From: Nitrososphaerota archaeon
Lineage (GTDB): Archaea > Thermoproteota > Nitrososphaeria_A > Caldarchaeales > Calditenuaceae
Assembly: GCA_009889515.1 (NCBI GenBank)
Contig: WUQR01000139.1
Coordinates: 62,001-126,000 of the forward strand
DNA: 64,000 nucleotides
Direction of reading: 5' to 3'
A program made the translations under genes and the position numbers. The notes beneath the pieces are model-generated. The model had not been told where the DNA came from, searched no databases, and saw nothing but the letters and a program-made list of their open reading frames with translations. Positions 1 through 64,000 of the stretch are shown here, piece by piece. Numbering within the stretch: the first letter of the stretch is position 1; each line of letters begins with the position of its first letter.

Positions 1-957
1 CTCATAGTCTCCACTTAAACTTATGGCTTGGATTATCCTGTCGTGGTTGATTCTGACGTCCTCTCCGGCCTGTGGGGGTAGGCTGAGGAAGATCTGGAAC
101 TGGAACGATTCTCCCTCAAGGACCCGGCTGGGAGCGAATATTTCTAGATCTATGGTCACGGGCAGTATCTCGACTCTTCTGAGGATGAAGACTACGTTCC
201 AATAGTCTGGCAGCGTTACGTCCACTGGGTTGGTGGGTGGGGCTATGAGCCTAGCGGTCGAGACTAGAACCCCGTTCTCCTTGAGGTAGACTCGGAAGGT
301 TCCGGCTGTTGTTCCGAAGGAGAGTGAGATGTTCTCGTTTGATGCTGTTGCCTTATATGTTATGGAGCGTGGATGTATGTCTGCGTCTCCTTGTGGCTGG
401 ATGTCGATGGTGTATTCGTTTCCCCTCTTCATGTTGATGACTGAGACTGTCAAGGTGTAGGGGAAGAGGCCTGCAATTATTCTCCCTTGAAAGAGGTCGA
501 TTGGTGCGGAGCTGAACAGTCTTCCCCTCCCGGTAACAGCTATAAACTGAACCCTTCCAGTGAACCCTCGCGTACAATCGTTAACCTGAACTGTGATGTT
601 CCAGCCTGGGGGTACGTCGACTATCGTGTTTACACAGGGGGTGTCGCCGACTGGTGAGCCGGCCGCCACATTCATCATCCAAATCCTCTCAACCCTTATC
701 AGTAGAGGTGAGGTATTTTTCAGAACCACGCTTATGCTAGGGCTTCCCTGACCTATACCAGACCTTCCCTCAACGAAGAGCTTCAGGTCCTCCGTCTCCC
801 TGTCCACGTCCCTAATCCTTCTAGAGTTCGTCTCGTTGGATAGTAGGCCGTAGAGGCTTGACATGTAGACGTAGAGCGGGATTAGGGTTGTGAAGAATAT
901 CGCTAAGATTATCGCCATCCCAACCATTGTGGAGATTCCGGAGCTACCCCTTCTCAT
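1..957 (-). CDS. Prepilin-like membrane-anchored protein (3' end cut by window edge)
   Basis: An open frame of 319 codons runs from an ATG at 957 off the left edge of the window, so the C-terminus is missing. It begins MRRGSSGISTMVGMAIILA: a short basic leader, a Gly-Ser processing-type junction and a hydrophobic helix of about 22 residues, as in archaeal type IV prepilins. The rest is a predicted extracellular part with a few Cys and many beta-prone stretches, long for a pilin, so it may be a minor pilin, adhesin or membrane-anchored pseudopilin. The start overlaps the end of the upstream pilin-like gene by 14 bases, which points to one operon. I do not recognise the ectodomain. Confidence 0.75.
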   Translation of the reverse strand, partial: MRRGSSGISTMVGMAIILAIFFTTLIPLYVYMSSLYGLLSNETNSRRIRDVDRETEDLKLFVEGRSGIGQGSPSISVVLKNTSPLLIRVERIWMMNVAAGSPVGDTPCVNTIVDVPPGWNITVQVNDCTRGFTGRVQFIAVTGRGRLFSSAPIDLFQGRIIAGLFPYTLTVSVINMKRGNEYTIDIQPQGDADIHPRSITYKATASNENISLSFGTTAGTFRVYLKENGVLVSTARLIAPPTNPVDVTLPDYWNVVFILRRVEILPVTIDLEIFAPSRVLEGESFQFQIFLSLPPQAGEDVRINHDRIIQAISLSGDYE

Positions 958-1414
958 ATCGGGCCACAAGTGCGTACATCGAGTTGCTGGCCGGGTCTTG
1001 CGGGTTGTAGAGGTGTGCCGGGATGTACCAGACCTCGACCACGTATGGAGGTGGGCCGGGGAAGCGCTCGCAGCCTGTCAGAACGGTGGGAGTGTTGTCT
1101 GATGCTCTTACGATCACGCCGGCCACGTTGTGTCTTATTCCGGGTGAGGGAGTGGTCTTCGGGTATATTGTGCAGCTTATAACTGCTACATCGTTTAGGC
1201 CGTGGTTCGATACCCAGACGGCGTTGCTTTGGAGTGAGGCTGCCTCGATGATGAAGAAGCTCCTCTGCTGTGAGACGAGTTTGTCATAGTCTTGGGCCAG
1301 CTTTGTTGACTGGGAGGTTACGTAGCCAAGGGAGAGTCCCCAGAGGGCTAGGCCTACAGTTACGACACCGGCGAAGAGGAGGATCTCGGCCAGGATTACT
1401 GTGTCTCCGCGCAT
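944..1414 (-). CDS. Small prepilin-like protein
   Basis: The ATG at 1414 is chosen because GGAGGGG lies about 10 bases upstream and because the protein then starts MRGDTVILAEILLFAGVV, a short charged leader followed by one hydrophobic helix, as in type IV pilin-like proteins. An in-frame TTG at 1471 would add 19 polar residues in front of the leader and is the alternative (it would be leaderless from the promoter at 1492-1512). The remaining ~120 residues are a predicted extracellular domain with two Cys (around 'ISCTIY' and 'TGCERF') that could form a disulfide. Overlaps the next pilin-like gene by 14 bases. Probably a minor pilin of the pilus encoded at 5.6-9.8 kb; exact role unknown. Confidence 0.7.
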   Translation of the reverse strand: MRGDTVILAEILLFAGVVTVGLALWGLSLGYVTSQSTKLAQDYDKLVSQQRSFFIIEAASLQSNAVWVSNHGLNDVAVISCTIYPKTTPSPGIRHNVAGVIVRASDNTPTVLTGCERFPGPPPYVVEVWYIPAHLYNPQDPASNSMYALVARYEKG

Positions 1415-1491
1415 CCTTCTATGCCCCCTCCGGTAACTGGGGTTTGGGTGGGCGGTCAAGTCCCTCTCCAATTGATTAACAGTTAGACTAG

Positions 1492-1512
1492 CGTGTATAT
1501 ATCTTTTAAATA
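1492..1512 (-). promoter_or_regulatory. Probable TATA promoter of the pilin-like operon
   Basis: Read on the minus strand the site is TTTAAAAGATATATACACG, with two overlapping TATA-like elements. Expected transcription starts are about 1472-1480, just before the in-frame TTG at 1471 and about 60 bases before the preferred ATG at 1414. Confidence 0.5.
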
Positions 1513-1552
1513 AGAGTGGCTATTAGTGCTATGGTGGCTTATTAGTGTTTTT

Positions 1553-2923
1553 CTACTGATTAACTATTAGCTCGGCACCTCGCCCCCCGGATTGGCCATT
1601 GGCTTTGCCTTTCCTGTGAAGGAGCTCTGCCGCTGTGACAGAGGCTATGAGAATTGCCACGGTTATTGTTATGGCTATTATCCCCTCGGCTACCCAGCTG
1701 CCTTGGGATGAGCTGTAGATTAGTGTGAAGAGGAAGTCCCAGTAGGGTAGGCCGAGGTTCATCGTGAATGTTAGAGGGGAGAGGAGTGTGGTGAGGAGGA
1801 TTGGGTAGGTTACTAGGCGGCTGTTGATGCTTTCGCTTCTATTGGCCGGTGGTATTAGTGTGGCTAGGAAGGGGATTAGGGGGTAGAAGTAGTAGGGGTA
1901 GAACTGGCGTATTAGGACGCCCTGTATCGCGCCTCCGCCCCAGCTATAGGTCCAGTAGTTCCTCGGCAATAGGAAGATTGTAAGCATCATGGCTGAGGCC
2001 GCCATCGCTGCTGGGTGGCCAGTGATGTATGGCTTGTTTTTCATTGTTGTGTACATTATGATAGCTAGTAGGACTAGCGGTGCTATTGGGGGAAGTGTGT
2101 TCCAAGCGACTTGGCCCATGCCTAGGTATGCTAGGATGTACCATGGGAGGGATTGGGGGAGGCCTATTACGAAGGGGCCGATGAACGGTGAGAGGGGGAG
2201 GTTATTGAACTGCAAGTGGCCTGTAACGCTTGTCTGTAGGCCGCTGGGCATCCAGAGCCAAGGGCTAAGGGCCAGTGAGGCTGATGGGATTAGGATATAG
2301 GAGACTCCGCTCCTAATGCTTGTCTGCTTGAATATGATGCGGAGGATGGCGTAGATTGTTATGAATATTGCGAATGATAGTTTGGTTAGGACGGCTAGGG
2401 ATGCGAATAGTATTGCTAGGATTGTTGATTTTCTGTCGCCTGTGTTTAGGGTGTAGGCGGTTGAGGTGAGGGCGAAGAGTGTGCCGATGGAGTCTAGGTA
2501 GGATGCGGAGAATTGTATGAGGAATGGGTCGAAGGCTACTAGTGCGGGGGGTATGAGGGAGAGTTTGGGAGAGATTTTTCTTGCGATCATGTAGGCGGGT
2601 ATGGCCGTTAGGGCTGACGCTGTCATCGGTGCGACTAGGCTTGCCTGGATCGGGCCGATGTATTGTCCGAAGGCTTGTGTGGTTAGGCCTGTTAGGAGCA
2701 TGGCGAGGGGTGGGACTCCTACGTTTATCCCGGCTAGGGCTGTTAGGTTCATCGATGTGAGGGCCTCGATGTATGCGAGGCCGAAGACTGTGTAGGTTCC
2801 TGTGTCATAGATTATTATTCCTTGGGTAGCGTACATGGGGTATATCCATACCATGTATCGTATGGCGAAGCCTAGTATGATGATGGCTGCGAGTATGGCT
2901 GCTCTTTTTCTGTCGGTCGACAT
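1553..2923 (-). CDS. GT-C-fold membrane glycosyltransferase (GT39/PMT-like)
   Basis: 456 residues, with about eleven hydrophobic segments spread over the whole length and a polar C-terminal tail. The first periplasmic-side loop carries an acidic residue in 'YDTGTYTVFGLA', where GT-C enzymes using dolichyl-phosphate sugars keep their catalytic Asp. The fold type and length fit the dolichyl-phosphate-mannose protein mannosyltransferase / GT39-like group that glycosylates extracellular proteins or lipid-linked sugars in archaea. It lies between pilin-like genes and other glycan genes, so the pilins or S-layer are plausible acceptors (inference). ATG start at 2923. Substrate not determinable from sequence. 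Confidence 0.65.
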   Translation of the reverse strand: MSTDRKRAAILAAIIILGFAIRYMVWIYPMYATQGIIIYDTGTYTVFGLAYIEALTSMNLTALAGINVGVPPLAMLLTGLTTQAFGQYIGPIQASLVAPMTASALTAIPAYMIARKISPKLSLIPPALVAFDPFLIQFSASYLDSIGTLFALTSTAYTLNTGDRKSTILAILFASLAVLTKLSFAIFITIYAILRIIFKQTSIRSGVSYILIPSASLALSPWLWMPSGLQTSVTGHLQFNNLPLSPFIGPFVIGLPQSLPWYILAYLGMGQVAWNTLPPIAPLVLLAIIMYTTMKNKPYITGHPAAMAASAMMLTIFLLPRNYWTYSWGGGAIQGVLIRQFYPYYFYPLIPFLATLIPPANRSESINSRLVTYPILLTTLLSPLTFTMNLGLPYWDFLFTLIYSSSQGSWVAEGIIAITITVAILIASVTAAELLHRKGKANGQSGGRGAELIVNQ

Positions 2924-3032
2924 CCGTTTGTTATGGAATACCCGTGTATTGGGTATAAATTCCTAGCGGCTTGTTTAGGGCTGGGTGTTTTGAAGAGATA
3001 TATGGATGGGATGGGCTGGGGTTGGTTAACTG

Positions 3033-3407
3033 GTGGGGGGAGTGGGTTTGGCTGCCACGCACTGGTATCTGGGGTTTTTGGTTGCTGTGCTGGTGGGTTT
3101 GAATACGCTGTTCTGGGGGCTGACTTTGAGGGAGGTAGGCCAGCCTGAGGCCTCTCTGAAATTCTTCCTTACCCTCTTCTTGAACCGGTGGTTTATACTG
3201 GCAATGCTTACAGGCTTCTCAGTTGCTGTGCTGAGCTACTGGGTCTACAGCTACATGGGGGTCATGCTAGGCCGATTCTTCCTATCAATGTCCATAGCCT
3301 CAATAGTGCTGGTTGGCTATTTTCTGCTGAGGGAAGTCGTAACTATACAGCAGTGGGTCGGCGTCGTACTGATAATTATTGGCGTTCTATTGGTGGGACG
3401 GATCTAA
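3033..3407 (+). CDS. Small EamA/DMT-family membrane protein
   Basis: 124 residues with four hydrophobic helices, matching half of a ten-helix EamA transporter (or one ArnE/ArnF-like unit): short loops, 'LGRFFLSMS' between helices and a final helix followed by a basic residue. Half-size EamA proteins usually act as dimers, or heterodimers with a neighbour, exporting small molecules or flipping lipid-linked sugars; no partner is adjacent. The start is GTG 3033 or, with a G-rich stretch just upstream, GTG 3042. The surrounding glycan genes make a lipid-linked sugar flippase possible, but that is inference. Confidence 0.6.
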   Translation: MGGVGLAATHWYLGFLVAVLVGLNTLFWGLTLREVGQPEASLKFFLTLFLNRWFILAMLTGFSVAVLSYWVYSYMGVMLGRFFLSMSIASIVLVGYFLLREVVTIQQWVGVVLIIIGVLLVGRI

Positions 3408-3558
3408 ACCTTCTATCTAACTAGTGTCGTCGTCTTACCTTAGGATTTACCGCAGCATAGAGTAGTGATAATATTTTAAACCTCAGCGTGATTGTTCAGT
3501 ATGTTGATGGAAACACATAAGCATTGCATAGTTTATAACAGCTTAAGGAGGAATCCAA

Positions 3559-3687
3559 ATGAGCCTATTCATAGTAATAGCTTACACGAGAAAAAAATGC
3601 TATTGTTGGAGAGGAGTGGTGAGCTTGCACAGAGGGAAGTTCGGATACATGCTCCAATTTTTAGGTAGGGTCGAGGATGGGAAATGA
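3559..3687 (+). CDS. Unrecognised 42-residue ORF with strong ribosome site, upstream of FkbM gene
   Basis: An ATG at 3559 follows TAAGGAGGA by six bases, one of the best Shine-Dalgarno sequences in the window, where most genes look leaderless. The peptide is basic, starts MSLFIVIAYTRKKCYCW and has two Cys spaced CYC. It stops (TGA 3685-3687) three bases before the ATG of the methyltransferase gene, so the two are probably cotranslated from an mRNA starting near a TATA-like box at 3467-3484. I recognise no family. It could be a small protein, a leader peptide governing the next gene, or the remnant of a longer gene. Confidence 0.45.
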   Translation: MSLFIVIAYTRKKCYCWRGVVSLHRGKFGYMLQFLGRVEDGK

Positions 3688-3690
3688 AGC

Positions 3691-4449
3691 ATGGTTAGAT
3701 TAAAAGGGGAAACAAGTCTTTTAAGACTTTTTGAAAAGGCCTTCTGGACTATTCCTTTCAAGCTTTTTCCATCAACGCCTTTCTGGGTTCATGCAGATGA
3801 TATATGGTTTGCATGCAGTCTTAAGCGCCCTCATGATGTCTTGAGTCCGTTGGCCGTTTATGAAAAAACTTTAATGACGCTTGTTTTGAATAGTCTAGGT
3901 CCAGGTTCTAGGTTTCTTGATATTGGAGCGCATTTAGGGGGATATATGTTGAGAGCAGCAGCCAAGGTTGGAAGTGAGGGGCTGGTTGTTGGGGTAGAGC
4001 CTGACCCATTAAACTATTACTGCTTGCTTGCGTCGATAGAGCGTAATGGGTTTAGCAACACCTTACTTATCAACACTGCGATTGACAGAGAGTCCGGGTT
4101 CGTCGATTTTTACGTTGAACCTAAAGGTGACATTTCTGGTTTGTATAGGGGTGATGCTTGGAGTAAGAGAATTCGGGTAGAAGCTATCACGTTGGGTGCT
4201 CTGTTAAGGAGGTTAGGGGTTGTTTTCGATTGGATTAAGATAGATATTGAAGGTGTTGAATCTTACTTGTTGAATGATTTATCAAAGTTTAGAGAGTTTT
4301 GGAGGCTGGTAATTGTGGAGGTGCATGAGAAGGCGGTTGGAAAAATTTGTGGGTGCAGCTTTTGCAGAAAAGCATCGGAGCTTCAACTAGATATAACTAC
4401 GGTTTTAGAAAGCCGAAGAGGCCATCATGTGTTGTTAAAAAATGTGTAA
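3691..4449 (+). CDS. FkbM-family SAM-dependent methyltransferase
   Basis: 252 residues. The SAM-binding glycine loop is seen at about residues 75-84 (FLDIGAHLGG), followed by the acidic ribose-binding 'GVEPDP' near 101-106 and the FkbM hallmark 'IKIDIEGVE' near 188-196. FkbM enzymes O-methylate sugars or polyketides; in archaeal glycan clusters they usually methylate exopolysaccharide or N-glycan sugars. A short Cys-rich patch near the C-terminus (CGCSFC) is unusual and could bind metal. Base composition is clearly more AT-rich than in the pilus genes around it, which suggests later acquisition. Starts three bases after the 42-residue ORF. Confidence 0.85.
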   Translation: MVRLKGETSLLRLFEKAFWTIPFKLFPSTPFWVHADDIWFACSLKRPHDVLSPLAVYEKTLMTLVLNSLGPGSRFLDIGAHLGGYMLRAAAKVGSEGLVVGVEPDPLNYYCLLASIERNGFSNTLLINTAIDRESGFVDFYVEPKGDISGLYRGDAWSKRIRVEAITLGALLRRLGVVFDWIKIDIEGVESYLLNDLSKFREFWRLVIVEVHEKAVGKICGCSFCRKASELQLDITTVLESRRGHHVLLKNV

Positions 4450-4531
4450 ATATAGGAATTTTAGCCTCACCCTTTGCTTTGTACTTTCCATCTATATTCA
4501 GTATAACTGGTTGTACTGATCGTCTGTAGAG

Positions 4532-4547
4532 CAGTTGTATACGACTG
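4532..4547. repeat. 16-base near-palindrome between convergent genes
   Basis: CAGTTGTATACGACTG pairs with itself at 7 of 8 positions per arm around a central GTATAC. It sits between the convergent FkbM and GT2 genes, so it could be a protein-binding site or transcript end. Function unknown. Confidence 0.35.
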
Positions 4548-4612
4548 TTACGTTATTCTATTAGGTTTTCTCGCTCATACTGACTATCATTGTGTTTATT
4601 TTTGGGTGCACT

Positions 4613-5524
4613 TCAGACTGCGGGGTTCTGTATCGGTCTTTTCATCCCATATGTGTGCCATTTTATGTATTCTTTTAGTCTTTTTTCTTTCCTCAAGTCT
4701 GCGAATGCTGCGAGCCTTGCGGCTATTTCTATCATGGCTGCGGGTATCAGCCATGTTATCCTAGATGGTTTTCTGATTATTGCCAGTAGTGTCGCGACCG
4801 CTAGTATGTCTGGCTGCATGCTGGGTGCTGTGGACTTTCCGAGCTGGAGGTGTCCTAGTATCATGCGTTTTCTTCTGGTGAAGAGGTGTTTTATCGATGT
4901 TGATGCGTCAAAATATACTACGCTCTCTTCTAAAAATAAATGTTGTTTTCCACTTTTATGAATTGCTTTGCCGATGTACTCATCGTCGTTGATAATGTTC
5001 AACGGATTGTTGATGCTCTCGAGCTTAACCCCATACATCACTGCTCCTAGGTGGACTGGGCGGTTTAGGCGTTGCTGTAGTGATTTTCCAATGGCCAGTA
5101 TGCTCCACATGAGCTCGTCTATTTTATATGCGGGGCCTACTCCCAGTGGTATTTGTAGTGCGGAGACGGCTCCTACGACCGGCGACTCGAGATGTTGGTA
5201 TAATTTGGTAATGCTTCCCGGTGTGGGTACCGCATCTGCATCTATCCCTATTATTGCGTCATAACCGTGAGTCTTTGCATAGTCTATTGCCCTGCTTAGG
5301 GCTGCCGCTTTTCCACGCCTCTCAGGATTTCTTACTACAATGGCTCCATGCTTCTCTGCGATCTGTGATGTTTTGTCTTCGCTTCCGTCATCCACTACTA
5401 GGACCTCGAAGCCCTCCTTGACCGCGCGGGATACCGGCGTAGCTATGCTTCTCTCCTCATTGTAGGCGCAGATGACGACCAGTGCTCGGAGGCGCCCGAC
5501 CCTGCTTAAAGACACCCCCTCCAA
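4613..5524 (-). CDS. Glycosyltransferase family 2
   Basis: 303 residues with a GT-A fold signature: 'VVICAYNEER' at 16-25, 'LVVDDGSEDKT' at 42-52 and the metal-binding DAD at 95-97 (GIDADAVP). The N-terminal two thirds is the nucleotide-sugar transferase domain. The C-terminal third has one or two hydrophobic stretches (about 240-275) and a basic tail, consistent with membrane association. Such enzymes extend lipid-linked glycans. The start is TTG 5524, or GTG 5515; a TATA-like TTTATGA about 25 bases upstream supports a leaderless TTG. Likely works with the FkbM and GT-C genes nearby on surface glycans. Confidence 0.8.
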   Translation of the reverse strand: MEGVSLSRVGRLRALVVICAYNEERSIATPVSRAVKEGFEVLVVDDGSEDKTSQIAEKHGAIVVRNPERRGKAAALSRAIDYAKTHGYDAIIGIDADAVPTPGSITKLYQHLESPVVGAVSALQIPLGVGPAYKIDELMWSILAIGKSLQQRLNRPVHLGAVMYGVKLESINNPLNIINDDEYIGKAIHKSGKQHLFLEESVVYFDASTSIKHLFTRRKRMILGHLQLGKSTAPSMQPDILAVATLLAIIRKPSRITWLIPAAMIEIAARLAAFADLRKEKRLKEYIKWHTYGMKRPIQNPAV

Positions 5525-5613
5525 AAATTCTGTGCCGCATCAGTCATAAACATTACATCTTAGATAGATGGTGCTGGCTGTCGTGGTAAAACAATAAAAA
5601 TATGCGGGTAGTT

Positions 5614-6015
5614 TTACGGTACTAGGACTGCTACTGGGTAGGTCTTGCCGCTGGTCGTGTGTAGCGCTATCTCGTTAGTTATTCCGCCTGTCCTAACACA
5701 GGTAGCGCCTGGCGGTATGTTAAACGAGACTGTACCTCCTACCGACAGCTGGTTGCTCAGTCCTGTATTGCAGGGTAGTCCGTTTACTAGTATCATGTCT
5801 ATTACTGCTGGGCTCGAGCCTGAGTTCTTAGCAATCACCACTACTTGACTGCCGTTCCAATAGGCTGTCTGTATCTCGATTTTCTCGAACCTAGTGAAGA
5901 CTCCGACGAGCCCCGATGCCCAGAAGGCCACCGCAATCGCTATAACAATCGCCACAGCGACTAGGATCACCGTTGCGACAACCGGGCTTATACCCGCCTT
6001 CCTCCGAACCATCAT
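5614..6015 (-). CDS. Archaeal type IV pilin
   Basis: With ATG 6015 (or 6012) the protein starts MMVRRKAGISPVVATVILVA, the classic archaeal pilin N-terminus (DUF1628/archaeal type IV pilin): basic leader, cleavage after Ala-Gly, then a Val/Ile/Ala-rich helix that packs the filament core. The mature domain is short (about 110 residues) with two Cys that may form a disulfide. A TATA box lies 25-35 bases upstream of this ATG, which argues against longer upstream starts. It is divergent from the membrane platform gene, as expected of a major pilin whose expression is set separately. Confidence 0.88.
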   Translation of the reverse strand: MMVRRKAGISPVVATVILVAVAIVIAIAVAFWASGLVGVFTRFEKIEIQTAYWNGSQVVVIAKNSGSSPAVIDMILVNGLPCNTGLSNQLSVGGTVSFNIPPGATCVRTGGITNEIALHTTSGKTYPVAVLVP

Positions 6016-6038
6016 TACGTTGAATCTGAAGTCTCCCC

Positions 6039-6050
6039 CATATATGTATT
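6039..6050 (-). promoter_or_regulatory. TATA box of the pilin gene
   Basis: Minus-strand ATACATATATGG, 25-35 bases upstream of the pilin ATG at 6015; predicts a leaderless or nearly leaderless mRNA. Confidence 0.55.
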
Positions 6051-6101
6051 GCGTCCGCCGTCTTCCAGTGGAAAATCCCGGTGTATTTCCATAAAACAAC
6101 T

Positions 6102-6112
6102 CTTATATATGG
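6102..6112 (+). promoter_or_regulatory. TATA box of the pilus platform gene
   Basis: CTTATATATGG, about 25 bases before the start region of the gene at 6137. With the box at 6039-6050 it forms a compact divergent promoter pair. Confidence 0.55.
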
Positions 6113-6136
6113 TGTGCGGGGGAATAGTCTATAGTC

Positions 6137-7912
6137 ATGGGCTTCTCAGAGAGCTTCACAAGCTTCTCCTACTCAAACTTTAGGAGCCTCGGAACCCTCC
6201 TACTGAGAATCGCGCCCAGCATCCCCTCAAAACTCGAGAGCGCCGGGAAACGGATATACCCCGAGGTCTTCACCTCCATTGTAGCCGCCGCCACAGTCAT
6301 ATCAGCAGCCATCTCCATCCCCCTAGCAGTCTTCACATACATGCTCACCGGCAGCCTATTGGCCCTAGGCCTCATAGGCTCAATACCGGTAATCACCCTA
6401 GGCCTCGGCCTGGCTTGGCCATACATGGCGGCCTCCTCAGCGGCAACACTCTTCGAGAGCGAAGTCCCCTACGCCGCAGCCTACTTAGCAGTCATGTCCA
6501 CAGGCGGAATCCCACCCTACAAGAGCCTATCAAGACTGGCCCAGAGCCAGCTAATGCCCAACATAGCCAAGGCAGCCAAACTCGCAGACCTAAACGTCAA
6601 AGTAGGCGGACTAGACCCAGTCTCAGCAATCGAGAAAATGGCCAAAGGCCTCCCAAGCAAAGAATACCGAGACCTCCTAATGGGCTACGCCTCAACAATA
6701 AGAAGCGGAGGCGACGTCGTCCACTTCCTCATCAGGAAGACCGAGCAGATCTTCACGTCTAGGATGGGTAAGATGAGGATAGTCGGCGAGAGGATGGGGA
6801 TGCTGATGGAGGGGTACGCAGCAATAACAATGATGCTCTCACTAGTCCTCTTCACAATCTACATAGTCTCAAGAGCCCTCCCGACAGAATTCCTCATAAT
6901 GCCTTCAGAACAATTCGCCATGATAGCCTACCTATTCCTACCACTCATGTCAATCTTCTTCCTCTACCTTGCGGACATTAGCCAGCCCAAATACCCGATA
7001 AGAGACCCGCGACCCATGAAGGTCCTATACCTCACAATGCCCGCCGCCTTCACATTCCTCGCACTATTCACAATACCCTTCTTCCTCACAGACCTCCAAT
7101 ACATAACACCATTCGACATAACCTCCTCCATAATAGTCCAGATCAGAACAATGATGGGCATAGAGGCAGGCTACGAATCCTCAATAGCCCTCATCCTCTT
7201 CTCCATAATACTCTTCACACCAGCCGCGGTCGCATACCAGAAATACGGCTCCGAAAACTTCTCAGTTGTCCACGGCCTCACACTCTTCCTCCGAGACATC
7301 ACAGAGGTCAGAAAAACAGGCCTAAGCCCCGAGAGATGCATAATCGACCTCTCAAGAAACCCATACGGCGCCTTCAGCAAACACCTCAAGATAATGGCAC
7401 GACAGATAGGCTGGGGCATGCCCCTCAGAAAGATCTACGAAGACTTCGCAAAACGAACCTATGGATGGCTAGAAAGAGCAGGAGTCTTCATACTGATAGA
7501 CGCGATAGACGTCGGAGGAGGAGCCCCCGAGACCTTCGAAGTCCTAGCATCCTTCTCAGAAGACTTGGAAGAAATTGAGAGGCAGAAACGCGCAACGCTA
7601 AAGCCGCTCATGATAATCCCCTACCTAACAGCAGTCCTACTCATAGTCGTCGTTGTCATACTGGTCTCGTTCATGAAGGGCCTGCTAAAACTAGCGCGCC
7701 TAAGCATCTCCTCCGCAGAGTTCATACACTTCTTCCTACCCCCCGTCATAATCATAGCCGTCATAAGCGGACTTGTAGCCGGAAAAGTATCAGGCTCAAC
7801 CATAGCAGGAGGATTCAAACACGCAGTAATAATGGCCGCAATATCGCTAGTCGCAATATGGCTCTCGGGAAACATAACAGTGGGGCTATTCGAGCTCCAG
7901 ACTACTCCATAA
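6137..7912 (+). CDS. Type II/IV secretion system F-type membrane platform protein (TadC/ArlJ-like)
   Basis: 591 residues with the duplicated architecture typical of archaeal pilus platforms: two T2SSF cytoplasmic helical domains (about residues 115-225 and 385-500), each followed by paired transmembrane helices, plus membrane helices near the N-terminus (about 50-100) and mid-protein (275-385). Both F domains keep the Gly-rich turns ('STGGIPPYKSL' and 'IDVGGGAPETF'). It anchors the assembly ATPase and passes pilins into the filament. Its gene converges on the ATPase gene and overlaps it by 11 bases, so the two are neighbours but not co-transcribed. Archaellum versus adhesive pilus cannot be settled, but no archaellin or arlH-type operon is present. 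Confidence 0.9.
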   Translation: MGFSESFTSFSYSNFRSLGTLLLRIAPSIPSKLESAGKRIYPEVFTSIVAAATVISAAISIPLAVFTYMLTGSLLALGLIGSIPVITLGLGLAWPYMAASSAATLFESEVPYAAAYLAVMSTGGIPPYKSLSRLAQSQLMPNIAKAAKLADLNVKVGGLDPVSAIEKMAKGLPSKEYRDLLMGYASTIRSGGDVVHFLIRKTEQIFTSRMGKMRIVGERMGMLMEGYAAITMMLSLVLFTIYIVSRALPTEFLIMPSEQFAMIAYLFLPLMSIFFLYLADISQPKYPIRDPRPMKVLYLTMPAAFTFLALFTIPFFLTDLQYITPFDITSSIIVQIRTMMGIEAGYESSIALILFSIILFTPAAVAYQKYGSENFSVVHGLTLFLRDITEVRKTGLSPERCIIDLSRNPYGAFSKHLKIMARQIGWGMPLRKIYEDFAKRTYGWLERAGVFILIDAIDVGGGAPETFEVLASFSEDLEEIERQKRATLKPLMIIPYLTAVLLIVVVVILVSFMKGLLKLARLSISSAEFIHFFLPPVIIIAVISGLVAGKVSGSTIAGGFKHAVIMAAISLVAIWLSGNITVGLFELQTTP

Positions 7913-9803
7913 GCTCAACAACGCCGCCGATAATATCGATCCTCTTCTTCTCCTTCAGGTACCGCATAGCCCGAATAATCACGTCCCTCGGATACGGCGT
8001 CTTCACAAAGACCTGCCAGTAGGGAATCGGTCCACTCCTCTTAAGTATGGTCTCGACGATATAGTCGGCAATCGGTTTAACCTCCTTCTCCAACTCATCT
8101 AAATTCACACTCGTAGTGGCAAGCTGTGGGGCGCCCCCAGCCACAGGTGAAGCCGCAACAGGTCTGGCAACAGTCTCAGCCCTCCTAGCAACTGGGAACG
8201 GCGGCTTCCTCACGGTAATCCCGGCCTCGGCGATCAGCTTCTCCGGGTCGGCATAGTAGGAGAGAATGATGCTGGCTACCTTGTCATTATCCGTTATCTT
8301 ATTCTCACGCATCCATTCGAGAAGCTCCTTCCTCCTCCAAAGCTCAAGCATCAAATCCTCCTTACTCACACCATTCATGAGCGAGATATTCTCGAGTTGG
8401 AGACTATTTGCAAAGTTGACACGGAACGTGTCTGTGACAGGATCCCACTCCGCTATCTTCCTATACCTGTGGGCGTCCTCAACCTCCCAGATGAACCTGA
8501 CCCTCCTCCCGAAGAGCTGCGTCTTGCCGCGGAGCTGCACCCTCTGAATCAAGGCCATGGCGTCGAGCAGCGAGATATGGGTCTCAGGAATATTCATCGG
8601 CGGGCTCATAAGCCTCTTAACAGCACTCTCCACATCCTCGGCGTGGACAGTAGTCAAGCCTCCATGCCCAGTCGCGATGGCTTGGAACAGGACGAAGGCC
8701 TCCTCACCCCTGACCTCACCAACAATCAGGTAGTCAGGCCTATACCTCAGACTCGTCTTGACCAAGTCGAAGAGAGCCACAGCACCCCTCTCCGTCGCTC
8801 CGAGACCATAGCTCTCCCTAGTCACAAACCTGACCCAGTTATCCCTCGGAATGTTAATCTCAGCTGTCTCCTCACAGGTAACTATCTTCATCCTCGGCTT
8901 GATAAACGTGGTAAGGGCGTTCAGTAGGGTGGTCTTTCCACTCCCTGTCGCGCCTATAAGCATCAGGCTAGCCTTGTTCTCGAGGAGCAGCCAGAAATAC
9001 GCGCCCATCTCGCTGTTCAAGACGTTGCTGAGAATCAGCTCCGTTATGCTGAAGGGCTTCTCCCTAAACTTCCTAATCGTGAAGGTGCTGCCCCGCGGAG
9101 AGATCTCCTCTCTAAAAGTCGCCGCAAGCCTATGCTTTCCATAGATCATGGCGTCCACGATTGGGAAGGCGGATGAGACGTGCTTACCCGCCTTGTGGGC
9201 CAAGTGGATGATAAAGTCGTCGAGAGCCTCCCTATCGTTGAAGGACACATTCGTGGGCATGCTCTCAAAGTCTCTGTGCCAGACATAGATCGGAATATTG
9301 AGGCCGTCGCACGATATGTCCTCGACCTTGTAGTCCTCCATGATTACGTTGAGCGGTCCGAAACCCATCAGGTCCCTGTCAATATAGTAGAGGAATTTCT
9401 GGACCTGCTCGTCTGATAGCGAAGGAATCCCTAAAGCCCTCCTATACTTCTTCATGATCTTCAAGGTTGTCTCGTGGATAACCTTCCTAACCTCTTCCTC
9501 CTCGCCAACCTTGGGTATGTCGAGTTCTTTAGTCAGGATGTCCTTTACCTTCTCCAGAGCGGTCTCCTCCTGCGGTGTCATGGGCGTCTCAATCACGAAG
9601 TATATAGGCTCAACAACTCGGCCTGGTGGTGAGGCAATAACGACCTCGGCAAACTTTTCCCTCAAAACATACCTGTCAAGAATCTCGAAAGAGGGGTTTA
9701 GTGGCTTAACCTCTATACCTCTCCACTGCTTGACCAGCTCTTCCTTCTTCCCCTTCTTTTTCTCCTCCATAGTCTCCACCTCTTTTTTAGTCTCCTGAGC
9801 CAA
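7902..9803 (-). CDS. Type II/IV secretion-type assembly ATPase (GspE/TadA/ArlI superfamily) with C-terminal extension
   Basis: 633 residues. The Walker A loop GATGSGKTT is near 282-290; the Asp and His box regions and Walker B follow ('LIVGEVRGEEA', 'ATGHGGLTTVHAED'). It energises pilin insertion together with the platform protein at 6137-7912. Two features differ from a minimal ATPase: a Lys/Glu-rich N-terminal tail (about 1-30) and, after the ATPase core, a Pro/Ala/Val-rich linker (about 515-545) leading to a compact C-terminal domain of about 80 residues that looks like a winged helix. The start is TTG 9803, placed about 25 bases after a TATTTTTATAACC promoter; ATG 9770 is the alternative. 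Confidence 0.9.
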   Translation of the reverse strand: MAQETKKEVETMEEKKKGKKEELVKQWRGIEVKPLNPSFEILDRYVLREKFAEVVIASPPGRVVEPIYFVIETPMTPQEETALEKVKDILTKELDIPKVGEEEEVRKVIHETTLKIMKKYRRALGIPSLSDEQVQKFLYYIDRDLMGFGPLNVIMEDYKVEDISCDGLNIPIYVWHRDFESMPTNVSFNDREALDDFIIHLAHKAGKHVSSAFPIVDAMIYGKHRLAATFREEISPRGSTFTIRKFREKPFSITELILSNVLNSEMGAYFWLLLENKASLMLIGATGSGKTTLLNALTTFIKPRMKIVTCEETAEINIPRDNWVRFVTRESYGLGATERGAVALFDLVKTSLRYRPDYLIVGEVRGEEAFVLFQAIATGHGGLTTVHAEDVESAVKRLMSPPMNIPETHISLLDAMALIQRVQLRGKTQLFGRRVRFIWEVEDAHRYRKIAEWDPVTDTFRVNFANSLQLENISLMNGVSKEDLMLELWRRKELLEWMRENKITDNDKVASIILSYYADPEKLIAEAGITVRKPPFPVARRAETVARPVAASPVAGGAPQLATTSVNLDELEKEVKPIADYIVETILKRSGPIPYWQVFVKTPYPRDVIIRAMRYLKEKKRIDIIGGVVELME

Positions 9804-9965
9804 TCTTGAAAAAACATTATCCCTATGGGTTATAAAAATATTTCCAATATAGCCAGCAAGTGTGGAGGGAAGAATTCCAGGCCTCCTACCTACTCGAGGC
9901 GCAGTTTTCAGGCAAATCGGCTGGATTAGTCTGTTCTAATGAGTAATCGGGTCGGATAGGTGTGG

Positions 9966-11489
9966 TTATCCTCCGAGGTATTTTACACCCGCCGACGTGA
10001 GTATTTTATACAGGACTGTTGCGGAGACCCCCACGTATACCACTATGTTGGCCATGAGAGGGGCTGTGGGTGAGCTGGCCAGTGGCTCGAAGAGCCTGAT
10101 CACGAGTATTGGGAGGAAGAGGAGGATTGAGCCCGTGAGCGGTATCAGGATGTAGAGTAGGGAGCCGAGGGAGAAGGGTGAGGGGGCCAGTCTCATGACA
10201 AGCGAGACGAGGACTGAGAGGGATGAGCCGAAACACGACATGGCAAGAAGGAGAACTAGGTCGATTAGGAGGAATGGCGCCTCGCTGGAGCCTATGGAGA
10301 CCAATCCATAGAGTAGGAGTGAGAAGAGGAGTGTCACCGTGAAGTATGCGAGAAAGAGGCCTGAGACATAGTACTTCTCACCTCTTTGCGAGAGGCTGAT
10401 GACCCACGTGTTCGGCCTCTCGGATATGCTCCAGTTTATCGAGAGTAGGGCGGGGAGCAGCGGGATATAGAGGGCGATCATCGTGAGCTCCGCCACCTCT
10501 GGGAACTGGGCGACCCCCACAAGCCTAGGCAGAGCAGTGTTCGCCAGCGTCAGGAACAGGAGCACCATCACACCGGTCCAGAAGCTACCCTCCCTAACAA
10601 CCCTCACGAGGTGAAGCCTATACATCAGCGAGAAGTAGCCGCGCGCAGACCCAAGCCCGAAGACCCTTCCCACCCCGGGTATCTTGAAGTATCTCGAGAG
10701 CCTGCTAGGCGGCTCCATCAGCACTGAGAAGAGTATGGGCGAGACTGAGGAGTAGAAGTTGGACTTGGAGAGGTGAAGGTATGCTAGGCCTAGCAGCGCT
10801 AGGTAGGGTAGCATCCACAGCGTGGCCGCGCTGGGTGCCTCTATCGCGGATGAGACGAGAAGCGCGGGGTGGGGCGAAAGGAACGCCGGTGGTTTTATTC
10901 GCAGAGCCAGCAGGACTAGCGGTGCCGAGACCACCATCATCAGAGCCCAGCCTATCATCCTAACCCACCTCTCCTCAACCCTCACGCGCGAAACCCCCAG
11001 CACGTGGGAGAGTAGTATAGAGATGAGGATGGTTGAGAGGTAGAGAGGGATGGCTCTTCCCAGGTAGTCGAGGTGGAGGGGGTAGGTTAAGACGGTCAGC
11101 ATGAGGCTCGTAGGCGGGATTATGAAGAAGCCGAGGAGGAAGAGCTGGAAGAGCAGGTCAGCTAGCAAGTAGATGCGCGGCCTCACACCAGACGTGAGGA
11201 CGTAGTCTATCTCGTATGGGAACGCAGTAATGCCGCCCTTAACTCCTAGGAAGACACCGACCGCCAGTATAGCCGTTACCGTGACCTCGGAGAGGACTCC
11301 TAGGAAGCCCCTTGGACCAGCACCTGAGAGAATCCCTGTAAACCGTATCATGAGCGAGACTAGGCCAATCACGAAGAGCCAGGCGAGATAGACCGCGGCC
11401 AGTGAGAGTAGGTTCTTGGGAGAGCGCCTGAGCTGGCCCAAGTATTGTTTTAGCTTGACCGTTACGAGTAAGAGTGCAGTGCCTGTCAA
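9966..11489 (-). CDS. ABC-2-type transporter permease
   Basis: 507 residues, with about a dozen hydrophobic helices in two sets separated by a cytoplasmic stretch (about 235-300). No binding-protein loop motif is seen, so this is an exporter-type permease of the ABC-2 class and not an importer. It starts with TTG, and its first bases overlap the stop codon of the ATPase gene (TTGA), which is translational coupling. The pair probably exports a hydrophobic compound, peptide or lipid-linked glycan; the substrate is unknown. Membrane segments are rich in Leu/Ser, and no catalytic domain is fused. Confidence 0.75.
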   Translation of the reverse strand: MTGTALLLVTVKLKQYLGQLRRSPKNLLSLAAVYLAWLFVIGLVSLMIRFTGILSGAGPRGFLGVLSEVTVTAILAVGVFLGVKGGITAFPYEIDYVLTSGVRPRIYLLADLLFQLFLLGFFIIPPTSLMLTVLTYPLHLDYLGRAIPLYLSTILISILLSHVLGVSRVRVEERWVRMIGWALMMVVSAPLVLLALRIKPPAFLSPHPALLVSSAIEAPSAATLWMLPYLALLGLAYLHLSKSNFYSSVSPILFSVLMEPPSRLSRYFKIPGVGRVFGLGSARGYFSLMYRLHLVRVVREGSFWTGVMVLLFLTLANTALPRLVGVAQFPEVAELTMIALYIPLLPALLSINWSISERPNTWVISLSQRGEKYYVSGLFLAYFTVTLLFSLLLYGLVSIGSSEAPFLLIDLVLLLAMSCFGSSLSVLVSLVMRLAPSPFSLGSLLYILIPLTGSILLFLPILVIRLFEPLASSPTAPLMANIVVYVGVSATVLYKILTSAGVKYLGG

Positions 11490-12229
11490 ACACGCCGCCT
11501 CGAGACAATGTTCAGGAATACGTCTTCGAGTGGTGTTGAACCTTCTAGGCCTGCTAGCCTTCTAAGCTCCTCTAGGCTTCCCGAAGCCAGCTCCCGTCCC
11601 GCATGAATAATCGTGGCCGAGTCGCATACCCGCTCAATAGAGTCTAAGAGGTGAGTGCTCACGAGGACCGCCCCACCACCCTTCGCCGTCTCCCTCATCA
11701 ACATCTTAGCCACACTCTGCGCCTCAGGGTCAAGCCCATTGAACGGCTCGTCCAAGATAAGGATCTGAGGCGAGTTAACTATCGCAGCCGCGAAGGCTAT
11801 CCTCTGCCTAACACCCTTAGACAACTCGTAGATCAGCCTGTCGAGGTATCTCCCAAGACCAAACAGCTCCACCGCCTCAGAGACACGCCTCTTCAACTCC
11901 CCCTCTCTAAGCCCCTTCAACCTAGCGTTGAATATGAGGAACTCTTCCGTGGTCAGGTATTCGGGGAGGGCGGGGTTCTCGGGGAGATACCCCAGGAGGC
12001 TCTTATAGGCTGTGTCTGTGAGGACAGAGCGGCCGGCGACAAACACCTCTCCACGATCAGGCCTCAAGAGTCCTACAATACACTTAATCGTCGTAGTCTT
12101 ACCAGCACCGTTGAGTCCGAAGAGCCCATGTATCGTGCCCGCATTCACAACCATGTTTAGGCCACTCACCGCGGGCACGCCGTCAAAACTCTTCCAGAGC
12201 CCAGCCACCTCAATCAAGGCTCGCGACAA
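11486..12229 (-). CDS. ABC transporter ATP-binding protein (ABC-2 exporter)
   Basis: About 247 residues. Numbering from the longer frame at GTG 12262, Walker A is GLNGAGKTTT (49-58), Walker B with its catalytic Glu is ILILDEPFNGLD, and the switch His lies in 'VSTHLL'. The signature motif is LSKGVRQRI instead of LSGGQ, as is common in CcmA/ABC-2 ATPases. The start is set at TTG 12229 because the TATA-like GGTTATAGC at 12266-12275 would put the mRNA 5' end near 12246, and a GGTGGGGG stretch precedes it; GTG 12262 would lie upstream of that mRNA. Coupled to the permease by a four-base overlap. Confidence 0.88.
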   Translation of the reverse strand: MSRALIEVAGLWKSFDGVPAVSGLNMVVNAGTIHGLFGLNGAGKTTTIKCIVGLLRPDRGEVFVAGRSVLTDTAYKSLLGYLPENPALPEYLTTEEFLIFNARLKGLREGELKRRVSEAVELFGLGRYLDRLIYELSKGVRQRIAFAAAIVNSPQILILDEPFNGLDPEAQSVAKMLMRETAKGGGAVLVSTHLLDSIERVCDSATIIHAGRELASGSLEELRRLAGLEGSTPLEDVFLNIVSRRRV

Positions 12230-12336
12230 GCCCCCACCCCCCAACGCAAGATAACCACTCACGGCCAGCTATAACCCATTACCCCAAAACCACAGGGGTG
12301 TCCAAGCATAAATTAGAGCATAGTAAACATACACGC

Positions 12337-12411
12337 GGGCCCGTGGCCTAGCATGGATAGGGCGCCGGCCTGCGGAGCCGGAGGTCCTGGGTTCGAGTCC
12401 CAGCGGGCCCG
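12337..12411 (+). tRNA. tRNA-Arg (anticodon GCG)
   Basis: 75 bases fold as a full cloverleaf: acceptor GGGCCCG/CGGGCCC, D arm GCCT...GGGC, anticodon arm CCGGC-CTGCGGA-GCCGG with anticodon GCG, and T arm CTGGG-TTCGAGT-CCCAG. The discriminator is G. The full CCA is not encoded. No intron. Confidence 0.95.
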
Positions 12412-12442
12412 CATTTGTGAAAGGGTTTGGCCGCTGATATTA

Positions 12443-13009
<567 letters not shown>

Positions 13010-13150
13010 TCAACAGCAATATTAAGCTTTTAACAGGTATTAGGCCTGTCAATAATTGAATATCATGGGGAAAGTAAAATTTTGTGTCCTTCTCATAACC
13101 ACAACATGGAAGAGGCTTAAGGCGATCTAAAACTTGTTTCCGGGTCGATA

Positions 13151-14017
13151 TTATAGCCCGAACTTCTTGAAAGCCTCTAGGATCTCTTGGTCAAGCGGCT
13201 TATGCTTTCGTCTCCTCCCAGCACGGACGGTAAAATATGCTCCGACCGCAGCGTAGGCTTTCTCGGCGAGCTCATCCCCCTCACCCTCTTCGTATCTGCG
13301 CCATGCATGTGGGAAATGCTTGTACCCAGTGGGGCTGGCCCAGTCAATATGGAAGCCCTCCAGCTCGTCTGGAGGGATGCAGACCGCGACCCTGTCCACC
13401 GACCTATGTAGGCTCAGAGGGGCCGTGAAGACCCTCTGTGCATCGATCTTGTTCTCGACAACCACCCCATCCTCAGGCTCTATCTTAAGCGTGATATACT
13501 GGGTTACTGAATAGGCGACGTCTAGCGGGTCGACCCTTTGCAGAAGCTCCTGGCTGAAGGCTCCTGGATTTATGTGGATGTGGGCGCCCCTCCCGCTCCA
13601 CTTGAAGAAGATGGACTTCACTACACCGTGTCTTTCTAGAACGTCAACGATCTCTAAGGCCTTTTTGATAACTTTCCGCCAATCGCCGTCTTTCGAGTCT
13701 ATATCCCATGTTGGTGAGGATCGAACAATATTATCTCGGTCGGCTAGGTCGTCTGGGGATTTCAGCCTCCTATAGGTGTGTGCTGTAGCATAGAATGCCC
13801 TCGGCTTCAGCGGTGAAAACCTCTCCAGGACGGCTAAAACATCATCCTCGCTTCCTATCGTTAGGGGCTTTCCCTGCTCCCAGTACCTAATCATGGGCCT
13901 AGTTCCATCAGGCTGTTGCTCGCAGTGAACAGCGACCCATTTTCCAGTACAATACTCCGCTATCTCCTCCCTTACCTCAGGCCTCAAATAATACTCCCTG
14001 ACCTGCTCCCAGATCAT
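13151..14017 (-). CDS. Archaeo-eukaryotic primase-fold protein (PriS-like)
   Basis: 288 residues carrying the three catalytic signatures of the AEP superfamily: the metal-binding 'WDIDSKDGD' (about 107-115), the 'SGRGAHIHI' nucleotide-binding motif (about 143-151) and a third acidic site in 'ENKIDAQRVF', followed by 'LSLHRSVDR', which resembles the PriS 'HGK' segment. It lacks a recognisable zinc stalk and is shorter than replicative PriS, so it is probably a second, specialised AEP (priming, end filling or translesion synthesis are family roles) and not the replicative primase. The ATG overlaps the stop of the KaiC-family gene (ATGA), so the two proteins are probably made in fixed ratio and may interact. 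Confidence 0.78.
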   Translation of the reverse strand: MIWEQVREYYLRPEVREEIAEYCTGKWVAVHCEQQPDGTRPMIRYWEQGKPLTIGSEDDVLAVLERFSPLKPRAFYATAHTYRRLKSPDDLADRDNIVRSSPTWDIDSKDGDWRKVIKKALEIVDVLERHGVVKSIFFKWSGRGAHIHINPGAFSQELLQRVDPLDVAYSVTQYITLKIEPEDGVVVENKIDAQRVFTAPLSLHRSVDRVAVCIPPDELEGFHIDWASPTGYKHFPHAWRRYEEGEGDELAEKAYAAVGAYFTVRAGRRRKHKPLDQEILEAFKKFGL

Positions 14018-14808
14018 AAGATCTCCCCAGTCTTCCGCCTCGACTCAAGTATTCTTCTCGTGACATCTGGTGGAAGCTTATAGTCCTCAACTCTTCTCTC
14101 GACCCTGCCTAGGACCACGAGGCCAACCCCCGGTTTGATATCAATCTCGTGAAGGTATCTGCTGTGATTCGTCTGCCTCATCTTCTCGATTATTACGAAC
14201 CTTCTCAGCTCCCCACCTCTGAGAATTCTCCTGAACCTGATTATGCCATCCGCTATATGCTCTATTCCCCACCCAAAGCTCTCCGCCGTTGTTATTGCGT
14301 ATTGACTCACTGCGAGTATCGTGAAGTTCCACTTCGACAAGACCTTCTTGAGGTAGTAGCTATATCGCCTAGCCATTGCGGGCCTGTCGAGCCAGAAGGC
14401 CGAGAGCGAGTCTATAGCGACCCTAGCCCTACCGTACCCAAGCTCCTTCTTAGCCTCGATGATCTTCTCGACGAGGGCCTCCATGTCAAGCGACTTAAGA
14501 CTCCACTGATCCTCCCTCCCCATCAGGGCGTCAACTATTATCAGCCTCCCCTCATTCACAGCTCTCTCGAAATTCATCCCAAACTGCGAAGCCTGCTTCA
14601 TTATCGACTCGCGACTCTCCTCCGTCGTTATGTAGATGCACTTATCACCATCCAATATCCCCTGATTGATGAAGTGGATCGAGAAGACCGTCTTGCCGCA
14701 CCCCGGCTCGCCGGTGACGGCTACTAGAAAGCCTTCAGGCACCCCACCCTCAATGAGCTCATCAATACCCTTCACGCCAGTCCTAAGCCTGTCCCCCTCG
14801 GGAGCCAA
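14014..14808 (-). CDS. KaiC/RadA-like RecA-fold ATPase
   Basis: 264 residues, a single KaiC domain. Walker A is GEPGCGKTV (about 33-41), the catalytic Glu pair appears in 'YITTEESRE', and Walker B is in 'ARVAIDSLSAF'; the segment 'LKKVLSKWNFTILAVSQ' matches the KaiC core. Single-domain KaiC proteins in archaea act as ATP-driven regulators or recombination-associated factors. Here it is followed, with a four-base overlap, by the primase-fold gene. The TTG start sits about 35 bases after a TATA-like ACTTATCTC. It is not the archaellum ArlH, because no arl genes surround it. Confidence 0.85.
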   Translation of the reverse strand: MAPEGDRLRTGVKGIDELIEGGVPEGFLVAVTGEPGCGKTVFSIHFINQGILDGDKCIYITTEESRESIMKQASQFGMNFERAVNEGRLIIVDALMGREDQWSLKSLDMEALVEKIIEAKKELGYGRARVAIDSLSAFWLDRPAMARRYSYYLKKVLSKWNFTILAVSQYAITTAESFGWGIEHIADGIIRFRRILRGGELRRFVIIEKMRQTNHSRYLHEIDIKPGVGLVVLGRVERRVEDYKLPPDVTRRILESRRKTGEIL

Positions 14809-14947
14809 CCCCTAAATGATAGTATCCTCGCCCCGAGATAAGTTGTTTACTCGGCACAGAAGATGGAACCTACGGCGGCCAGCAAACCGTTAAGACCCCG
14901 TACTGAGCAGATATTCATAGTCGAAAACTGGAAACGGCGATGTAACC

Positions 14948-15643
14948 CTACCTAGCTCTAGACCTTACATATGGTTCTAGGAGGCTCCATAGCCATTCTG
15001 CGAACTCGGCCGGGTTCTTAGTCTGTATGTAGACTTCTCCCGGTCCTCTAATTTTCACCACTAGGCCCTCGCCTCCGAGTAGTGTAGATTTGAGGCCGCC
15101 GAACTTGGAGACTTGGTAGCTGCAGGTCTCGGTGAAGGCTGCTAGGTGGAAGTTGTCGACGACCAGCTCCTCGCCGGGGGCTAGCGTCTTCTTCTCGAGT
15201 GCTCCGAAGGTGTTGATGAAGAGGTCGCCGCTTCCTGTGACCCTTAGCATGAACAGGCCTTGGCCGAAGATTCCTCTGGTGAATCCCTGCCACTTGATGT
15301 CCAAGTCGATGTTGGGGCTTGACGCCACGTATGCCGCCTTCTGGACTATGTAGCCCAGTCCGGGCCTGACGTCTAAGTGTGCGATGTCGCCAAGCGGGGC
15401 TGAAACGAGCCCCACCACCCCCTTGCCGGACTTAGCGGAGTACTCGTTCACGAAGAAGGATTGGCCTCCGAGGAGCTTGAGGCCTAGGCTCTCGATGAAG
15501 CTTGACTCACGCATCACCGTCCTAACCTCGATTGTGGGGGACATGTAAGTCATGGCGCCTGCCTCAGCCCTGATGGCGTCGCCCTGCTCAAGCTCAACCT
15601 CTAGTAGCGAATAGGATGGGCGATGTTTTATCTCGTATCTCAA
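14948..15643 (-). CDS. AIM24 family protein (TIGR00266-like)
   Basis: With TTG 15643 the protein is about 231 residues, begins MRYEIKHRPSYSLLEVEL and covers one AIM24 beta-fold. Family features seen are 'AEAGAMTYMS', 'ESLGLKLLGGQSFFVNEY' and the late 'VSKFGGLKSTLLGGEGLV'. The family is widespread; its biochemical role in prokaryotes is undefined, and the mitochondrial relative affects inner-membrane organisation. The start is preferred over longer frames because a strong TATA box (15670-15680) lies 27 bases upstream, giving a leaderless mRNA. Divergent from the PPOX gene. Confidence 0.82.
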   Translation of the reverse strand: MRYEIKHRPSYSLLEVELEQGDAIRAEAGAMTYMSPTIEVRTVMRESSFIESLGLKLLGGQSFFVNEYSAKSGKGVVGLVSAPLGDIAHLDVRPGLGYIVQKAAYVASSPNIDLDIKWQGFTRGIFGQGLFMLRVTGSGDLFINTFGALEKKTLAPGEELVVDNFHLAAFTETCSYQVSKFGGLKSTLLGGEGLVVKIRGPGEVYIQTKNPAEFAEWLWSLLEPYVRSRAR

Positions 15644-15669
15644 GCCTGCGCGCCTCTGATGGCTCCCCC

Positions 15670-15680
15670 ATATATAAAAA
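15670..15680 (-). promoter_or_regulatory. TATA box of the AIM24 gene
   Basis: Minus-strand TTTTTATATATG centred about 30 bases upstream of the TTG at 15643. Its position decides the start codon, because longer in-frame starts would lie upstream of the promoter. Confidence 0.6.
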
Positions 15681-15730
15681 TTGAGCATAGTCGAATAGGG
15701 GATTAGAGTACAGTCAAATAGTGTCATTGA

Positions 15731-16129
15731 TTGGGTACTCGCGTGGCCCTAATCCCTCCAGAGGCTAGGAGACTCATAGAAGGAAAGAACTTCGGGTTCG
15801 TCGCGACCTTGATGCCGGACGGCTCGCCGCAGGTCTCGCCCGTCTGGGTGGACATTGAGGGCGACTATATTCTGGTAAACACTGTTAAGGGAAGGGTGAA
15901 GGACAGGAATACGGACAGGGATCCGCGGGTCTCGATAGCCATTGCCGACTCAGCCAACCCATACAAATACTGCGAGATTCGGGGGCGGGTAGTTGAGAAG
16001 ACTTCTCACGGCGCGGTGGAGCACATAGATAAGCTGGCGAACAAGTATCTGGGCGTCAGCAGTTTCCAAGGACCCCGCGAAAATAGGTTGATCTGGCGGA
16101 TTAAGCCCGAGAAGGTGTTCATACGCTAG
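15731..16129 (+). CDS. PPOX-class (pyridoxamine oxidase-like) F420- or flavin-binding protein
   Basis: 132 residues with the split-barrel pattern of PPOX proteins: 'FGFVATLMPDGSPQVSPVWVDIEG' at the N-terminal strands (two parts of the usual 'LAT..pDG.P..spvW' signature), 'GRVKDRNTDRDPRVSIAI' and 'YCEIRGRVVE'. In archaea and actinobacteria this subclass (Rv1155-like) mostly uses F420 to reduce small molecules. TTG 15731 is the longest start; GTG 15743 would remove four residues and keep the motif. It converges on the glycosidase gene with a four-base overlap. Confidence 0.8.
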   Translation: MGTRVALIPPEARRLIEGKNFGFVATLMPDGSPQVSPVWVDIEGDYILVNTVKGRVKDRNTDRDPRVSIAIADSANPYKYCEIRGRVVEKTSHGAVEHIDKLANKYLGVSSFQGPRENRLIWRIKPEKVFIR

Positions 16130-18156
16130 GCCGCGCCCTCCAGAACAAGTATCTCATATATGTCCGGTGCGTCGAGCACAAAGTCCACGACCCCCGCGGA
16201 GAAGTTGAAGTTTAGCTCCCTCCCGTCCAGATAGGAGTAGATTCGTCTCGGCTCTTTAGCCGTCCTGACTCTTAGCCTCAAAGAAGAGTAGGGGGTGTAT
16301 TCGCCCATGTACTCGGGGTGCCTGCCAATCCTCATTGACTGGTAATTCACTAGGTGGATGATGAGGGAGTCCTGTCTTCTCCAGAGGTATGTTTCCGACG
16401 TGGGTGGTAGGGTTGGATATACCAGCCTGTCCTTGAGCATGAGGTCCAGACAGTTTCTGAGTATTCTGGCGTGGAGCCAGTAGCCATATTTGTAATAGGC
16501 GGCGAATATCGGGGAGTAGATGTATAATATCTTTCCGTCTCTTGATAGGGTGATGGCTGGGCTCTCCGAGTCTCTGGCCGCTGGAGAGTAGGTGTGCGAA
16601 GTGTATGTCTTGTAGCTCCTCCTGAAATAGGGCTCCCTAATCCAAGCCAGCGCCACACCATCCTCAAGCCTAGTGTAAACACCCGAGCCATACATCGCTA
16701 TGTCAAAGCCCTGTGGGATGCCTTGGGATATCTGCGGGCCGACTCGGATGAAGTCGACATCGTATCGGTCAGAATCGACTGGATTCAAGCCTATTCCTGG
16801 GATCTTGAACTCTCCATCCTCTAGAGTTGCCTTGTAGCTGAATATTATTCGTCCACCGCGGGAGATATACTCTGCAATCTTCTGTTTTGTATTATCGTCA
16901 AGAAGACCAAAGTCGGGGATTATCAGCAGCTTATACCTGTCAAAATCCATCAGGTGGTCTATAACGTTAAACTGTATCTTCTCCTCCAATAGAATCTTGA
17001 CAGCACCAGCCAGTGAGTCGTCAATCCCGAACCCACCCTCCGGAAAAACATAGGCATCCGCTCCCCTAGACCTCGGGAGCGCAAGGATCGCAGCCTCATA
17101 AAGCGGCTCTGATCCGCGCACAAGCTCCTCCACCCTCTCCACCACCCTGTATGCCTCTCCTATAGTGTTGTAGACCGCCTCGTCTAGCCTTCCCCTCGGG
17201 TGCATCTGGTCGCCTATGGAGACGGCGGCTCCGTGGGCCAGTATCCGGGCAGCCTCGTAGACTAGTTGGGCGGCCGGTTTAAGCCCTCCAAAATCAGCCC
17301 ACGAGAGGTGGAACCTCCCAGTCATCCCTACAATCGGCTTGCCAAAGTTTCTCAGGTATCGTGCATAGAGTGGGAAGTGGTAGTATCCCCACGGCCCAGT
17401 TGGGAGCGACTCAATCTCAAAATGAGTCAGATACTTCTCGGCCAGTCGCGCCATATTCAGGTTTGATGCGCCGTTAAAGAAGAGCGTTGCATTAGGCCGT
17501 GTCTCTCTGACGAGCCTCCACATCCTCGCCATAAACCTCTCCTCTATCATCCTCGAGTGTCTCCGGAGCTCCTCCTCATCTGCATAATCCATTCCAAGCC
17601 TATCCATCGAAGACCTGCAGAACCGGCAGAGACAGCCAGGTCTCCTCTGCACTACTATGTCCAGAAAGACTCCATCCACGTCGTAGCCGCTCAGAACCTC
17701 TCTAACCTGTGCCTCTACATAGTCGACGTATGGCGTGTTGAGGCATAGTGTCTCCCAGCTGTAGTAGGGCCGCTCAAAGGGCCTGGGCCTAACAGGCACA
17801 CCGCTCCTATCTACTTGAAGCCACTCAGGATGCTCCTCACCCATATACGAGTCCCAGCAGACCGAATAGTACGCAGCAACCCTAATCCCCCTCCTGTGAC
17901 AAGCATCCACCATCTCCTTGAGAAGGTCAATCCTCAATGATGGATGCTTTACTCCAACCCGCGTATCATAATAAGACATCCCGTGATGGCACTTGGCGAA
18001 GACCGTAACTGAGTTTACAGAGGCGCGTGAGAGTGTATCAGCGAATTCCTCTGGATTAAAATCGGCCGCTACATCAGGTATTAGTGGGGAGGTGTGAAAG
18101 TCTAGGTGGACCTGCCTGTAAGAATCCTCTAACCCACGCACCAGTCCCTCCCTCAA
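16126..18156 (-). CDS. GHL6-type glycoside hydrolase with beta-galactosidase trimerisation-like domain
   Basis: 676 residues, no signal peptide. The N-terminal part (about 15-330) is a TIM-barrel of the GHL6/alpha-fucosidase-related group: 'VHLDFHTSPLIPDV', 'VNSVTVFAKCHHGMSYY', 'GIRVAAYYSVCWDSY', 'VDGVFLDIV' and 'IEIESLPTGPWGYY'-type strand ends, with acidic residues after the strands. A Cys cluster (CLCRFC) follows the DGVFLDI strand. Residues about 350-560 form a Rossmann-like domain matching the beta-galactosidase trimerisation fold ('LLIIPDFGLLDDNTKQKI'), and a small beta domain ends the protein. It probably cleaves imported oligosaccharides in the cytoplasm; substrate unknown. The TATA at 18187-18197 fits the TTG start at 18156. 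Confidence 0.75.
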   Translation of the reverse strand: MREGLVRGLEDSYRQVHLDFHTSPLIPDVAADFNPEEFADTLSRASVNSVTVFAKCHHGMSYYDTRVGVKHPSLRIDLLKEMVDACHRRGIRVAAYYSVCWDSYMGEEHPEWLQVDRSGVPVRPRPFERPYYSWETLCLNTPYVDYVEAQVREVLSGYDVDGVFLDIVVQRRPGCLCRFCRSSMDRLGMDYADEEELRRHSRMIEERFMARMWRLVRETRPNATLFFNGASNLNMARLAEKYLTHFEIESLPTGPWGYYHFPLYARYLRNFGKPIVGMTGRFHLSWADFGGLKPAAQLVYEAARILAHGAAVSIGDQMHPRGRLDEAVYNTIGEAYRVVERVEELVRGSEPLYEAAILALPRSRGADAYVFPEGGFGIDDSLAGAVKILLEEKIQFNVIDHLMDFDRYKLLIIPDFGLLDDNTKQKIAEYISRGGRIIFSYKATLEDGEFKIPGIGLNPVDSDRYDVDFIRVGPQISQGIPQGFDIAMYGSGVYTRLEDGVALAWIREPYFRRSYKTYTSHTYSPAARDSESPAITLSRDGKILYIYSPIFAAYYKYGYWLHARILRNCLDLMLKDRLVYPTLPPTSETYLWRRQDSLIIHLVNYQSMRIGRHPEYMGEYTPYSSLRLRVRTAKEPRRIYSYLDGRELNFNFSAGVVDFVLDAPDIYEILVLEGAA

Positions 18157-18166
18157 GCCTCAAATC

Positions 18167-18206
18167 GAGGCCTGTAGAGCATGCTTATACATCTTCCCAA
18201 GGCCTC
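18167..18206. promoter_or_regulatory. Inverted repeat flanking the glycosidase promoter
   Basis: GAGGCCT (18167-18173) and AGGCCTC (18200-18206) are perfect inverted arms 26 bases apart. Between them the minus strand reads GATGTATAAGC (18187-18197), the likely TATA box of the glycosidase gene. The layout would suit a repressor that loops or blocks TFB/TBP. The right arm reaches the stop codon of the EamA gene. Confidence 0.35.
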
Positions 18207-18636
18207 AAGTCTTAGACGATATGAGGACTAGGGCCGCAATTGCCAGCACGATTCCGACAACCTGCCTAGTGGTAGGAACTTCATTGAGGATGAGTGTCGA
18301 GAGTATTATTGTAACGACGGGGTATAGTGAGGTTACCACGACAACTATTGCTGAGGGATTCCGCTCAAGGGCTGCGTAAAAGATGGGTGCTCCCATGAAA
18401 CCCAGTACACCGACAACAAAAGCAAGCATAAATGCGCTGAGAGGATATGATAGATTAGGCCTCGTCAGCAACGCGAAGACAATCATTGAAGATACGCTTC
18501 CGATAGAGCCGAGTACGGTCATCTCACGCCAGCCAATCGAGGCGGCTGCAAGCCTAGCCGCGAACCCCCAAACACCCCACACAAGCAGCGCCAACACAGC
18601 AAAGAATACCCAACTATGGTCACTACCGTTCAACAT
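18205..18636 (-). CDS. EamA-family transporter, half-size
   Basis: From ATG 18636 the protein has about 143 residues with five hydrophobic helices, one EamA repeat. The family-typical ending 'LNEVPTTRQVVGIVLAIAALVLI' is clear ('E' in the loop before the last helix). The longer frame up to 18708 is rejected because a TATA-like ATGTATATTATC near 18660 places the mRNA start at about 18636. Single-repeat EamA proteins probably dimerise. Placed directly upstream of the glycosidase on the same strand; a role in sugar or metabolite export is possible but unproven. Confidence 0.75.
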   Translation of the reverse strand: MLNGSDHSWVFFAVLALLVWGVWGFAARLAAASIGWREMTVLGSIGSVSSMIVFALLTRPNLSYPLSAFMLAFVVGVLGFMGAPIFYAALERNPSAIVVVVTSLYPVVTIILSTLILNEVPTTRQVVGIVLAIAALVLISSKT

Positions 18637-18783
18637 CTTATACAATCGCAAAACATGATAATATACATTTTCACACCTATTATAAGGCTGCATCAAACAC
18701 ACGAGCACACGCGACAGACTAGCTCTACAAAAACGGCCCTTTGCGAAAAGTTATATCAGAGGAAGAGGACTAAGATTTAGGTC

Positions 18784-20643
18784 GTGCGGTCAGTTATCTT
18801 AGCGGCAGGTAGGGGCACCCGTCTCCACCCCTACTCTCATCATACGCCCAAGTCCATGATGGAGCTCGAGCCCGGCGTCTCAATACTATCATTTATAATC
18901 AACCAGCTTAGAGGCAGTGGGGTATCGGATATTGCGATAGTTACTAGACCGGATTTTGCAGACATCTTTAAGAAGATTAGCCCAAGTCTCAATGTAATCC
19001 AGATCCGGGATGAGGACCCCTTCGGAAACCTGTATAGCGCATATATGGGTTGCAAAGAGGTTAACCCACCACTCCTTCTCGTGATGTCTGACCACATAAT
19101 GGAGAGGCGAATACTCAGGCGAATGATTAAGCGCGCTAAAAATAGCCAGAAGGCCTTCATACTATGCCTCGATAGGAAGCCGTCATTGAAGACGGCTGAG
19201 GAGGGTCTTAAACTCTCGCTGAATGAGGGTCGCGTAGTTGAGACTGGGAAGGAGCTGACACCCACTTATGGGATTGATACAGGCGTAATATTTTGCGGGC
19301 CGCGTAGCCTGCAATACATGGAGAAGGCTGTCGAGGAATATGGAAAGGAAGCCTCCCTCAAAGATGCAATCAACCTAGCGGCCGCAAACAACGACGTAGA
19401 CTTCGTTGATGTTACAGGCCTCCTATGGAAAGATATTGACACTCCCGGCGACCTAGAGGCTGCCAGAGAAGTCTATTATGAAATCTTGAGGAGAGACCTT
19501 GTAAAACCCTCAGACGGTCTGGTGAGCAGGCTACTGAACAGAAACATCTCGACGAGGATCTCACTCCATCTCTACAAGAGGGGACTCTTCATCCACCCCA
19601 ACATCATCTCTCTCATCTCATTCATTGTAGCGATTCTGGGGGCGGTCTCCTTCCCGGCTGGGTTTTTTCTGATCGGCGGTCTACTTATACAAATAGCATC
19701 CATCCTAGACGGTGTTGATGGGGAGGTCGCACGCCTATTCAAGGCTACGAGCTCCCAAGGCGAGGTCTTCGACAACATTTTGGATAGGGTCGCAGATATC
19801 GCGGTTATAGCTGGAGTAGCCGCGGCCAGCTGGCCCCTCTCTACACTGGATGCGATCCTATCCATAGTTGCCGCCGCCAGCGCCACACTAGTCAGCCAAA
19901 CCACACACATGCTCTCAAGACTAAACATCGGGGTGGATAACCTGAGGAAGATTCCCGCAACTCGGGACGCGAGGCTCTTCAGTGTCTTCATATTCGCGGC
20001 AGCCGGCTACCCGCTCTACTCGATATACTACATCGCCTCCGCCTCCATCATCTTCGTTATTGCGGGGTTGGCCCTCCTCTTCAAGGGTTCTGTAACGTGG
20101 TCGTGGCCCATGCCCAGAAGAGAGAGGCGTGAAGCTTGGCCCCGCCTCGCCGAGGAGCTGACAGTCAAGGGAGCCGTCCACTCGGTGATTGTCAACACAT
20201 TCCGCCTCACCATCGGGCTACTAGTAACCCGGCTCCTACTAACACCCTTTGCCGACATAGTGATAGTGGAGAATCCCATAACCCTCGAGGTGGCGACACT
20301 CCTGCCATTGGTGGAGATAGGGGTGATAATCTATTTCGGCTCAAAGATAATAGTCTCGAGCGGAATACTGGCTGAGCATTTCTCCTCAAAACTCGTACAC
20401 AGGCTACGGCTGACATCAACAATAATCCGCGAGACAATCAACGACACCACATACCTCTTCTTCGCATTAATTCTCTGGACCTACTCTTGGAGCCTCAGCA
20501 CCCTCCCGATAGCGGGCCCATACATCGTCAAATCCCTCGCACCAGCCACAGCAATAATCATAATCTACATGGTCTACAGACTCGTAGACCGGCTCTACAA
20601 GGCATACAGAGAAGCAATAGAAGAGGAGATAAGTACGAAATAG
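18784..20643 (+). CDS. Bifunctional inositol-1-phosphate cytidylyltransferase / CDP-alcohol phosphatidyltransferase (di-myo-inositol-phosphate synthase-like)
   Basis: 619 residues, three parts. Residues 1-225 are a nucleotidyltransferase (LAAGRGTRLHPYS, 'PK' at 22-23, 'MSDH', 'WKDIDTPGDL'). Residues 245-435 are a CDP-alcohol phosphotransferase with the full signature: Asp309, Asp312-Gly, Ala-Arg, Gly and two more Asp spaced as D-x3-D, in a multi-helix membrane domain. The order matches the fused IPCT/DIPPS of hyperthermophiles, which make the heat solute di-myo-inositol phosphate. Residues 455-619 add a further four-helix hydrophobic domain that I do not recognise. If the alcohol acceptor were a lipid, the product would be archaetidylinositol-like. 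GTG start, preceded by an AGTTATATC box. Confidence 0.8.
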   Translation: MRSVILAAGRGTRLHPYSHHTPKSMMELEPGVSILSFIINQLRGSGVSDIAIVTRPDFADIFKKISPSLNVIQIRDEDPFGNLYSAYMGCKEVNPPLLLVMSDHIMERRILRRMIKRAKNSQKAFILCLDRKPSLKTAEEGLKLSLNEGRVVETGKELTPTYGIDTGVIFCGPRSLQYMEKAVEEYGKEASLKDAINLAAANNDVDFVDVTGLLWKDIDTPGDLEAAREVYYEILRRDLVKPSDGLVSRLLNRNISTRISLHLYKRGLFIHPNIISLISFIVAILGAVSFPAGFFLIGGLLIQIASILDGVDGEVARLFKATSSQGEVFDNILDRVADIAVIAGVAAASWPLSTLDAILSIVAAASATLVSQTTHMLSRLNIGVDNLRKIPATRDARLFSVFIFAAAGYPLYSIYYIASASIIFVIAGLALLFKGSVTWSWPMPRRERREAWPRLAEELTVKGAVHSVIVNTFRLTIGLLVTRLLLTPFADIVIVENPITLEVATLLPLVEIGVIIYFGSKIIVSSGILAEHFSSKLVHRLRLTSTIIRETINDTTYLFFALILWTYSWSLSTLPIAGPYIVKSLAPATAIIIIYMVYRLVDRLYKAYREAIEEEISTK

Positions 20644-20672
20644 ACTGAAAAATATCCGGGGGGAAAAGCTTA

Positions 20673-20688
20673 TCTCAATGGGCTGAGA
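20673..20688. repeat. Short inverted repeat upstream of the first sugar importer
   Basis: TCTCA (20673-20677) and TGAGA (20684-20688) are inverted around ATGGGC, 18 bases before the ATG of the binding-protein gene and next to an AT-rich box. It could be an operator or an RNA hairpin. Confidence 0.25.
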
Positions 20689-20705
20689 ACCATTTAACGA
20701 TGTAA

Positions 20706-22058
20706 ATGTCTCAACAGAGGCCTTCGAGGGTTAGATTAGTTGTGGCTTTGGTTCTTGTGGCTATAGTTGTTGTCGCAGCTGGTGTGGCCTTCTTTTTGAC
20801 CACACAGAGGCCGGCTGAGAAGATTAGGATTGAGTGGTGGGACGAGTGGGGGGAGGCGCGTTTGAAATGGGCCGAGGAAATGGAGGCGGCATATGAGAGG
20901 GATCACCCCAACGTCGATATAGTAATTGTCGAATTTGCCTCTGATGAGGAGTTTAAGACCAAGTTTGAGGCAGCCATTGCGTCTGGCCAACCACCCGCAG
21001 TTTTTAGGACTCTGGGTGGTGGTGTCCTCAAGTCATATGTGGATGGGGGACATGTTGAGGACCTAACTGCTTTGCTGAATGAGGAGTGGGCTGTAAACCA
21101 AATACCGCGAACTATGCTTAGACAGTCAACTTGGAATGGACGACACTATGCAGTACCATTTGACCTATGGGCTGGCCATTTCTATATCAACAGAGAACTT
21201 TTTGAGAAGGCGGGAGTTCAGATACCACCTATAACGAGTACTTGGACATGGGATGAGTTCAAGGCTGCTATCAGAAAATTCAAGGAGGCTGGAATAATTC
21301 CTATTGCGGTAGGCGGTAAGGATAAGTGGGAACTCTCATTCTACTACATGTACATAGTGGATAGGCTGGCTGGCTCCGATGCGTTCAGAAAGACGATAAA
21401 CCGGGCACCCGGCTACAGTTTCACTGACGAGCACTGGGTGAAGGCTGGATACCTATTCAAGGAAATAGTTGACTTAGGTGCTTTCCAAGAGGGATTCATA
21501 GGCGCAAGCTACGATGAGGCACAGAACCTCTTCTTCACAGGAAAGGCCGCAATGTGGCTCCAAGGACCCTGGATACTTGGAGACCTCTTCGCATCATTCC
21601 CAGACTTTCCAATCGACATCATCAACTTCCCAACAGTACCTGGAGGCAAGGGCGACCCAACGATGCTCCTAGGAGCAGTCCAGCACCACTACGCAATAGC
21701 TAAGAACATTCCCGACAATGTTAAAAAAGTTGCGTACGACTTTCTGAGATTCATTTCCAAGAGAGAAAATATTATAAGATATGCGGAGCTAACCGCTTCA
21801 CCTCTCGCACAGAACGTACCCGTTCCCACCGAACACTATCCCGCTGTACTTGTCAAGGTAATTGAGTCTACGTCGAGGGCAAGCTGGCTCCAGATGGCCT
21901 ACGATGAATATTCCCCACCCAAGTTTGCGCAGGTCCACCTCGACTCACTAGCTGCTGTGGCCGCCGGAACCATGACTCCGGAGCAAATGGCTGAAGCACA
22001 AGAGCGTGTCGCGCGTGAGCTTGCAGAGCAGGGGATATTGCCGCTTGAAGAGGTCTAG
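20706..22058 (+). CDS. ABC sugar importer, extracellular solute-binding protein
   Basis: 450 residues. A basic N-terminus is followed by one hydrophobic helix (about 9-31) without a lipobox Cys, so the protein is probably held on the outer face by an uncleaved or archaeal-type anchor. The rest is a family 1 solute-binding fold: 'IRIEWWDEWGEARLKWAEEMEAAYE' type start, 'YAVPFDLWAGHFYINRELFEKAG', 'TWDEFKAAIRKFKEAG' and 'FFTGKAAMWLQGPW', all typical of oligosaccharide binders. Two permease genes follow. ATG 20706 is the natural start. Confidence 0.9.
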   Translation: MSQQRPSRVRLVVALVLVAIVVVAAGVAFFLTTQRPAEKIRIEWWDEWGEARLKWAEEMEAAYERDHPNVDIVIVEFASDEEFKTKFEAAIASGQPPAVFRTLGGGVLKSYVDGGHVEDLTALLNEEWAVNQIPRTMLRQSTWNGRHYAVPFDLWAGHFYINRELFEKAGVQIPPITSTWTWDEFKAAIRKFKEAGIIPIAVGGKDKWELSFYYMYIVDRLAGSDAFRKTINRAPGYSFTDEHWVKAGYLFKEIVDLGAFQEGFIGASYDEAQNLFFTGKAAMWLQGPWILGDLFASFPDFPIDIINFPTVPGGKGDPTMLLGAVQHHYAIAKNIPDNVKKVAYDFLRFISKRENIIRYAELTASPLAQNVPVPTEHYPAVLVKVIESTSRASWLQMAYDEYSPPKFAQVHLDSLAAVAAGTMTPEQMAEAQERVARELAEQGILPLEEV

Positions 22059-22992
22059 TCTGAGAGAGAAAAATAAGCCAGGCTCAACTATATTTTTTTC
22101 GCACAAATCATTAAAAAACTTTCTAGACTCAAACGCAGGTCTAATACTATCTCTACCCGCATTAGCATTCGTCATCATCTTCATATTTTATCCACTGGTT
22201 CAGATGTTCTATCTCAGCCTCTTCAGATGGAATTTCGTCAGCCCGAATATGATATTTGTTGGGATTGAAAATTACGTAAGGATGTTCCTAAACGATCCCG
22301 TATATCTTCGATCCTTGGTTAATGTAATATTACTTGCGGCCCAGTCCTCGGCTATACAGATCCCAATAGGCGTAGCCCTCGCCACGATTGTACTCAGGTA
22401 TAGAAGAATTGGAGGGTTATTCTGGGCAATAATCTTCTTACCATATGTAATATCATCAGTTGCAGTCTCGCTTATCTGGACGTGGATGTATAATCCATAT
22501 TTCGGCTCGATCAACGTCTTTTTGCGAACTATTGGCTTAGGTTTTCTGGCGCGCCCTTGGCTAGGCGATATAAACACAGCTCTCATAGCAATCTTCGGGA
22601 CTGTTAACTGGATATACATAGGACTAACAACAACAATGACAATCGCTACTTTGAAGAGCATTCCACCGAGTATATTTGAATCAGCTAGAATAGATGGGCT
22701 TTCTGGTTTTCAGGAGTTTAGAAAAATAACCCTTCCGCTTCTGAAGGAGTTAATAGTTGTGCTCGTGATAATAGATATTGCCGGTGCCTTCAAGTTCTTT
22801 GACCTTATCTGGGTTATGACGCAGGGAGGGCCCAGCGATAGCACACATGTCACTACAACTTGGCTCTATAGGGCTGCCTTCAGGTCCTCTGAGCCGGGAT
22901 ATGGTGCTGCAATAGGTGTCACAATATTCATTTTCAGCTTTGTCATCGTCCAGCTTCTCATAAAATTTACACGGTCTAGGCTAACGAGGTGA
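22045..22992 (+). CDS. ABC sugar importer permease, MalF/UgpA type
   Basis: Six to seven membrane helices after a basic leader. The EAA loop that docks the ATPase is present as 'ESARIDGLSGFQEFRKITLPLL' (near residues 210-235), with the conserved Gly. The start is set at TTG 22045, which overlaps the end of the binding-protein gene by 14 bases; a frame opening 39 bases earlier adds residues lying wholly inside the previous gene. The next permease gene starts four bases after the stop. Works with the binding protein at 20706-22058. Confidence 0.88.
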   Translation: MKRSSLREKNKPGSTIFFSHKSLKNFLDSNAGLILSLPALAFVIIFIFYPLVQMFYLSLFRWNFVSPNMIFVGIENYVRMFLNDPVYLRSLVNVILLAAQSSAIQIPIGVALATIVLRYRRIGGLFWAIIFLPYVISSVAVSLIWTWMYNPYFGSINVFLRTIGLGFLARPWLGDINTALIAIFGTVNWIYIGLTTTMTIATLKSIPPSIFESARIDGLSGFQEFRKITLPLLKELIVVLVIIDIAGAFKFFDLIWVMTQGGPSDSTHVTTTWLYRAAFRSSEPGYGAAIGVTIFIFSFVIVQLLIKFTRSRLTR

Positions 22993-22996
22993 AAAA

Positions 22997-23851
22997 ATGA
23001 AGAAGTTGTCTGAAAGAGTTGTGTTTACGAGGCGTGTGAAGCTATTTGTACTGGCTGTTTTCCTGGTGATAATCTCCATTATAATGATCTACCCACTATT
23101 CTGGACGCTAGTTACAGCATTTAAAACCAACAGGGAGCTCTTTCTCGACCCATGGGGTCTTCCTTCCAACCCTACTTTTGATAACTTCTTCAAGGCACTT
23201 GACAGAGGCAATATGGGTCAAGCCGTGATTAATAGCCTCATTGTATCTCTGAGTTCTGTACTCATAATATCAATTATAGCTCCAATGGCATCGTATGCGA
23301 CTTCTCGTATAGAATTCAGGTTTAAAGGAGCGGTTACAAACCTGCTAATTGCTGGATTCTTCATTGCCCCTCACGCAGTACTTGTGCCATTGCTTATCCT
23401 CTTAAGGGATATGGGTCTCGTTGATTCTCATCTTGGGCTCATTCTCTCATACGTCGGATGGCACTTGCCGTTTGCCATACTCTTCATGAAGGCATTCTTT
23501 GTCTCAATACCTAGTAGCCTACAAGACTCTGCACGAGTTGACGGGCTATCAAATTATGCGATGTACTGGAAAATAATGCTTCCTCTAGCTCTTCCAACCA
23601 TTCTGACAGTTGCTATAATCATGTTCATCGGCATCTGGAATGACTTCCTTTTCGCCTTCATCTTTCTACGTTCACCAAGCAATTTCACCGTACCAATCAA
23701 TCTGCTAAACTTCACTACGGGCAGATATGGAAACGACTATGTAGCCCAGAGTGCCGCAGTATTAATATCCGCGATACCTACGATAGTTCTCTACATAGTC
23801 TTCGCAGAAAGAATACGCCGCGGGGTTGCATTCATGGCATTCGGCCGTTAA
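22997..23851 (+). CDS. ABC sugar importer permease, MalG/UgpE type
   Basis: 284 residues with six hydrophobic helices. The EAA motif reads 'DSARVDGLSNYAMYWKIMLPLALP' (near 175-198), typical of the second permease of CUT1 importers. The ATG follows GAGGTGAAAAA, a good ribosome site, and lies four bases after the MalF-type gene. Its stop overlaps the stop of the convergent ATPase gene by four bases. Base composition is more AT-rich than the Kor/Hdr genes. Confidence 0.9.
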   Translation: MKKLSERVVFTRRVKLFVLAVFLVIISIIMIYPLFWTLVTAFKTNRELFLDPWGLPSNPTFDNFFKALDRGNMGQAVINSLIVSLSSVLIISIIAPMASYATSRIEFRFKGAVTNLLIAGFFIAPHAVLVPLLILLRDMGLVDSHLGLILSYVGWHLPFAILFMKAFFVSIPSSLQDSARVDGLSNYAMYWKIMLPLALPTILTVAIIMFIGIWNDFLFAFIFLRSPSNFTVPINLLNFTTGRYGNDYVAQSAAVLISAIPTIVLYIVFAERIRRGVAFMAFGR

Positions 23852-24936
23852 ATTATCAATTCCTCTGTCTTTTTATCAAATATATGCAACTTCTCAGCTA
23901 TTAGCTTAAAATATGCCTTATCACCTACTTTTAGCCCAATTGATGGCGGTGCCTGCGCCACAATAAACACATCACCGGCTTGAAGCGTGACAAATGAGAG
24001 GTTTCCAATATCTTCGACAAGATAGATCATTGCCTCTATAAACCCCTCTTGGTAGGTTGTGGAGACCGCGACGTCTTCAGGCCTAACGCCAACCAATACC
24101 TCAGGGCCTGAACTGCTCTGCGCCACTTTTCGAGCTAGTAACGGGGATATATCGATATCGAATTCACCGGTGGTTAGTCTTGTATTTTCATCACTTATCA
24201 CTGTTGCGTCGAATATGTTCATTTTCGGACTTCCTACGAACTCTGCTACAAACCTGTTAGTAGGCCTATTGTATATCTCTTGAGGCGAGCCTATCTGCTG
24301 TATCCTGCCACTCTTCATTACTGCTATCCTGTTAGCCATTACCATCGCCTCTATTTGGTCATGTGTAACATAGATTGTTGTTGTCTTTAATCGCTCTTGG
24401 AGTTTCTTCAGTTCACCCCTCATCCTAGCCCTAAGAGCCGCGTCAAGGTTGGAAAGCGGCTCATCCATCAAGAAAACAGACGGCTCTCTAACGATAGCAC
24501 GTCCTAGGGCAACGCGCTGTTGCTCTCCTCCGCTGAGCTGACCAGGCTTCCTGTCCAAGAGGTGCTTAATTCCTAAAAGCTCAGCAGTTTCCAAAACCTT
24601 CCGCCTTATCTCGTCACGTGGTACACCGCGTACTTGGAGGTTCAGCGCCATGTTGTCAAACACTTTCATATGGGGGTATAGCGCATAGTCTTGGAAAACC
24701 ATCGCAACTCGTCTATCTTTAGGCTCCAGCTCATTTACAACCTCGCCATCAAAAAGTATTAGACCGCTTGTCGGCTTTTCAAGACCAGCAATAAGCCTTA
24801 AGGTTGTGGTCTTGCCACAGCCTGACGGGCCCAATAATACCATAAATTCACCATCATTAACCTGTAGGTCGACATTGTCTACAGCCTTTGTCTCCCCAAA
24901 GTATTTACACACCTTCTCGAGCTTTACTTCTGTCAT
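23848..24936 (-). CDS. ABC sugar importer ATPase, MalK/UgpC type
   Basis: 362 residues. Walker A GPSGCGKTT (36-44), Q-loop 'VFQDYALYPHM', signature LSGGEQQR, Walker B 'VFLMDEP' and switch 'YVTHDQIEAM' are intact. The C-terminal third (about 240-362) is the OB-type regulatory domain of CUT1 ATPases. It is the only MalK-type gene in the window although two binding-protein/permease sets are present (20.7-23.9 kb and 28.9-32.2 kb), so it probably powers both; shared ATPases are known for CUT1 systems. It sits 17 bases after the aminotransferase gene, on the strand opposite its permeases, with a GAGATG-type ribosome site. Confidence 0.92.
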   Translation of the reverse strand: MTEVKLEKVCKYFGETKAVDNVDLQVNDGEFMVLLGPSGCGKTTTLRLIAGLEKPTSGLILFDGEVVNELEPKDRRVAMVFQDYALYPHMKVFDNMALNLQVRGVPRDEIRRKVLETAELLGIKHLLDRKPGQLSGGEQQRVALGRAIVREPSVFLMDEPLSNLDAALRARMRGELKKLQERLKTTTIYVTHDQIEAMVMANRIAVMKSGRIQQIGSPQEIYNRPTNRFVAEFVGSPKMNIFDATVISDENTRLTTGEFDIDISPLLARKVAQSSSGPEVLVGVRPEDVAVSTTYQEGFIEAMIYLVEDIGNLSFVTLQAGDVFIVAQAPPSIGLKVGDKAYFKLIAEKLHIFDKKTEELII

Positions 24937-24953
24937 TATTCATCTCTTCCCCT

Positions 24954-26198
24954 CTATCTTGCTAGCTCGTGAGCGTTCTCCTTTATCTTTTCGATTGCAG
25001 CAGCTACCAGATCAAGGGCCTCTCTCTCTGCTAGAAGGATGTAGTGCAACATAGTTACTTCTCTCCTAGTGAATTCCTCTGCACCGGGTAGATACATTTG
25101 ATCGTAGCCGGGATATTCTGTGCCTGGTGGCATGACTTCAAGAAATGCCTCGCGACTGAAGGCTTTCTGCTTGTAAAGTGGCATTCCATAGCCTACATCG
25201 GCTGGTACGCCCTCAGCCCTTAAAGCCTCTATGAACCTCTCCTTTGGAACCCCTCCGAACTCTTCCTCATCGTATCTGAAGACGAAGTAGTAGTAGCCCC
25301 TCTTAGTCACGCCTTCCTCCATTTTCTGCGGCTCCACACCACCGATCTTCCTTAGAAGCCCAGCAAGATATTCTCCGTTTCTATGCTTTTTCTCAACCTG
25401 CTCTTTAAACTCGTCGAGCTTAGACAGGAGTAGTGCTGCTTGGAACTCTGTCATCCTGTAGTTTGAGCTGAGTATGTAGTGTTCGTATCCGGGCCTACCC
25501 ACCACTCTCCCTATGTTGTGTATGAGTCGCGCCTTGTTGGCGTATTCGTCATTGTCTGTGAGCACTATTCCACCTTCACCGGCCGTTAGAGACTTACTCT
25601 CTTGAAATGAGAATCCACCCATATCTCCTATAGCCCCCACACGCCTACCCCTCCACTCAGAGCCATGTGCGTGTGCGCAATCCTCTATCAATTTAATCCC
25701 GCGTCTAGATAGGAATGGTTTCAGCTCGTCAAAGTTTACCGGATTGCCGCCGTAGTGGACAGCCACAACAGCTTTCACCCCGTCTTCTCTTTCGACAATC
25801 TCCCTGACAGAGGCCGGCGAGATGTTTCCAGTCTCCGGGTCGACGTCGGCGAATATTGGGATTGCTCCGAGCTCTGTGGCTGCGGACGCTGAAGCTATGA
25901 AGGTGACGGCGGGAACTATTACCTTATCACCCTGCTTAACTCCTACAGCCTTTAATGCAAGCTCTAACGCTACTGTACCATTTGCGACAGCTATACCGTG
26001 TTTTGCGTGGTGATACTCGGCAAAGGCAGTCTCAAATAGCTCCGCCCTAGACCCGGGATAAATCCTACACCATTTTCTACTCTCCAAAACTTCAATGAGT
26101 GCTTTCTTCTCTTTTTCACTATAAGTTGGCCAGGCGGGTATGAGTTTAAACAGGTCTCGAGCCGCGGGAGTTCCGCCATTAATTGCTAACCGTGCCAA
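24954..26198 (-). CDS. DegT/DnrJ/EryC1/StrS-family PLP aminotransferase
   Basis: 414 residues of the DegT fold. The PLP Lys is K202 in 'FSFQESKSLTAGEGG', preceded by the cofactor-binding Asp region 'LIEDCAHAHGS', and a substrate-side 'SSNYRMTEFQAAL' follows, as in sugar or cyclitol aminotransferases (the scyllo-inosose/AHBA-related subgroup often begins with 'LAINGGTPA', as here). It probably aminates a keto-sugar or keto-inositol. It lies directly upstream of the MalK-type ATPase gene, so expression is likely joint; the substrate may be derived from the imported sugar. ATG 26198. Confidence 0.85.
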   Translation of the reverse strand: MARLAINGGTPAARDLFKLIPAWPTYSEKEKKALIEVLESRKWCRIYPGSRAELFETAFAEYHHAKHGIAVANGTVALELALKAVGVKQGDKVIVPAVTFIASASAATELGAIPIFADVDPETGNISPASVREIVEREDGVKAVVAVHYGGNPVNFDELKPFLSRRGIKLIEDCAHAHGSEWRGRRVGAIGDMGGFSFQESKSLTAGEGGIVLTDNDEYANKARLIHNIGRVVGRPGYEHYILSSNYRMTEFQAALLLSKLDEFKEQVEKKHRNGEYLAGLLRKIGGVEPQKMEEGVTKRGYYYFVFRYDEEEFGGVPKERFIEALRAEGVPADVGYGMPLYKQKAFSREAFLEVMPPGTEYPGYDQMYLPGAEEFTRREVTMLHYILLAEREALDLVAAAIEKIKENAHELAR

Positions 26199-26255
26199 AG
26201 ACTCTCACCATTATAACTCACGCTTAATTTATCAGAATCTGTGTATATATCTTTT

Positions 26256-27467
26256 TTAGGTTGTGGTGTTGCGGTCCCACTCTAGTGGTGGCTGATAGGT
26301 GTAGACTTCTTTGAAGTTTGCTGACAGTATTAGTGAGCCGACTCTCAGCTCCTGTATGGGTCCCTGGTGGGGTGTGTAGATTCTGGCGAAGCCCTTGCTG
26401 TCTATCCCCATGAAGAGGGCGAGGCCTTGGGCCTTTCTGCCCTGCACGTTAACGTATGAGAGGATGCCAAGTTCTGCCTCAGACATGTCCAACCCCTCGA
26501 TGAGTGGTGCCTTCTCGACGGCGGCGTTCTCCATCTCCTTGATGACGGTCTTCAAGTAGTCTTCGATGGGGAGCGAATCTAGGATCAATGGAGTTATCTT
26601 GATCCATCGCCTCGGCGTCGAGACCAGCCTGGCCCCGCGTAGGAATCTGGTATAGTTCATTTCCCTAATCTGTCTCCTGGCATCTAGGTCCCTCCTCATG
26701 ACGACTTTGGGTTCGTGGATGTTTATGACCTCTGCACCTACTTTGGCGGAGGCCTCTTCCATCCCTCTATGGTCGTCTATGCCTATGAATATTACGTGGC
26801 TCGGCTTGAGGATCTCTATTAGCTGGGATTTATGGTTCTTGGCGCGTTCCTGATCTATCCAGCCGTCCGTGTTGATTAGGACTCTGCCGAGTTCTTCGAT
26901 GCCTGATGCAAGTTCCCTTGCGGTTCTCAGGGAATCTCTTACCGAGTATGTGGGTGATGTGTAGCCGTAGGGATATATTGCTTCTGGCTTGAGGGCGGAG
27001 AGGCTGGTGGTCGGCTTGATGCCTGTCGCTATGCCCATGGTTGTTGGAGGGCAGATCTCCGACTGGCCCACATCAAGGTCAGCCACAGCAATCCCTCCTC
27101 CAGAGACAAGCCTGTTATAGAGATACGTCAGCAGCGAGGTCTTTCCCACATCAACTCCACCGATGACCATGACCCTGAACCTGCCGCCTATCCTCGAGGC
27201 AACCTCCACCCACTCCTGGGGTATCGTACACCCTTCCACGACCTCGGCCGCTCCCCCCTCTCCTAACAGAACCTCCACGACAGCACCTGCCTCAGAATAT
27301 AGCGGCAGAGACCTCCACGGCTTAACAACCACCCTCTCCTTCGGCCCAGGGCTGTATCCGTAAACCTCGACCGAACCCTCTAAGACCCTGGCTGAGGCAG
27401 GCCCCTTCACAATAAGGGTAGAACGGGGACTGATGTGGATGTTGCTGGCCTCCACGGACATTTCCAT
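26256..27467 (-). CDS. Clp1/Grc3-type polynucleotide 5'-hydroxyl kinase
   Basis: 403 residues. An N-terminal beta domain (about 1-90) precedes the kinase domain with Walker A GGVDVGKTS (103-111) and the Clp1 hallmark 'VADLDVGQSEICPPTTMGI' (lid/switch region, about 129-147). A C-terminal beta domain closes the protein. Archaeal members phosphorylate the 5'-OH of RNA (and DNA) and are thought to act in tRNA splicing or RNA repair. A tRNA gene lies 1.1 kb upstream on the same strand, but with a separate reductase gene in between. ATG 27467; single-copy housekeeping gene in archaea, useful for taxonomy. Confidence 0.9.
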   Translation of the reverse strand: MEMSVEASNIHISPRSTLIVKGPASARVLEGSVEVYGYSPGPKERVVVKPWRSLPLYSEAGAVVEVLLGEGGAAEVVEGCTIPQEWVEVASRIGGRFRVMVIGGVDVGKTSLLTYLYNRLVSGGGIAVADLDVGQSEICPPTTMGIATGIKPTTSLSALKPEAIYPYGYTSPTYSVRDSLRTARELASGIEELGRVLINTDGWIDQERAKNHKSQLIEILKPSHVIFIGIDDHRGMEEASAKVGAEVINIHEPKVVMRRDLDARRQIREMNYTRFLRGARLVSTPRRWIKITPLILDSLPIEDYLKTVIKEMENAAVEKAPLIEGLDMSEAELGILSYVNVQGRKAQGLALFMGIDSKGFARIYTPHQGPIQELRVGSLILSANFKEVYTYQPPLEWDRNTTT

Positions 27468-27522
27468 ACCATTGCGGCAGATACCTACACTTTACCTCTT
27501 CGCCTCCAAGTCTTCTTAGAGT

Positions 27523-28500
27523 TTATATCCCCAGTAGCCTCAGAGGGGTCTTCAGACGCGGCCAGATCCCAATCGATACCTTAGAAGCTGCCTCAGAGAG
27601 CATCCCCCACTCCTCATCGCTGAGTTCTAAATCGGCTGCACGCGCGTTTGACTCGACTTGCTCCGGCCTCTTGGCCCCAGGTATGGCGACTACGCGGCTC
27701 CACCTGATAAGCCATGCCAGAGCAACTTGGCCTGGCTCTGCACCATGTCTCGCGGCCACTTCTCTCAGAAGCGTCATTAATGGCTCCGCCCTCCTGAGCA
27801 CGGCTGGGTCGAAGAGGGGGTTGAGCCTGCGGACAAGGTCTCTCGGCCTGTTCGAGGCGCTGTATCGCGCGGTCAGAAATCCCTGGGCCAGCGGGCTATA
27901 GGCTATCAATGCGATCCCCTCCCTCTCACAGTATTGTAGCAAACCCTTCTCAACACCTCTCTCCACGAGATTATACTTGACCTGGTTCGAGGCTATCTCC
28001 TCCCTCCTGAGACACTCTTGAGCCTTCTTCAGCCTTCCCAGAGAGAAGTTGCTCACGCCGATCGCTCTAACTTTGCCCAGCTCGACGAGCCTCTCCATGG
28101 CTCTCATGGTGGATGAGAGGGGGACCAGCGGGTTCGGCCAGTGGATCTGGTAGAGATCTATGACATCGACTCCCAGCCGTCTTAGGCTTCTCTCACAGGC
28201 CTTCAAGACACCATCATACGTTGCGTGTGTGGGCCAAACCTTCGTAGCTATGACAACCTCGTCCCTAAACTCGCGTATCGCCCTGCCCACAACCTCCTCC
28301 GACACTCCACCACCATAAATCTCGGCGGTATCGATGAAGTTGATCCCCAGCTCATGGGCCCTAGCAATAGCCCGCACCACATCATCAACGCCGTAACCCC
28401 TATTCCACCCCCACTCAGACGACCCAATCTGCCACGTCCCCAACCCAATCTTAGAAACCCTCAAGCCACTCCGACCCAACTCAAGATACTTCAAACCCAC
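27523..28500 (-). CDS. Aldo/keto reductase
   Basis: About 325 residues from GTG 28500 (TTG 28494 also possible). Longer frames run into the tRNA-Phe gene and are rejected. The TIM-barrel tetrad is visible: Asp and Tyr in 'INFIDTAEIYGGG', Lys in 'VIATKVWP', His in 'DLYQIHWPN'. The NADP-binding end 'IPGAKRPEQVESN' is present. The sequence resembles the voltage-gated K+ channel beta/'oxidoreductase Tas' branch common in archaea that reduces aldehydes or sugar ketones. Monocistronic by position; close to carbohydrate genes. Confidence 0.9.
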   Translation of the reverse strand: MGLKYLELGRSGLRVSKIGLGTWQIGSSEWGWNRGYGVDDVVRAIARAHELGINFIDTAEIYGGGVSEEVVGRAIREFRDEVVIATKVWPTHATYDGVLKACERSLRRLGVDVIDLYQIHWPNPLVPLSSTMRAMERLVELGKVRAIGVSNFSLGRLKKAQECLRREEIASNQVKYNLVERGVEKGLLQYCEREGIALIAYSPLAQGFLTARYSASNRPRDLVRRLNPLFDPAVLRRAEPLMTLLREVAARHGAEPGQVALAWLIRWSRVVAIPGAKRPEQVESNARAADLELSDEEWGMLSEAASKVSIGIWPRLKTPLRLLGI

Positions 28501-28556
28501 AACCCCCAAGACACAAACCCTCCCCTCAGCAATATCTAGATTACCACGCCACAATC

Positions 28557-28629
28557 TGCCCCGGGTGGGACTCGAACCCACGACTTCCCGGTCTTCAGCC
28601 GGGCGCTCTCCCAGCTGAGCTACCGGGGC
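28557..28629 (-). tRNA. tRNA-Phe (anticodon GAA)
   Basis: 73 bases: acceptor GCCCCGG/CCGGGGC, D arm GCTC...GAGC, anticodon arm CCCGG-CTGAAGA-CCGGG, T arm GTGGG-TTCGAGT-CCCAC, discriminator A, CCA not encoded. A TCTATAAG box lies about 30 bases upstream on the minus strand. Confidence 0.95.
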
Positions 28630-28864
28630 CCAACCAAAACAGACACTAGACGCTTCTTATAGACGTTCCTCCCAACTCCCGTGGCTATTGGTAAAAAACG
28701 CAGTCCCAGCGCACTAGCTCATCCCGAACTGAACCCTGGCCTTGAGAGAGAAGGTTGGTGTACGATGTCGTGTGCTGACATGCCGGAAGAAGCGTAGCGC
28801 TCAGGTCCTAGATTCTCCGGAAAACGTTCTGAATCTAAACATGAAGTGTTCTGGCTGTGAATTT

Positions 28865-28891
28865 ATGTATATATATAAAAACTTATATAGG
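28865..28891 (+). promoter_or_regulatory. AT-rich promoter of the second sugar importer
   Basis: ATATATATAAAAACTTATATAGG holds two overlapping TATA-like elements. The second (28882-28891) would place the mRNA start at about 28910, exactly the first GTG of the binding-protein gene. The rest of 28630-28864 shows no gene, RNA fold or repeat that I can support. Confidence 0.5.
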
Positions 28892-28909
28892 TGAGTACTT
28901 GCAATCCAT

Positions 28910-30286
28910 GTGAGGTGTAAGGTATTGTCGAATGAGCGATATACTAGGCGTGAAGCATTAAGCACTGGGGCAAAAATCGCAATTGGTGTAGTTGGTGCAG
29001 CTATTGTCGGTGGTGCGGCCACTTATGCATTTTATCAGCAATCCGCCGCCCCTCAAAAGGTAAAACTCGAGTTTACCGTTTGGAATTACTCGGTTGAGAC
29101 TATTCGTGACAATATCCAAAAATTCATGCAACAGTACCCAAACATCGAAGTAACGTTATATGACTTTAACTGGCCTGACTATCCTTCAACCATGATTCAA
29201 CGATTTACTACCAAGACACCGACTGATGTGTGTTATAATGGTGAAGATTGGCTGGCTCAATGGGCCGAAGCAGGCTGGGTTGTGCCGTTACAAGACTACT
29301 GGGACAAATATGTGACAAAGAAAAAGTTCAGCGAATATGTAAATGATATGGTACCATTTGCGAAGGAGTCTATGACCTATAAGGGGAAAATCTATGGATT
29401 ACCATACTATTCAGATATGTTTACTTTCATGTATAACGACAAGATATTAAAAGATTATGGACTCGAAGTTCCCGATACATGGGAAGACGTTCTTGATGCT
29501 TCCTTAAAACTCAAGGAGAAAGGAATCAGATATCCATACATACTTCAGTATCAAGCAACCAACCCATTCGACTTCTATGCCGTATTTTCAGGTGCGATGG
29601 GACGTGGAGCAAGACTCTTTGATGAAGATCTGAACCCAATATTTGCTTCGGAGGACCATCCATTCTACGAGCATCTACAATGGATAGTAGATGGTATACA
29701 TAAGTACAAGATAATCAATCCTGACTATTTGGCAACGCATGAGACCGATGCGGCAAAGAAAATGGGGGCGGGAGAAGGAGTATTCACAGTGCTAGCCAAA
29801 TATATGTTGGCGGCCATGAATGCACCGGGGTCATCGCCTAATGCTGGAAACTTTAGATTGGCATTAATGCCTGGAAAAACACATGAAGCCTATGGCTTTG
29901 CAAAGATGTACAATATGACACGCATGTGTGTAGAAAGAGGAGATGCCGCTATCCAAGCTGCAATAACATTCATAGAATACTTCGGAGCAAACGACAGTCC
30001 TGTACTCAAAAGATGGGCTGTCGAAAAAGGACTTGGATTTGGCTTCCTCTCACCATATAGTGACCCAGACATTGCAAAGTCGCTAGTGGACTATTACGGT
30101 CCAGGTGCGGACAAATCTATTAAAGAACAGGCAACCATCGCTAAAACGATTCCACACCCCGTATGGTTCGGGCAGTGGGTCGATTACAGCATAAAAGAGG
30201 CCATTGCAAAGGCATTCTCCAAAGAAATAAGTGTTAAAGAGGCCGTTGATAGGATGGCTAGACGTGCAAAAGAACTTAGAGGATAA
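28910..30286 (+). CDS. ABC sugar importer, solute-binding protein with twin-arginine-like leader
   Basis: 458 residues. The leader contains 'YTRREALSTGAKIAIGVVG', a Tat-like RR motif followed by a Gly/Ala-rich helix, so export in folded form is likely. The binding fold follows: 'KVKLEFTVWNYSVETIRDNIQKF', 'GKIYGLPYYSDMFTFMYNDKILKDYG', 'DTWEDVLDASLKLKEKG'. GTG 28910 would be leaderless from the box at 28882-28891; TTG 28925, eight bases after GAGGTG, is the alternative and removes five residues. The gene and the two permeases after it have distinctly lower GC than their surroundings. Confidence 0.88.
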   Translation: MRCKVLSNERYTRREALSTGAKIAIGVVGAAIVGGAATYAFYQQSAAPQKVKLEFTVWNYSVETIRDNIQKFMQQYPNIEVTLYDFNWPDYPSTMIQRFTTKTPTDVCYNGEDWLAQWAEAGWVVPLQDYWDKYVTKKKFSEYVNDMVPFAKESMTYKGKIYGLPYYSDMFTFMYNDKILKDYGLEVPDTWEDVLDASLKLKEKGIRYPYILQYQATNPFDFYAVFSGAMGRGARLFDEDLNPIFASEDHPFYEHLQWIVDGIHKYKIINPDYLATHETDAAKKMGAGEGVFTVLAKYMLAAMNAPGSSPNAGNFRLALMPGKTHEAYGFAKMYNMTRMCVERGDAAIQAAITFIEYFGANDSPVLKRWAVEKGLGFGFLSPYSDPDIAKSLVDYYGPGADKSIKEQATIAKTIPHPVWFGQWVDYSIKEAIAKAFSKEISVKEAVDRMARRAKELRG

Positions 30287-30293
30287 GACAGCA

Positions 30294-30310
30294 TCTATTT
30301 ATTATTTTTA
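30294..30310 (+). terminator. T-rich tract after the binding-protein gene
   Basis: TCTATTTATTATTTTTA follows the stop codon by a few bases. Archaeal termination occurs at T-rich runs, so partial termination here could give more binding protein than permease. No hairpin is needed or seen. Confidence 0.35.
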
Positions 30311-30334
30311 TGACATTAGGTGTTGGTGGTGTGA

Positions 30335-31246
30335 ATGACTGTGCACACCAAAATAAAGGCTAGTACAAAAGAACCTTCACCTTATAACTTCATATTACCA
30401 ACACTTATTCTAGTGGGGTTCTTCACATTATATCCTTTTTTCTACGCAATATATACTAGCTTATCAAAATACGTCGTGTATGAGCCGCATACAATTGGAC
30501 TCTTCATAGGGCTGAAAAATTATGAGGAGGTAGTAAATTCAACCTACTTTACTGAAGCCTTAATTAACACTTTATTATTTACGGTCGTCTCCGTCTTGGT
30601 TATAGTTGGAACGGCTCTTGCATTAGCACTCGTTTTAAATCAGAATTTGAAGGGCATGAGTATTGTTAGAGTTGTCATGCTAATACCTTGGGCGATACCT
30701 CCAGCAGCCGCAGGATTAATTTGGCGTTTTATGTTTCAAAGCTTTGGTTGGGTGAATAAGGTTTTAGTCGACTTAGGTTTATGGAAAGAGCCATTTTATT
30801 TCCTATCGGCTCCTAGAAGTGTTCAGATCTTATTTGCAGTCATAGCACAGATGTGGCAACAATTACCATTTTGCATTCTTTTAATGCTAGCTGTGTTGCA
30901 ACTAGTACCTAAGGATATAATAGACTCATCCGAACTTGATGGTGCGACAGGTTTTGCAAGATTAAGACATGTTACACTGCCTTACTTAAAGTCTGCTATA
31001 GCGGTGGTTGCAGCATTTCAAGCCATCCTCGCTTTAACCACCTACGATATGGTGTACACATTCGCAGGAGGAACGTATGGGTTAATATCTTATTATGCTT
31101 TCGCAGAGATGTTTCAATGGGGGAATTTTGGACATGGAGCTGCCTTGGCGGTTATATTGGCAATAATGACATTGTTGGTCATACTGATTATTTTGAGAGT
31201 GGTCCCTCCAGAAAAGCTATACCGATACTCCTTTGCGGGTGAATAA
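30335..31246 (+). CDS. ABC sugar importer permease (second system), MalF/UgpA type
   Basis: 303 residues with a basic leader and six helices. The EAA loop 'DSSELDGATGFARLRHVTLPYL' (about 207-228) is clear. ATG 30335 follows GGTGGTGTGA. Together with the next gene it forms the channel for the binding protein at 28910-30286. No ATPase gene is adjacent, so docking to the MalK-type ATPase at 23848-24936 is inferred. Composition is AT-rich, like its partners. Confidence 0.9.
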   Translation: MTVHTKIKASTKEPSPYNFILPTLILVGFFTLYPFFYAIYTSLSKYVVYEPHTIGLFIGLKNYEEVVNSTYFTEALINTLLFTVVSVLVIVGTALALALVLNQNLKGMSIVRVVMLIPWAIPPAAAGLIWRFMFQSFGWVNKVLVDLGLWKEPFYFLSAPRSVQILFAVIAQMWQQLPFCILLMLAVLQLVPKDIIDSSELDGATGFARLRHVTLPYLKSAIAVVAAFQAILALTTYDMVYTFAGGTYGLISYYAFAEMFQWGNFGHGAALAVILAIMTLLVILIILRVVPPEKLYRYSFAGE

Positions 31247-31248
31247 AG

Positions 31249-32151
31249 TTGAGAGCCAAACATTTGGTCAGTTACTTGATAATTATAATCTTCCTACTAT
31301 TCCTATTTGTTCCAGTGGCTTTTAGCGTAATCGGGAGCATTATGCCCGAGACTGAATTACGTTCACCGCCCGGAAGTAGATTGTGGTTTGCTCGAGGGCC
31401 AACCACCGTATATTATCAATATGTTTTCTTAGCTCCATTTGGATTTGAATTTCCTTCACAGGATCCCTATATAAGATACGAAATACGTTCCCTTGTAATA
31501 CTTAATATCGCTTATTTCGGTAAGATTCTACTCAATAGTGTAATTGTTGCAGGTGCAGTTGCAGTAACTAACTTTTTCTTGGCTTCGCTGGCAGCTTTCG
31601 CTTTCACCCGAATAAACTTTAGGGGTAGAGTCGGACTCTTTACATTCATACTCATAAGTAGGCTACTTCCACCGGTAGTTCTTGCTGTACCATATTATAT
31701 TTTAATGCAGACGCTGGGTCTCGTCAACAACTTGGGGTCTATAATATTGATCCATATAGTTTTAACACTCCCCTTTTCTATTTGGTACCTAGTTCTCTAT
31801 TACCGAACGATTCCGGTGGAGATTGAAGAGGCTTCTAGAGTTGATGGTGCAACATTATGGCAAACAGTAAGATACATCACTATGCCAGTTGCAAGTACGG
31901 GATTACTGGCTATAGCTCTATTTGCCTTCCTGACTTCATACAACGAATTTTTGTTCGCCCACTTCTTACTCGGTCGCATTGATGTTCAAACAGTTCCTGT
32001 ATTTATAGCTTCTATGGCAACAGCTACTGACGTGTATTGGGCAATGATGTACGCAATATTAACGTTAACGATGCTCCCTATGATAGTTGTCATCTTATTG
32101 ATCCTAAAATTCATTAATATTCCTAAATTAGCGGGAGCTGTGAAGTTTTGA
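31249..32151 (+). CDS. ABC sugar importer permease (second system), MalG/UgpE type
   Basis: 300 residues. Six helices, with a long first extracellular loop (about 28-85) rich in aromatic residues. The EAA loop is 'EEASRVDGATLWQTVRYITMPV' (about 193-214). The TTG start is two bases after the preceding stop. It ends the operon, and a T-rich tract follows. As with its partners, GC content is well below that of neighbouring genes, consistent with separate acquisition of this importer. Confidence 0.9.
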   Translation: MRAKHLVSYLIIIIFLLFLFVPVAFSVIGSIMPETELRSPPGSRLWFARGPTTVYYQYVFLAPFGFEFPSQDPYIRYEIRSLVILNIAYFGKILLNSVIVAGAVAVTNFFLASLAAFAFTRINFRGRVGLFTFILISRLLPPVVLAVPYYILMQTLGLVNNLGSIILIHIVLTLPFSIWYLVLYYRTIPVEIEEASRVDGATLWQTVRYITMPVASTGLLAIALFAFLTSYNEFLFAHFLLGRIDVQTVPVFIASMATATDVYWAMMYAILTLTMLPMIVVILLILKFINIPKLAGAVKF

Positions 32152-32161
32152 GGATTGCACA

Positions 32162-32174
32162 TCTTTTGTTTTTA
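32162..32174 (+). terminator. T-rich transcript end of the second importer operon
   Basis: TCTTTTGTTTTTA begins ten bases after the permease stop, at the boundary before convergent genes; a typical archaeal oligo-T terminator. Confidence 0.4.
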
Positions 32175-32257
32175 TAGTGTCTGCAGTAGGTCAAGCTCCA
32201 CCGAGCACATGGGTGTTGAAATAAACCGTGTGGTAGTAATTTCGAAATGCTGGACCA

Positions 32258-33250
32258 TCAGGCGGAGTTTAGGGGTGCGAATGTTTTTAGGACTTTTTCA
32301 ACGTCTCCTACGGGCGTTATGATGAGTGTGTCTGCGCCGGTCTGTGAATATTCTTCTATCCTTTTAATGGCGTCTTCTTTTCGCCCCGAGGCTGTGAGGG
32401 CTGTTACCATGTCGTCGCTTATTAGGTTGGCGGCCCAAGCTAAGTCGCGTCTCCTCCAAGCCTCTCTTATCTCTGGCAGCTTGTCCAGCTTTACGCCGTA
32501 GTGTTCTAGGCTCTCTTCTGGGACGACCTCGGAGAGCTGATAGATGAAGAAGGGGTCGCGCTTGATAGCCGCATAGGCCTCCGCCTCATTCCCGCTGACC
32601 GCTGATAGGACATATGCTAGCTTCTCCACCTTTCTTCCGTCTTTCTCCCCCTCCTCAACCCATCCCACGAGCCGTCTGACGTCTAGCGGCGTCAAAACAC
32701 CTGGGGAGGTTATTACGCCGTCGAAGATTCTGGGGGCCATTCTCAGTGTCCTAGGACCTAGTGCGCCTATGTAGATTGGTATGGGCTTAGACGCCTTTGC
32801 CATCAGCCTGAATCCCTTGACGTTGTAGAAGGTTCCAGGTACGACGGCGGCCCCGCCGTTTATTAACGATCGGATGATGGATGCGGCTTCTACTATTCTG
32901 CGGAGGGGTCTTGTCTCTTTTACTGGCTGCACAGGATAGTTTATGAGGGGCAGCCACGGGAATCCGCCCAGACAGAGGCCTAGCACGAATCTCCCGTCGC
33001 TCTCGTTCTGAAGTGTCACCGCTGACGCTGCTATCATGACTGGGTGTCTGGTGATGACGCTTGTACAGGCGATGCCTATCCTTATTCTGGCCGTGCTCCT
33101 GCAGGCGAGGATGAGGGAGGCGAAGCCATCCCCCAGCATGGGGTTTTCATGGAGCCAAAACGACTCGAAGCCAAACTCCTCAGACCTCGCCGCCAACTCA
33201 GCAACCTTAGATACGGGGTGTGAGATATTCCACCCAATACCCAGCCTCAA
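32258..33250 (-). CDS. LLM-class flavin- or F420-dependent oxidoreductase
   Basis: 330 residues, a luciferase-like TIM barrel. It starts 'MRLGIGWNISHPVSKVAELA', with 'EEFGFESFWLHEN' and 'RIRIGIACTSVITRHPVMIA' (the strand ends that form the cofactor pocket), and 'IYIGALGPRTLRMA' later. The closest archaeal subgroup is the F420-dependent Mer/ADF-like enzymes; FMN use cannot be excluded. TTG 33250 follows GGTGAG. It lies ten bases after the prenyltransferase stop, in an apparent CPBP protease-prenyltransferase-LLM operon. Substrate unknown. Confidence 0.85.
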   Translation of the reverse strand: MRLGIGWNISHPVSKVAELAARSEEFGFESFWLHENPMLGDGFASLILACRSTARIRIGIACTSVITRHPVMIAASAVTLQNESDGRFVLGLCLGGFPWLPLINYPVQPVKETRPLRRIVEAASIIRSLINGGAAVVPGTFYNVKGFRLMAKASKPIPIYIGALGPRTLRMAPRIFDGVITSPGVLTPLDVRRLVGWVEEGEKDGRKVEKLAYVLSAVSGNEAEAYAAIKRDPFFIYQLSEVVPEESLEHYGVKLDKLPEIREAWRRRDLAWAANLISDDMVTALTASGRKEDAIKRIEEYSQTGADTLIITPVGDVEKVLKTFAPLNSA

Positions 33251-33260
33251 GAAGACTCAC

Positions 33261-34151
33261 CTAAAATTTTATGAAGACTGAAGACAGCTCTCCGGCTATA
33301 AGCAGGAGCCCGAATAAGAGGGCTAGCCTGGCTGTCTGTGGGTCTGCATCATCTGGCACCTTCACCCAGAATGTTTTTACAAGCTTGGCCGCGATAGGGG
33401 CTGTGAATAGTACCGCGAGGCTGTAGACGGAGAGTATACGCAGCAGTATTAGGAGGATTGTGATTATGTACGTCGATGCCAAGAGTGCTCCAAAGAGTAT
33501 TAGACTTCTCCGGACCCCTAGGAGGATGGGGATGGTTGCACTGACGGCCTCCCTGTCATAGTCTGTGTCCCTTATGTTGTTGGCTAAAAGCACCAAAAGC
33601 ACAAGTATCCCTACTGGAATGGCGGCTAGGAATGGCTCAACCTTGAGGTCACCTGCTATAGTGTAGTAGCTCCCACCAACCATCAGCGGCCCCCAGACCA
33701 GGAAGACCACAGGCTCGCCCAGCGCCCTGTACTTGAATTCGATGGGTGGGGCTGTGTAGAACACGCTGGCTAACAGGCCCACGCCAGTAAGCAGGAGTAT
33801 TAGGGGGCCTCTAACCAGGGATAAGATGCCGGCAATCAATACCACCAGGCCATAGAGTGTGGCTGTCGTCGCTAGGAATTCTCGGCCTCCAATCGCACCC
33901 GTCAAAAGTGGGTGAGGCCTATACCTTGATGTCGGCACATCAAACCTGTCAACCCTGTTCTTCACGTCGAAGTAGTCGTTGAGCATGTTTGTCGCGGCGT
34001 GGAAGAGAATCAACCCAACGAGTGTGATTAAATAGAGTGTTGCATCAAATGTTGCGAGTTTCAGCGCCAAAACAGCCGCCAATGTCGCGGAAACAAAAGT
34101 CATGACGAAAGACCAGGGGCGAGTGGCTATGAACCATGTTTTCACCGACAT
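33261..34151 (-). CDS. UbiA-family prenyltransferase (MenA-like)
   Basis: About 296 residues from ATG 34151, six bases after GAGGTG; longer starts overlap the protease gene. Eight or nine helices carry the two Asp-rich motifs that bind Mg-prenyl diphosphate: 'NMLNDYFD' (about 57-64) and 'NIRDTDYDRE' (about 190-199). The second motif and the 'PTSRYRPHPLL' loop resemble 1,4-dihydroxy-2-naphthoate prenyltransferase, suggesting synthesis of a menaquinone-type quinone. A quinone pool would also serve the SQR-like enzyme at 38677-39894. Other UbiA roles (lipid ether, heme) are less likely given the DxxxD spacing. Confidence 0.8.
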   Translation of the reverse strand: MSVKTWFIATRPWSFVMTFVSATLAAVLALKLATFDATLYLITLVGLILFHAATNMLNDYFDVKNRVDRFDVPTSRYRPHPLLTGAIGGREFLATTATLYGLVVLIAGILSLVRGPLILLLTGVGLLASVFYTAPPIEFKYRALGEPVVFLVWGPLMVGGSYYTIAGDLKVEPFLAAIPVGILVLLVLLANNIRDTDYDREAVSATIPILLGVRRSLILFGALLASTYIITILLILLRILSVYSLAVLFTAPIAAKLVKTFWVKVPDDADPQTARLALLFGLLLIAGELSSVFIKF

Positions 34152-34156
34152 GACCA

Positions 34157-34801
34157 TCACCTCAAGGGAAGCATCAAAATTACTAGCTCGGTCCAGACGA
34201 TATGCGAGATAATATTTAACCATAACGAGCGTTTAAGCATGTAGAGGAATCCCCACCAGAGGCCCGCTACTAGGGCCGCAAGCATTAATGGCGCGTTCAG
34301 TGTGAACAGGTGGATGAGCGTGTAAAATGCTGTTGCCACCAGAAATCCTGCCAAATCCCCGAGATAGACCATAATGTTCCTCTGGACAAACCCCCTCCAA
34401 AATAACTCCTCGCAGAAAGACGTGTAGACTAGGGTGGCTGCAACCTGGACCGCCGAGACCCCTCCTGTGAGCAGGTAGACGTTTAACGCACCATGCTCTA
34501 AAAAAGGCCTCAAAACCACGTATCCCCCATAGAACAGAAGATACAACGCGAGTGCCGATAAAACACCCAAAAACAACACCCTAGGATTGATCCTCCTAAG
34601 CTGTCTCAACATCTCCCCCCTCTCGGCTAGGAACGCCACAAGACCCAAAACACTGACCGAGAAGACCATCCTATTCCAGAACCCTCCCATAAAATCCGTG
34701 TTGAACGTGAAATACCAGAGTGGAAAGGCCACTATTAACCCGACGAGGGTTGCCGGCAGACTAGCATCCGCAGCATCCACACGAAAAGTACTGCCAAACA
34801 C
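34157..34801 (-). CDS. CPBP-family intramembrane metalloprotease (CAAX protease-like)
   Basis: 214 residues, seven or so helices. The active-site motifs are 'FCEELFWRGFVQRN' (EExxxR), a His in 'FYTLIHLFTL' and 'ISHIVW' (HxxxW). Members cleave membrane proteins or act as prenyl-protein proteases; archaeal substrates are unknown. GTG 34801 lies 25 bases after TGTTAAATATTG, so the mRNA is probably leaderless and this gene heads the operon with the prenyltransferase and LLM genes. The stop overlaps the region of the downstream start. Confidence 0.8.
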   Translation of the reverse strand: MFGSTFRVDAADASLPATLVGLIVAFPLWYFTFNTDFMGGFWNRMVFSVSVLGLVAFLAERGEMLRQLRRINPRVLFLGVLSALALYLLFYGGYVVLRPFLEHGALNVYLLTGGVSAVQVAATLVYTSFCEELFWRGFVQRNIMVYLGDLAGFLVATAFYTLIHLFTLNAPLMLAALVAGLWWGFLYMLKRSLWLNIISHIVWTELVILMLPLR

Positions 34802-34891
34802 ACATTAGCCTCTATCCCCAATATTTAACAGTTCAAGAACCCTAAATCATGAGGCCGAGCAACCCCACTCTCTTGTAAGAGATGCTTTTTA

Positions 34892-35758
34892 TCAAGACTT
34901 GCTGGCGGGCCGTCTAAACTGCCTTGAAAGTCTAACCATCATGAAGAACATGGACAGCAGGACGATGAGGATGGCAACGTTTGTAAACACTATTATTTGA
35001 TACATGGAGTCACTTTCTTGCGTGGGATCTTGTCCTGTTATATCTATTCTGGGGGCTGGCAGGTTCACAATACATGTGGAATAGACCTTCATGTAGTTTC
35101 TCGAAGTATCAATTGATGGCGGGCTGAGCTTCTTGGAGCTAATGACTAAATAAAGATTCTCGCCAGTCACGATTGGAAAATCATGTACCAGCACATTGAT
35201 GTCGTTTACGAAGAATCTAATTAGTGCTCTTCCATCTAACTCTGAGTAGACTGCTTTCAAGTTAAATGTCTCCTCCCTACCGATGGTCAGATCAGCCAGC
35301 TTAAACTCCTTGAAAAACTCATAGAAACGTGGAGACTGTAAATATCCGTAGAGCGAGGCTGTGTCTTGACGGACAACGAATCCAAACTCATCGCCAGTAA
35401 ATACTTTCGTATCATCTGTCACAAAGATGGCGAATTCATCCCTGGGGCTCGTAGACTCAGAACCAATATGGATGCTAAGCCTCGCGGATAGCGCGAATGC
35501 CTTCCCGACCTTTATCGAAGCAAGAGATAGCGCGTCTTGGTACATGTTTGAGGTTGAGCCGCCATTAAAAAGATAGTGGTCGCCCATGTATGCGGGAAGA
35601 CTTCCATTCGTGTTATACCAATTGAAGCGCTGGTCATAGACGGTGGACATATCGATGCAAAGGTCTCGGGTCTCCTCCCCCACCGCAAGAGGTAGGAAAA
35701 AATAGGAAAGAAGAACAGTGGATAAGAGGACCAGTGCAGCTAAATATTTGTCGCTCAA
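34892..35758 (-). CDS. Membrane-anchored secreted protein, lectin-like beta-sandwich domain
   Basis: From TTG 35758, five bases after the glycosyltransferase stop and downstream of AAAGGAACG, the protein has about 288 residues: a signal or anchor helix (about 5-27), an extracellular domain of some 210 residues, a second helix (about 255-278) and a short Arg-rich cytoplasmic tail. The ectodomain pattern ('DEFAIFVTDDTKVFTGDEFGFVV', 'YGYLQSP', 'IRFFVNDINVLVHDFP') looks like a concanavalin-type jelly roll, but I cannot assign a family. The longer frame overlapping the glycosyltransferase by 70 bases is rejected. It may bind or export the polymer made by the upstream transferase. Confidence 0.65.
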   Translation of the reverse strand: MSDKYLAALVLLSTVLLSYFFLPLAVGEETRDLCIDMSTVYDQRFNWYNTNGSLPAYMGDHYLFNGGSTSNMYQDALSLASIKVGKAFALSARLSIHIGSESTSPRDEFAIFVTDDTKVFTGDEFGFVVRQDTASLYGYLQSPRFYEFFKEFKLADLTIGREETFNLKAVYSELDGRALIRFFVNDINVLVHDFPIVTGENLYLVISSKKLSPPSIDTSRNYMKVYSTCIVNLPAPRIDITGQDPTQESDSMYQIIVFTNVAILIVLLSMFFMMVRLSRQFRRPASKS

Positions 35759-35763
35759 TCTAT

Positions 35764-37512
35764 CTACGACGTTCCTTTCGCATCCTTGCTTATAACTTCG
35801 AAGTTCTTCGTGGGTCTCAGGAGCGCATACCATGGAGCTATACTTTCAAGCATCATTCCGCCGATAATCGTAAATGTCCTCCTAATCCTTGAGCTCTTGT
35901 CTTGGCCAAAATTCCTTAGGTATGGCTTATTTAAGGCATAGCCATTTCCATAGTATCTATAAAGAGAGAACCAGGTGAAGCCCGCTAATGCGCCTGCACC
36001 TACGAAGAGACCACCAGTCGGAATAATGAGGTTTAAGATAAATGCTATCAAGGACGGAAGTGCTGAGAACCAACTTATGACACCGTAGAGAGCTGCCAAA
36101 CGGTACCTCAGTTTGATGTCTCTTCTAAAAATTATCTCAAGTGCTCCCTGTGCCCACCTTCTCCTCTGCTTTAATAAATCACGGATATTTAGTGGCGGTT
36201 TCTCGTAAGCAAATCCCTTCAGTATAGTGTTTTTAGGATTATATTCTTGCCAGAGCTTTAATCCGAAGATCCAGTCCTCCGTCTTTACCTTGCCGAAGTC
36301 CCAACCAATTCTTCGCTCAGCGTCAGCCCTGACAAGCAGGTGGGAACCGTGATGCCCAAACGAAAGTAACCCCCTCGTCCTAGTAGTAAACAGTATTCTA
36401 AGGTCGTCATACGTTCTTGCGGGCTCCTGCATTGTGGAGACACTAGAACCCCAGCCATCAGCATATATTATCATTCCAGCTGCATAGACATCGCTTGGAC
36501 TGGCTGTAGAGATGAAATCCATAATGCCAAGAATCGTGTCCTCCCCTATCATTGTCTCGTCATCCTGGTGATAGATCCATGTATCTTTAGTCGAGAGTCC
36601 CTCCTGCTCCATGATGCCTGACGCATATGTCAGAGCCCTCGCCTTATACGGCGTCTCTTTCACGGTCTTGTAGTCACTGGGCACTACTATAATTCTACAA
36701 CCCACTGATTTGAGCTTCTCATAGCTATCCCTCTTCTCAAAGTAGTCCTTCTCCTCGCATACAACCCATGAAGAAATGTCCGGTGTATATGAAAAATTCT
36801 TCCCGACAATTTCGCGCCAATAAACCACCGAGGATACGGACCTAGTGACCGTCTTTAGATTTTTCCCATTTGTCGGCAACATAAATATCAACTTCTTACC
36901 CCTCAACGCAGCCGCTCTTTCTCTTAGTTTCTCCTCATCTATCAAAAAGTCCCTCTTCTTAAATGATGATAAGCCCGCGTTTTGAAGCATTACGTGCGGA
37001 GCGCTTAGCACCCAGCTCAACTTGGTACCATTGACTAGGACGTCTAGGAGGGTCCTTACTGCAGGGCCCTCAGGCAGCAAGACTCCGAAAATAGTTGAGA
37101 ATCCAGCTAGGTCAATGAAGTGGTCGGCCTTTCTATTAAACAGTGACGAAATAGTTTCATTATACTTTTCAGCAGTATAGTCGTAGTATGTCGGCGATGC
37201 ATTCTCGTTTGCTATCTCGTAGAAAAATGAGTTGTGCCCATCATACTCTTTATTATTAATGATTGAGAGGACTCCAGCAATACCCAGTAGAGAGAGATTT
37301 AGATATAAGAGTGAGCTGACGAAAGAGTTGCTTGTCAAAACTGATATGAAGAGCTTCATCTGAGCGACTATAGCCCCCCAAACCCATAATAATGAAGACA
37401 GTGTAGAGGTACCAAAAATTTGAAGAAGTATCACGGGAATAATTAGGGTTATCCACGTCAGAATCCTTAGATACACTCCCCTATTCGGGCTGTCTGTTTG
37501 CAAAAACTTCAC
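35764..37512 (-). CDS. Membrane-bound processive glycosyltransferase family 2
   Basis: 582 residues. Two N-terminal helices (about 16-85), a cytosolic GT-A domain and four C-terminal helices give the cellulose-synthase-like layout. Catalytic features are HQDDET (315-320) as the DxD-type metal site, TED (411-413) as general base and QRRRW (449-453), the acceptor-binding motif of processive enzymes. The first loop (about 95-205) is unusually long and polar. It probably extrudes a beta-linked polysaccharide. The start is GTG 37512 with GAGGG upstream; the 130-residue gene precedes it by seven bases and the lectin-like gene follows by five, so the three form one operon. Confidence 0.85.
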   Translation of the reverse strand: MKFLQTDSPNRGVYLRILTWITLIIPVILLQIFGTSTLSSLLWVWGAIVAQMKLFISVLTSNSFVSSLLYLNLSLLGIAGVLSIINNKEYDGHNSFFYEIANENASPTYYDYTAEKYNETISSLFNRKADHFIDLAGFSTIFGVLLPEGPAVRTLLDVLVNGTKLSWVLSAPHVMLQNAGLSSFKKRDFLIDEEKLRERAAALRGKKLIFMLPTNGKNLKTVTRSVSSVVYWREIVGKNFSYTPDISSWVVCEEKDYFEKRDSYEKLKSVGCRIIVVPSDYKTVKETPYKARALTYASGIMEQEGLSTKDTWIYHQDDETMIGEDTILGIMDFISTASPSDVYAAGMIIYADGWGSSVSTMQEPARTYDDLRILFTTRTRGLLSFGHHGSHLLVRADAERRIGWDFGKVKTEDWIFGLKLWQEYNPKNTILKGFAYEKPPLNIRDLLKQRRRWAQGALEIIFRRDIKLRYRLAALYGVISWFSALPSLIAFILNLIIPTGGLFVGAGALAGFTWFSLYRYYGNGYALNKPYLRNFGQDKSSRIRRTFTIIGGMMLESIAPWYALLRPTKNFEVISKDAKGTS

Positions 37513-37519
37513 TAAACCC

Positions 37520-37912
37520 TCATGCGAAACTAATTAACGGGTTTTGCGCATTTGGCCGCGTGTCTTGAAGAAGCACCATACCTATGGATGGCTCATTTCC
37601 CATAAACCAAACATAGCGGCCTAACACACCCTCATAAAACCTACCAAGACGCAGCTCTGAATCCCTGTAATCGTATGTAATAATCTGTTGTATACAGATT
37701 GACACGTCATTTACTTTGAAAAGCTTTGTCCATCTACATACAGGCAGAACGGAGAACCTGGCCATATTCAGCGGTTCAACATTTTCGCTCACGATACCTC
37801 CTATCTCATCGAGTGATTCTATACACATGTTCTTTATGCTCATAATCGTACCATATATCCGCAACCGCTCTATTAAGGATATTTGATCACCCCATCCTAC
37901 GTGTCTCAACAC
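37520..37912 (-). CDS. Uncharacterised 130-residue protein heading the polysaccharide operon
   Basis: I do not recognise the family. It has no membrane helix or signal. The sequence is mixed alpha/beta, with three Cys ('KNMCIESLDE', 'LPVCRWTKLF', 'VSICIQQII') and several aromatic strands near the C-terminus. It starts at GTG 37912 and ends seven bases before the glycosyltransferase, so it is translated with it; a sensory or accessory role for polysaccharide synthesis is the simplest guess. Composition matches the AT-richer polysaccharide genes. Confidence 0.6.
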   Translation of the reverse strand: MLRHVGWGDQISLIERLRIYGTIMSIKNMCIESLDEIGGIVSENVEPLNMARFSVLPVCRWTKLFKVNDVSICIQQIITYDYRDSELRLGRFYEGVLGRYVWFMGNEPSIGMVLLQDTRPNAQNPLISFA

Positions 37913-38122
37913 AATTTAATAATCAGACCTTATTGCAAAAACATGCCTTTATGAGATGAGAGCCGGAAGATAAGTGTGCAGTAATATGAAAAATAGGCTT
38001 CATATCATGCATAGAGGGTTGTAAGACTGTTTTTTTCATGATTGGTTATGCTGCCTGAGAGGGATCTCTAATTCTAAAGCGAAGCCAGCATCCTACCTTG
38101 GAATATTTAGCACAAACATTTG

Positions 38123-38207
38123 TGCGGGGGGTGGGATTTGAACCCACGAACCCCTACGGGACAGGGTCCTAAGCCCTGCGCCTTTGACCAGGCTTGGCGA
38201 CCCCCGC
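38123..38207 (-). tRNA. tRNA-Leu (anticodon TAG)
   Basis: 85 bases, a type II tRNA with a long variable arm: acceptor GCGGGGG/CCCCCGC, anticodon arm CAGGG-CTTAGGA-CCCTG, variable arm TCCCGTAGGGGTTC, T arm GTGGG-TTCAAAT-CCCAC, discriminator A; CCA not encoded. No intron. Confidence 0.95.
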
Positions 38208-38366
38208 CCTCAAGCTGTGTGGAGGATGCTCAGCCCCCGCTCCTATGAACATTACTGGTTTCCCGCGACGTTCAGTCATCATCGCATTCTATAAAGTATT
38301 GTCTGCTGGATTTTAACTTGTTGCCGGGCTTTATATTGGTCCTTTGGGGTTGATTTTTCTCGATAT

Positions 38367-38699
38367 TTATCTGGCTATCTCCTTTCTTATCTCCTCTATC
38401 CTTCTTGAGATTATTCCCTTTATGAGGTCGCAGACTTGGTATATTCTCTCGTCCTCGACGGTGTAGTAGCATTTGTTTCCCCGCCTCTTGGCAGTGATTA
38501 TGCGTTTGTCGCGGAGTATTTTGAGGTGTTGGGAGACTGTTGGTTGTGGGAGGCCTGTCTTCTCAGCGATCTCGGATACTGTGAGCTCGCCCTCTTTGAG
38601 GAGTTGTAGTATCTGTATTCTCTTGGGGTTTGTGAATATTGTGAAGAAGTCTGAGATCAGTTCGAGCTGGGCTGCCTCACGGGCTTTTGTTAGCGTCAT
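38367..38699 (-). CDS. ArsR-family winged-helix transcriptional regulator
   Basis: 110 residues. The recognition part is textbook ArsR: 'NPKRIQILQLLKEGELTVSEIAEKTGLPQPTVSQHLKIL' (24-62) and the wing 'DKRIITAKRRGNKCYY'. It has only two Cys, C77 in the wing and C90 in the last helix ('QVCDLIKG'), so a thiol-based sulfur sensor is possible, but the positions differ from the BigR/SqrR pair. It is the last gene of the DsrE2-TusA-SQR-like operon, overlapping the oxidoreductase by 23 bases, and so probably regulates it. A short palindrome upstream of the operon (40663-40670) is a candidate site. Confidence 0.88.
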   Translation of the reverse strand: MTLTKAREAAQLELISDFFTIFTNPKRIQILQLLKEGELTVSEIAEKTGLPQPTVSQHLKILRDKRIITAKRRGNKCYYTVEDERIYQVCDLIKGIISRRIEEIRKEIAR

Positions 38700-39894
38700 C
38701 TGCCACCACTTTAACCTCGTAGGGTGGGCCCAAATATATGTTGAATATGGGCTCCAGGGCCCCGCTCAGCATAGTCCAGTATAGCCTGTTGAAGAGCCTC
38801 TTCATGAGATACTTGGTCGTTGAGGGGTTTTGCCTCTCCGGCTGCTTGACGTATGTCCCGGAGACGAAGACTGCCTTGCGGCCACCCATCTCCAAGGGGC
38901 AATTTATCCTCCCGTTATAGAGGTATACTTTTCCTGTCCCATGTATCTGGGATGTTATCGACTCGGCCGTCGTTATCGCCTCTAGGTGTGCGACTACTCC
39001 TGATTTTGAGATGGGTATGTCCGTGGCGTCGCCTATCGCGTATGCATCGTCATGCCCCTTGATTTTCAGCGTATGCTTGTCAGTCGGTATCCACCCCTCC
39101 TCCCCTCCTATGCCCGAGGCTATCACGACATCAGCACCCCTGTGGGGCGGGATTGCTATTAGAAGATCATATGCCAGTTCCTCGCCCTCAAGCGAATAGA
39201 CCTTCTTGGCTGCAGGGTCGACATAGTCTATGTTGAAGAGTGTGTATGTAGTTATGCCCCTCTTCTCCATCTCGGGCTCCACAACGTCAGCTATCCCGTG
39301 GGCTGGGTAGGCTCTGGTGTAGGGTGTGGCATAGATGATCTCCACGTCTTTTCTGATGCTCCTCTTTCTCATCAGCTCGTCTATGAGGAAGACGGCCTCG
39401 ACCGGGGAGGGTGGACATTTGTGGGGTAGGGCCGGCAGCACAACTATCCTGCCGCGTCTGAAGGCTGAAAGTGCTTCCCAGACCCTCACAGCATCCTCCT
39501 GCGACCTGTGGAAGTTGAGAGATGCCTGGGCCAGCCCTGGTATAATCTCTGGGGCGGCTATGGAGCCGGTCGCGACAACGAGGTAATCATAGCCCATCTT
39601 CGCTCCGCCATCATATATTACGGCTCTATTTTCTAGGTCTATTCGCGAGACTGGACTCTTGAGTAACTTTACTTCTCGGCTCAGCAGTTGTGTTGGTGGT
39701 CTTCTGAAGGCTTTAGGGTTTGCTCCTCTGAATGCTATGTCGATGTTGCCGGGCTGGTATATGTGAGACTCAGACCCGTCGAACACCACTATCTCTAGGC
39801 GGCCGCCCCTCACCTCAGTCCTCAGCTTCTTGGCCAGCGCGTTGGCCAGTATTGTTCCTCCAGTGCCGGCCCCGATTATGGCTATCCGCCTCAT
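38677..39894 (-). CDS. Sulfide:quinone oxidoreductase-like FAD-dependent dehydrogenase
   Basis: 405 residues of the two-Rossmann pyridine-nucleotide-disulfide oxidoreductase fold. The FAD site is 'IAIIGAGTGGTILA' (4-17), the second FAD contact is 'YLVVATGS' and 'AYAIGDATDIPISK' binds the cofactor near 290-303. A Cys in 'HKCPPSPVEA' (about 158) matches the SQR Cys next to the flavin, and another in 'INCPLEMGG' (about 335) could be its disulfide partner. The C-terminal helices (about 365-405) are amphipathic, as in membrane-surface SQRs. It probably oxidises sulfide or a persulfide from TusA/DsrE2, passing electrons to quinone. Confidence 0.82.
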   Translation of the reverse strand: MRRIAIIGAGTGGTILANALAKKLRTEVRGGRLEIVVFDGSESHIYQPGNIDIAFRGANPKAFRRPPTQLLSREVKLLKSPVSRIDLENRAVIYDGGAKMGYDYLVVATGSIAAPEIIPGLAQASLNFHRSQEDAVRVWEALSAFRRGRIVVLPALPHKCPPSPVEAVFLIDELMRKRSIRKDVEIIYATPYTRAYPAHGIADVVEPEMEKRGITTYTLFNIDYVDPAAKKVYSLEGEELAYDLLIAIPPHRGADVVIASGIGGEEGWIPTDKHTLKIKGHDDAYAIGDATDIPISKSGVVAHLEAITTAESITSQIHGTGKVYLYNGRINCPLEMGGRKAVFVSGTYVKQPERQNPSTTKYLMKRLFNRLYWTMLSGALEPIFNIYLGPPYEVKVVADDANKSP

Positions 39895-39896
39895 AG

Positions 39897-40142
39897 CTAC
39901 CCTCCTTTAGAGGCCACGCGTATGACTATCTTGATGTAGCCCTGCTCCTCCCTCATCTCGACTATCTCGTTCTTGCTCTTCGCGGCCCAAGCGGCCACAT
40001 CGCTCTTGGCAGCTGGGTCAGTGGCAAGTAGCTCTATCTCGTCGCCAGGCTGCGCCTTCCTGTAAGCCTTGATGAGCTCTGTTATCGGCCCTGGGCAGAA
40101 GCTCCCCCTAGCATCTACTACGTGCCTCACTCCCCACTTCAC
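39897..40142 (-). CDS. TusA-family sulfurtransferase
   Basis: 81 residues. The active-site motif is 'DARGSFCPGP' (CPxP, Cys16), followed by the conserved 'PGDEIELLATDPAAKSDVAAWA'. TusA proteins carry sulfur as a persulfide between partners. The gene starts one base after the DsrE2 stop and ends two bases before the SQR-like gene, so the three are cotranslated. In dissimilatory sulfur oxidisers TusA passes sulfur to DsrE-type proteins, the likely partner here. Confidence 0.92.
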   Translation of the reverse strand: MKWGVRHVVDARGSFCPGPITELIKAYRKAQPGDEIELLATDPAAKSDVAAWAAKSKNEIVEMREEQGYIKIVIRVASKGG

Positions 40143-40143
40143 C

Positions 40144-40638
40144 TCATATGAAGATTACTTGGCCTCCCTCCGCGATGCTCAGGAATGTTGAGGCGCCGAC
40201 CACGTCCTCAACCTCTGGAATCAGGTCCGACTCCTTAATCCCCATAGCCGTCATGGTTGTCGAGCATGCGTGGAGCTTGACGCCCAAATCCTTCGCCTGC
40301 TTTATCAGCTCGTAGACCGTGGGCACCTTCAGCTTCCTAAACCTCTTAGCCATCATGCGTGTAACCATCCCACTCATCCCCGGAAGCACACCGAGTATCG
40401 ATGGAAGACCTAGTGACGGATTGCCAACAGCTGAGATCTTCAGATTATCGACTTTCCTCTTAACGACGGCATCGAGCCCCCAGAAAGTGAAGAACATATG
40501 CACCTCCATCCCCATAGCCGCGCCTGTGGTGGCCAGTATGAATGCCGGGTAGACCATGTCGAGGGAGCCTTTAGAGAGTATTATGCAGAGTTTCTGCGCA
40601 GTTTTTTGAGACTCTTTCTCACGAGTGGTTGTTTGCAT
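40144..40638 (-). CDS. DsrE2-type DsrE/F/H-like sulfur carrier protein
   Basis: About 164 residues from ATG 40638, which follows GAGGTG by six bases (GTG 40647 is the longer option). Family marks are 'LSKGSLDMVYPAFILATTGAAMGMEV', a hydrophobic helix pair, and the reactive Cys in 'LHACSTTMTAMGI' near residue 120. DsrE2 proteins bind persulfide or thiosulfonate sulfur and work with TusA. First gene of a four-gene operon (DsrE2-TusA-SQR-like-ArsR). The membrane-like hydrophobic segment suggests association with the membrane near the quinone-linked enzyme. Confidence 0.88.
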   Translation of the reverse strand: MQTTTREKESQKTAQKLCIILSKGSLDMVYPAFILATTGAAMGMEVHMFFTFWGLDAVVKRKVDNLKISAVGNPSLGLPSILGVLPGMSGMVTRMMAKRFRKLKVPTVYELIKQAKDLGVKLHACSTTMTAMGIKESDLIPEVEDVVGASTFLSIAEGGQVIFI

Positions 40639-40662
40639 CTTAACCACCTCGGTAAATTGAAT

Positions 40663-40670
40663 ATTCGAAT
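40663..40670. promoter_or_regulatory. Palindrome upstream of the sulfur operon
   Basis: ATTCGAAT is a perfect 8-base palindrome in an AT-rich stretch 25-32 bases upstream of the DsrE2 start, overlapping where the promoter must lie. ArsR regulators bind AT-rich inverted repeats, so it is a candidate operator. Confidence 0.3.
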
Positions 40671-40732
40671 TTTCTAATAATCCCTAGCCCACATGAGCAT
40701 GCAAAATTATAATTAATCATAGATCTATGTGC

Positions 40733-40945
40733 TCAACTCCTGAGAGCAAAAAATAGGTAGAGTATCGTTAGGATGATTATTGCCAGCGGCGAGGTCCCTA
40801 TCTTCAAATCTCCAAGTGATACTTGGGTGTAGATAATTGGGTGTAGTTTGGGTATTGATTCCAATAGGCGTGGAGCAACTCCTATCAGCAATAAGATAAC
40901 GCCAATCATTATCAAGATTACTCCGGTCAGAGCCTCCACTCTCAT
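40733..40945 (-). CDS. Small two-helix membrane protein (possibly DUF131/TIGR00304-like)
   Basis: 70 residues: helix 1 at about 8-26, a short loop 'SLGDLKIG' and helix 2 at about 53-68. The overall plan (helix, Gly-containing loop, helix) resembles the small archaeal DUF131 membrane proteins, but similarity is weak by eye. It is on the same strand as the sulfur operon, 94 bases upstream of DsrE2, and divergent from the MFS gene. Function unknown. Confidence 0.5.
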   Translation of the reverse strand: MRVEALTGVILIMIGVILLLIGVAPRLLESIPKLHPIIYTQVSLGDLKIGTSPLAIIILTILYLFFALRS

Positions 40946-41009
40946 TTTCTTCTAATAGGTGTTGTTGGCCGGCGTCTAAAAACTCTTTTCCCTTAGTAAT
41001 GTCTAAATT

Positions 41010-42221
41010 GTGAGCCATGTGTTTTCTACTGCAAGATTGGATGTTGACGGTAGGCAGATTAAGAGGCTGTACGCGAGGTCTGTATTATCCTCTCTTTCCA
41101 GCGGAGCCTCACAGCCATTCATAGCAGTTTACGCCGCGGTTCTCGGCGCATCCTCCTCTCAGGTAGGCTTCCTACACGCAGTAAACAACTTGGCCGCTAA
41201 TGCGCTTCAGCCAATTTGGGGGTTCTTAAGTGATAAGAGAGGGTCCAGGGTGAAGCCCATCTTCTATAGCACGTTAATCTCCTCCCTTCTATGGGTGCCC
41301 ATAATACTTGTGGGAGACCCAGCTGTTTACATAGCTCTGGTCGGTGTGCAGTTTATTGTTGCCTCGGTCTCCGCCCCCCTGTACACCGCCTTGATAGGCG
41401 AGGTTGTGCCGCTTGCTGTGCGGTCGGTGGTTACCGCCACTATAAACTTCTGGGGGCAGGTTGGCTCACTTATCTCGACACTTGCGGTGGGTATAGTATC
41501 TCTTGTTGGGATTCCCGGCTACCAGCTCGGCTTCTCCGTCGCGGCGGTTGCAGGCATACTTTCTGCTCTCACATTCCTGAAGATGAAGGAGCCCCCGAGG
41601 CACAAGACACTGAGCGGCGAGCTGACAATCACCTACGTCATCCAGCACATTATCAATTCCCGCCAGTTCCTGAAGTTCACAGTCATCTCCAACATCTATG
41701 GGTTCTACATGTCTATTGCTTGGCCCTGCTTCACACTGACCATGACTAGGGTTGCTAAACTCAGCTTCTTCGAGATAGCGCTTCTCTCCATCGTCTCAGG
41801 GGTGGTTGGGCTCGTATTCTCAAGTGTTGGTCGGGGGATCTTCGAGAATCTAGGTGATGTGCGTTCACTAGCATATTGTAGGGCGGCGCTGTCTTTGCTG
41901 GCCACGGTCTATGCCTTCATCCCCTCATTCTGGGCCTTCGCATTGGCAAACGTAGTAGCTGGCGCGGCTAACGTGGGAATCAGCATCTCCCTCCTACTGT
42001 ATATCACGCGTATAACGAGTGTGGAGGATAGGGGGACCTTCACCGCGGTCTACAACCTTCTCCAAGGGGTCTCCTTCTTCTTCGGCTCCCTCGTAGGCGG
42101 CCAGCTGGTGCAGCAGCTTGAACAGAGCCTAGGGCTGGAGAACGCCCTCAGAATAGTATTAACAATCTCGGCGATAGGGCGGCTTGTTTTCGGTCTGCTA
42201 CATACCCAGCTGCCAAAGTAG
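41010..42221 (+). CDS. Major facilitator superfamily transporter
   Basis: 403 residues, twelve helices in two halves. The MFS motif A-like loop is 'GFLSDKRGSRVKP' (about 71-83) between helices 2 and 3, and a weaker copy ('GRGIFENLGDVRSLAY') appears in the second half. No substrate motif is recognisable; drug or metabolite export is common for this group. GTG 41010 lies 25-30 bases after a TCTAAAAAC box. Followed by the universal stress gene after 49 bases. Confidence 0.85.
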   Translation: MSHVFSTARLDVDGRQIKRLYARSVLSSLSSGASQPFIAVYAAVLGASSSQVGFLHAVNNLAANALQPIWGFLSDKRGSRVKPIFYSTLISSLLWVPIILVGDPAVYIALVGVQFIVASVSAPLYTALIGEVVPLAVRSVVTATINFWGQVGSLISTLAVGIVSLVGIPGYQLGFSVAAVAGILSALTFLKMKEPPRHKTLSGELTITYVIQHIINSRQFLKFTVISNIYGFYMSIAWPCFTLTMTRVAKLSFFEIALLSIVSGVVGLVFSSVGRGIFENLGDVRSLAYCRAALSLLATVYAFIPSFWAFALANVVAGAANVGISISLLLYITRITSVEDRGTFTAVYNLLQGVSFFFGSLVGGQLVQQLEQSLGLENALRIVLTISAIGRLVFGLLHTQLPK

Positions 42222-42240
42222 GAGGGTAGTGTGGCCGAGC

Positions 42241-42249
42241 ATTTAAATG
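42241..42249 (+). promoter_or_regulatory. TATA box of the universal stress gene
   Basis: ATTTAAATG with its centre 26 bases before GTG 42271, predicting a leaderless transcript separate from the MFS gene. Confidence 0.5.
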
Positions 42250-42270
42250 GCCGTGTCGCGGCTTAGATAA

Positions 42271-42759
42271 GTGGTGGAGAAGGTAGTTTTAGCTAGTGTC
42301 GATGGGTCGCCTATAAGTAGGAAGGTTGCGAGGGTTGCCCTCAGACTTGCGGAGAGGCTGGGGCTTCAGCTAATACTCCTTCACGTAGTTAGTGAACACC
42401 TAATGGCTGGCGTCCAAACTGTTGGTAGGCCGAGCCCCGGCGAGTCTGGCGCTGAACCAATCCTAGCGCTCAAGGATGAGACGCTGAACGAGGAGCTGAG
42501 GGTTGTCCACAGCATCGTCTCAGAGCTTATGGAGAGCGGTGTGAAGGTGAAGCTGTTAAGCCTGACCGGTGACCCCTCGCGGATTATATTGGAGCAGGCC
42601 GAGAAGCTAGCCGCGCTCATAGTTATGGGCTACAAGGGTGGAGGATTCCTAGAGCCCAGCGGCGGCAGGGTACTCAAAAAAGTCATAGAGAAGGCGACGG
42701 TCCCAGTGGTAGTCGTTACACCCAACCTCGACCAAGAGGTTATTGACTCGTCTCTTTAG
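42271..42759 (+). CDS. Universal stress protein, UspA family
   Basis: 162 residues with the UspA fold: 'VVLASVDGSPISRKVARVALRLAERLG' at the start, 'LILLHVV', a linker, then 'GDPSRIILEQAEKL' and the ATP-loop region 'IVMGYKGGGFLEPSGGRVLKKVIEKATVPVVVV'. The loop holds the Gly residues of the ATP-binding type (G-x2-G ... G), although its spacing is shorter than usual. Converges on the rhamnosidase gene, overlapping it by 20 bases. Confidence 0.9.
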   Translation: MVEKVVLASVDGSPISRKVARVALRLAERLGLQLILLHVVSEHLMAGVQTVGRPSPGESGAEPILALKDETLNEELRVVHSIVSELMESGVKVKLLSLTGDPSRIILEQAEKLAALIVMGYKGGGFLEPSGGRVLKKVIEKATVPVVVVTPNLDQEVIDSSL

Positions 42760-45454
42760 CCTCTTTTCCGGCGGTTATCTCGAAGTGATAAAATCCGGAG
42801 CCAGCTTCGAGAACGATGTAGTCTCCTTCCATTCGCGCCGACTTGATGCCCTCGACGCCGGGGATATAGCTTCCATCCCGCCACACGGCTCTCCCACCCT
42901 CATAGACGGCGGGGTTTGGAAACTCTTTCACTGGGAGCCAGATTGCCCCTGTACTGTTGGTGGGGATTGAGACTTCAACGTGAAGCTTTCCACCTCTCTT
43001 TTGCCAGGCGGAGTAGACGAGGCCCCTTATGGTGTAGGTGGAGGCTGAAGCATGGTTTAGTCCGCTGGGCAGGTGTGGCTTTATTATTATCTTTTTGAAT
43101 CCGGGCTCCTGTTCGTCAGGGTTGATTCCGGCCAAAAATTTGTAGAACCACGAGTCGATACTTCCAAACATTGCGTGGTTGTGAGAGTTCATGCCCCCGC
43201 CTGTTAGCAGCTCCCACCTCTCCCAGAGGGTTGTGGCCCCCTCTCGGATCATGTAGCCCCAGCTCGGGTAGCTGGTCTTGCTGACCACCCTGTAGGCAGT
43301 GTCGGTGTGCCCATGTTTTGATAGCGTCTCGAGGAGGTATCGGGTTCCTATGATTCCAGTGGCGAGGTGGTAGTCTTTACGCTGAACTATATCCTCAAGC
43401 AGGTTCTCGAGTACGCGGCCGACCTCGCCTTCAGGTGTCATGTCGAGGGCTAGTGGGAGGATGTTTGAAGTCTGGCTGCTGAGCGGCGCGGTCTGGCTTG
43501 AAGGCCTGACAACCCCGTAGCGCCCATCTCTCAGAAACTCGCGGTTGAATGCGTCCTTTATCTTTTCAGCCAGTGATGAGTATCTCTCCCAGTCACTAGT
43601 CCTGCCCAGAACCCTCGCAGACTCCGCAAGTATCCTAGTGGAGTAATAGTAGAACCAGGTGGAGACTAGCTCGCCGGGTGTCTCGGGCGAGGATATGAAG
43701 CCAGGCCTACACCAGTCGCCATACTTGCTCAGCCTAACTATGTTGTTTTCAGCCTTAGAGGATAGGAACTCGACCCAGCGCCTCATCATCTCATAGTTTT
43801 CCTCGAGTGCTCTGCGGTCGCCGTAGTAGAGGTAGAGGAGCCACGGAATTATGGTGCATGCCGAGCCCCATGCAGGATCTGCGGGGTAGAGTAGCCAGTA
43901 GGGAGGCACAACATCTGGGACACTGCCATCCTCCGCCTGTGCCAGCCTAATGTCGCGTAGCCACTTGTTGTAGAAGGCCGCCATGTCGAAGTTGAATATC
44001 GCAGCCTCTGCTACTAGGTGCGCGTCGCCCATCCAGCCCAACCGCTCGTCTCGCTGTGGACAGTCGGTCGGCACACCCATTAGGTTGCTCAACACCGACC
44101 AGACTATGATGCGGTGAATATCATTGAGGAGCTGGTTTGAGCAGGAAAATCCTCCGACGGGCTCGACATCTGAGTGGACTTCGACGCCGGTGAGGGTGTC
44201 TAGGTGTGGAGTTCCGGGGTATCCTGTTAGCTCGACGTATCTAAACCCGTGGTATGTGAAGTGTGGCTCATACTCCTCTACGCCGTCTCCCTTGAGTATG
44301 TAGACGTCTGTTGACTTGGCGGCCCTGTTCGGAGCCGTATTCAACTCCCCGCTCTCGTCCAATAGCTCGGCGTATCTCAGCCTAACCATCGTCCCTCTTT
44401 CACCTGAGACCTTCAGCCTGACCCAGCCTGAAAAATTCTGGCCAAAGTCGAAGATGTATACGCCCGGCCTCGGGTTCAGGATTTTCCTCGCAGGAAGTAG
44501 CCTTACTCTCCTGATGGGCGGTGATGTCGTCGATGAGTATAGTCTCTTGCACGGCGGAGCTGTTGTATGGGCCCTTCTCCAGTCAGAGTCGTCGAATCCC
44601 GGCCTATCATAGCCCACTCTCTCAAGCCTAGCGTCATAGACCTCGCCATCATAGATGTCGTCGAACACTATGGGTCCGTCGGATGCCCTCCACTCCTCGT
44701 CGGTAACTATCACAACCTCCCGGCCATCATCAAGCCAGACCCATATCTCCGCCAACAGCTTGGGCTCAGCATCCCCATACTTCTTAACCTGAATACCCTT
44801 CACCCTCCACTCATGCTTAGGCGAGTATCTGCCATTTCCGAGCAGTGCTGCGACGGCGTTAGCCCCCCTCCTAATATAATCCGTGACATCGTATACTGTG
44901 TAGAGTGCCAGTTCCTCGTAATCGGTCCAGGGAGGGTCTAAGACCCTGTCGCCTACCCGCTTCCCGTTGATCCTGAGTTCATAGTATCCGAGGCCGCAGA
45001 TGTATACTCGGGCGCGCTTGACCTCGCCATCTATCATAAACTCTCTTCTAAGCAGGCGTCCGCCGCCAATCCACTTGGCCCTCCACTCCGCTTGGCTAAG
45101 TATGCCCGTCTCGAAGAATGCTATCTCGCTGAATGGGCTCTCACGGCCAGTATCGTCCCACCACTTCACCCTCCAATAATATCTACGCCTACTCTCTAGC
45201 TCTCCGCCACCGTATTCCACGTTTATCGACTGGCCTGATGCGACCTTCCCGCTGTCCCAGACATCCCCGATAAACTTCTCCGCCGCCTCAAGGCTGCTGG
45301 AGACTATAATCCGGTAGGCCGACTGGAGCCTACCACGCTCGTCATGTCTAAGCATCCAGGAGAATCTTGGGCGACGGACATCTATGCCGAGCGGGTTCAC
45401 CAAGTATTCGCACCGGAGGTTGAAGGGTGGGGGGATGGTTGAATCGGTGTGCAC
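42740..45454 (-). CDS. Alpha-L-rhamnosidase, GH78
   Basis: About 904 residues from GTG 45454. A TATA-like GCTTAAATATTC (45476-45487) places the mRNA start close to it, and GGAGG lies upstream; the frame extending to 45658 overlaps the divergent protease gene and is rejected. Domains in order are an N-terminal Ig-like domain ('NPLGIDVRRPRFSW'), a beta-sandwich ('CGLGYYELRINGKRVGD...PPWTDY'), a further beta-sandwich and the (alpha/alpha)6 catalytic barrel with the GH78 signature 'DCPQRDERLGWMGDA' and later 'LWERWELLTGGGMNSHNH'. A C-terminal beta domain follows. No signal peptide, so it removes terminal rhamnose from imported glycosides. Confidence 0.92.
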   Translation of the reverse strand: MHTDSTIPPPFNLRCEYLVNPLGIDVRRPRFSWMLRHDERGRLQSAYRIIVSSSLEAAEKFIGDVWDSGKVASGQSINVEYGGGELESRRRYYWRVKWWDDTGRESPFSEIAFFETGILSQAEWRAKWIGGGRLLRREFMIDGEVKRARVYICGLGYYELRINGKRVGDRVLDPPWTDYEELALYTVYDVTDYIRRGANAVAALLGNGRYSPKHEWRVKGIQVKKYGDAEPKLLAEIWVWLDDGREVVIVTDEEWRASDGPIVFDDIYDGEVYDARLERVGYDRPGFDDSDWRRAHTTAPPCKRLYSSTTSPPIRRVRLLPARKILNPRPGVYIFDFGQNFSGWVRLKVSGERGTMVRLRYAELLDESGELNTAPNRAAKSTDVYILKGDGVEEYEPHFTYHGFRYVELTGYPGTPHLDTLTGVEVHSDVEPVGGFSCSNQLLNDIHRIIVWSVLSNLMGVPTDCPQRDERLGWMGDAHLVAEAAIFNFDMAAFYNKWLRDIRLAQAEDGSVPDVVPPYWLLYPADPAWGSACTIIPWLLYLYYGDRRALEENYEMMRRWVEFLSSKAENNIVRLSKYGDWCRPGFISSPETPGELVSTWFYYYSTRILAESARVLGRTSDWERYSSLAEKIKDAFNREFLRDGRYGVVRPSSQTAPLSSQTSNILPLALDMTPEGEVGRVLENLLEDIVQRKDYHLATGIIGTRYLLETLSKHGHTDTAYRVVSKTSYPSWGYMIREGATTLWERWELLTGGGMNSHNHAMFGSIDSWFYKFLAGINPDEQEPGFKKIIIKPHLPSGLNHASASTYTIRGLVYSAWQKRGGKLHVEVSIPTNSTGAIWLPVKEFPNPAVYEGGRAVWRDGSYIPGVEGIKSARMEGDYIVLEAGSGFYHFEITAGKEAKETSQ

Positions 45455-45582
45455 AGATATTGCCAGTCCTCCTCTGCTTAAATATTCAGGAGACCATGTC
45501 AAGAAGACTTGGCTCGAATTCTTGAACGATAGGGCGGGTATTCTCCTGCCAGCACTAAAAGCGAGCCAAATCTGACTAACCA

Positions 45583-45592
45583 CGTTTAAATC
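45583..45592 (+). promoter_or_regulatory. TATA box of the CPBP protease gene
   Basis: CGTTTAAATC, with its centre 27 bases before ATG 45615; leaderless start expected. Divergent from the rhamnosidase promoter. Confidence 0.5.
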
Positions 45593-45614
45593 GCTGCCAA
45601 AGACATTAAGTGCC

Positions 45615-46439
45615 ATGCCTACTTGGAGAAGGGTCGTTACCTTTTCGGCCCTCTCCATATCACTGGCAGCTCTAGTCGATGTAGTCGTCTACCTAATGGG
45701 CGGACTGGCCGGCGTTCTCGTAACACTGGGCTGGGGGGCCATCAGAATGTATACGCCCACGGTCTCGGCCCTCCTAGTTGCTGGGCGTAGAGAGGTGAAG
45801 GAATCCATCCGTCTCGGCATGAAGGTGTTCGTCCTCTACCTCTCTTCACCGTTAATAGCCTTCTCAGCAATTCTACTATACCTCCTCATCATAACCCCAG
45901 TAGGCCTCCTAACACTTGAGTCTCTCCAGATTCCTGCACCAATAAGTCTCGCTCCAGAGGCTCTGATTGTGTTGATGCTTCTCGCCACCTACTTCTCAGC
46001 CATAACAATAAACACGCTCTTCGCACTTGGAGAGGAGATAGGGTGGAGAGGATTCCTCCAAACCGAGCTAGAGGCGCTTGGACTCAGCCTCACAAAGGCG
46101 TCGCTCCTCGTAGGCCTAGTCTGGGGAGTCTGGCACGCACCAGCAATCCTGCTCCTAGGCTACAACTATCCGGAGAACCCTGTGCTGGGCTCCCTCCTCT
46201 TCATAGCCTTCACTGCCTCGCTCTCACTTCCCCACGCAGTGGTCAGGCGCCTATCATCAAGCGTTATACCGGTCGCATCACTCCACGGGGCCGTCAATGC
46301 GGCTTGGGGACTAACAATATTGGTAAGCCAGCTACCCCGAGAGCTGGGTGGGCTCGGCCCTATAGGCATAGCCACGTGGACGCTAATATCGCTGATACTC
46401 TACCTCGGCCTTCGCCGGTGGAGGCGCTCTACTTCTTAA
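45615..46439 (+). CDS. CPBP-family intramembrane metalloprotease
   Basis: 274 residues, about eight helices. Active-site motifs are 'LGEEIGWRGFLQTE' (EExxxR, about 138-151), 'VWHAPAIL' (HxxxB) and 'LHGAVNAAWG' (HxxxN). The EE-WRG-F spacing is that of the archaeal and bacterial CAAX-protease-like group. Second CPBP protease of the window; the two are dissimilar in sequence. Substrate unknown. Confidence 0.85.
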   Translation: MPTWRRVVTFSALSISLAALVDVVVYLMGGLAGVLVTLGWGAIRMYTPTVSALLVAGRREVKESIRLGMKVFVLYLSSPLIAFSAILLYLLIITPVGLLTLESLQIPAPISLAPEALIVLMLLATYFSAITINTLFALGEEIGWRGFLQTELEALGLSLTKASLLVGLVWGVWHAPAILLLGYNYPENPVLGSLLFIAFTASLSLPHAVVRRLSSSVIPVASLHGAVNAAWGLTILVSQLPRELGGLGPIGIATWTLISLILYLGLRRWRRSTS

Positions 46440-46692
46440 ACTGATCCTGCCTAAACCCACAGTACATACACTCCTCAGCCTCAACAGGTATCTCTTTGAG
46501 ACAGTACCAGCAGAACTTCATCCCTGGATTCTCAGGCACCACTTCCTCCCTCTTCTCGGAGAAGAACCCCGCAGCAATCATCAAAACACCAGCCGCAGCA
46601 AGTATCCAGAAAGCCTGAAGACCCACAACGAAGAGGACTAGGCCCGTGAGGAAGACTATTAGGCCGGAGAAAATCATCGGCGGATTCAACAA
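46429..46692 (-). CDS. Small membrane protein with C-terminal zinc ribbon
   Basis: About 87 residues (TTG 46692; ATG 46677 also possible). Two helices (about 8-45) are followed by a cytosolic or surface zinc-ribbon: 'FCWYCLKEIP' and 'ECMYCGFRQ', i.e. two CxxC pairs 14 residues apart. Such double-helix/zinc-ribbon proteins are frequent in archaea, function unknown. Convergent with the protease gene, overlapping by 11 bases. Confidence 0.7.
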   Translation of the reverse strand: MLNPPMIFSGLIVFLTGLVLFVVGLQAFWILAAAGVLMIAAGFFSEKREEVVPENPGMKFCWYCLKEIPVEAEECMYCGFRQDQFKK

Positions 46693-46825
46693 AGAATAAA
46701 ACAGTAGACCCCGCTTTAAAACTTCACAAACCTACGACCAAAACATGCCGCCCAGCCATTTTGAGTAATCAGCAAACTAGGTGAGGCAAACCTGTAGCGC
46801 CTGACTGGAATTTTGGGCAGACCGG

Positions 46826-47236
46826 CTAAACGGCTGTAAACCACTTAATATCAAGGATGCTTCCAATCCTATGTTCTCTAAAAACCGGCCTAACCCTCAT
46901 GCCTGTCTGCGGGATGATCGAAGGGTCGAGTATGTGAAATAGTCCTCCATCAACACCGTCGAATTTTACGAAGACCCATGTTACTGGTGGGTTAGCAGGC
47001 TTCCCCTCAATGTTGGTGAAGGAGCGCGTGTAGGTGGCTATCCGCCCCTCTTCTCCGATTATTTGATACTCTTTAATCGGCCTATAGCATTTCAGACAGT
47101 AGGCCCGCGGCGGTATCACTGTGTGGTTGCACCTGCTGCATTTACTCGCAATCAGCCGGCCTAGTCTTAATCCCTCAAGGAATCTAGAGAGTGCTACACC
47201 GGTAGGATACTCGTAAAAGCTCTCGATACTCATCAC
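46826..47236 (-). CDS. DUF35 zinc-ribbon/OB-fold protein (second copy)
   Basis: 136 residues: a rubredoxin-like zinc ribbon 'KCSRCNHTVIPPRAYCLKCY' (about 32-51) and an OB fold (about 55-130). DUF35 proteins deliver or hold acyl-CoA for a partner thiolase-fold enzyme, as in archaeal HMG-CoA synthesis and the steroid aldolase Ltp2-ChsH2. The ATG overlaps the stop of the other DUF35 gene (ATGA). Last gene of the acyl-CoA cluster. Confidence 0.88.
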   Translation of the reverse strand: MMSIESFYEYPTGVALSRFLEGLRLGRLIASKCSRCNHTVIPPRAYCLKCYRPIKEYQIIGEEGRIATYTRSFTNIEGKPANPPVTWVFVKFDGVDGGLFHILDPSIIPQTGMRVRPVFREHRIGSILDIKWFTAV

Positions 47237-47892
47237 CCATCACCCTCCAAGGGTGCGAAATACTCTATGTCCAATATGCTGCCAACCCTCTCTTCCGGCC
47301 TTCTCCAAACCGGCTTTACACGCATCCCAACGTGAACCTTCTCCGGGTCAACTCCTTGAACCTTGTGCAGTATTCCAGCGGAGTGTAAAACCGTCCTAGA
47401 GGAATTCGCCTTTTTCACGGTGCCATCAAACCAGATTACAGCAACTATTATGGGCTTCTCAAACCTGACCCTAGGGTCTGTCCCAATATATGACAACGAG
47501 TAGGTTGATATGACTCCAGTCCCCGGGTGTTCGACCCACGTGTCCACGTCTCGGAAACACCATTCACAGAAGATGCGTGGAGGTATCAGCACGCGTCCAC
47601 AGCCCTCGCACTTCGTTCCCAATATCTTACCGTTTTTCAGTCCTTCGAGAAAGCGGGAAACAGCAAAACCAGCCGCGTGTTTATACATGCATTCTATGTG
47701 CCAGTAGCTGATGATGAGGTTGTCGATTTGCCACTCCTCAATCTCCGTGTATGTCTTCTCCATTGATGAAGACCAGCTGTCCAGTCTTCCGAACTCTTTG
47801 TCGAGCCCGTGTCTCCGCACGTATTCGGCCAAGTCCTCCGGTAGTTGTTTTAAGTAGTTTGGCGAGAATCTCGAGGGTGTGGCCCTTGTCAT
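47233..47892 (-). CDS. DUF35 zinc-ribbon/OB-fold protein (first copy)
   Basis: About 219 residues from ATG 47892 (GTG 47901 possible). An N-terminal helical extension of about 70 residues, absent from the second copy, precedes the zinc ribbon 'KCEGCGRVLIPPRIFCEWCF' and the OB domain ('GTGVISTYSLSYIGTDP'). The extension may dock the thiolase-fold partner encoded just upstream, whose end it overlaps by a few bases. Partner assignment is by gene order. Confidence 0.88.
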   Translation of the reverse strand: MTRATPSRFSPNYLKQLPEDLAEYVRRHGLDKEFGRLDSWSSSMEKTYTEIEEWQIDNLIISYWHIECMYKHAAGFAVSRFLEGLKNGKILGTKCEGCGRVLIPPRIFCEWCFRDVDTWVEHPGTGVISTYSLSYIGTDPRVRFEKPIIVAVIWFDGTVKKANSSRTVLHSAGILHKVQGVDPEKVHVGMRVKPVWRRPEERVGSILDIEYFAPLEGDG

Positions 47893-49043
47893 GACCTGCA
47901 CACCACCACTTGGGCGACTTGCATCAGGTCACCCCAGGCCTGTGCGACTCCGACATACGCGTTTGGGACTTGTCTCTTCCCCGCCCTCCCAGAGAGCTGC
48001 CAGTATAGCTCGGCAACCTTCATCAACCCCGCAGCCGCTATCGGGTTTCCAACACCTAGTAGACCGCCCGAGGGGCATGTGGGGTAGTCTCCATCCCTCT
48101 CTAGCTGTCCCTCCTCCAATAGCTTCGGCGCGAGGCCGGGCTTGCCCAGCAGAGCGTCTAGGTGGTGTAGCTCCTTATACGTGAATGGGTCGTAGGGTTC
48201 GAATACGTCGATCTCCTTGAGAGGGTTGGTTATCCCCGCCATCTTGTAGGCCTGCTGCGCAGCTAGGTAAACGTAGTAGGGGTATGCGAGGTCTCTGTTG
48301 GTCCAGAATTGGCTGTCCAGACACGCACCCACACCTTCAATCCAGACAGGCGTATCGGTTATCTTCCTAGCCTCATCTTCCGAGGCGAGAACAAGAGCAA
48401 CTGCCCCGTCTGACGATGGGCTGATGTCAAGCCTATGCACGGGCCAAACCAGTACTGGCGATTTCAAAACGTCTTCAACTGTTATTTTTGCCCCCAGCTG
48501 CGCGTAGGGATGGTCTAGCGCGTTACCCTTGTTCTTGACCGCGACGCGTGCTATCAGCTCCTTAGACAGTTTATGCGCCTCCATGTAGCGGCGCATCTCA
48601 AGTGCGAATATCCATATCAGGTTCGGGCCGAGAGGCTGCTCTACAATTGGCTCGAAGATTGTCTTGAATAGGGGCTGGGCGTGAGGGTATGGGTGGCTCA
48701 TCTTCTCCCATGCCACGACCAAGACTCTTTTGAAGACTCCTGACGCAACATGCCACCAGCCTGCGACAGCTGCGCCCACTCCTGTACCGCCCCCCACAAA
48801 GACTCTGGAATATGGTTTTCCATTGGCACCGGATGGCTCAACCCCTACAAGCCCCTTATGATGATATCCATCGAATGCATCAGGTGCCGACCCAGATACT
48901 ACGGCGTCAATGTCTTTGAACTCGAGTCCACAGTCATCCAAACTCTTCCTAACGGCCTCGTACACCATTTCTTGAGGCGTCATTGGCAGCATTGAGCGGA
49001 AATACGTCATCCCAGCCCCCACAATAGCTACTCTCTTCCTCAA
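47889..49043 (-). CDS. Thiolase-fold protein lacking nucleophilic Cys (A)
   Basis: About 384 residues, SCP-x/thiolase superfamily. At the place of the nucleophile the protein reads 'VFVGGGTGVGAAVAGWW': no Cys. The GHP motif is changed to 'CPSGGLLGVGNPIAAAG' (His to Asn) and the C-terminal CxG is missing. Such proteins cannot do standard thiolysis; a DUF35 gene follows, as for Ltp2-type retro-aldolases. TTG 49043 is preferred, five bases after the previous stop and seven after GGAGGTG. Possible roles: aldol cleavage or lyase chemistry on acyl-CoA, or a scaffold. Confidence 0.8.
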   Translation of the reverse strand: MRKRVAIVGAGMTYFRSMLPMTPQEMVYEAVRKSLDDCGLEFKDIDAVVSGSAPDAFDGYHHKGLVGVEPSGANGKPYSRVFVGGGTGVGAAVAGWWHVASGVFKRVLVVAWEKMSHPYPHAQPLFKTIFEPIVEQPLGPNLIWIFALEMRRYMEAHKLSKELIARVAVKNKGNALDHPYAQLGAKITVEDVLKSPVLVWPVHRLDISPSSDGAVALVLASEDEARKITDTPVWIEGVGACLDSQFWTNRDLAYPYYVYLAAQQAYKMAGITNPLKEIDVFEPYDPFTYKELHHLDALLGKPGLAPKLLEEGQLERDGDYPTCPSGGLLGVGNPIAAAGLMKVAELYWQLSGRAGKRQVPNAYVGVAQAWGDLMQVAQVVVCRS

Positions 49044-49047
49044 CCCC

Positions 49048-50151
49048 TCACACCTCCGCACTCAGCACCACTACAGCGCCTCCATCTACAACCTCACCAT
49101 CAGGCGAGGCCACCAGACACGAACTCCACCTACCAGTTCTTAACAGGTTGACAGACTGGACCAGCCTCTGGAGCCCCGCGGCGTTTAATGGATAACCCAT
49201 CCCGATACACCCGCCCGAAGGGTTCACGGGCAAGTAGCCATCCATGTTAAAACCTCCATCCCGCAGAGTCTTACATACATTTTCCCCAACAATTCCGAAT
49301 CCATCCAATACCATCAGCTCGGTGTGGGCGAAGGGTTCTGAAACCTCTACGAAATCCACTCGCCTCATCCTTATCTGCCTGAGAGCCATCTCCAATGCGG
49401 CCCTAGCCCAGTGTGACCGGCCCCACTCCTTCAAGGAGAGGTCTACTGAATAACTGCCGATGGAATACCCGAATGCCTCGACTCGCACCTTACCTAGGCT
49501 CTTCTCCGTGGTCAGCAGGACGGCCGCAGCATAGTCGCAGGGCACTGCGACATGACCTTTCCGCAGTGGTTCAGAAACAACCTCCATGCTCTCAACCTCC
49601 TCAATAGAAATATTCTCGGCAAATGCCGCGGAAGGGTTTCTGAGGGCATTTCTCTTATTCTTAGCGGCGACTAGAGAGAGGTCGCGTGCATCGCCCCCAG
49701 AGTTTAGGAGATATGCCTGTGCATCCATCGCTGCGATAGCGTAGAAGTGAGGAGTGAGGGGCCTGACGACGTGGGGGTCGAAGGAGTTAAAGACGATTTC
49801 GGGATAGTTTAGTATATTTGAGGCCTTGGCATAGGCAGTTACTAAAACAGTCCTGAATTGCCCCGTCTTCAAAAGCATACATGCATGGATGAATGCGTTT
49901 AAGGCGTCATTAGAGACGAGGGTGTTGAACTTCAGGCGTCCACCAACCTGATCGGGCGTGTATGAATCAGTAATACTCATCCCCTCATAGAAATCCATGC
50001 CGCTGGAAACCACCCCATCAACGTCTGCTGGTGTAATTCCTGCATCGAGGTAGGCTTTCGCCGCGGCCCTGTACAGCATCTCTCTAAAATCCATCTCGTC
50101 GTAGCTAGGTCTACAGGGGATTTCGCCTACACCAGCAACCCATATGTCCAT
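49048..50151 (-). CDS. Thiolase-fold protein lacking nucleophilic Cys (B)
   Basis: About 367 residues, SCP-x/thiolase fold. The nucleophile position reads 'TLVSNDALNAFIHA', with no Cys, and the GHP motif is 'NPSGGCIGMGYPLNAAG' (His to Tyr). It is shorter than protein A and different in sequence, so the two may form a heteromer or act in sequence. It starts at ATG 50151 (GTG 50154 alternative), nine bases after the acyl-CoA dehydrogenase stop. The Tyr in place of His is of interest because Ltp2-type aldolases use Tyr residues. Confidence 0.8.
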   Translation of the reverse strand: MDIWVAGVGEIPCRPSYDEMDFREMLYRAAAKAYLDAGITPADVDGVVSSGMDFYEGMSITDSYTPDQVGGRLKFNTLVSNDALNAFIHACMLLKTGQFRTVLVTAYAKASNILNYPEIVFNSFDPHVVRPLTPHFYAIAAMDAQAYLLNSGGDARDLSLVAAKNKRNALRNPSAAFAENISIEEVESMEVVSEPLRKGHVAVPCDYAAAVLLTTEKSLGKVRVEAFGYSIGSYSVDLSLKEWGRSHWARAALEMALRQIRMRRVDFVEVSEPFAHTELMVLDGFGIVGENVCKTLRDGGFNMDGYLPVNPSGGCIGMGYPLNAAGLQRLVQSVNLLRTGRWSSCLVASPDGEVVDGGAVVVLSAEV

Positions 50152-50163
50152 CACATTACACCC

Positions 50164-51303
50164 CTAATAGGATTTTGGCAGACCCAAAACATGCCGGCCG
50201 ATGTAGCTGAGCACAAGCTCGTTGGTCACCGGTGCGGTTATGAAGAGTCTTATGACTGGGTAGAATGTTATTATGTCTGTGTCTAAGTCGTAGGCGTTGC
50301 CTCCGAAGGTCTGCATCGCAATCTCAAAGGCCTCCAGACCTGCCTCAGAAGCAACAAGCTTAGCCATGTTCGCCTCAGCTCCCACTCTTCCACCACTGTC
50401 ATAGAGTCTAGCCGCATGATAGTTCAGCGCTCTCGCAGCCTCTAAATGCGCTTTGGCACGCGCCATCCTAAACTGGAGACCCTGATAAGACCCTATAGGC
50501 TTATCGAATACAATCCTCTGCTTAGCATATTCGACAGCCCTCTTAAGAACATGCTCACCCAAACCAATACTGCAGGCAGCTATCAAAATCCTCTCCACAT
50601 TCAGACAGTCGAAGAGATAATTGACCCCCTTATCCGCCTCTCCTACCAAATTCTCATCCCCCAGCTCAACACCATCAAAGTAAACAATATACTGAGTCTC
50701 CGGTGAATATAGCTCAATGTTAAGCGCCTCGAACGATATTCCACTAGTATGTGTCTCCACAACAAACAGCGATATCCCATCCCTCTTATCCTCAACCTCC
50801 TCGTATCTTTTCGTCCTCGCCACTATCAGCAGGTAGTCTGACTCGCGTGCACCTGTAATGAATATTTTCTGCCCGTTCAAGATGTAGCCGCCATTCCTCT
50901 TCTTCGCAAAGGTTCGTATCCGCCAAGTATTGGAGCCGGCCTCGGCCTCAGTGATGCAAAAACTTATCTTTTTTCCCTGCTCACATGTAGGTCTAACAAA
51001 CCTTTCGAACTGCTCCTCAGTCCCATACTTAGCGATTACTGTCCTGGAGAGATGCGTCGTCAAGAATTGGAGAAGGGGCAGCCCGGCCCTCGCTAGGCCC
51101 TCTTGGACAAGGACGGCCTCCAAGAGACCTGTGCCCGAAACTCTCTCAACACCAGCGCTTGTTAGGTTTGTCTTTAAAAGCTCCCCCCACAACAAGTCAG
51201 GGCTTTTCTTCTCACGGGCACAACGCAACCAATAATCCCGACCAACCATCGCGCCTATTTTTTCAGCTGTTTTAAGAATTAATGCCTCCTCTTCGGAGAG
51301 CAT
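50164..51303 (-). CDS. Acyl-CoA dehydrogenase
   Basis: 379 residues, the complete ACAD fold: 'FCITEAEAGSNT' (FAD/substrate, about 115-126), 'GGYILNGQKIFITGA' and the C-terminal helical domain. The usual catalytic Glu near the C-terminus ('YEGT') is replaced by 'ITAPVTNE', but Glu237 in 'NVERILIA' is where isovaleryl-CoA and long-chain ACADs place theirs. This suggests branched or bulky substrates. Electrons should go to ETF, the alpha subunit of which is encoded at 63014-63985. Lies between the methyltransferase and thiolase B genes. Confidence 0.9.
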   Translation of the reverse strand: MLSEEEALILKTAEKIGAMVGRDYWLRCAREKKSPDLLWGELLKTNLTSAGVERVSGTGLLEAVLVQEGLARAGLPLLQFLTTHLSRTVIAKYGTEEQFERFVRPTCEQGKKISFCITEAEAGSNTWRIRTFAKKRNGGYILNGQKIFITGARESDYLLIVARTKRYEEVEDKRDGISLFVVETHTSGISFEALNIELYSPETQYIVYFDGVELGDENLVGEADKGVNYLFDCLNVERILIAACSIGLGEHVLKRAVEYAKQRIVFDKPIGSYQGLQFRMARAKAHLEAARALNYHAARLYDSGGRVGAEANMAKLVASEAGLEAFEIAMQTFGGNAYDLDTDIITFYPVIRLFITAPVTNELVLSYIGRHVLGLPKSY

Positions 51304-51390
51304 AAGACTAGAAATGCTCAGAGATAATTAAACATTTTAAAACAACATCGCCATTAGCAAATTCATTTTGAGGATGAAGTACATGGCAGT

Positions 51391-51945
51391 CTAGACGGGA
51401 GCAAGCAGAGCGGTCCAGAATAGACGCCCTTTCTCCAACAGCTTCGGCTCAAACCCTTTCTGCCTTAGAAGAGGTATGATCTCTGACGGTTCTGTGCCGT
51501 GTCCAAGCATTCTTGAGGCTATCGGCTCATAAACCATCAGTAGGCCGTTTTGTTTAAGCTTACGTCTAACCTGACTCAGTGCCTGTTCCTTTCCCTCTAT
51601 GTGGTGGAGGCTCAGCATGAAGACAGCCCTGTCAACGGAATTGTCGGGGATTCCATCCAACTCTTCAGCCCTAGTCCTGACCGTCAGTATGTTTTTTACA
51701 CCGAGTTTAGCGGCCCTTAGCTCTAGTTTCCACAGGTATTTGTCTGAGATGTCCACCGCGTAAATAATCCCCCTATCACCCACTATAGATGCGGCGGGAA
51801 TGGAGAGATAACCCGTCCCACAACCTATGTCCAATAGAATGTGTCCTGCCTCCAGCCTCATGGCTTTTAACAGTTTGTAAGGATCATGAATCAGTCTTCT
51901 CAGACTCATATCTAGGAACAACTCCTCAAAAATAGACACAGGCAT
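51391..51945 (-). CDS. Class I SAM-dependent methyltransferase
   Basis: 184 residues: 'HILLDIGCGTGYLSIPAAS' (SAM motif I, about 35-53), 'IYAVDISDKYLWKLE' (motif II), 'NSVDRAVFMLSLHHI' (motif IV) and a post-motif 'GLLMVYEP'. It resembles UbiE/Methyltransf_11 enzymes that act on small molecules. The start overlaps the last base of the ligase stop codon, so the two are coupled. A methyltransferase inside an acyl-CoA pathway is unusual; it may modify the acyl substrate or make a quinone. Confidence 0.85.
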   Translation of the reverse strand: MPVSIFEELFLDMSLRRLIHDPYKLLKAMRLEAGHILLDIGCGTGYLSIPAASIVGDRGIIYAVDISDKYLWKLELRAAKLGVKNILTVRTRAEELDGIPDNSVDRAVFMLSLHHIEGKEQALSQVRRKLKQNGLLMVYEPIASRMLGHGTEPSEIIPLLRQKGFEPKLLEKGRLFWTALLAPV

Positions 51946-53915
51946 TAATCACCCTGTAGCAGCGGTAAGATTTTTTCGAAGTAGTCAAGTGATTCAGGGT
52001 TGATTAGCGAGTCCCTGTTAATAACTTTTCTACCGTTTATTATGTTTGAAACCGCTATCTCCACCTTCTTCATGTTAAATGTATATGGTATGTCAGGCGC
52101 CTCCAAAATAATGTCGGGTACATGTCGGGGTGAGACCTTCTCCCTCAGCTCTTTTTTAATCCTATCCTTCAACTCATCGGTTAAAGAATATCCCGCCGCC
52201 ATTTTCACGAAAAGTATTATTCTTTGGTCACCCTTCCAGTTCTGCCCAACCGCTATGCTATCAGCTATCTCTTTAAATTTCTCAACTACGCTATATATCT
52301 CGGCAGTCCCAATCCTAACTCCAGACCGCTTAATCACAGCGTCAGACCTGCCTAGGAAGGTAATTCCACCTGTGTCGCTGTGGAATATTACGTAGTCTCC
52401 ATGCCTCCACACCCTCTTGTGAGTATAGAACCTGAAGTATGCGTCGAGATATTTCTCGTTGTTCGGATCGTTGAGGAAGTAAAGTGGCATAGATGGTGCT
52501 GGAGCCTCGCACACTAGTTCTCCTTCTCTGTCGTAGACCGGGTTACCGTGTTCATCGTAACACTTTATCTTCATGCCCAAAGCTGGTGATTGGAGTTGCC
52601 CCGCATAGACTGGTAACGTCGGACTACCTATGGCAAAGCAGCCGTTGATATCAGTGCCGCCTGATATAGAGTTGAAGTGGTGATCCCTCTTAACCTCGTC
52701 ATATACCCACTTAAATCCGTCGGCAGACAGGGGGGAGCCGGTCTGCGATATCTCCCGCAGAGTTGCAAGGTCGAAGCTCCCCTTTGGTGAGGCATTTACA
52801 CCCCTGAGATAGTTGATGTAGCTTGCACTGCACCCGAAGATTGAGACGCCATACTCATCTATCAGGCTCCACATCCTTCTCCAGTCAGGATAGTTTGGGT
52901 CGCCGTCGTAAAGTAGCAGTGTAGCGCCTGTGGCTAGAGAAGTCATCAGCCAATTCCACATCATCCAGCTGGTGGAGGTTATGTACGTTATCGTGTCCGT
53001 CGGCTTTAGGTCTGTGTGTATGATAAGCTCCTTCAAGTGGTTAGCAAGTATACCTGCGACAGACTGGACTAGGCATTTTGGCTTACCCGTGGTCCCCGAG
53101 GTGAACATTATGTATATGGGCGTCGAGGATGAGACCTGCTTGAACGAGAAGCCATCGCCGGGCTCGACGAAGTCGCTATAAAGAACAGTATTCTTTAGTA
53201 CATCAATCTTGGGGTTCTCCTCTAAGTATGGGACAACAATCACGCGCTCTATAGAAGGTATATTGTCAACAATCTTCTTAACCCTCTCTAAGATATTGTA
53301 TCTCTTACCCTTGTAGAAGTATCCATCGATTGTGATGAGTACTTTGGGAGATACCTGTTCAAATCTGTCGACCACAGCTTCAGCCCCTATTTCTGTTCCT
53401 GTGGAAGACCATGTTCCTCCAAGCGCGGCTGTAGCAAGCATGCCTACGCAAGCCTCAACTGTGTTGGGAATATATCCGCAGACTCTGTCACCCTCTCCAA
53501 CCCCCACCTCCTGCAAACCCTTAGCCAGCCCCACAACCTCACGATATAAATCGAGGTAGGACACCCTCCTTGAGAACCCGTCCTCCCTAACAGCTATGAT
53601 GGCTGTTTTCCCATCCCTTACCCTGAGAAGGTTTTCGGCGAAGTTGAGCCTCGCACCTATAAACCATGAAGCTCCGGGGAACCTACCCAAATCATCAACA
53701 ACCTGCTGGTACGGCTTAGAGGCCTTGACCCCGACAAAGCTCCAGACCACATCCCAGAACTCAGGTATATTTGCAATGGACCACTCATACAGCTTAAAAT
53801 ACGCGCGTCTTTCAAACGGATCTATTCCAAGCCCCTCCTTGTCATCGACGTATTCTATGAACCGGGTCATGTTGGCCTTCTCTATCACTTCTGTTGTAGG
53901 CTCCCAGAGAAGCAA
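51945..53915 (-). CDS. Acetoacetate-CoA ligase family acyl-CoA synthetase
   Basis: 656 residues, an ANL enzyme of the acetoacetyl-CoA synthetase type. Phosphate loop 'MFTSGTTGKPKCLVQS' (about 278-293), 'TSWMMWNWLMTSL' typical of this branch, 'SISGGTDINGCF', the adenine-binding 'VWRHGDYV' and the catalytic Lys in 'YTFNMKKVEIAV' are all present. It activates a beta-keto or other short acid to its CoA ester with ATP, feeding the dehydrogenase and thiolase-fold enzymes downstream. TTG 53915, about 27 bases after TTTATAGAG, is probably leaderless. First gene of the cluster. Confidence 0.88.
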   Translation of the reverse strand: MLLWEPTTEVIEKANMTRFIEYVDDKEGLGIDPFERRAYFKLYEWSIANIPEFWDVVWSFVGVKASKPYQQVVDDLGRFPGASWFIGARLNFAENLLRVRDGKTAIIAVREDGFSRRVSYLDLYREVVGLAKGLQEVGVGEGDRVCGYIPNTVEACVGMLATAALGGTWSSTGTEIGAEAVVDRFEQVSPKVLITIDGYFYKGKRYNILERVKKIVDNIPSIERVIVVPYLEENPKIDVLKNTVLYSDFVEPGDGFSFKQVSSSTPIYIMFTSGTTGKPKCLVQSVAGILANHLKELIIHTDLKPTDTITYITSTSWMMWNWLMTSLATGATLLLYDGDPNYPDWRRMWSLIDEYGVSIFGCSASYINYLRGVNASPKGSFDLATLREISQTGSPLSADGFKWVYDEVKRDHHFNSISGGTDINGCFAIGSPTLPVYAGQLQSPALGMKIKCYDEHGNPVYDREGELVCEAPAPSMPLYFLNDPNNEKYLDAYFRFYTHKRVWRHGDYVIFHSDTGGITFLGRSDAVIKRSGVRIGTAEIYSVVEKFKEIADSIAVGQNWKGDQRIILFVKMAAGYSLTDELKDRIKKELREKVSPRHVPDIILEAPDIPYTFNMKKVEIAVSNIINGRKVINRDSLINPESLDYFEKILPLLQGD

Positions 53916-54111
53916 GGCCTATAAAACATGGTCTACTCTCTATAAATTTTTTAACACAATACAGGGGGCGTTGGGGCAAAACACAGCGACTTACACCAGA
54001 AGTTTACGGTTAAACAACTGTGTGGCGTTGAGAATGTTTGGTCAGGGATATGTGGCTGTTGCTAGTGGTTTGGCCTAGTGTGGTGTTTTGGTCTGCTAGA
54101 CTACTCTCTAA

Positions 54112-54432
54112 TCAGTCTGCGGCCATAGTGCTCTCTGCGTTAAACTCAGCATCTGTCTTAGCCGCTCCAGTGTAAACCCTATGACCCACATGGTACTCGA
54201 GTTCATCTCTGTACAAGTGTTTTCTGCATGTGTGGCACCAGTAGAACTCCACTCCTTCGAGGCCTGAGACACTGAGCACTGCTAATCCGAAGAACTCGCA
54301 GGGCTCTTCATCACCAAACCTCACTCGGTCATAGTTTAAGCTGGCTGGGTTTGAGCATGTCCCAATACCCTCGATGAGGGGGTAGGGGAGGAAGTGTATA
54401 CAGTCACGGCACTGAAACTCCCTTTTATTCAC
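54112..54432 (-). CDS. Small protein with two Cys-rich metal-binding modules
   Basis: 106 residues. The first module has 'FQCRDCIHFLPY', a Cys in 'GTCSNPAS' and another in 'EEPCEFF' (C8, C11, C26, C45 or near), a four-Cys pattern that could hold an iron-sulfur cluster or zinc. The second is 'YWCHTCRKHLYRDELEYHVGH', a CxxC...HxxxH zinc-finger-like unit. A polar tail ends it. I do not recognise the family. GTG 54432 starts 33 bases after the stop of the putative regulator, so they may be co-expressed. Confidence 0.6.
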   Translation of the reverse strand: MNKREFQCRDCIHFLPYPLIEGIGTCSNPASLNYDRVRFGDEEPCEFFGLAVLSVSGLEGVEFYWCHTCRKHLYRDELEYHVGHRVYTGAAKTDAEFNAESTMAAD

Positions 54433-54465
54433 ATATGTTAAACGATCCGTGGCTCTATAATATTA

Positions 54466-55533
54466 TCAGATTGGTGGATTTTGTCCAATATTGTTTAGGG
54501 TCCTGAATTCAAAGGATGGTAGGATTAGTTTTATACCGCATAGCTCCTCCAGCTTTCTCAAAAGACCGGCCAGCCTCTCATCCTTGACGGACTGCTCCAC
54601 ATTTCTAACATGCTTGAGCGTAGTGAGTAGCTTTCGTAAAACTCGCGGCCCGAATGGCGTCAGCCTAAGCGATTTGTATAGTGCCATCTTCTCTTCTACG
54701 CTAAAGGTTTTCCCATAGTTTTCCTTGAAATAGGTCTCCATCTCGGAGAGGAGGTGTTGTAGACATTTCTCCTCGCTGCTGTATCCGTAGAAGCAGTTGC
54801 GGCAGTTTGGTGAGAACACCTCTCTCATGGGCCCCTGTGGTCTTCTCCGGCTATATCTCACCCGGGCTATATGGTTGGCTTTTTTAAGCTTTTGCACTAT
54901 TTTGTAAACTGCCGCAATGCTCAGCCCATAAGGCCGCACCTTCACGTATATGTCCTCCACCGACGCGTATATCTCTGTGCAGAGGAAGGACATGACCAGT
55001 TCCTCGCTCCAAGTGGGAATCTGTTGAAGCATGAGTTCTAAAGCCTCTGCGAAATGCTTGGGTCCAGCCCTTACTTTTTCGCCGTCAACCAGCCCCCCAT
55101 CCTCAAAGATTTTCGCCAGAATCTCTCGGCATTTTGCCTGGTCGAGGCCGCTCACATCCGCAATCATGTGGAGCGGGATATTACCCCACCCCTTGGCGTG
55201 AGCCACATATAATGTGGACCAGATGACCCGGACTGTCTCGTCTCTCCAGCTCCTCCTAACTATCCATAGGAAATTTCTCAGGGTTTTAAAGACCTCGTTC
55301 TTCTGGATTAGATAGGCTGTTGGGGAGGTTCTTTGTTTTTGGAGTCCGAGGAGGCGGATAAGATTCTCCAGAATGATCTCCGCGTCTGAGTGGCTTGGGA
55401 AGAGAAGGAGTTTTTCATCGAACTCTTCAATCCTGTAGAGAGGTGAGTGGATGAATCGATCCTCGCTCCATGTTAGTGGGGGATATGAGGCTAGAAGTGT
55501 CATCAGCTGGTTGGCCTGGGCTTTGCCCCCCAC
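54466..55533 (-). CDS. Predicted winged-helix regulator with Cys motif, divergent from the Kor-Hdr-Etf operon
   Basis: 355 residues of mostly helical sequence, no membrane segments. Helix-turn-helix-like stretches appear at about 120-155 ('IPLHMIADVSGLDQAKCREILAKIFEDGG') and about 190-225 ('ASVEDIYVKVRPYGLSIAAVYKIVQKLKKANHIARVRY'). A short Cys motif follows, 'NCRNCFYGYSSEEKC', which could bind iron-sulfur or zinc. I do not recognise a named family. GTG 55533 lies 27 bases after the minus-strand box CAATATATAG. Its place, back to back with the operon, makes it a candidate regulator of that operon. Confidence 0.6.
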   Translation of the reverse strand: MGGKAQANQLMTLLASYPPLTWSEDRFIHSPLYRIEEFDEKLLLFPSHSDAEIILENLIRLLGLQKQRTSPTAYLIQKNEVFKTLRNFLWIVRRSWRDETVRVIWSTLYVAHAKGWGNIPLHMIADVSGLDQAKCREILAKIFEDGGLVDGEKVRAGPKHFAEALELMLQQIPTWSEELVMSFLCTEIYASVEDIYVKVRPYGLSIAAVYKIVQKLKKANHIARVRYSRRRPQGPMREVFSPNCRNCFYGYSSEEKCLQHLLSEMETYFKENYGKTFSVEEKMALYKSLRLTPFGPRVLRKLLTTLKHVRNVEQSVKDERLAGLLRKLEELCGIKLILPSFEFRTLNNIGQNPPI

Positions 55534-55555
55534 AATAGTTATCTCCCCCGAAGAC

Positions 55556-55605
55556 CTATATATTGTTTAATGAAGTCTCATTTGAATTTAATATGCTATA
55601 TATTG
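55556..55605. promoter_or_regulatory. Divergent promoter with a 10-base direct repeat 40 bases apart
   Basis: CTATATATTG occurs at 55556-55565 and again at 55596-55605. Read in reverse, the left copy is the TATA box of the regulator gene (27 bases from its GTG). The right copy could be a box for the Kor operon with a 35-base leader, and a third box, GTATAATTATG (55629-55639), fits a leaderless start at 55665. The exact repeat may also be an operator. Confidence 0.45.
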
Positions 55606-55664
55606 GATTAGGTAGAATATTTGTTAGTGTATAATTATGCGGACTCACAGCGATTTACTGAGCC

Positions 55665-55943
55665 TTGGGGGCTCTAGCCTTGAAAATATTACGTGAGCCG
55701 ATTAACCTAGCCTTGTTTCGTAGACCGTTGGGGCAGGTCTACATTATACCTGAGAGGTGTAAGGAGTGCGGATTTTGTTGGAGCTTCTGTCCCATGGATG
55801 TCCTCGAGCGGTCTGACCAGTTCAATCCAAACGGTTACAGGTATCCCAGAGTTAAGCCAGGGAAGGAAAACGACTGCATCAATTGCAAGATGTGTAGTCT
55901 GATTTGCCCTGAGCTAGCCATCTACACGGTGGAGGTGAGCTAG
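55665..55943 (+). CDS. korD: 2-oxoacid:ferredoxin oxidoreductase, delta (ferredoxin) subunit
   Basis: 92 residues with two [4Fe-4S] motifs: 'CKECGFCWSFCPMDV' (about 30-44) and 'CINCKMCSLICPELAI' (about 71-86). These carry electrons from the TPP/cluster core to soluble ferredoxin. TTG 55665 is in line with the box at 55629-55639; TTG 55680 would drop five residues. The D-A-B-C gene order that begins here is that of archaeal KorDABC (2-oxoglutarate oxidoreductase), but substrate is not fixed by sequence. Four bases separate it from the alpha gene. Confidence 0.9.
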   Translation: MGALALKILREPINLALFRRPLGQVYIIPERCKECGFCWSFCPMDVLERSDQFNPNGYRYPRVKPGKENDCINCKMCSLICPELAIYTVEVS

Positions 55944-55947
55944 CTGT

Positions 55948-57093
55948 ATGAGTAGCGGCTTGCCGAGACCCGGTGTTCACTTCATGATGGGAAACTTCGC
56001 GTGTGTCGAGGCCGCCATACTAGCTGGGTGTAGGTTCTTCGCCGGATACCCAATCACCCCGTCCAGCGAGATTTTCGAGAGGGCTTGTGTAAGGTTTCCG
56101 CAGGTCGGCGGGATAGCTGTGGAGATGGAGGATGAGATGGCGAGTGTGGCCGCCCTTATAGGCGCGTCTTATGCCGGAGCCAAAGCCATGACCGCAACAT
56201 CCGGCCCAGGCTTCAGCCTGATGATGGAGAACATAGGGTTAGCATTCATAATGGAAGCGCCGATAGTCATTGTTAACGTTCAGAGGGCAGGGCCCAGCAC
56301 AGGAATACCAACACTGATAGGACAGGGCGATGTGATGCAGGCTAGGTGGGGCTCTCACGGAGACCTAGAGACGGTTGTCTACGCTCCCAGCAGCGTCCAA
56401 GAGTTCTTCGACCTAACCATTCGTGCCTTCAATACGGCGGAAAGGCTTCGCACACCAGTCATAGTCCTAGCCGACCAGCTGGTAGGCCTGATGTGGGAGA
56501 AAGTGGTCATCCCCCCGGCCGAAGAGATCGAGATAGTGGAGAGAAAGGTTATGGATCCGCGCCTCCTCTCCACTAGGCTGCCATTCGATTACTCCGCTGA
56601 CGTGAATCCAATGCCCATAGTGGGGACGGGCTGCCGTGTAAACATTGACAGCCTCACTCATGATGAGAGAGGCTATCCGACTACCTCTCAAGAGGTTTCT
56701 GATAGAATGCTGAGGTATCTTCTCGGCAAGATTAGGAATCACGCCCGTGAGCTCTGGATGTATAAGGAGTTCATGACGGATGATGCTGAGGTTGTTGTGG
56801 TTGCTTATGGGTCTACTGCTAGGTCGGCCTTGAATGCCGTTAAGCAGGCTCGCTCACGTGGGATTAAGGCCGGGCTGCTACAGCTCATCACTATATGGCC
56901 CTTCCCAAGCGACGTGATTGAGAGGCTGAGCCAGCGCGTCAACGTCCTCGTGGTCCCTGAGATAAACTTCGGCCAGCTCGTCCATCCTGTCAGAGAGCAT
57001 GCTAAATGCCCTGTCATAGAGGTTAACTGGGCGCCGGGCAGCCTGATAGAGCCTAATGTCATCGTGGATGCGGTGGAGGTGGCTGCTGCGTGA
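55948..57093 (+). CDS. korA: 2-oxoacid:ferredoxin oxidoreductase, alpha subunit
   Basis: 381 residues. Family marks: 'GCRFFAGYPITPSSEIFE' (28-45), 'MTATSGPGFSLMMENIG' (about 81-97), 'IGQGDVMQARWGSHGD' and a C-terminal Rossmann-like part with 'YGSTARSALNAV' and 'EINFGQLVHPVREH'. It forms the pyrimidine half of the thiamine site with the beta subunit. Its stop codon overlaps the next start (GTGA). Substrate-side residues look like the KorA/2-oxoglutarate branch, but this is a visual judgement. Confidence 0.93.
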   Translation: MSSGLPRPGVHFMMGNFACVEAAILAGCRFFAGYPITPSSEIFERACVRFPQVGGIAVEMEDEMASVAALIGASYAGAKAMTATSGPGFSLMMENIGLAFIMEAPIVIVNVQRAGPSTGIPTLIGQGDVMQARWGSHGDLETVVYAPSSVQEFFDLTIRAFNTAERLRTPVIVLADQLVGLMWEKVVIPPAEEIEIVERKVMDPRLLSTRLPFDYSADVNPMPIVGTGCRVNIDSLTHDERGYPTTSQEVSDRMLRYLLGKIRNHARELWMYKEFMTDDAEVVVVAYGSTARSALNAVKQARSRGIKAGLLQLITIWPFPSDVIERLSQRVNVLVVPEINFGQLVHPVREHAKCPVIEVNWAPGSLIEPNVIVDAVEVAAA

Positions 57094-57944
57094 CCCAAGT
57101 GGTTAAGGCTCAACGCCATCCTAGAGACAGGCTGCTGCGGAGTGAGAGGCTTCCACACATCTGGTGCCCGGGATGCGGCATCGGCATAGTCATGGCCGCC
57201 TACGCGGACGCCATCGAGGCATCGGGTATTCCTCCTGAGAAGCATGTCTGCATTTCAGGTATAGGCTGTACTGGGAGGGTTTCAGGCTACATGCATCTCG
57301 ACTCGTTCCATACGACTCATGGTCGTGCCATAGCATTTGCCACAGGCCTATCTCTCGTGAGGCCCGACTTGGAGGTCACAGTCATCTCAGGCGACGGAGA
57401 CATCTGCACCATAGGCGGGAATCATCTGATACACGCTGCTAGGAGGAACGTTGACATCAACGTGATAATGGTCAACAACTTCAACTATGGTATGACGGGC
57501 GGCCAGCACGGTGGAACTACTCCACTCGGGGCAAAGACATACACTTCGCCCTACGGCAACTTTGAAAACCCATTCAACATACCTTACCTAGTGGCCGCTG
57601 CTGGCGCCTCCTTCGTTGCTAGGTGGACAACCCTGCACGTGCGGCAGCTGATCAACGCGATAAAGCGTATGATGAGTGTGGAGGGATTCGCATTTATTGA
57701 GGTCATATCTCCCTGTCCGCCCACCTTCGGCGAGTTCAACAACTTCCCCGAGGCACTCGACATGATGGAGTATTTCAGAAAACATTCGGTGGTAGACCAT
57801 AATGCCGATCTAAGTAAGATAGACATACGTCTTCAGGGCGAGCCGCTGGTTGTTGGAAACTTCGTGGATAGGAGGAGACCGAGTTACCAGGAGCTTATCC
57901 AGGAGACCATCAGGAGGGCCTCTGGGAGGGGGGAGGGCATTTGA
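57090..57944 (+). CDS. korB: 2-oxoacid:ferredoxin oxidoreductase, beta subunit
   Basis: 284 residues. The thiamine motif is 'GDGDICTIGGNHLIHAARRNVDINVIMVNN' in form (GDG at about 111, NN at about 138; quoted here only as endpoints GDGD and MVNN). The proximal [4Fe-4S] Cys are in 'WCPGCGIG' and 'CISGIGCTGR', with a later Cys in 'ISPCPPTF'. This subunit catalyses decarboxylation and first electron capture. GTG start overlaps the alpha stop by four bases and the gamma start overlaps its own stop (TTGA), so subunits are made in step. Confidence 0.94.
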   Translation: MTQVVKAQRHPRDRLLRSERLPHIWCPGCGIGIVMAAYADAIEASGIPPEKHVCISGIGCTGRVSGYMHLDSFHTTHGRAIAFATGLSLVRPDLEVTVISGDGDICTIGGNHLIHAARRNVDINVIMVNNFNYGMTGGQHGGTTPLGAKTYTSPYGNFENPFNIPYLVAAAGASFVARWTTLHVRQLINAIKRMMSVEGFAFIEVISPCPPTFGEFNNFPEALDMMEYFRKHSVVDHNADLSKIDIRLQGEPLVVGNFVDRRRPSYQELIQETIRRASGRGEGI

Positions 57945-58498
57945 GATACGAGGTCAGGATAACCGGGTTGGGAGGTCAAGGGGCCATAACGGCTGGCCAC
58001 ATACTTGGGAGGGCCGCGGCAATATACGACGGCAAGGAGGCAGTGGTGACTGAGGGCTACAGCCCATACATAACAGGGGGCTGGTCTAGAGCCGACGTAA
58101 TAATATCGGACGAGACCATAGACTACCCTCTCATAACCAAGCTAGACGTGCTAGCCACAATGTATGACGAGGGCTTCGTACAAAACCTCAGACACGTTAA
58201 GCGCGGCGGAGTAATAGTAACCGTGAAAGAACTCGTTAAACACGATTCGCAGGACCACAAGGTCTTGCCGGTGCCAGCCATTGAGGTGGCAGAGAGTCTA
58301 GGAAGAAAGATAGTCGCAAATATCGTGATACTTGGTGCCATAGTTGCTGTCCTGGGCACGCCGTCCTTGGAGTCGGTGGAAAAGGCGCTGGCCGATAGGT
58401 TCCCAAAGGCGGCTGACCTTAACCGCAAGGCAGTCCGGCAGGGCTACAGCATAGCATCCGAGCTGCTGGCCAGTATAGGTGTTTCTGGGAGGAGGTGA
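57941..58498 (+). CDS. korC: 2-oxoacid:ferredoxin oxidoreductase, gamma subunit
   Basis: 185 residues: 'EVRITGLGGQGAITAGHILGRAA' at the N-terminus and 'GYSPYITGGWSRADVIIS', as in all gamma subunits, followed by 'IVANIVILGAIVAVLGTPSLESVEKAL'. It completes the CoA-binding side of the enzyme. TTG start in a TTGA overlap with beta; the end overlaps the HdrA-type gene (GTGA), which ties the oxidoreductase to the Hdr genes translationally. Confidence 0.94.
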   Translation: MRYEVRITGLGGQGAITAGHILGRAAAIYDGKEAVVTEGYSPYITGGWSRADVIISDETIDYPLITKLDVLATMYDEGFVQNLRHVKRGGVIVTVKELVKHDSQDHKVLPVPAIEVAESLGRKIVANIVILGAIVAVLGTPSLESVEKALADRFPKAADLNRKAVRQGYSIASELLASIGVSGRR

Positions 58499-61400
58499 GG
58501 GGGTTGGCGGACGCTGTACTGGTTATAGGTGGTGGGATTGCGGGGGTTCAGGCATCCCTCGACCTAGCCAAGGCGGGTGCCAAGGTCTACCTCGTTGAGA
58601 AAAGCCCCGTGATAGGGGGTAGGATGGCGGCTCTAGACAAGAACTTCCCCACCATGGACTGCTCGATCTGCATTGAAGCGCCCAAGCTGAGCGAGGTGAT
58701 GCAGAACAAGAACATTAAGGTCCTAACCTTGGCCGAGGTTGTCGAGGTAAGAGGCGAGGCTGGGAACTTCCATGTAAAAGTTGTCCAGAAGCCCCGCTTT
58801 GTCACCGACGAGTGTACGAGGTGCGGCGACTGCGTACCCGCCTGCCCAGTCATACTGAAGAACGAGTTTGACGTAGGGATGGGTGCGAGGAAGGCCATCT
58901 ACCTCCCCTTCGACCAGGCCGAGCCAGGAACATACGTAATAGACATTGAGCACTGCTTGAACAAGCCGCCCAACTACCTACCCTGTAACAGGTGCGTCGA
59001 GGCATGCGGGCCAAAATGCATAGACTTCGAGATGAGGGAGAAGATCCATGAACTGAATGTAGGCGCAATAATAGTTGCGGCTGGCTCGGACCTCTTTGAC
59101 GCCTCGCTAATCCCTGAGTTCGGCTATGGAAGACACCCCGACATCCTCACGGCGATGGAGCTCGAGAGACTGCTGCAGTCGAGCGGCCCTTCAAGGGGTG
59201 AGGTCATAAAGCCCAGCAACCACCGCCACCCGGAGAGAGTAGCATTCATCCTATGCGTTGGTGCTCGTGATAAAAGGTTCTACAGCTTCTGCAGCAGGGT
59301 CTGCTGCATGTACAGTATTAAGGAGGCGCTGCAGCTTGTCGACCATGGAATCAAAGACGTCACAATATTCTACATGGACATAAGGGCTTATGGAAAGGGC
59401 TTCGACGAGATGTTTGAGAGGGCGAAGAAGAGTGGTGTCAGATTTATACGGAGCAGGCCTGGAAGAGTTATCCCCAACGGCGAAGGCATAGACGTAGTCT
59501 ATGAGGACACGACCACAGGAGAGCTGCGGAGAGAAACCTTCGACATGGTTGTCCTTTCAACGGCCCTCGTTCCATCAGAAGAATTAAACAGACTGGCTAA
59601 AACCCTTGGGATAGAGGTGGGAGAAGACGGCTTCATCAAATCATACGAGATTGACGGAGACTTCGTCGGAACATCGAGGAGAGGGATATACGTCTGTGGA
59701 TGTGCGAGCGGTCCCAAGGACATTCCCGACAGTGTTACAGAGGCGGGTGCGGCCGCTGCGAAGGCGCTAACTCATCTGACCTCAAGGTCCGTAGAACCCG
59801 AAATTTTCGAGGAAACGATAGACGCCCTGGGGGAGCCCCGCGTTGGGGTCTTCATCTGCCACTGCGGATCTAATATAGCTGGGGTAGTCGATATAAAAAC
59901 TGCCGTTGAACAGTCCAAGAAAATACCCTATGTAGTGCATGTAGAGGACCAGAGGTTCTCATGCTCTGGAGCTGGTACGAAGCATATCGAGAATGTGATA
60001 AGGGAGAAGAGGCTCAACAGGATTGTTATAGCTGCCTGTTCGCCGAAGACCCATAGCCCAACCTTCATGAGGGCCTGTGCAAGGGCAGGGCTTAACCCAT
60101 ACCTCATTGAGATGGCTAACATACGCAACCTCAACTCTTGGGTTCACAAGAACCAACCCGAAGAGGCAACTAGGAAAGCCATAGACCTAATCTCGATGGC
60201 GGTCGCCAAAGTGGTCCGACAAAACCCAATGACCAAGCTGTTCACCCCCGTCCAGCAAAAGGCCCTAGTAATCGGGGGAGGTGTGGCTGGGATAACCGCC
60301 GCCACCGCCCTTGCAGAGATGGGGTTCGAGACACATCTAGTTGAGAAGGAACACGAGCTAGGCGGCCTCCTCAGACATCTTAAAGAAATTGCCCCCTCCG
60401 GCATAGATGCACAGCGCTTCCTGCAGTGGAAGATAAAACAGCTTGAGAGGTCTGGTGCCAAGGTCCACTTGGGCACAGAGGTGACAGAAGTAACAGGGTT
60501 CGTCGGCAACTACCACGTAAAACTATCCAACGGCGAGGAACTAGACGTAGGCGCCATAATCTTAGCCACAGGCGGTAAAGTCCACGAGCCAAACTGGCCT
60601 ATAATCGGAACTGACAGGCCAAAAGTTGTGACACTGCTTGAATACGAGATGGACGGCGTTCCAAAGGATGCTAGTAACATAGTCTTTATCGGATGTGTGG
60701 GTTCTAGGAACCTGAATAGGGGGTGCTCAAGATATTGCTGCCAGACCATTACCTACCACGCCCTCAAGCTTAGGAAGAGCGGAAAGAACGTCTCAGTTAT
60801 TGTCAAGGACGTGAGGACCTATGGGCGTGGGGCTGAGGAGCTTTACAGGAAAGCCTGCGAAGAAGGTGTAAGATTCATCAGGGTTGGAACGGAAAAGCCG
60901 ATTGAAGACCTTGTCCAAATAGGCGAGGGCGGCATAACGGTGCGAGACATCACAATTGGAGAGACACTAAATATACCAGCAGACTACGTCGTGCTGGCTA
61001 CCGCCATAGATCCTCCGGGAGAGATTGCGGCGGCTCAGCAGCTCAGAGTCGCCAAGGACTCGGAGGGATTCTTCCTCGAACTCCATCCAAAGCTGGGCCC
61101 TGTTGAATCAATAACACAGGGCGTCTTTCTCGCAGGGGTCGCCCAAGGACCCAAAGATGTTAGGGAGAGCATCTCGCAGGGATTGGCCGCAGCCGCAAAG
61201 GCAGCCGCACTCCTCACATCACCACAGCTCGAGAAAGAGCCCTTCATCCCAGTCATAGACCCGCAAAAATGCACTAAGTGCATGAGGTGCGCGCAGGTCT
61301 GCCCATATGGTGCGATCAGAGGCGAACTGAGAAAATGGATAGAGATCATTCCGGGCCTCTGCCAAGGATGTGGTGCATGTGTTGCCGAGTGTAACGTCGA

Positions 61401-61881
61401 GGGGGCTATAACGATGCCTGGGTTCACAGACGAGCAAATAATGGCGCAAATAGACGCGGCGCTAGCTGAGAACCCGGAGGAGAAGGCAATAGTCTTCGCC
61501 TGTAACTGGTGCAGCTACGCAGGAGCAGACCTAGCAGGTATCCTCAAGATACAGTACCCGCCTACATGCAGGGTCATACGGACAATGTGCTCTGCACGCG
61601 TTTCGCAGAAGCTAATTTTGCACGCATTCAAGAAGGGTGCCGGGGCCGTCTTCGTAACAGGCTGTTGGCCACAGGACTGCCACTACAACTACGCCAACCT
61701 CAACACTAAGAGACGATACGAGCAATGGCTCAAAATAATACAGGCCCGCAACATAGATCCGAAGAGGCTCCAGCTACACTGGATAAGCGCCGCAGAGGCC
61801 AAGAGGTTTGCAGAGAAGATGACTGAGGCCCACGAGGTCGTGATGAGTCTGAAAAAGGCGAAGATGGAGGTGAGCGGCTAA
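58495..61881 (+). CDS. HdrA-HdrA'-MvhD fusion (heterodisulfide reductase subunit A type)
   Basis: 1128 residues, three units. Unit 1 (1-430): FAD site 'VIGGGIAGVQASLDL' near 6-20, 'DKNFPTMDCSICIEAPKLSEV', then inserted iron-sulfur motifs 'CTRCGDCVPACP' (107-118) and 'CNRCVEACGPKC' (from 164), and 'CSRVCC'. Unit 2 (about 450-975): the HdrA N-terminal motif 'FICHCGSNIAGVVD' (about 452), a second FAD site near 591-600, 'RGCSRYCCQTI', and C-terminal ferredoxin motifs 'CTKCMRCAQVCP' and 'CQGCGACVAECN'. Unit 3 (about 1000-1128): an MvhD domain ('FACNWCSYAGAD', 'GCWPQDCHYNYAN'). Two flavins and at least four cubanes suggest electron bifurcation. The layout also recalls QmoA+QmoB joined. GTG 58495 or TTG 58504 (six bases after GGAGGTGA). 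Confidence 0.9.
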   Translation: MRGLADAVLVIGGGIAGVQASLDLAKAGAKVYLVEKSPVIGGRMAALDKNFPTMDCSICIEAPKLSEVMQNKNIKVLTLAEVVEVRGEAGNFHVKVVQKPRFVTDECTRCGDCVPACPVILKNEFDVGMGARKAIYLPFDQAEPGTYVIDIEHCLNKPPNYLPCNRCVEACGPKCIDFEMREKIHELNVGAIIVAAGSDLFDASLIPEFGYGRHPDILTAMELERLLQSSGPSRGEVIKPSNHRHPERVAFILCVGARDKRFYSFCSRVCCMYSIKEALQLVDHGIKDVTIFYMDIRAYGKGFDEMFERAKKSGVRFIRSRPGRVIPNGEGIDVVYEDTTTGELRRETFDMVVLSTALVPSEELNRLAKTLGIEVGEDGFIKSYEIDGDFVGTSRRGIYVCGCASGPKDIPDSVTEAGAAAAKALTHLTSRSVEPEIFEETIDALGEPRVGVFICHCGSNIAGVVDIKTAVEQSKKIPYVVHVEDQRFSCSGAGTKHIENVIREKRLNRIVIAACSPKTHSPTFMRACARAGLNPYLIEMANIRNLNSWVHKNQPEEATRKAIDLISMAVAKVVRQNPMTKLFTPVQQKALVIGGGVAGITAATALAEMGFETHLVEKEHELGGLLRHLKEIAPSGIDAQRFLQWKIKQLERSGAKVHLGTEVTEVTGFVGNYHVKLSNGEELDVGAIILATGGKVHEPNWPIIGTDRPKVVTLLEYEMDGVPKDASNIVFIGCVGSRNLNRGCSRYCCQTITYHALKLRKSGKNVSVIVKDVRTYGRGAEELYRKACEEGVRFIRVGTEKPIEDLVQIGEGGITVRDITIGETLNIPADYVVLATAIDPPGEIAAAQQLRVAKDSEGFFLELHPKLGPVESITQGVFLAGVAQGPKDVRESISQGLAAAAKAAALLTSPQLEKEPFIPVIDPQKCTKCMRCAQVCPYGAIRGELRKWIEIIPGLCQGCGACVAECNVEGAITMPGFTDEQIMAQIDAALAENPEEKAIVFACNWCSYAGADLAGILKIQYPPTCRVIRTMCSARVSQKLILHAFKKGAGAVFVTGCWPQDCHYNYANLNTKRRYEQWLKIIQARNIDPKRLQLHWISAAEAKRFAEKMTEAHEVVMSLKKAKMEVSG

Positions 61882-63021
61882 ATGTACCAACTACTATCAG
61901 ACCTCGTCAAAGACAGGGATCTAGCCGAAAACATTGCGGCCTGCTTCCAGTGCGGAGCATGCACGGCCGCCTGCCCCCTCAACATATTTGACGGCCCCAA
62001 ACTAAGCCCAAGACAGCTTCTCCGAAGGATACAGCTAGGCCTCCCAGTAAACATCGACCCATACCTCTGCATGATGTGCAGGGCATGCGAATCAGTATGC
62101 CCGCGAAATGTTAAAGTCACAAGAGTAATTCAAGAGTTGAGGAGAATCTGGTTCAGGAGCAACAGAACCCCCGCACAACTCACTCAAGCCCTCTGGAGGG
62201 TCTATGAGGATGGAAACCCGTGGGGCTACCCCTCCCGGACAAGAGGCCAATGGCTCGACAAGCTGGGCTCAAACATAGCGAAGAAGAGAAGCGATACGCT
62301 CCTCTACATCGGATGCATCTCATCTTACGATATACGACTCCAGAGAATAGCATCCGCGATAGTGAAGCTCCTTCTTAAGGCAGGAGTCGATTTCACAGTC
62401 CTCGGAGACGAAGAGAGGTGTTGCGGCGACCCCGTCTTTCACGCCGGTGAGACAGACTTCCTTGAAGAACTGGTCAGCGAGAACATAGCCAAGTTCAACT
62501 CTCTAGGTATCAGGAGGATAATAGCCCTCTCCCCCCACTGCTACATCATGTTCCGGGACATCTATCCCAAGTATGGAGGAGAGTATGAGGTCCACCACTA
62601 CACAGAGTATCTCGCAGAGCTCATGGACGCGGGGAAACTATCACTCAATGCACAGCTAGATGCGAGAGTAACCTATCACGACCCATGCTATCTAGGTAGA
62701 TACGCAAAGATATACGAACAGCCTCGAAGACTGATAGAGAGTGTCAAACAACTTTCATTCTCAGAAATGAGCCTCTCAAAAGAACTATCCCTCTGCTGCG
62801 GAGGAGGAGGGGGGCGGATACTGTTGGAGTCAAAACCCGAGGAGAGACCATCAAACATGAGGGTAAAACAAGCAGTTGAAACAGGGTCAGAAATCTTGGT
62901 AACCTCGTGCCCCTACTGCATAATAAACTTCGAAGACTCTGCAAAGGTTCAGAAAGCACCCCTTAGGGTAATGGATGTTGCGGAGCTTCTAGAAGCTGCG
63001 GTAGGTGGTCAAGATGGGTGA
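61882..63021 (+). CDS. HdrC-HdrB fusion (HdrD-like, CCG domain protein)
   Basis: 379 residues. Residues 1-90 are an HdrC-type ferredoxin with 'CFQCGACTAACPLN' (about 21-34) and 'CMMCRACESVCPRN' (about 61-74). The rest is HdrB-like with two CCG units. The second is complete: Cys in 'DPCYLGRY', 35 residues, CC in 'LCCGGGG', then 'SCPYC'. The first has 'GCISSYD', 'RCCGDP' and 'SPHCY', i.e. it lacks one Cys of the CxxC, so probably one noncubane cluster only. This part would reduce a disulfide, quinone-like or other acceptor. ATG directly follows the HdrA-type stop (TAAATG). Confidence 0.9.
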   Translation: MYQLLSDLVKDRDLAENIAACFQCGACTAACPLNIFDGPKLSPRQLLRRIQLGLPVNIDPYLCMMCRACESVCPRNVKVTRVIQELRRIWFRSNRTPAQLTQALWRVYEDGNPWGYPSRTRGQWLDKLGSNIAKKRSDTLLYIGCISSYDIRLQRIASAIVKLLLKAGVDFTVLGDEERCCGDPVFHAGETDFLEELVSENIAKFNSLGIRRIIALSPHCYIMFRDIYPKYGGEYEVHHYTEYLAELMDAGKLSLNAQLDARVTYHDPCYLGRYAKIYEQPRRLIESVKQLSFSEMSLSKELSLCCGGGGGRILLESKPEERPSNMRVKQAVETGSEILVTSCPYCIINFEDSAKVQKAPLRVMDVAELLEAAVGGQDG

Positions 63022-63985
63022 GATATGGTCTTTCGTGGAAGTGGGGCCCGAAGGGATTGAGGATGTATCATTGGAGATAATCGGTAAAGCGGCTGAACTT
63101 GGGGCTCAGAGTAATACGAGAACTGCAGCCGTCCTAACAGGCTGGGGAATGGAAGAAATCGTCAAAGAAGTCTCAAGATACCCCGTCGACAAAGTGTACT
63201 ATGTTGAACACAGTGAACTGGCTGTCTATGACCCGGCGAAACACGCCATGGCCCTACACCAGCTGGTTGAGAGGGAGAAACCCGAGACAGTGCTTTTCGG
63301 AGCAACCTATAATGGGGTCGACATAGCCGCTAGGCTGGCCGTTAGGACTGGGGCAGGACTAATAGCCCATGTAACATACCTCGGCATAGACCCCTCAGAC
63401 GGGAGACTAATAGGACATGTACCGGGCTTTGGCGGGAGCATCGTAGCTGTCTGCAAATTCAGGCCAGGCGTCCTACAGATTGCGACGGTGAGGCCGGGAG
63501 TTTTCGAGAAGCCGAGCCCAACAGGGCGTGAGGCGGAGATCCAAAGGTTTAGCCCTGATCTCCATCCGACAGATGGGTGGAAAATAGTTGAGAGGCATGT
63601 GGCAAAGGTGGTGGACATTACGAGGGCTGAAAAAGTTGTTGTGGCAGGGATGGGGACCGGAGGAGACCTCACCCTCATCAAGACGCTCGCCGAGAAAATG
63701 GGTGCACAACTGGCGGTAACGAGGCCCCTAGCAGACCTAGGCCTTGCACCCAGAGACGTTCAAGTAGGCTCCACAGGCGTCAGCCTAAGATCTAAGATTG
63801 CTTTAATCCTAGGAGTTAGTGGAGCGTCACACTTCGTCTCAGGTATCCGCGATGTGAAGACAGTAATCTCGGTCAACATCGACAGAAACGCCCCGATATT
63901 CCAGTTCTCCGACTACTGCGTGGAAGCTGACCTATTCAAACTAGTTCCAAGGATTGTTGAGGAGCTTGAGAAGGAGGGTGGATGA
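63014..63985 (+). CDS. etfA: Electron transfer flavoprotein, alpha subunit
   Basis: About 323 residues from ATG 63014, eight bases inside the HdrCB gene (ATGGGTGA) and preceded by GGTGG; GTG 63005 is the longer choice. The N-terminal domain ('GEIWSFVEVGPEGIEDVSLEIIGKAAELG', 'LFGATYNGVDIAARLAVRTGAGL') and the FAD domain ('DVQVGSTGVSLRSKIALILGVSGASHF', 'APIFQFSDYCVEADLF') are complete. Where most EtfA proteins have 'SGA-x-QH', this one has 'SGASHF': Gln becomes His and the FAD-contacting His becomes Phe. That should alter the flavin potential. No added ferredoxin is fused. Confidence 0.92.
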   Translation: MGEIWSFVEVGPEGIEDVSLEIIGKAAELGAQSNTRTAAVLTGWGMEEIVKEVSRYPVDKVYYVEHSELAVYDPAKHAMALHQLVEREKPETVLFGATYNGVDIAARLAVRTGAGLIAHVTYLGIDPSDGRLIGHVPGFGGSIVAVCKFRPGVLQIATVRPGVFEKPSPTGREAEIQRFSPDLHPTDGWKIVERHVAKVVDITRAEKVVVAGMGTGGDLTLIKTLAEKMGAQLAVTRPLADLGLAPRDVQVGSTGVSLRSKIALILGVSGASHFVSGIRDVKTVISVNIDRNAPIFQFSDYCVEADLFKLVPRIVEELEKEGG

Positions 63986-63986
63986 A

Positions 63987-64000
63987 ATGGACATAGTGGT
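63987..64000 (+). CDS. Start of probable electron transfer flavoprotein beta subunit (cut by window edge)
   Basis: An ATG one base after the etfA stop, preceded by AAGGAGGGTG, opens a frame reading M-D-I-V-(V), a start typical of EtfB. Only four full codons are in the window; the assignment rests on position after etfA. Confidence 0.55.

Follow-up and report, generated by a model that had tools for sequence, protein, structure and literature searches.

The window analysed here is a stretch of 64,000 nucleotides of archaeal DNA (bases 62001-126000 of a 1.26-Mb contig; genome of 2.11 Mb, 95.5% complete). Its ORF listing contains four minus-strand open reading frames (ORFs) that form one operon: DsrE2, TusA, sulfide:quinone oxidoreductase (SQR) and ArsR (Table 1). 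The packing is tight, with a spacing of 1 base between DsrE2 and TusA (40143), a spacing of 2 bases between TusA and SQR (39895-39896) and a 23-base overlap of SQR and ArsR (38677-38699). The ORF coordinates reproduce exactly the layout described in an earlier reading of this DNA (hereafter the original prediction), and the Pfam domains of the members that it proposed (DrsE_2, TusA, Pyr_redox_2 and HTH_5) all score above cutoff. The operon is of an ordinary kind, already known across archaea and bacteria, and here belongs to an uncultured (hot-spring) archaeal lineage. What it adds to current knowledge is a conserved DNA site that is probably the binding place of the operon's own regulator.

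Table 1 Features of the operon, in window coordinates
Feature	Coordinates	Strand	Basis
DsrE2 (DsrE2B-like) sulfur carrier	40144..40638	-	ORF opens at GTG 40647 (ORF 40144-40647); PF13686
TusA sulfur carrier	39897..40142	-	PF01206; C16
SQR, human SQOR-like, type III-related	38677..39894	-	Pyr_redox_2; human SQOR match; C160, C332
ArsR-family winged-helix regulator, overlapping the SQR end	38367..38699	-	HTH_5; NF033788
Probable operator GAANATTCGAATNTTC, in the interval separating DsrE2 from its upstream neighbour	40659..40674	-	Conservation in own genus

Sulfur carriers and SQR of the operon

Both carriers retain their active-site cysteine. In TusA (PF01206, 76 bits; cutoff 28.6) this is C16, kept by all 25 aligned relatives, and in DsrE2 (PF13686, 132.7 bits; cutoff 25) it is C128, kept by all 24. 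Each protein misses an NCBI equivalog model (NF001423, 34 bits versus a cutoff of 78 for TusA; NF047629, 119.5 bits versus 210 for DsrE2). By sequence, the nearest solved structure to DsrE2 is 2qs7, named as Sulfolobus SSO1126 DsrE2B in PMC4175335 (here and below, the cited papers are represented by partial texts). The DsrE2B group suits the protein better than DsrE2A, a subgroup with two strictly conserved cysteines, the second of which (C21 here) is present in just 9 of the 24 relatives. The true start of DsrE2 is likelier the ATG at 40638, directly after GAGGTGG, than the listed GTG at 40647. Because purified DsrE2B of Metallosphaera cuprina proved unreactive towards every sulfur compound tried and accepted no thiosulfate from TusA, according to the available text of PMC4175335, the DsrE2 of this operon may, by analogy, be something other than a simple carrier.

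The flavoprotein (Pyr_redox_2, 61.1 bits; cutoff 26.1) is an SQR, because it has two invariant cysteines and because human SQOR ranks first by both sequence and fold. The same evidence upholds the SQR-like, quinone-linked enzyme of the original prediction and excludes an NADH dehydrogenase, the identity that it had named as its own undoing. Among solved structures, human SQOR gives the closest sequence match (1e-33), and its Cys201 and Cys379 align with C160 and C332 (human numbering derived from the sequence alignment, with a 40-residue offset). Both cysteines are kept by all the aligned relatives, which represent 23 of the 30 loci L004-L033 (L005 was omitted for an in-frame stop, and L016, L023, L025, L026, L029 and L033 are likewise outside the alignment). 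Fold comparison of the structure model (pLDDT 92.7) places human SQOR first (TM 0.84), with bacterial NDH-2 at about 0.73. The C-terminal helix, which aligns with that of SQOR, has K365, Y372 and W373 invariant in the 23 aligned sequences. We label the enzyme 'type III-related' without filing it under NF049943, the NCBI model for the selenoprotein subtype of type III SQR, because its score of 288.6 bits is under the cutoff of 525. The A. ambivalens-type SQR (3h8i, 3h8l) was rejected as nearest relative, its match being weak and partial. The stop in L005, from a genome of the same genus (G092), is an in-frame TAG at L005:2197-2199 where relatives have Tyr, reflecting either a sequencing error or a broken gene.

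Linkage across archaea and bacteria

Among 30 loci fetched by SQR similarity (L004-L033), TusA lies beside SQR in 29, DsrE2 in 28 and ArsR in 19. In the best 80 of 587 SQR relatives, chosen by SQR similarity alone, TusA is found within 2.5 kb of SQR at 77 loci, DsrE2 at 72 and ArsR at 16, the two sets not being independent in that 7 of the 80 loci appear identical to loci of the first. Two of the three loci without TusA (L055 and L068) start almost at a contig edge, and DsrE2-TusA-SQR are collinear in 58/80 of this best-80 set. The 364,783 bases near SQR in these loci contain 80 TusA and 97 DsrE2 HMM matches (the latter count including genes split into two pieces), versus 2 and 3, respectively, in the 617,176 bases farther away; the association of both carriers with SQR is far beyond chance. 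Thermoplasmata, Nitrososphaeria, Archaeoglobus, Bacillota, Proteobacteria and Chloroflexota are among the groups named in the record titles of the SQR relatives. The linkage is ancient and broadly distributed, extending from archaea to Proteobacteria, and among the relatives examined it is the norm. As a separate observation, 41 of the 80 loci (L034-L113) encode, directly after SQR and in the same orientation, a member of one further protein family (about 200 aa).

The pairing of TusA/DsrE carriers with an SQR, which the original prediction had implied to be odd, is thus commonplace among relatives, and it is already in print for M. cuprina and Methylacidiphilum. For M. cuprina, the proximity of genes for TusA, an SQR and a DsrE-type protein was pointed out in 2014; Mcup_1722-1724 (TusA, putative SQR and DsrE4) resembles the operon described here in that an archaeal TusA adjoins SQR and a DsrE-family protein, but differs in that the DsrE protein, of group DsrE4, sits downstream of SQR (PMC4175335). 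Four of the 30 loci (L030-L033), probably from Sulfolobales given their resemblance to the M. cuprina arrangement, have the order TusA-SQR-DsrE in 3/4 cases and an ArsR match in 0/4. In Methylacidiphilum fumariolicum SolV, MFUM_v2_0219-0221 form an operon of the same three protein types (type III SQR, TusA and DsrE2), which is up 1.7-1.8-fold with H2S in cells that oxidise H2S to S0; this operon is bacterial, however, and its description in the available text of PMC10205796 includes neither an ArsR gene nor an operator. In Bacillus, dsrE, tusA, sqr and pdo form a cluster controlled by a sensor of sulfane sulfur (PMC9918477). In the yrkD-to-pdo cluster of Bacillus licheniformis and the cst operon of Staphylococcus aureus, SQR and TusA/DsrE-type carriers are governed by a repressor that senses sulfane sulfur, but this is a CstR-type repressor (YrkD) and comes with persulfide dioxygenase, rhodanese and TauE, all absent from the four-gene operon here (PMC9918477, partial text). 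The presence of sqr genes in Aigarchaeota has been reported as a sign of sulfide oxidation (PMC6053391).

A conserved palindrome and the ArsR regulator

The 8-mer ATTCGAAT at 40663-40670, proposed in the original prediction as a possible operator, is by itself no commoner in the window than chance (1 found versus 0.94 expected). Relatives nevertheless retain both its position and its flanks to a high degree. It forms the centre of a 16-bp palindrome, GAANATTCGAATNTTC, 27 bases ahead of the listed DsrE2 start, with 14/14 fixed positions matched in 6/6 genomes of the same genus. Scanning of the own genome returned no further GAANATTCGAATNTTC sites at 0-1 mismatch beyond the operon's own, and sites at 2 mismatches were no more numerous than with a backward-pattern control. 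On 19 loci outside the genus, the genus-derived motif scores 9-12 at the 13 with ArsR and 8-9 at the 6 without (Mann-Whitney p = 4e-4, kinship uncorrected), the diverged sites reading by eye as ATTAG-N3-ATTCGAAT-N3-CTAAT. Conservation, a single copy in the genome and association with ArsR all strengthen the operator proposal.

The same association was followed on an SQR tree (n = 100; 7 duplicate loci and L005, L031 and L033 left out), in which 75 rows have both traits, the site and ArsR. A site score of at least 10 is reached by 23/24 rows with ArsR and 10/51 without, and a score of at least 11 by 17/24 and 1/51, respectively. A kinship-aware test reduces these to just 5 independent pairs: at threshold 10, a mean of 4.5 agree and 0 oppose (sign test p 0.0625), and at threshold 11, where most pairs do not differ, a mean of 2.3 agree, 0 oppose and 2.7 tie. 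The independent pairs are thus few, four Nitrososphaeria loci that carry ArsR show no more than weak sites (score 10, shuffle p 0.08-0.2) and one locus (L017) has ArsR yet a site score of just 9; for these reasons, we regard the link between ArsR and the palindrome, as judged from sequence comparison, as good but not proven. Separately, three Bacillus/Mesobacillus loci without an ArsR gene (L089, L098 and L107) have an ATTCGA-containing site (score 9-10) at a comparable position, some 31-35 bases ahead of the DsrE2 match, which perhaps serves another regulator. A literature search, covering mostly papers outside subscription, turned up no account of this archaeal operon's ArsR gene or of its operator.

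The regulator itself (HTH_5, 68 bits; cutoff 22) satisfies the ArsR/SmtB superfamily HTH model NF033788 (89.7 bits; cutoff 55) and holds exactly two cysteines, C77 and C90, both of which the original prediction had put forward as possible sulfur sensors. The proposal remains plausible for C90, present in 15/15 proteins of an alignment covering 15 of the 19 ArsR loci, and falls for C77 as a general sensor, since that residue occurs in 4/15, all from the own genus. A cysteine at the F19-equivalent position is found in 9/15, and sister families have that cysteine plus C90. SqrR, BigR and sHdrR are also ArsR-family regulators, often near sqr, but share Cys50 and Cys116, 66 residues apart (PMC12423496), whereas the two cysteines here are spaced by 13. 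In line with this, the protein scores 50.3 bits with the BigR model NF040642, under its cutoff of 155. It is possible that this ArsR senses a metal.

Proposed sulfide oxidation and alternative readings

From the genes, their conserved cysteines and linkage, and the palindrome with its ArsR association, we infer a scheme in which the locus is rather likely a sulfide-oxidation operon, probably switched by sulfide. ArsR would repress the operon from the palindrome just upstream of DsrE2 and would release the DNA on sensing a sulfur species, probably via C90, expression being switched on, probably, by sulfide or a sulfide product. SQR would oxidise toxic H2S using FAD and the C160/C332 pair, with electrons passing to the membrane quinone and from there probably to a haem-copper oxidase (three such genes score above cutoff in the genome), and the sulfane sulfur would remain as persulfide on C332. 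The C16 thiolate of TusA would then take this sulfur, a protein acceptor thereby replacing glutathione, and hand it to C128 of DsrE2, which would hold or deliver it.

The two conserved cysteines of SQR are consistent with its established mechanism, whereby the enzyme turns sulfide into a persulfide and then passes the sulfur on. In human SQOR, the two cysteines hold a trisulfide, and the Cys379 persulfide is attacked by, and donated to, the acceptor (PMC11039317); by alignment, the residue attacked there is the equivalent of C332. This agrees with the second option of the original prediction, that the operon makes persulfide from sulfide, and goes against its title and first option, under which TusA and DsrE2 would deliver sulfane sulfur to a flavoprotein acting as an oxidase that processes persulfide, or else running reductively. 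Gene order alone leaves the direction unfixed, but the two-cysteine site and the fold are as in known sulfide-oxidising SQRs, and the parallel sulfide-induced operon of Methylacidiphilum belongs to sulfide-oxidising cells (PMC10205796), so that delivery from the carriers to the flavoprotein appears highly improbable.

Since SQR can use small-molecule acceptors, TusA is not required as an acceptor. The enzyme might pass its sulfur to polysulfide, sulfite or low-molecular thiols, with TusA and DsrE2 merely co-regulated and putting sulfane sulfur to a separate use, for example the thiolation of cofactors or tRNA. Consistent with this, human SQOR works with small acceptors (PMC11039317), H2S ends as S0 in Methylacidiphilum (PMC10205796) and DsrE2B of M. 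cuprina is inert in vitro (PMC4175335). We nevertheless consider it unlikely that the carriers are mere bystanders, as the fixed DsrE2-TusA-SQR order, kept at 58/80 loci from archaea to Proteobacteria, suggests direct cooperation, and a second above-cutoff TusA elsewhere in the genome is available for housekeeping.

Within the preferred reading, transfer from SQR to TusA, we tentatively raise a broader possibility. The SQRs of this kind may constitute a clade, spanning archaea and bacteria, with TusA as a dedicated protein acceptor taking persulfide straight from the enzyme, and the Caldarchaeales operon may in addition be under a new type of ArsR sulfur sensor, with an invariant C90 and a lineage-shifting partner cysteine, at a 16-24-bp TTCGAA-centred palindrome. 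Glutathione is not known from most archaea. If the proposal were true, cells without this thiol could oxidise sulfide with the sulfur staying protein-bound. Sulfur removal from SQR in such organisms is a practical question, for which the operon and its many relatives give a matched set of enzyme, acceptor and carrier. The conserved operator, for its part, makes a specific prediction, confined to a single site, for a repressor that responds to sulfur in archaea.

Destination of the sulfur and the genomic setting

In most cases, clusters of tusA and dsrE2 come together with hdr or dsr genes (PMC4175335, partial text), and in this classical role the carriers would feed an sHdr or Dsr pathway elsewhere, SQR being a mere entry point. 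A NIR_SIR profile search of the genome gave zero matches, leaving DsrAB of the Dsr system without a counterpart there, and CCG domains occur in three ORFs only, none of them in an sHdr-like setting. The first lies within a cluster of oxoacid oxidoreductase, HdrA-FlpD and ETF genes; the other two are long proteins that by reading resemble a membrane Fe-S oxidoreductase and a lactate-utilisation-type protein. Neither the shdr (HdrB1/HdrB2) nor the dsr genes that the original prediction had proposed to look for were found in this genome, which at 95.5% complete may be missing a contig, and the same holds for an sHdr locus using these proteins, which would have told against that prediction. We thus give very little weight to sHdr or Dsr as the destination.

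Elsewhere, the genome encodes two rhodanese ORFs; its TusA domains are found at three places, two above cutoff, and its DrsE_2 proteins number one. NF040641, which we take to be the persulfide dioxygenase model, has a single match in the genome at 53.5 bits versus a cutoff of 625, and the same model gives below-cutoff matches in 13/14 control genomes, so that a match of this kind says little. The sulfur would most likely become polysulfide or elemental sulfur, or be drawn into biosynthesis.

Two loci outside the operon were also observed in passing. In the window, 55948-63985 on the plus strand is a packed cluster of three 2-oxoacid:ferredoxin oxidoreductase subunits, an HdrA-like protein (1128 aa, with a C-terminal FlpD domain), an HdrB-type protein (379 aa, with two CCG domains) and ETF alpha, possibly encoding an electron-bifurcating complex. 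Elsewhere in the genome (C139:321032-322580; L125:7033-8581), a tandem rhodanese gene precedes a fusion of glycine-cleavage-H-like (GCV_H) and TusA-like domains, the TusA part of which is below the Pfam cutoff. The fusion was rejected as an obligate partner of the operon: two genomes (G098 and G176) have it with no SQR match, and family f2 has the operon with just partial fusion matches. It has a near full-length match in 19/44 genomes of the order, with a rhodanese in the fetched stretch at 15/19 of these loci. C8, C144 and C160 are invariant in 14/14 aligned proteins and the position that we take to be that of the usual lipoyl lysine is not conserved. The fusion is a possible unusual sulfur-relay protein.
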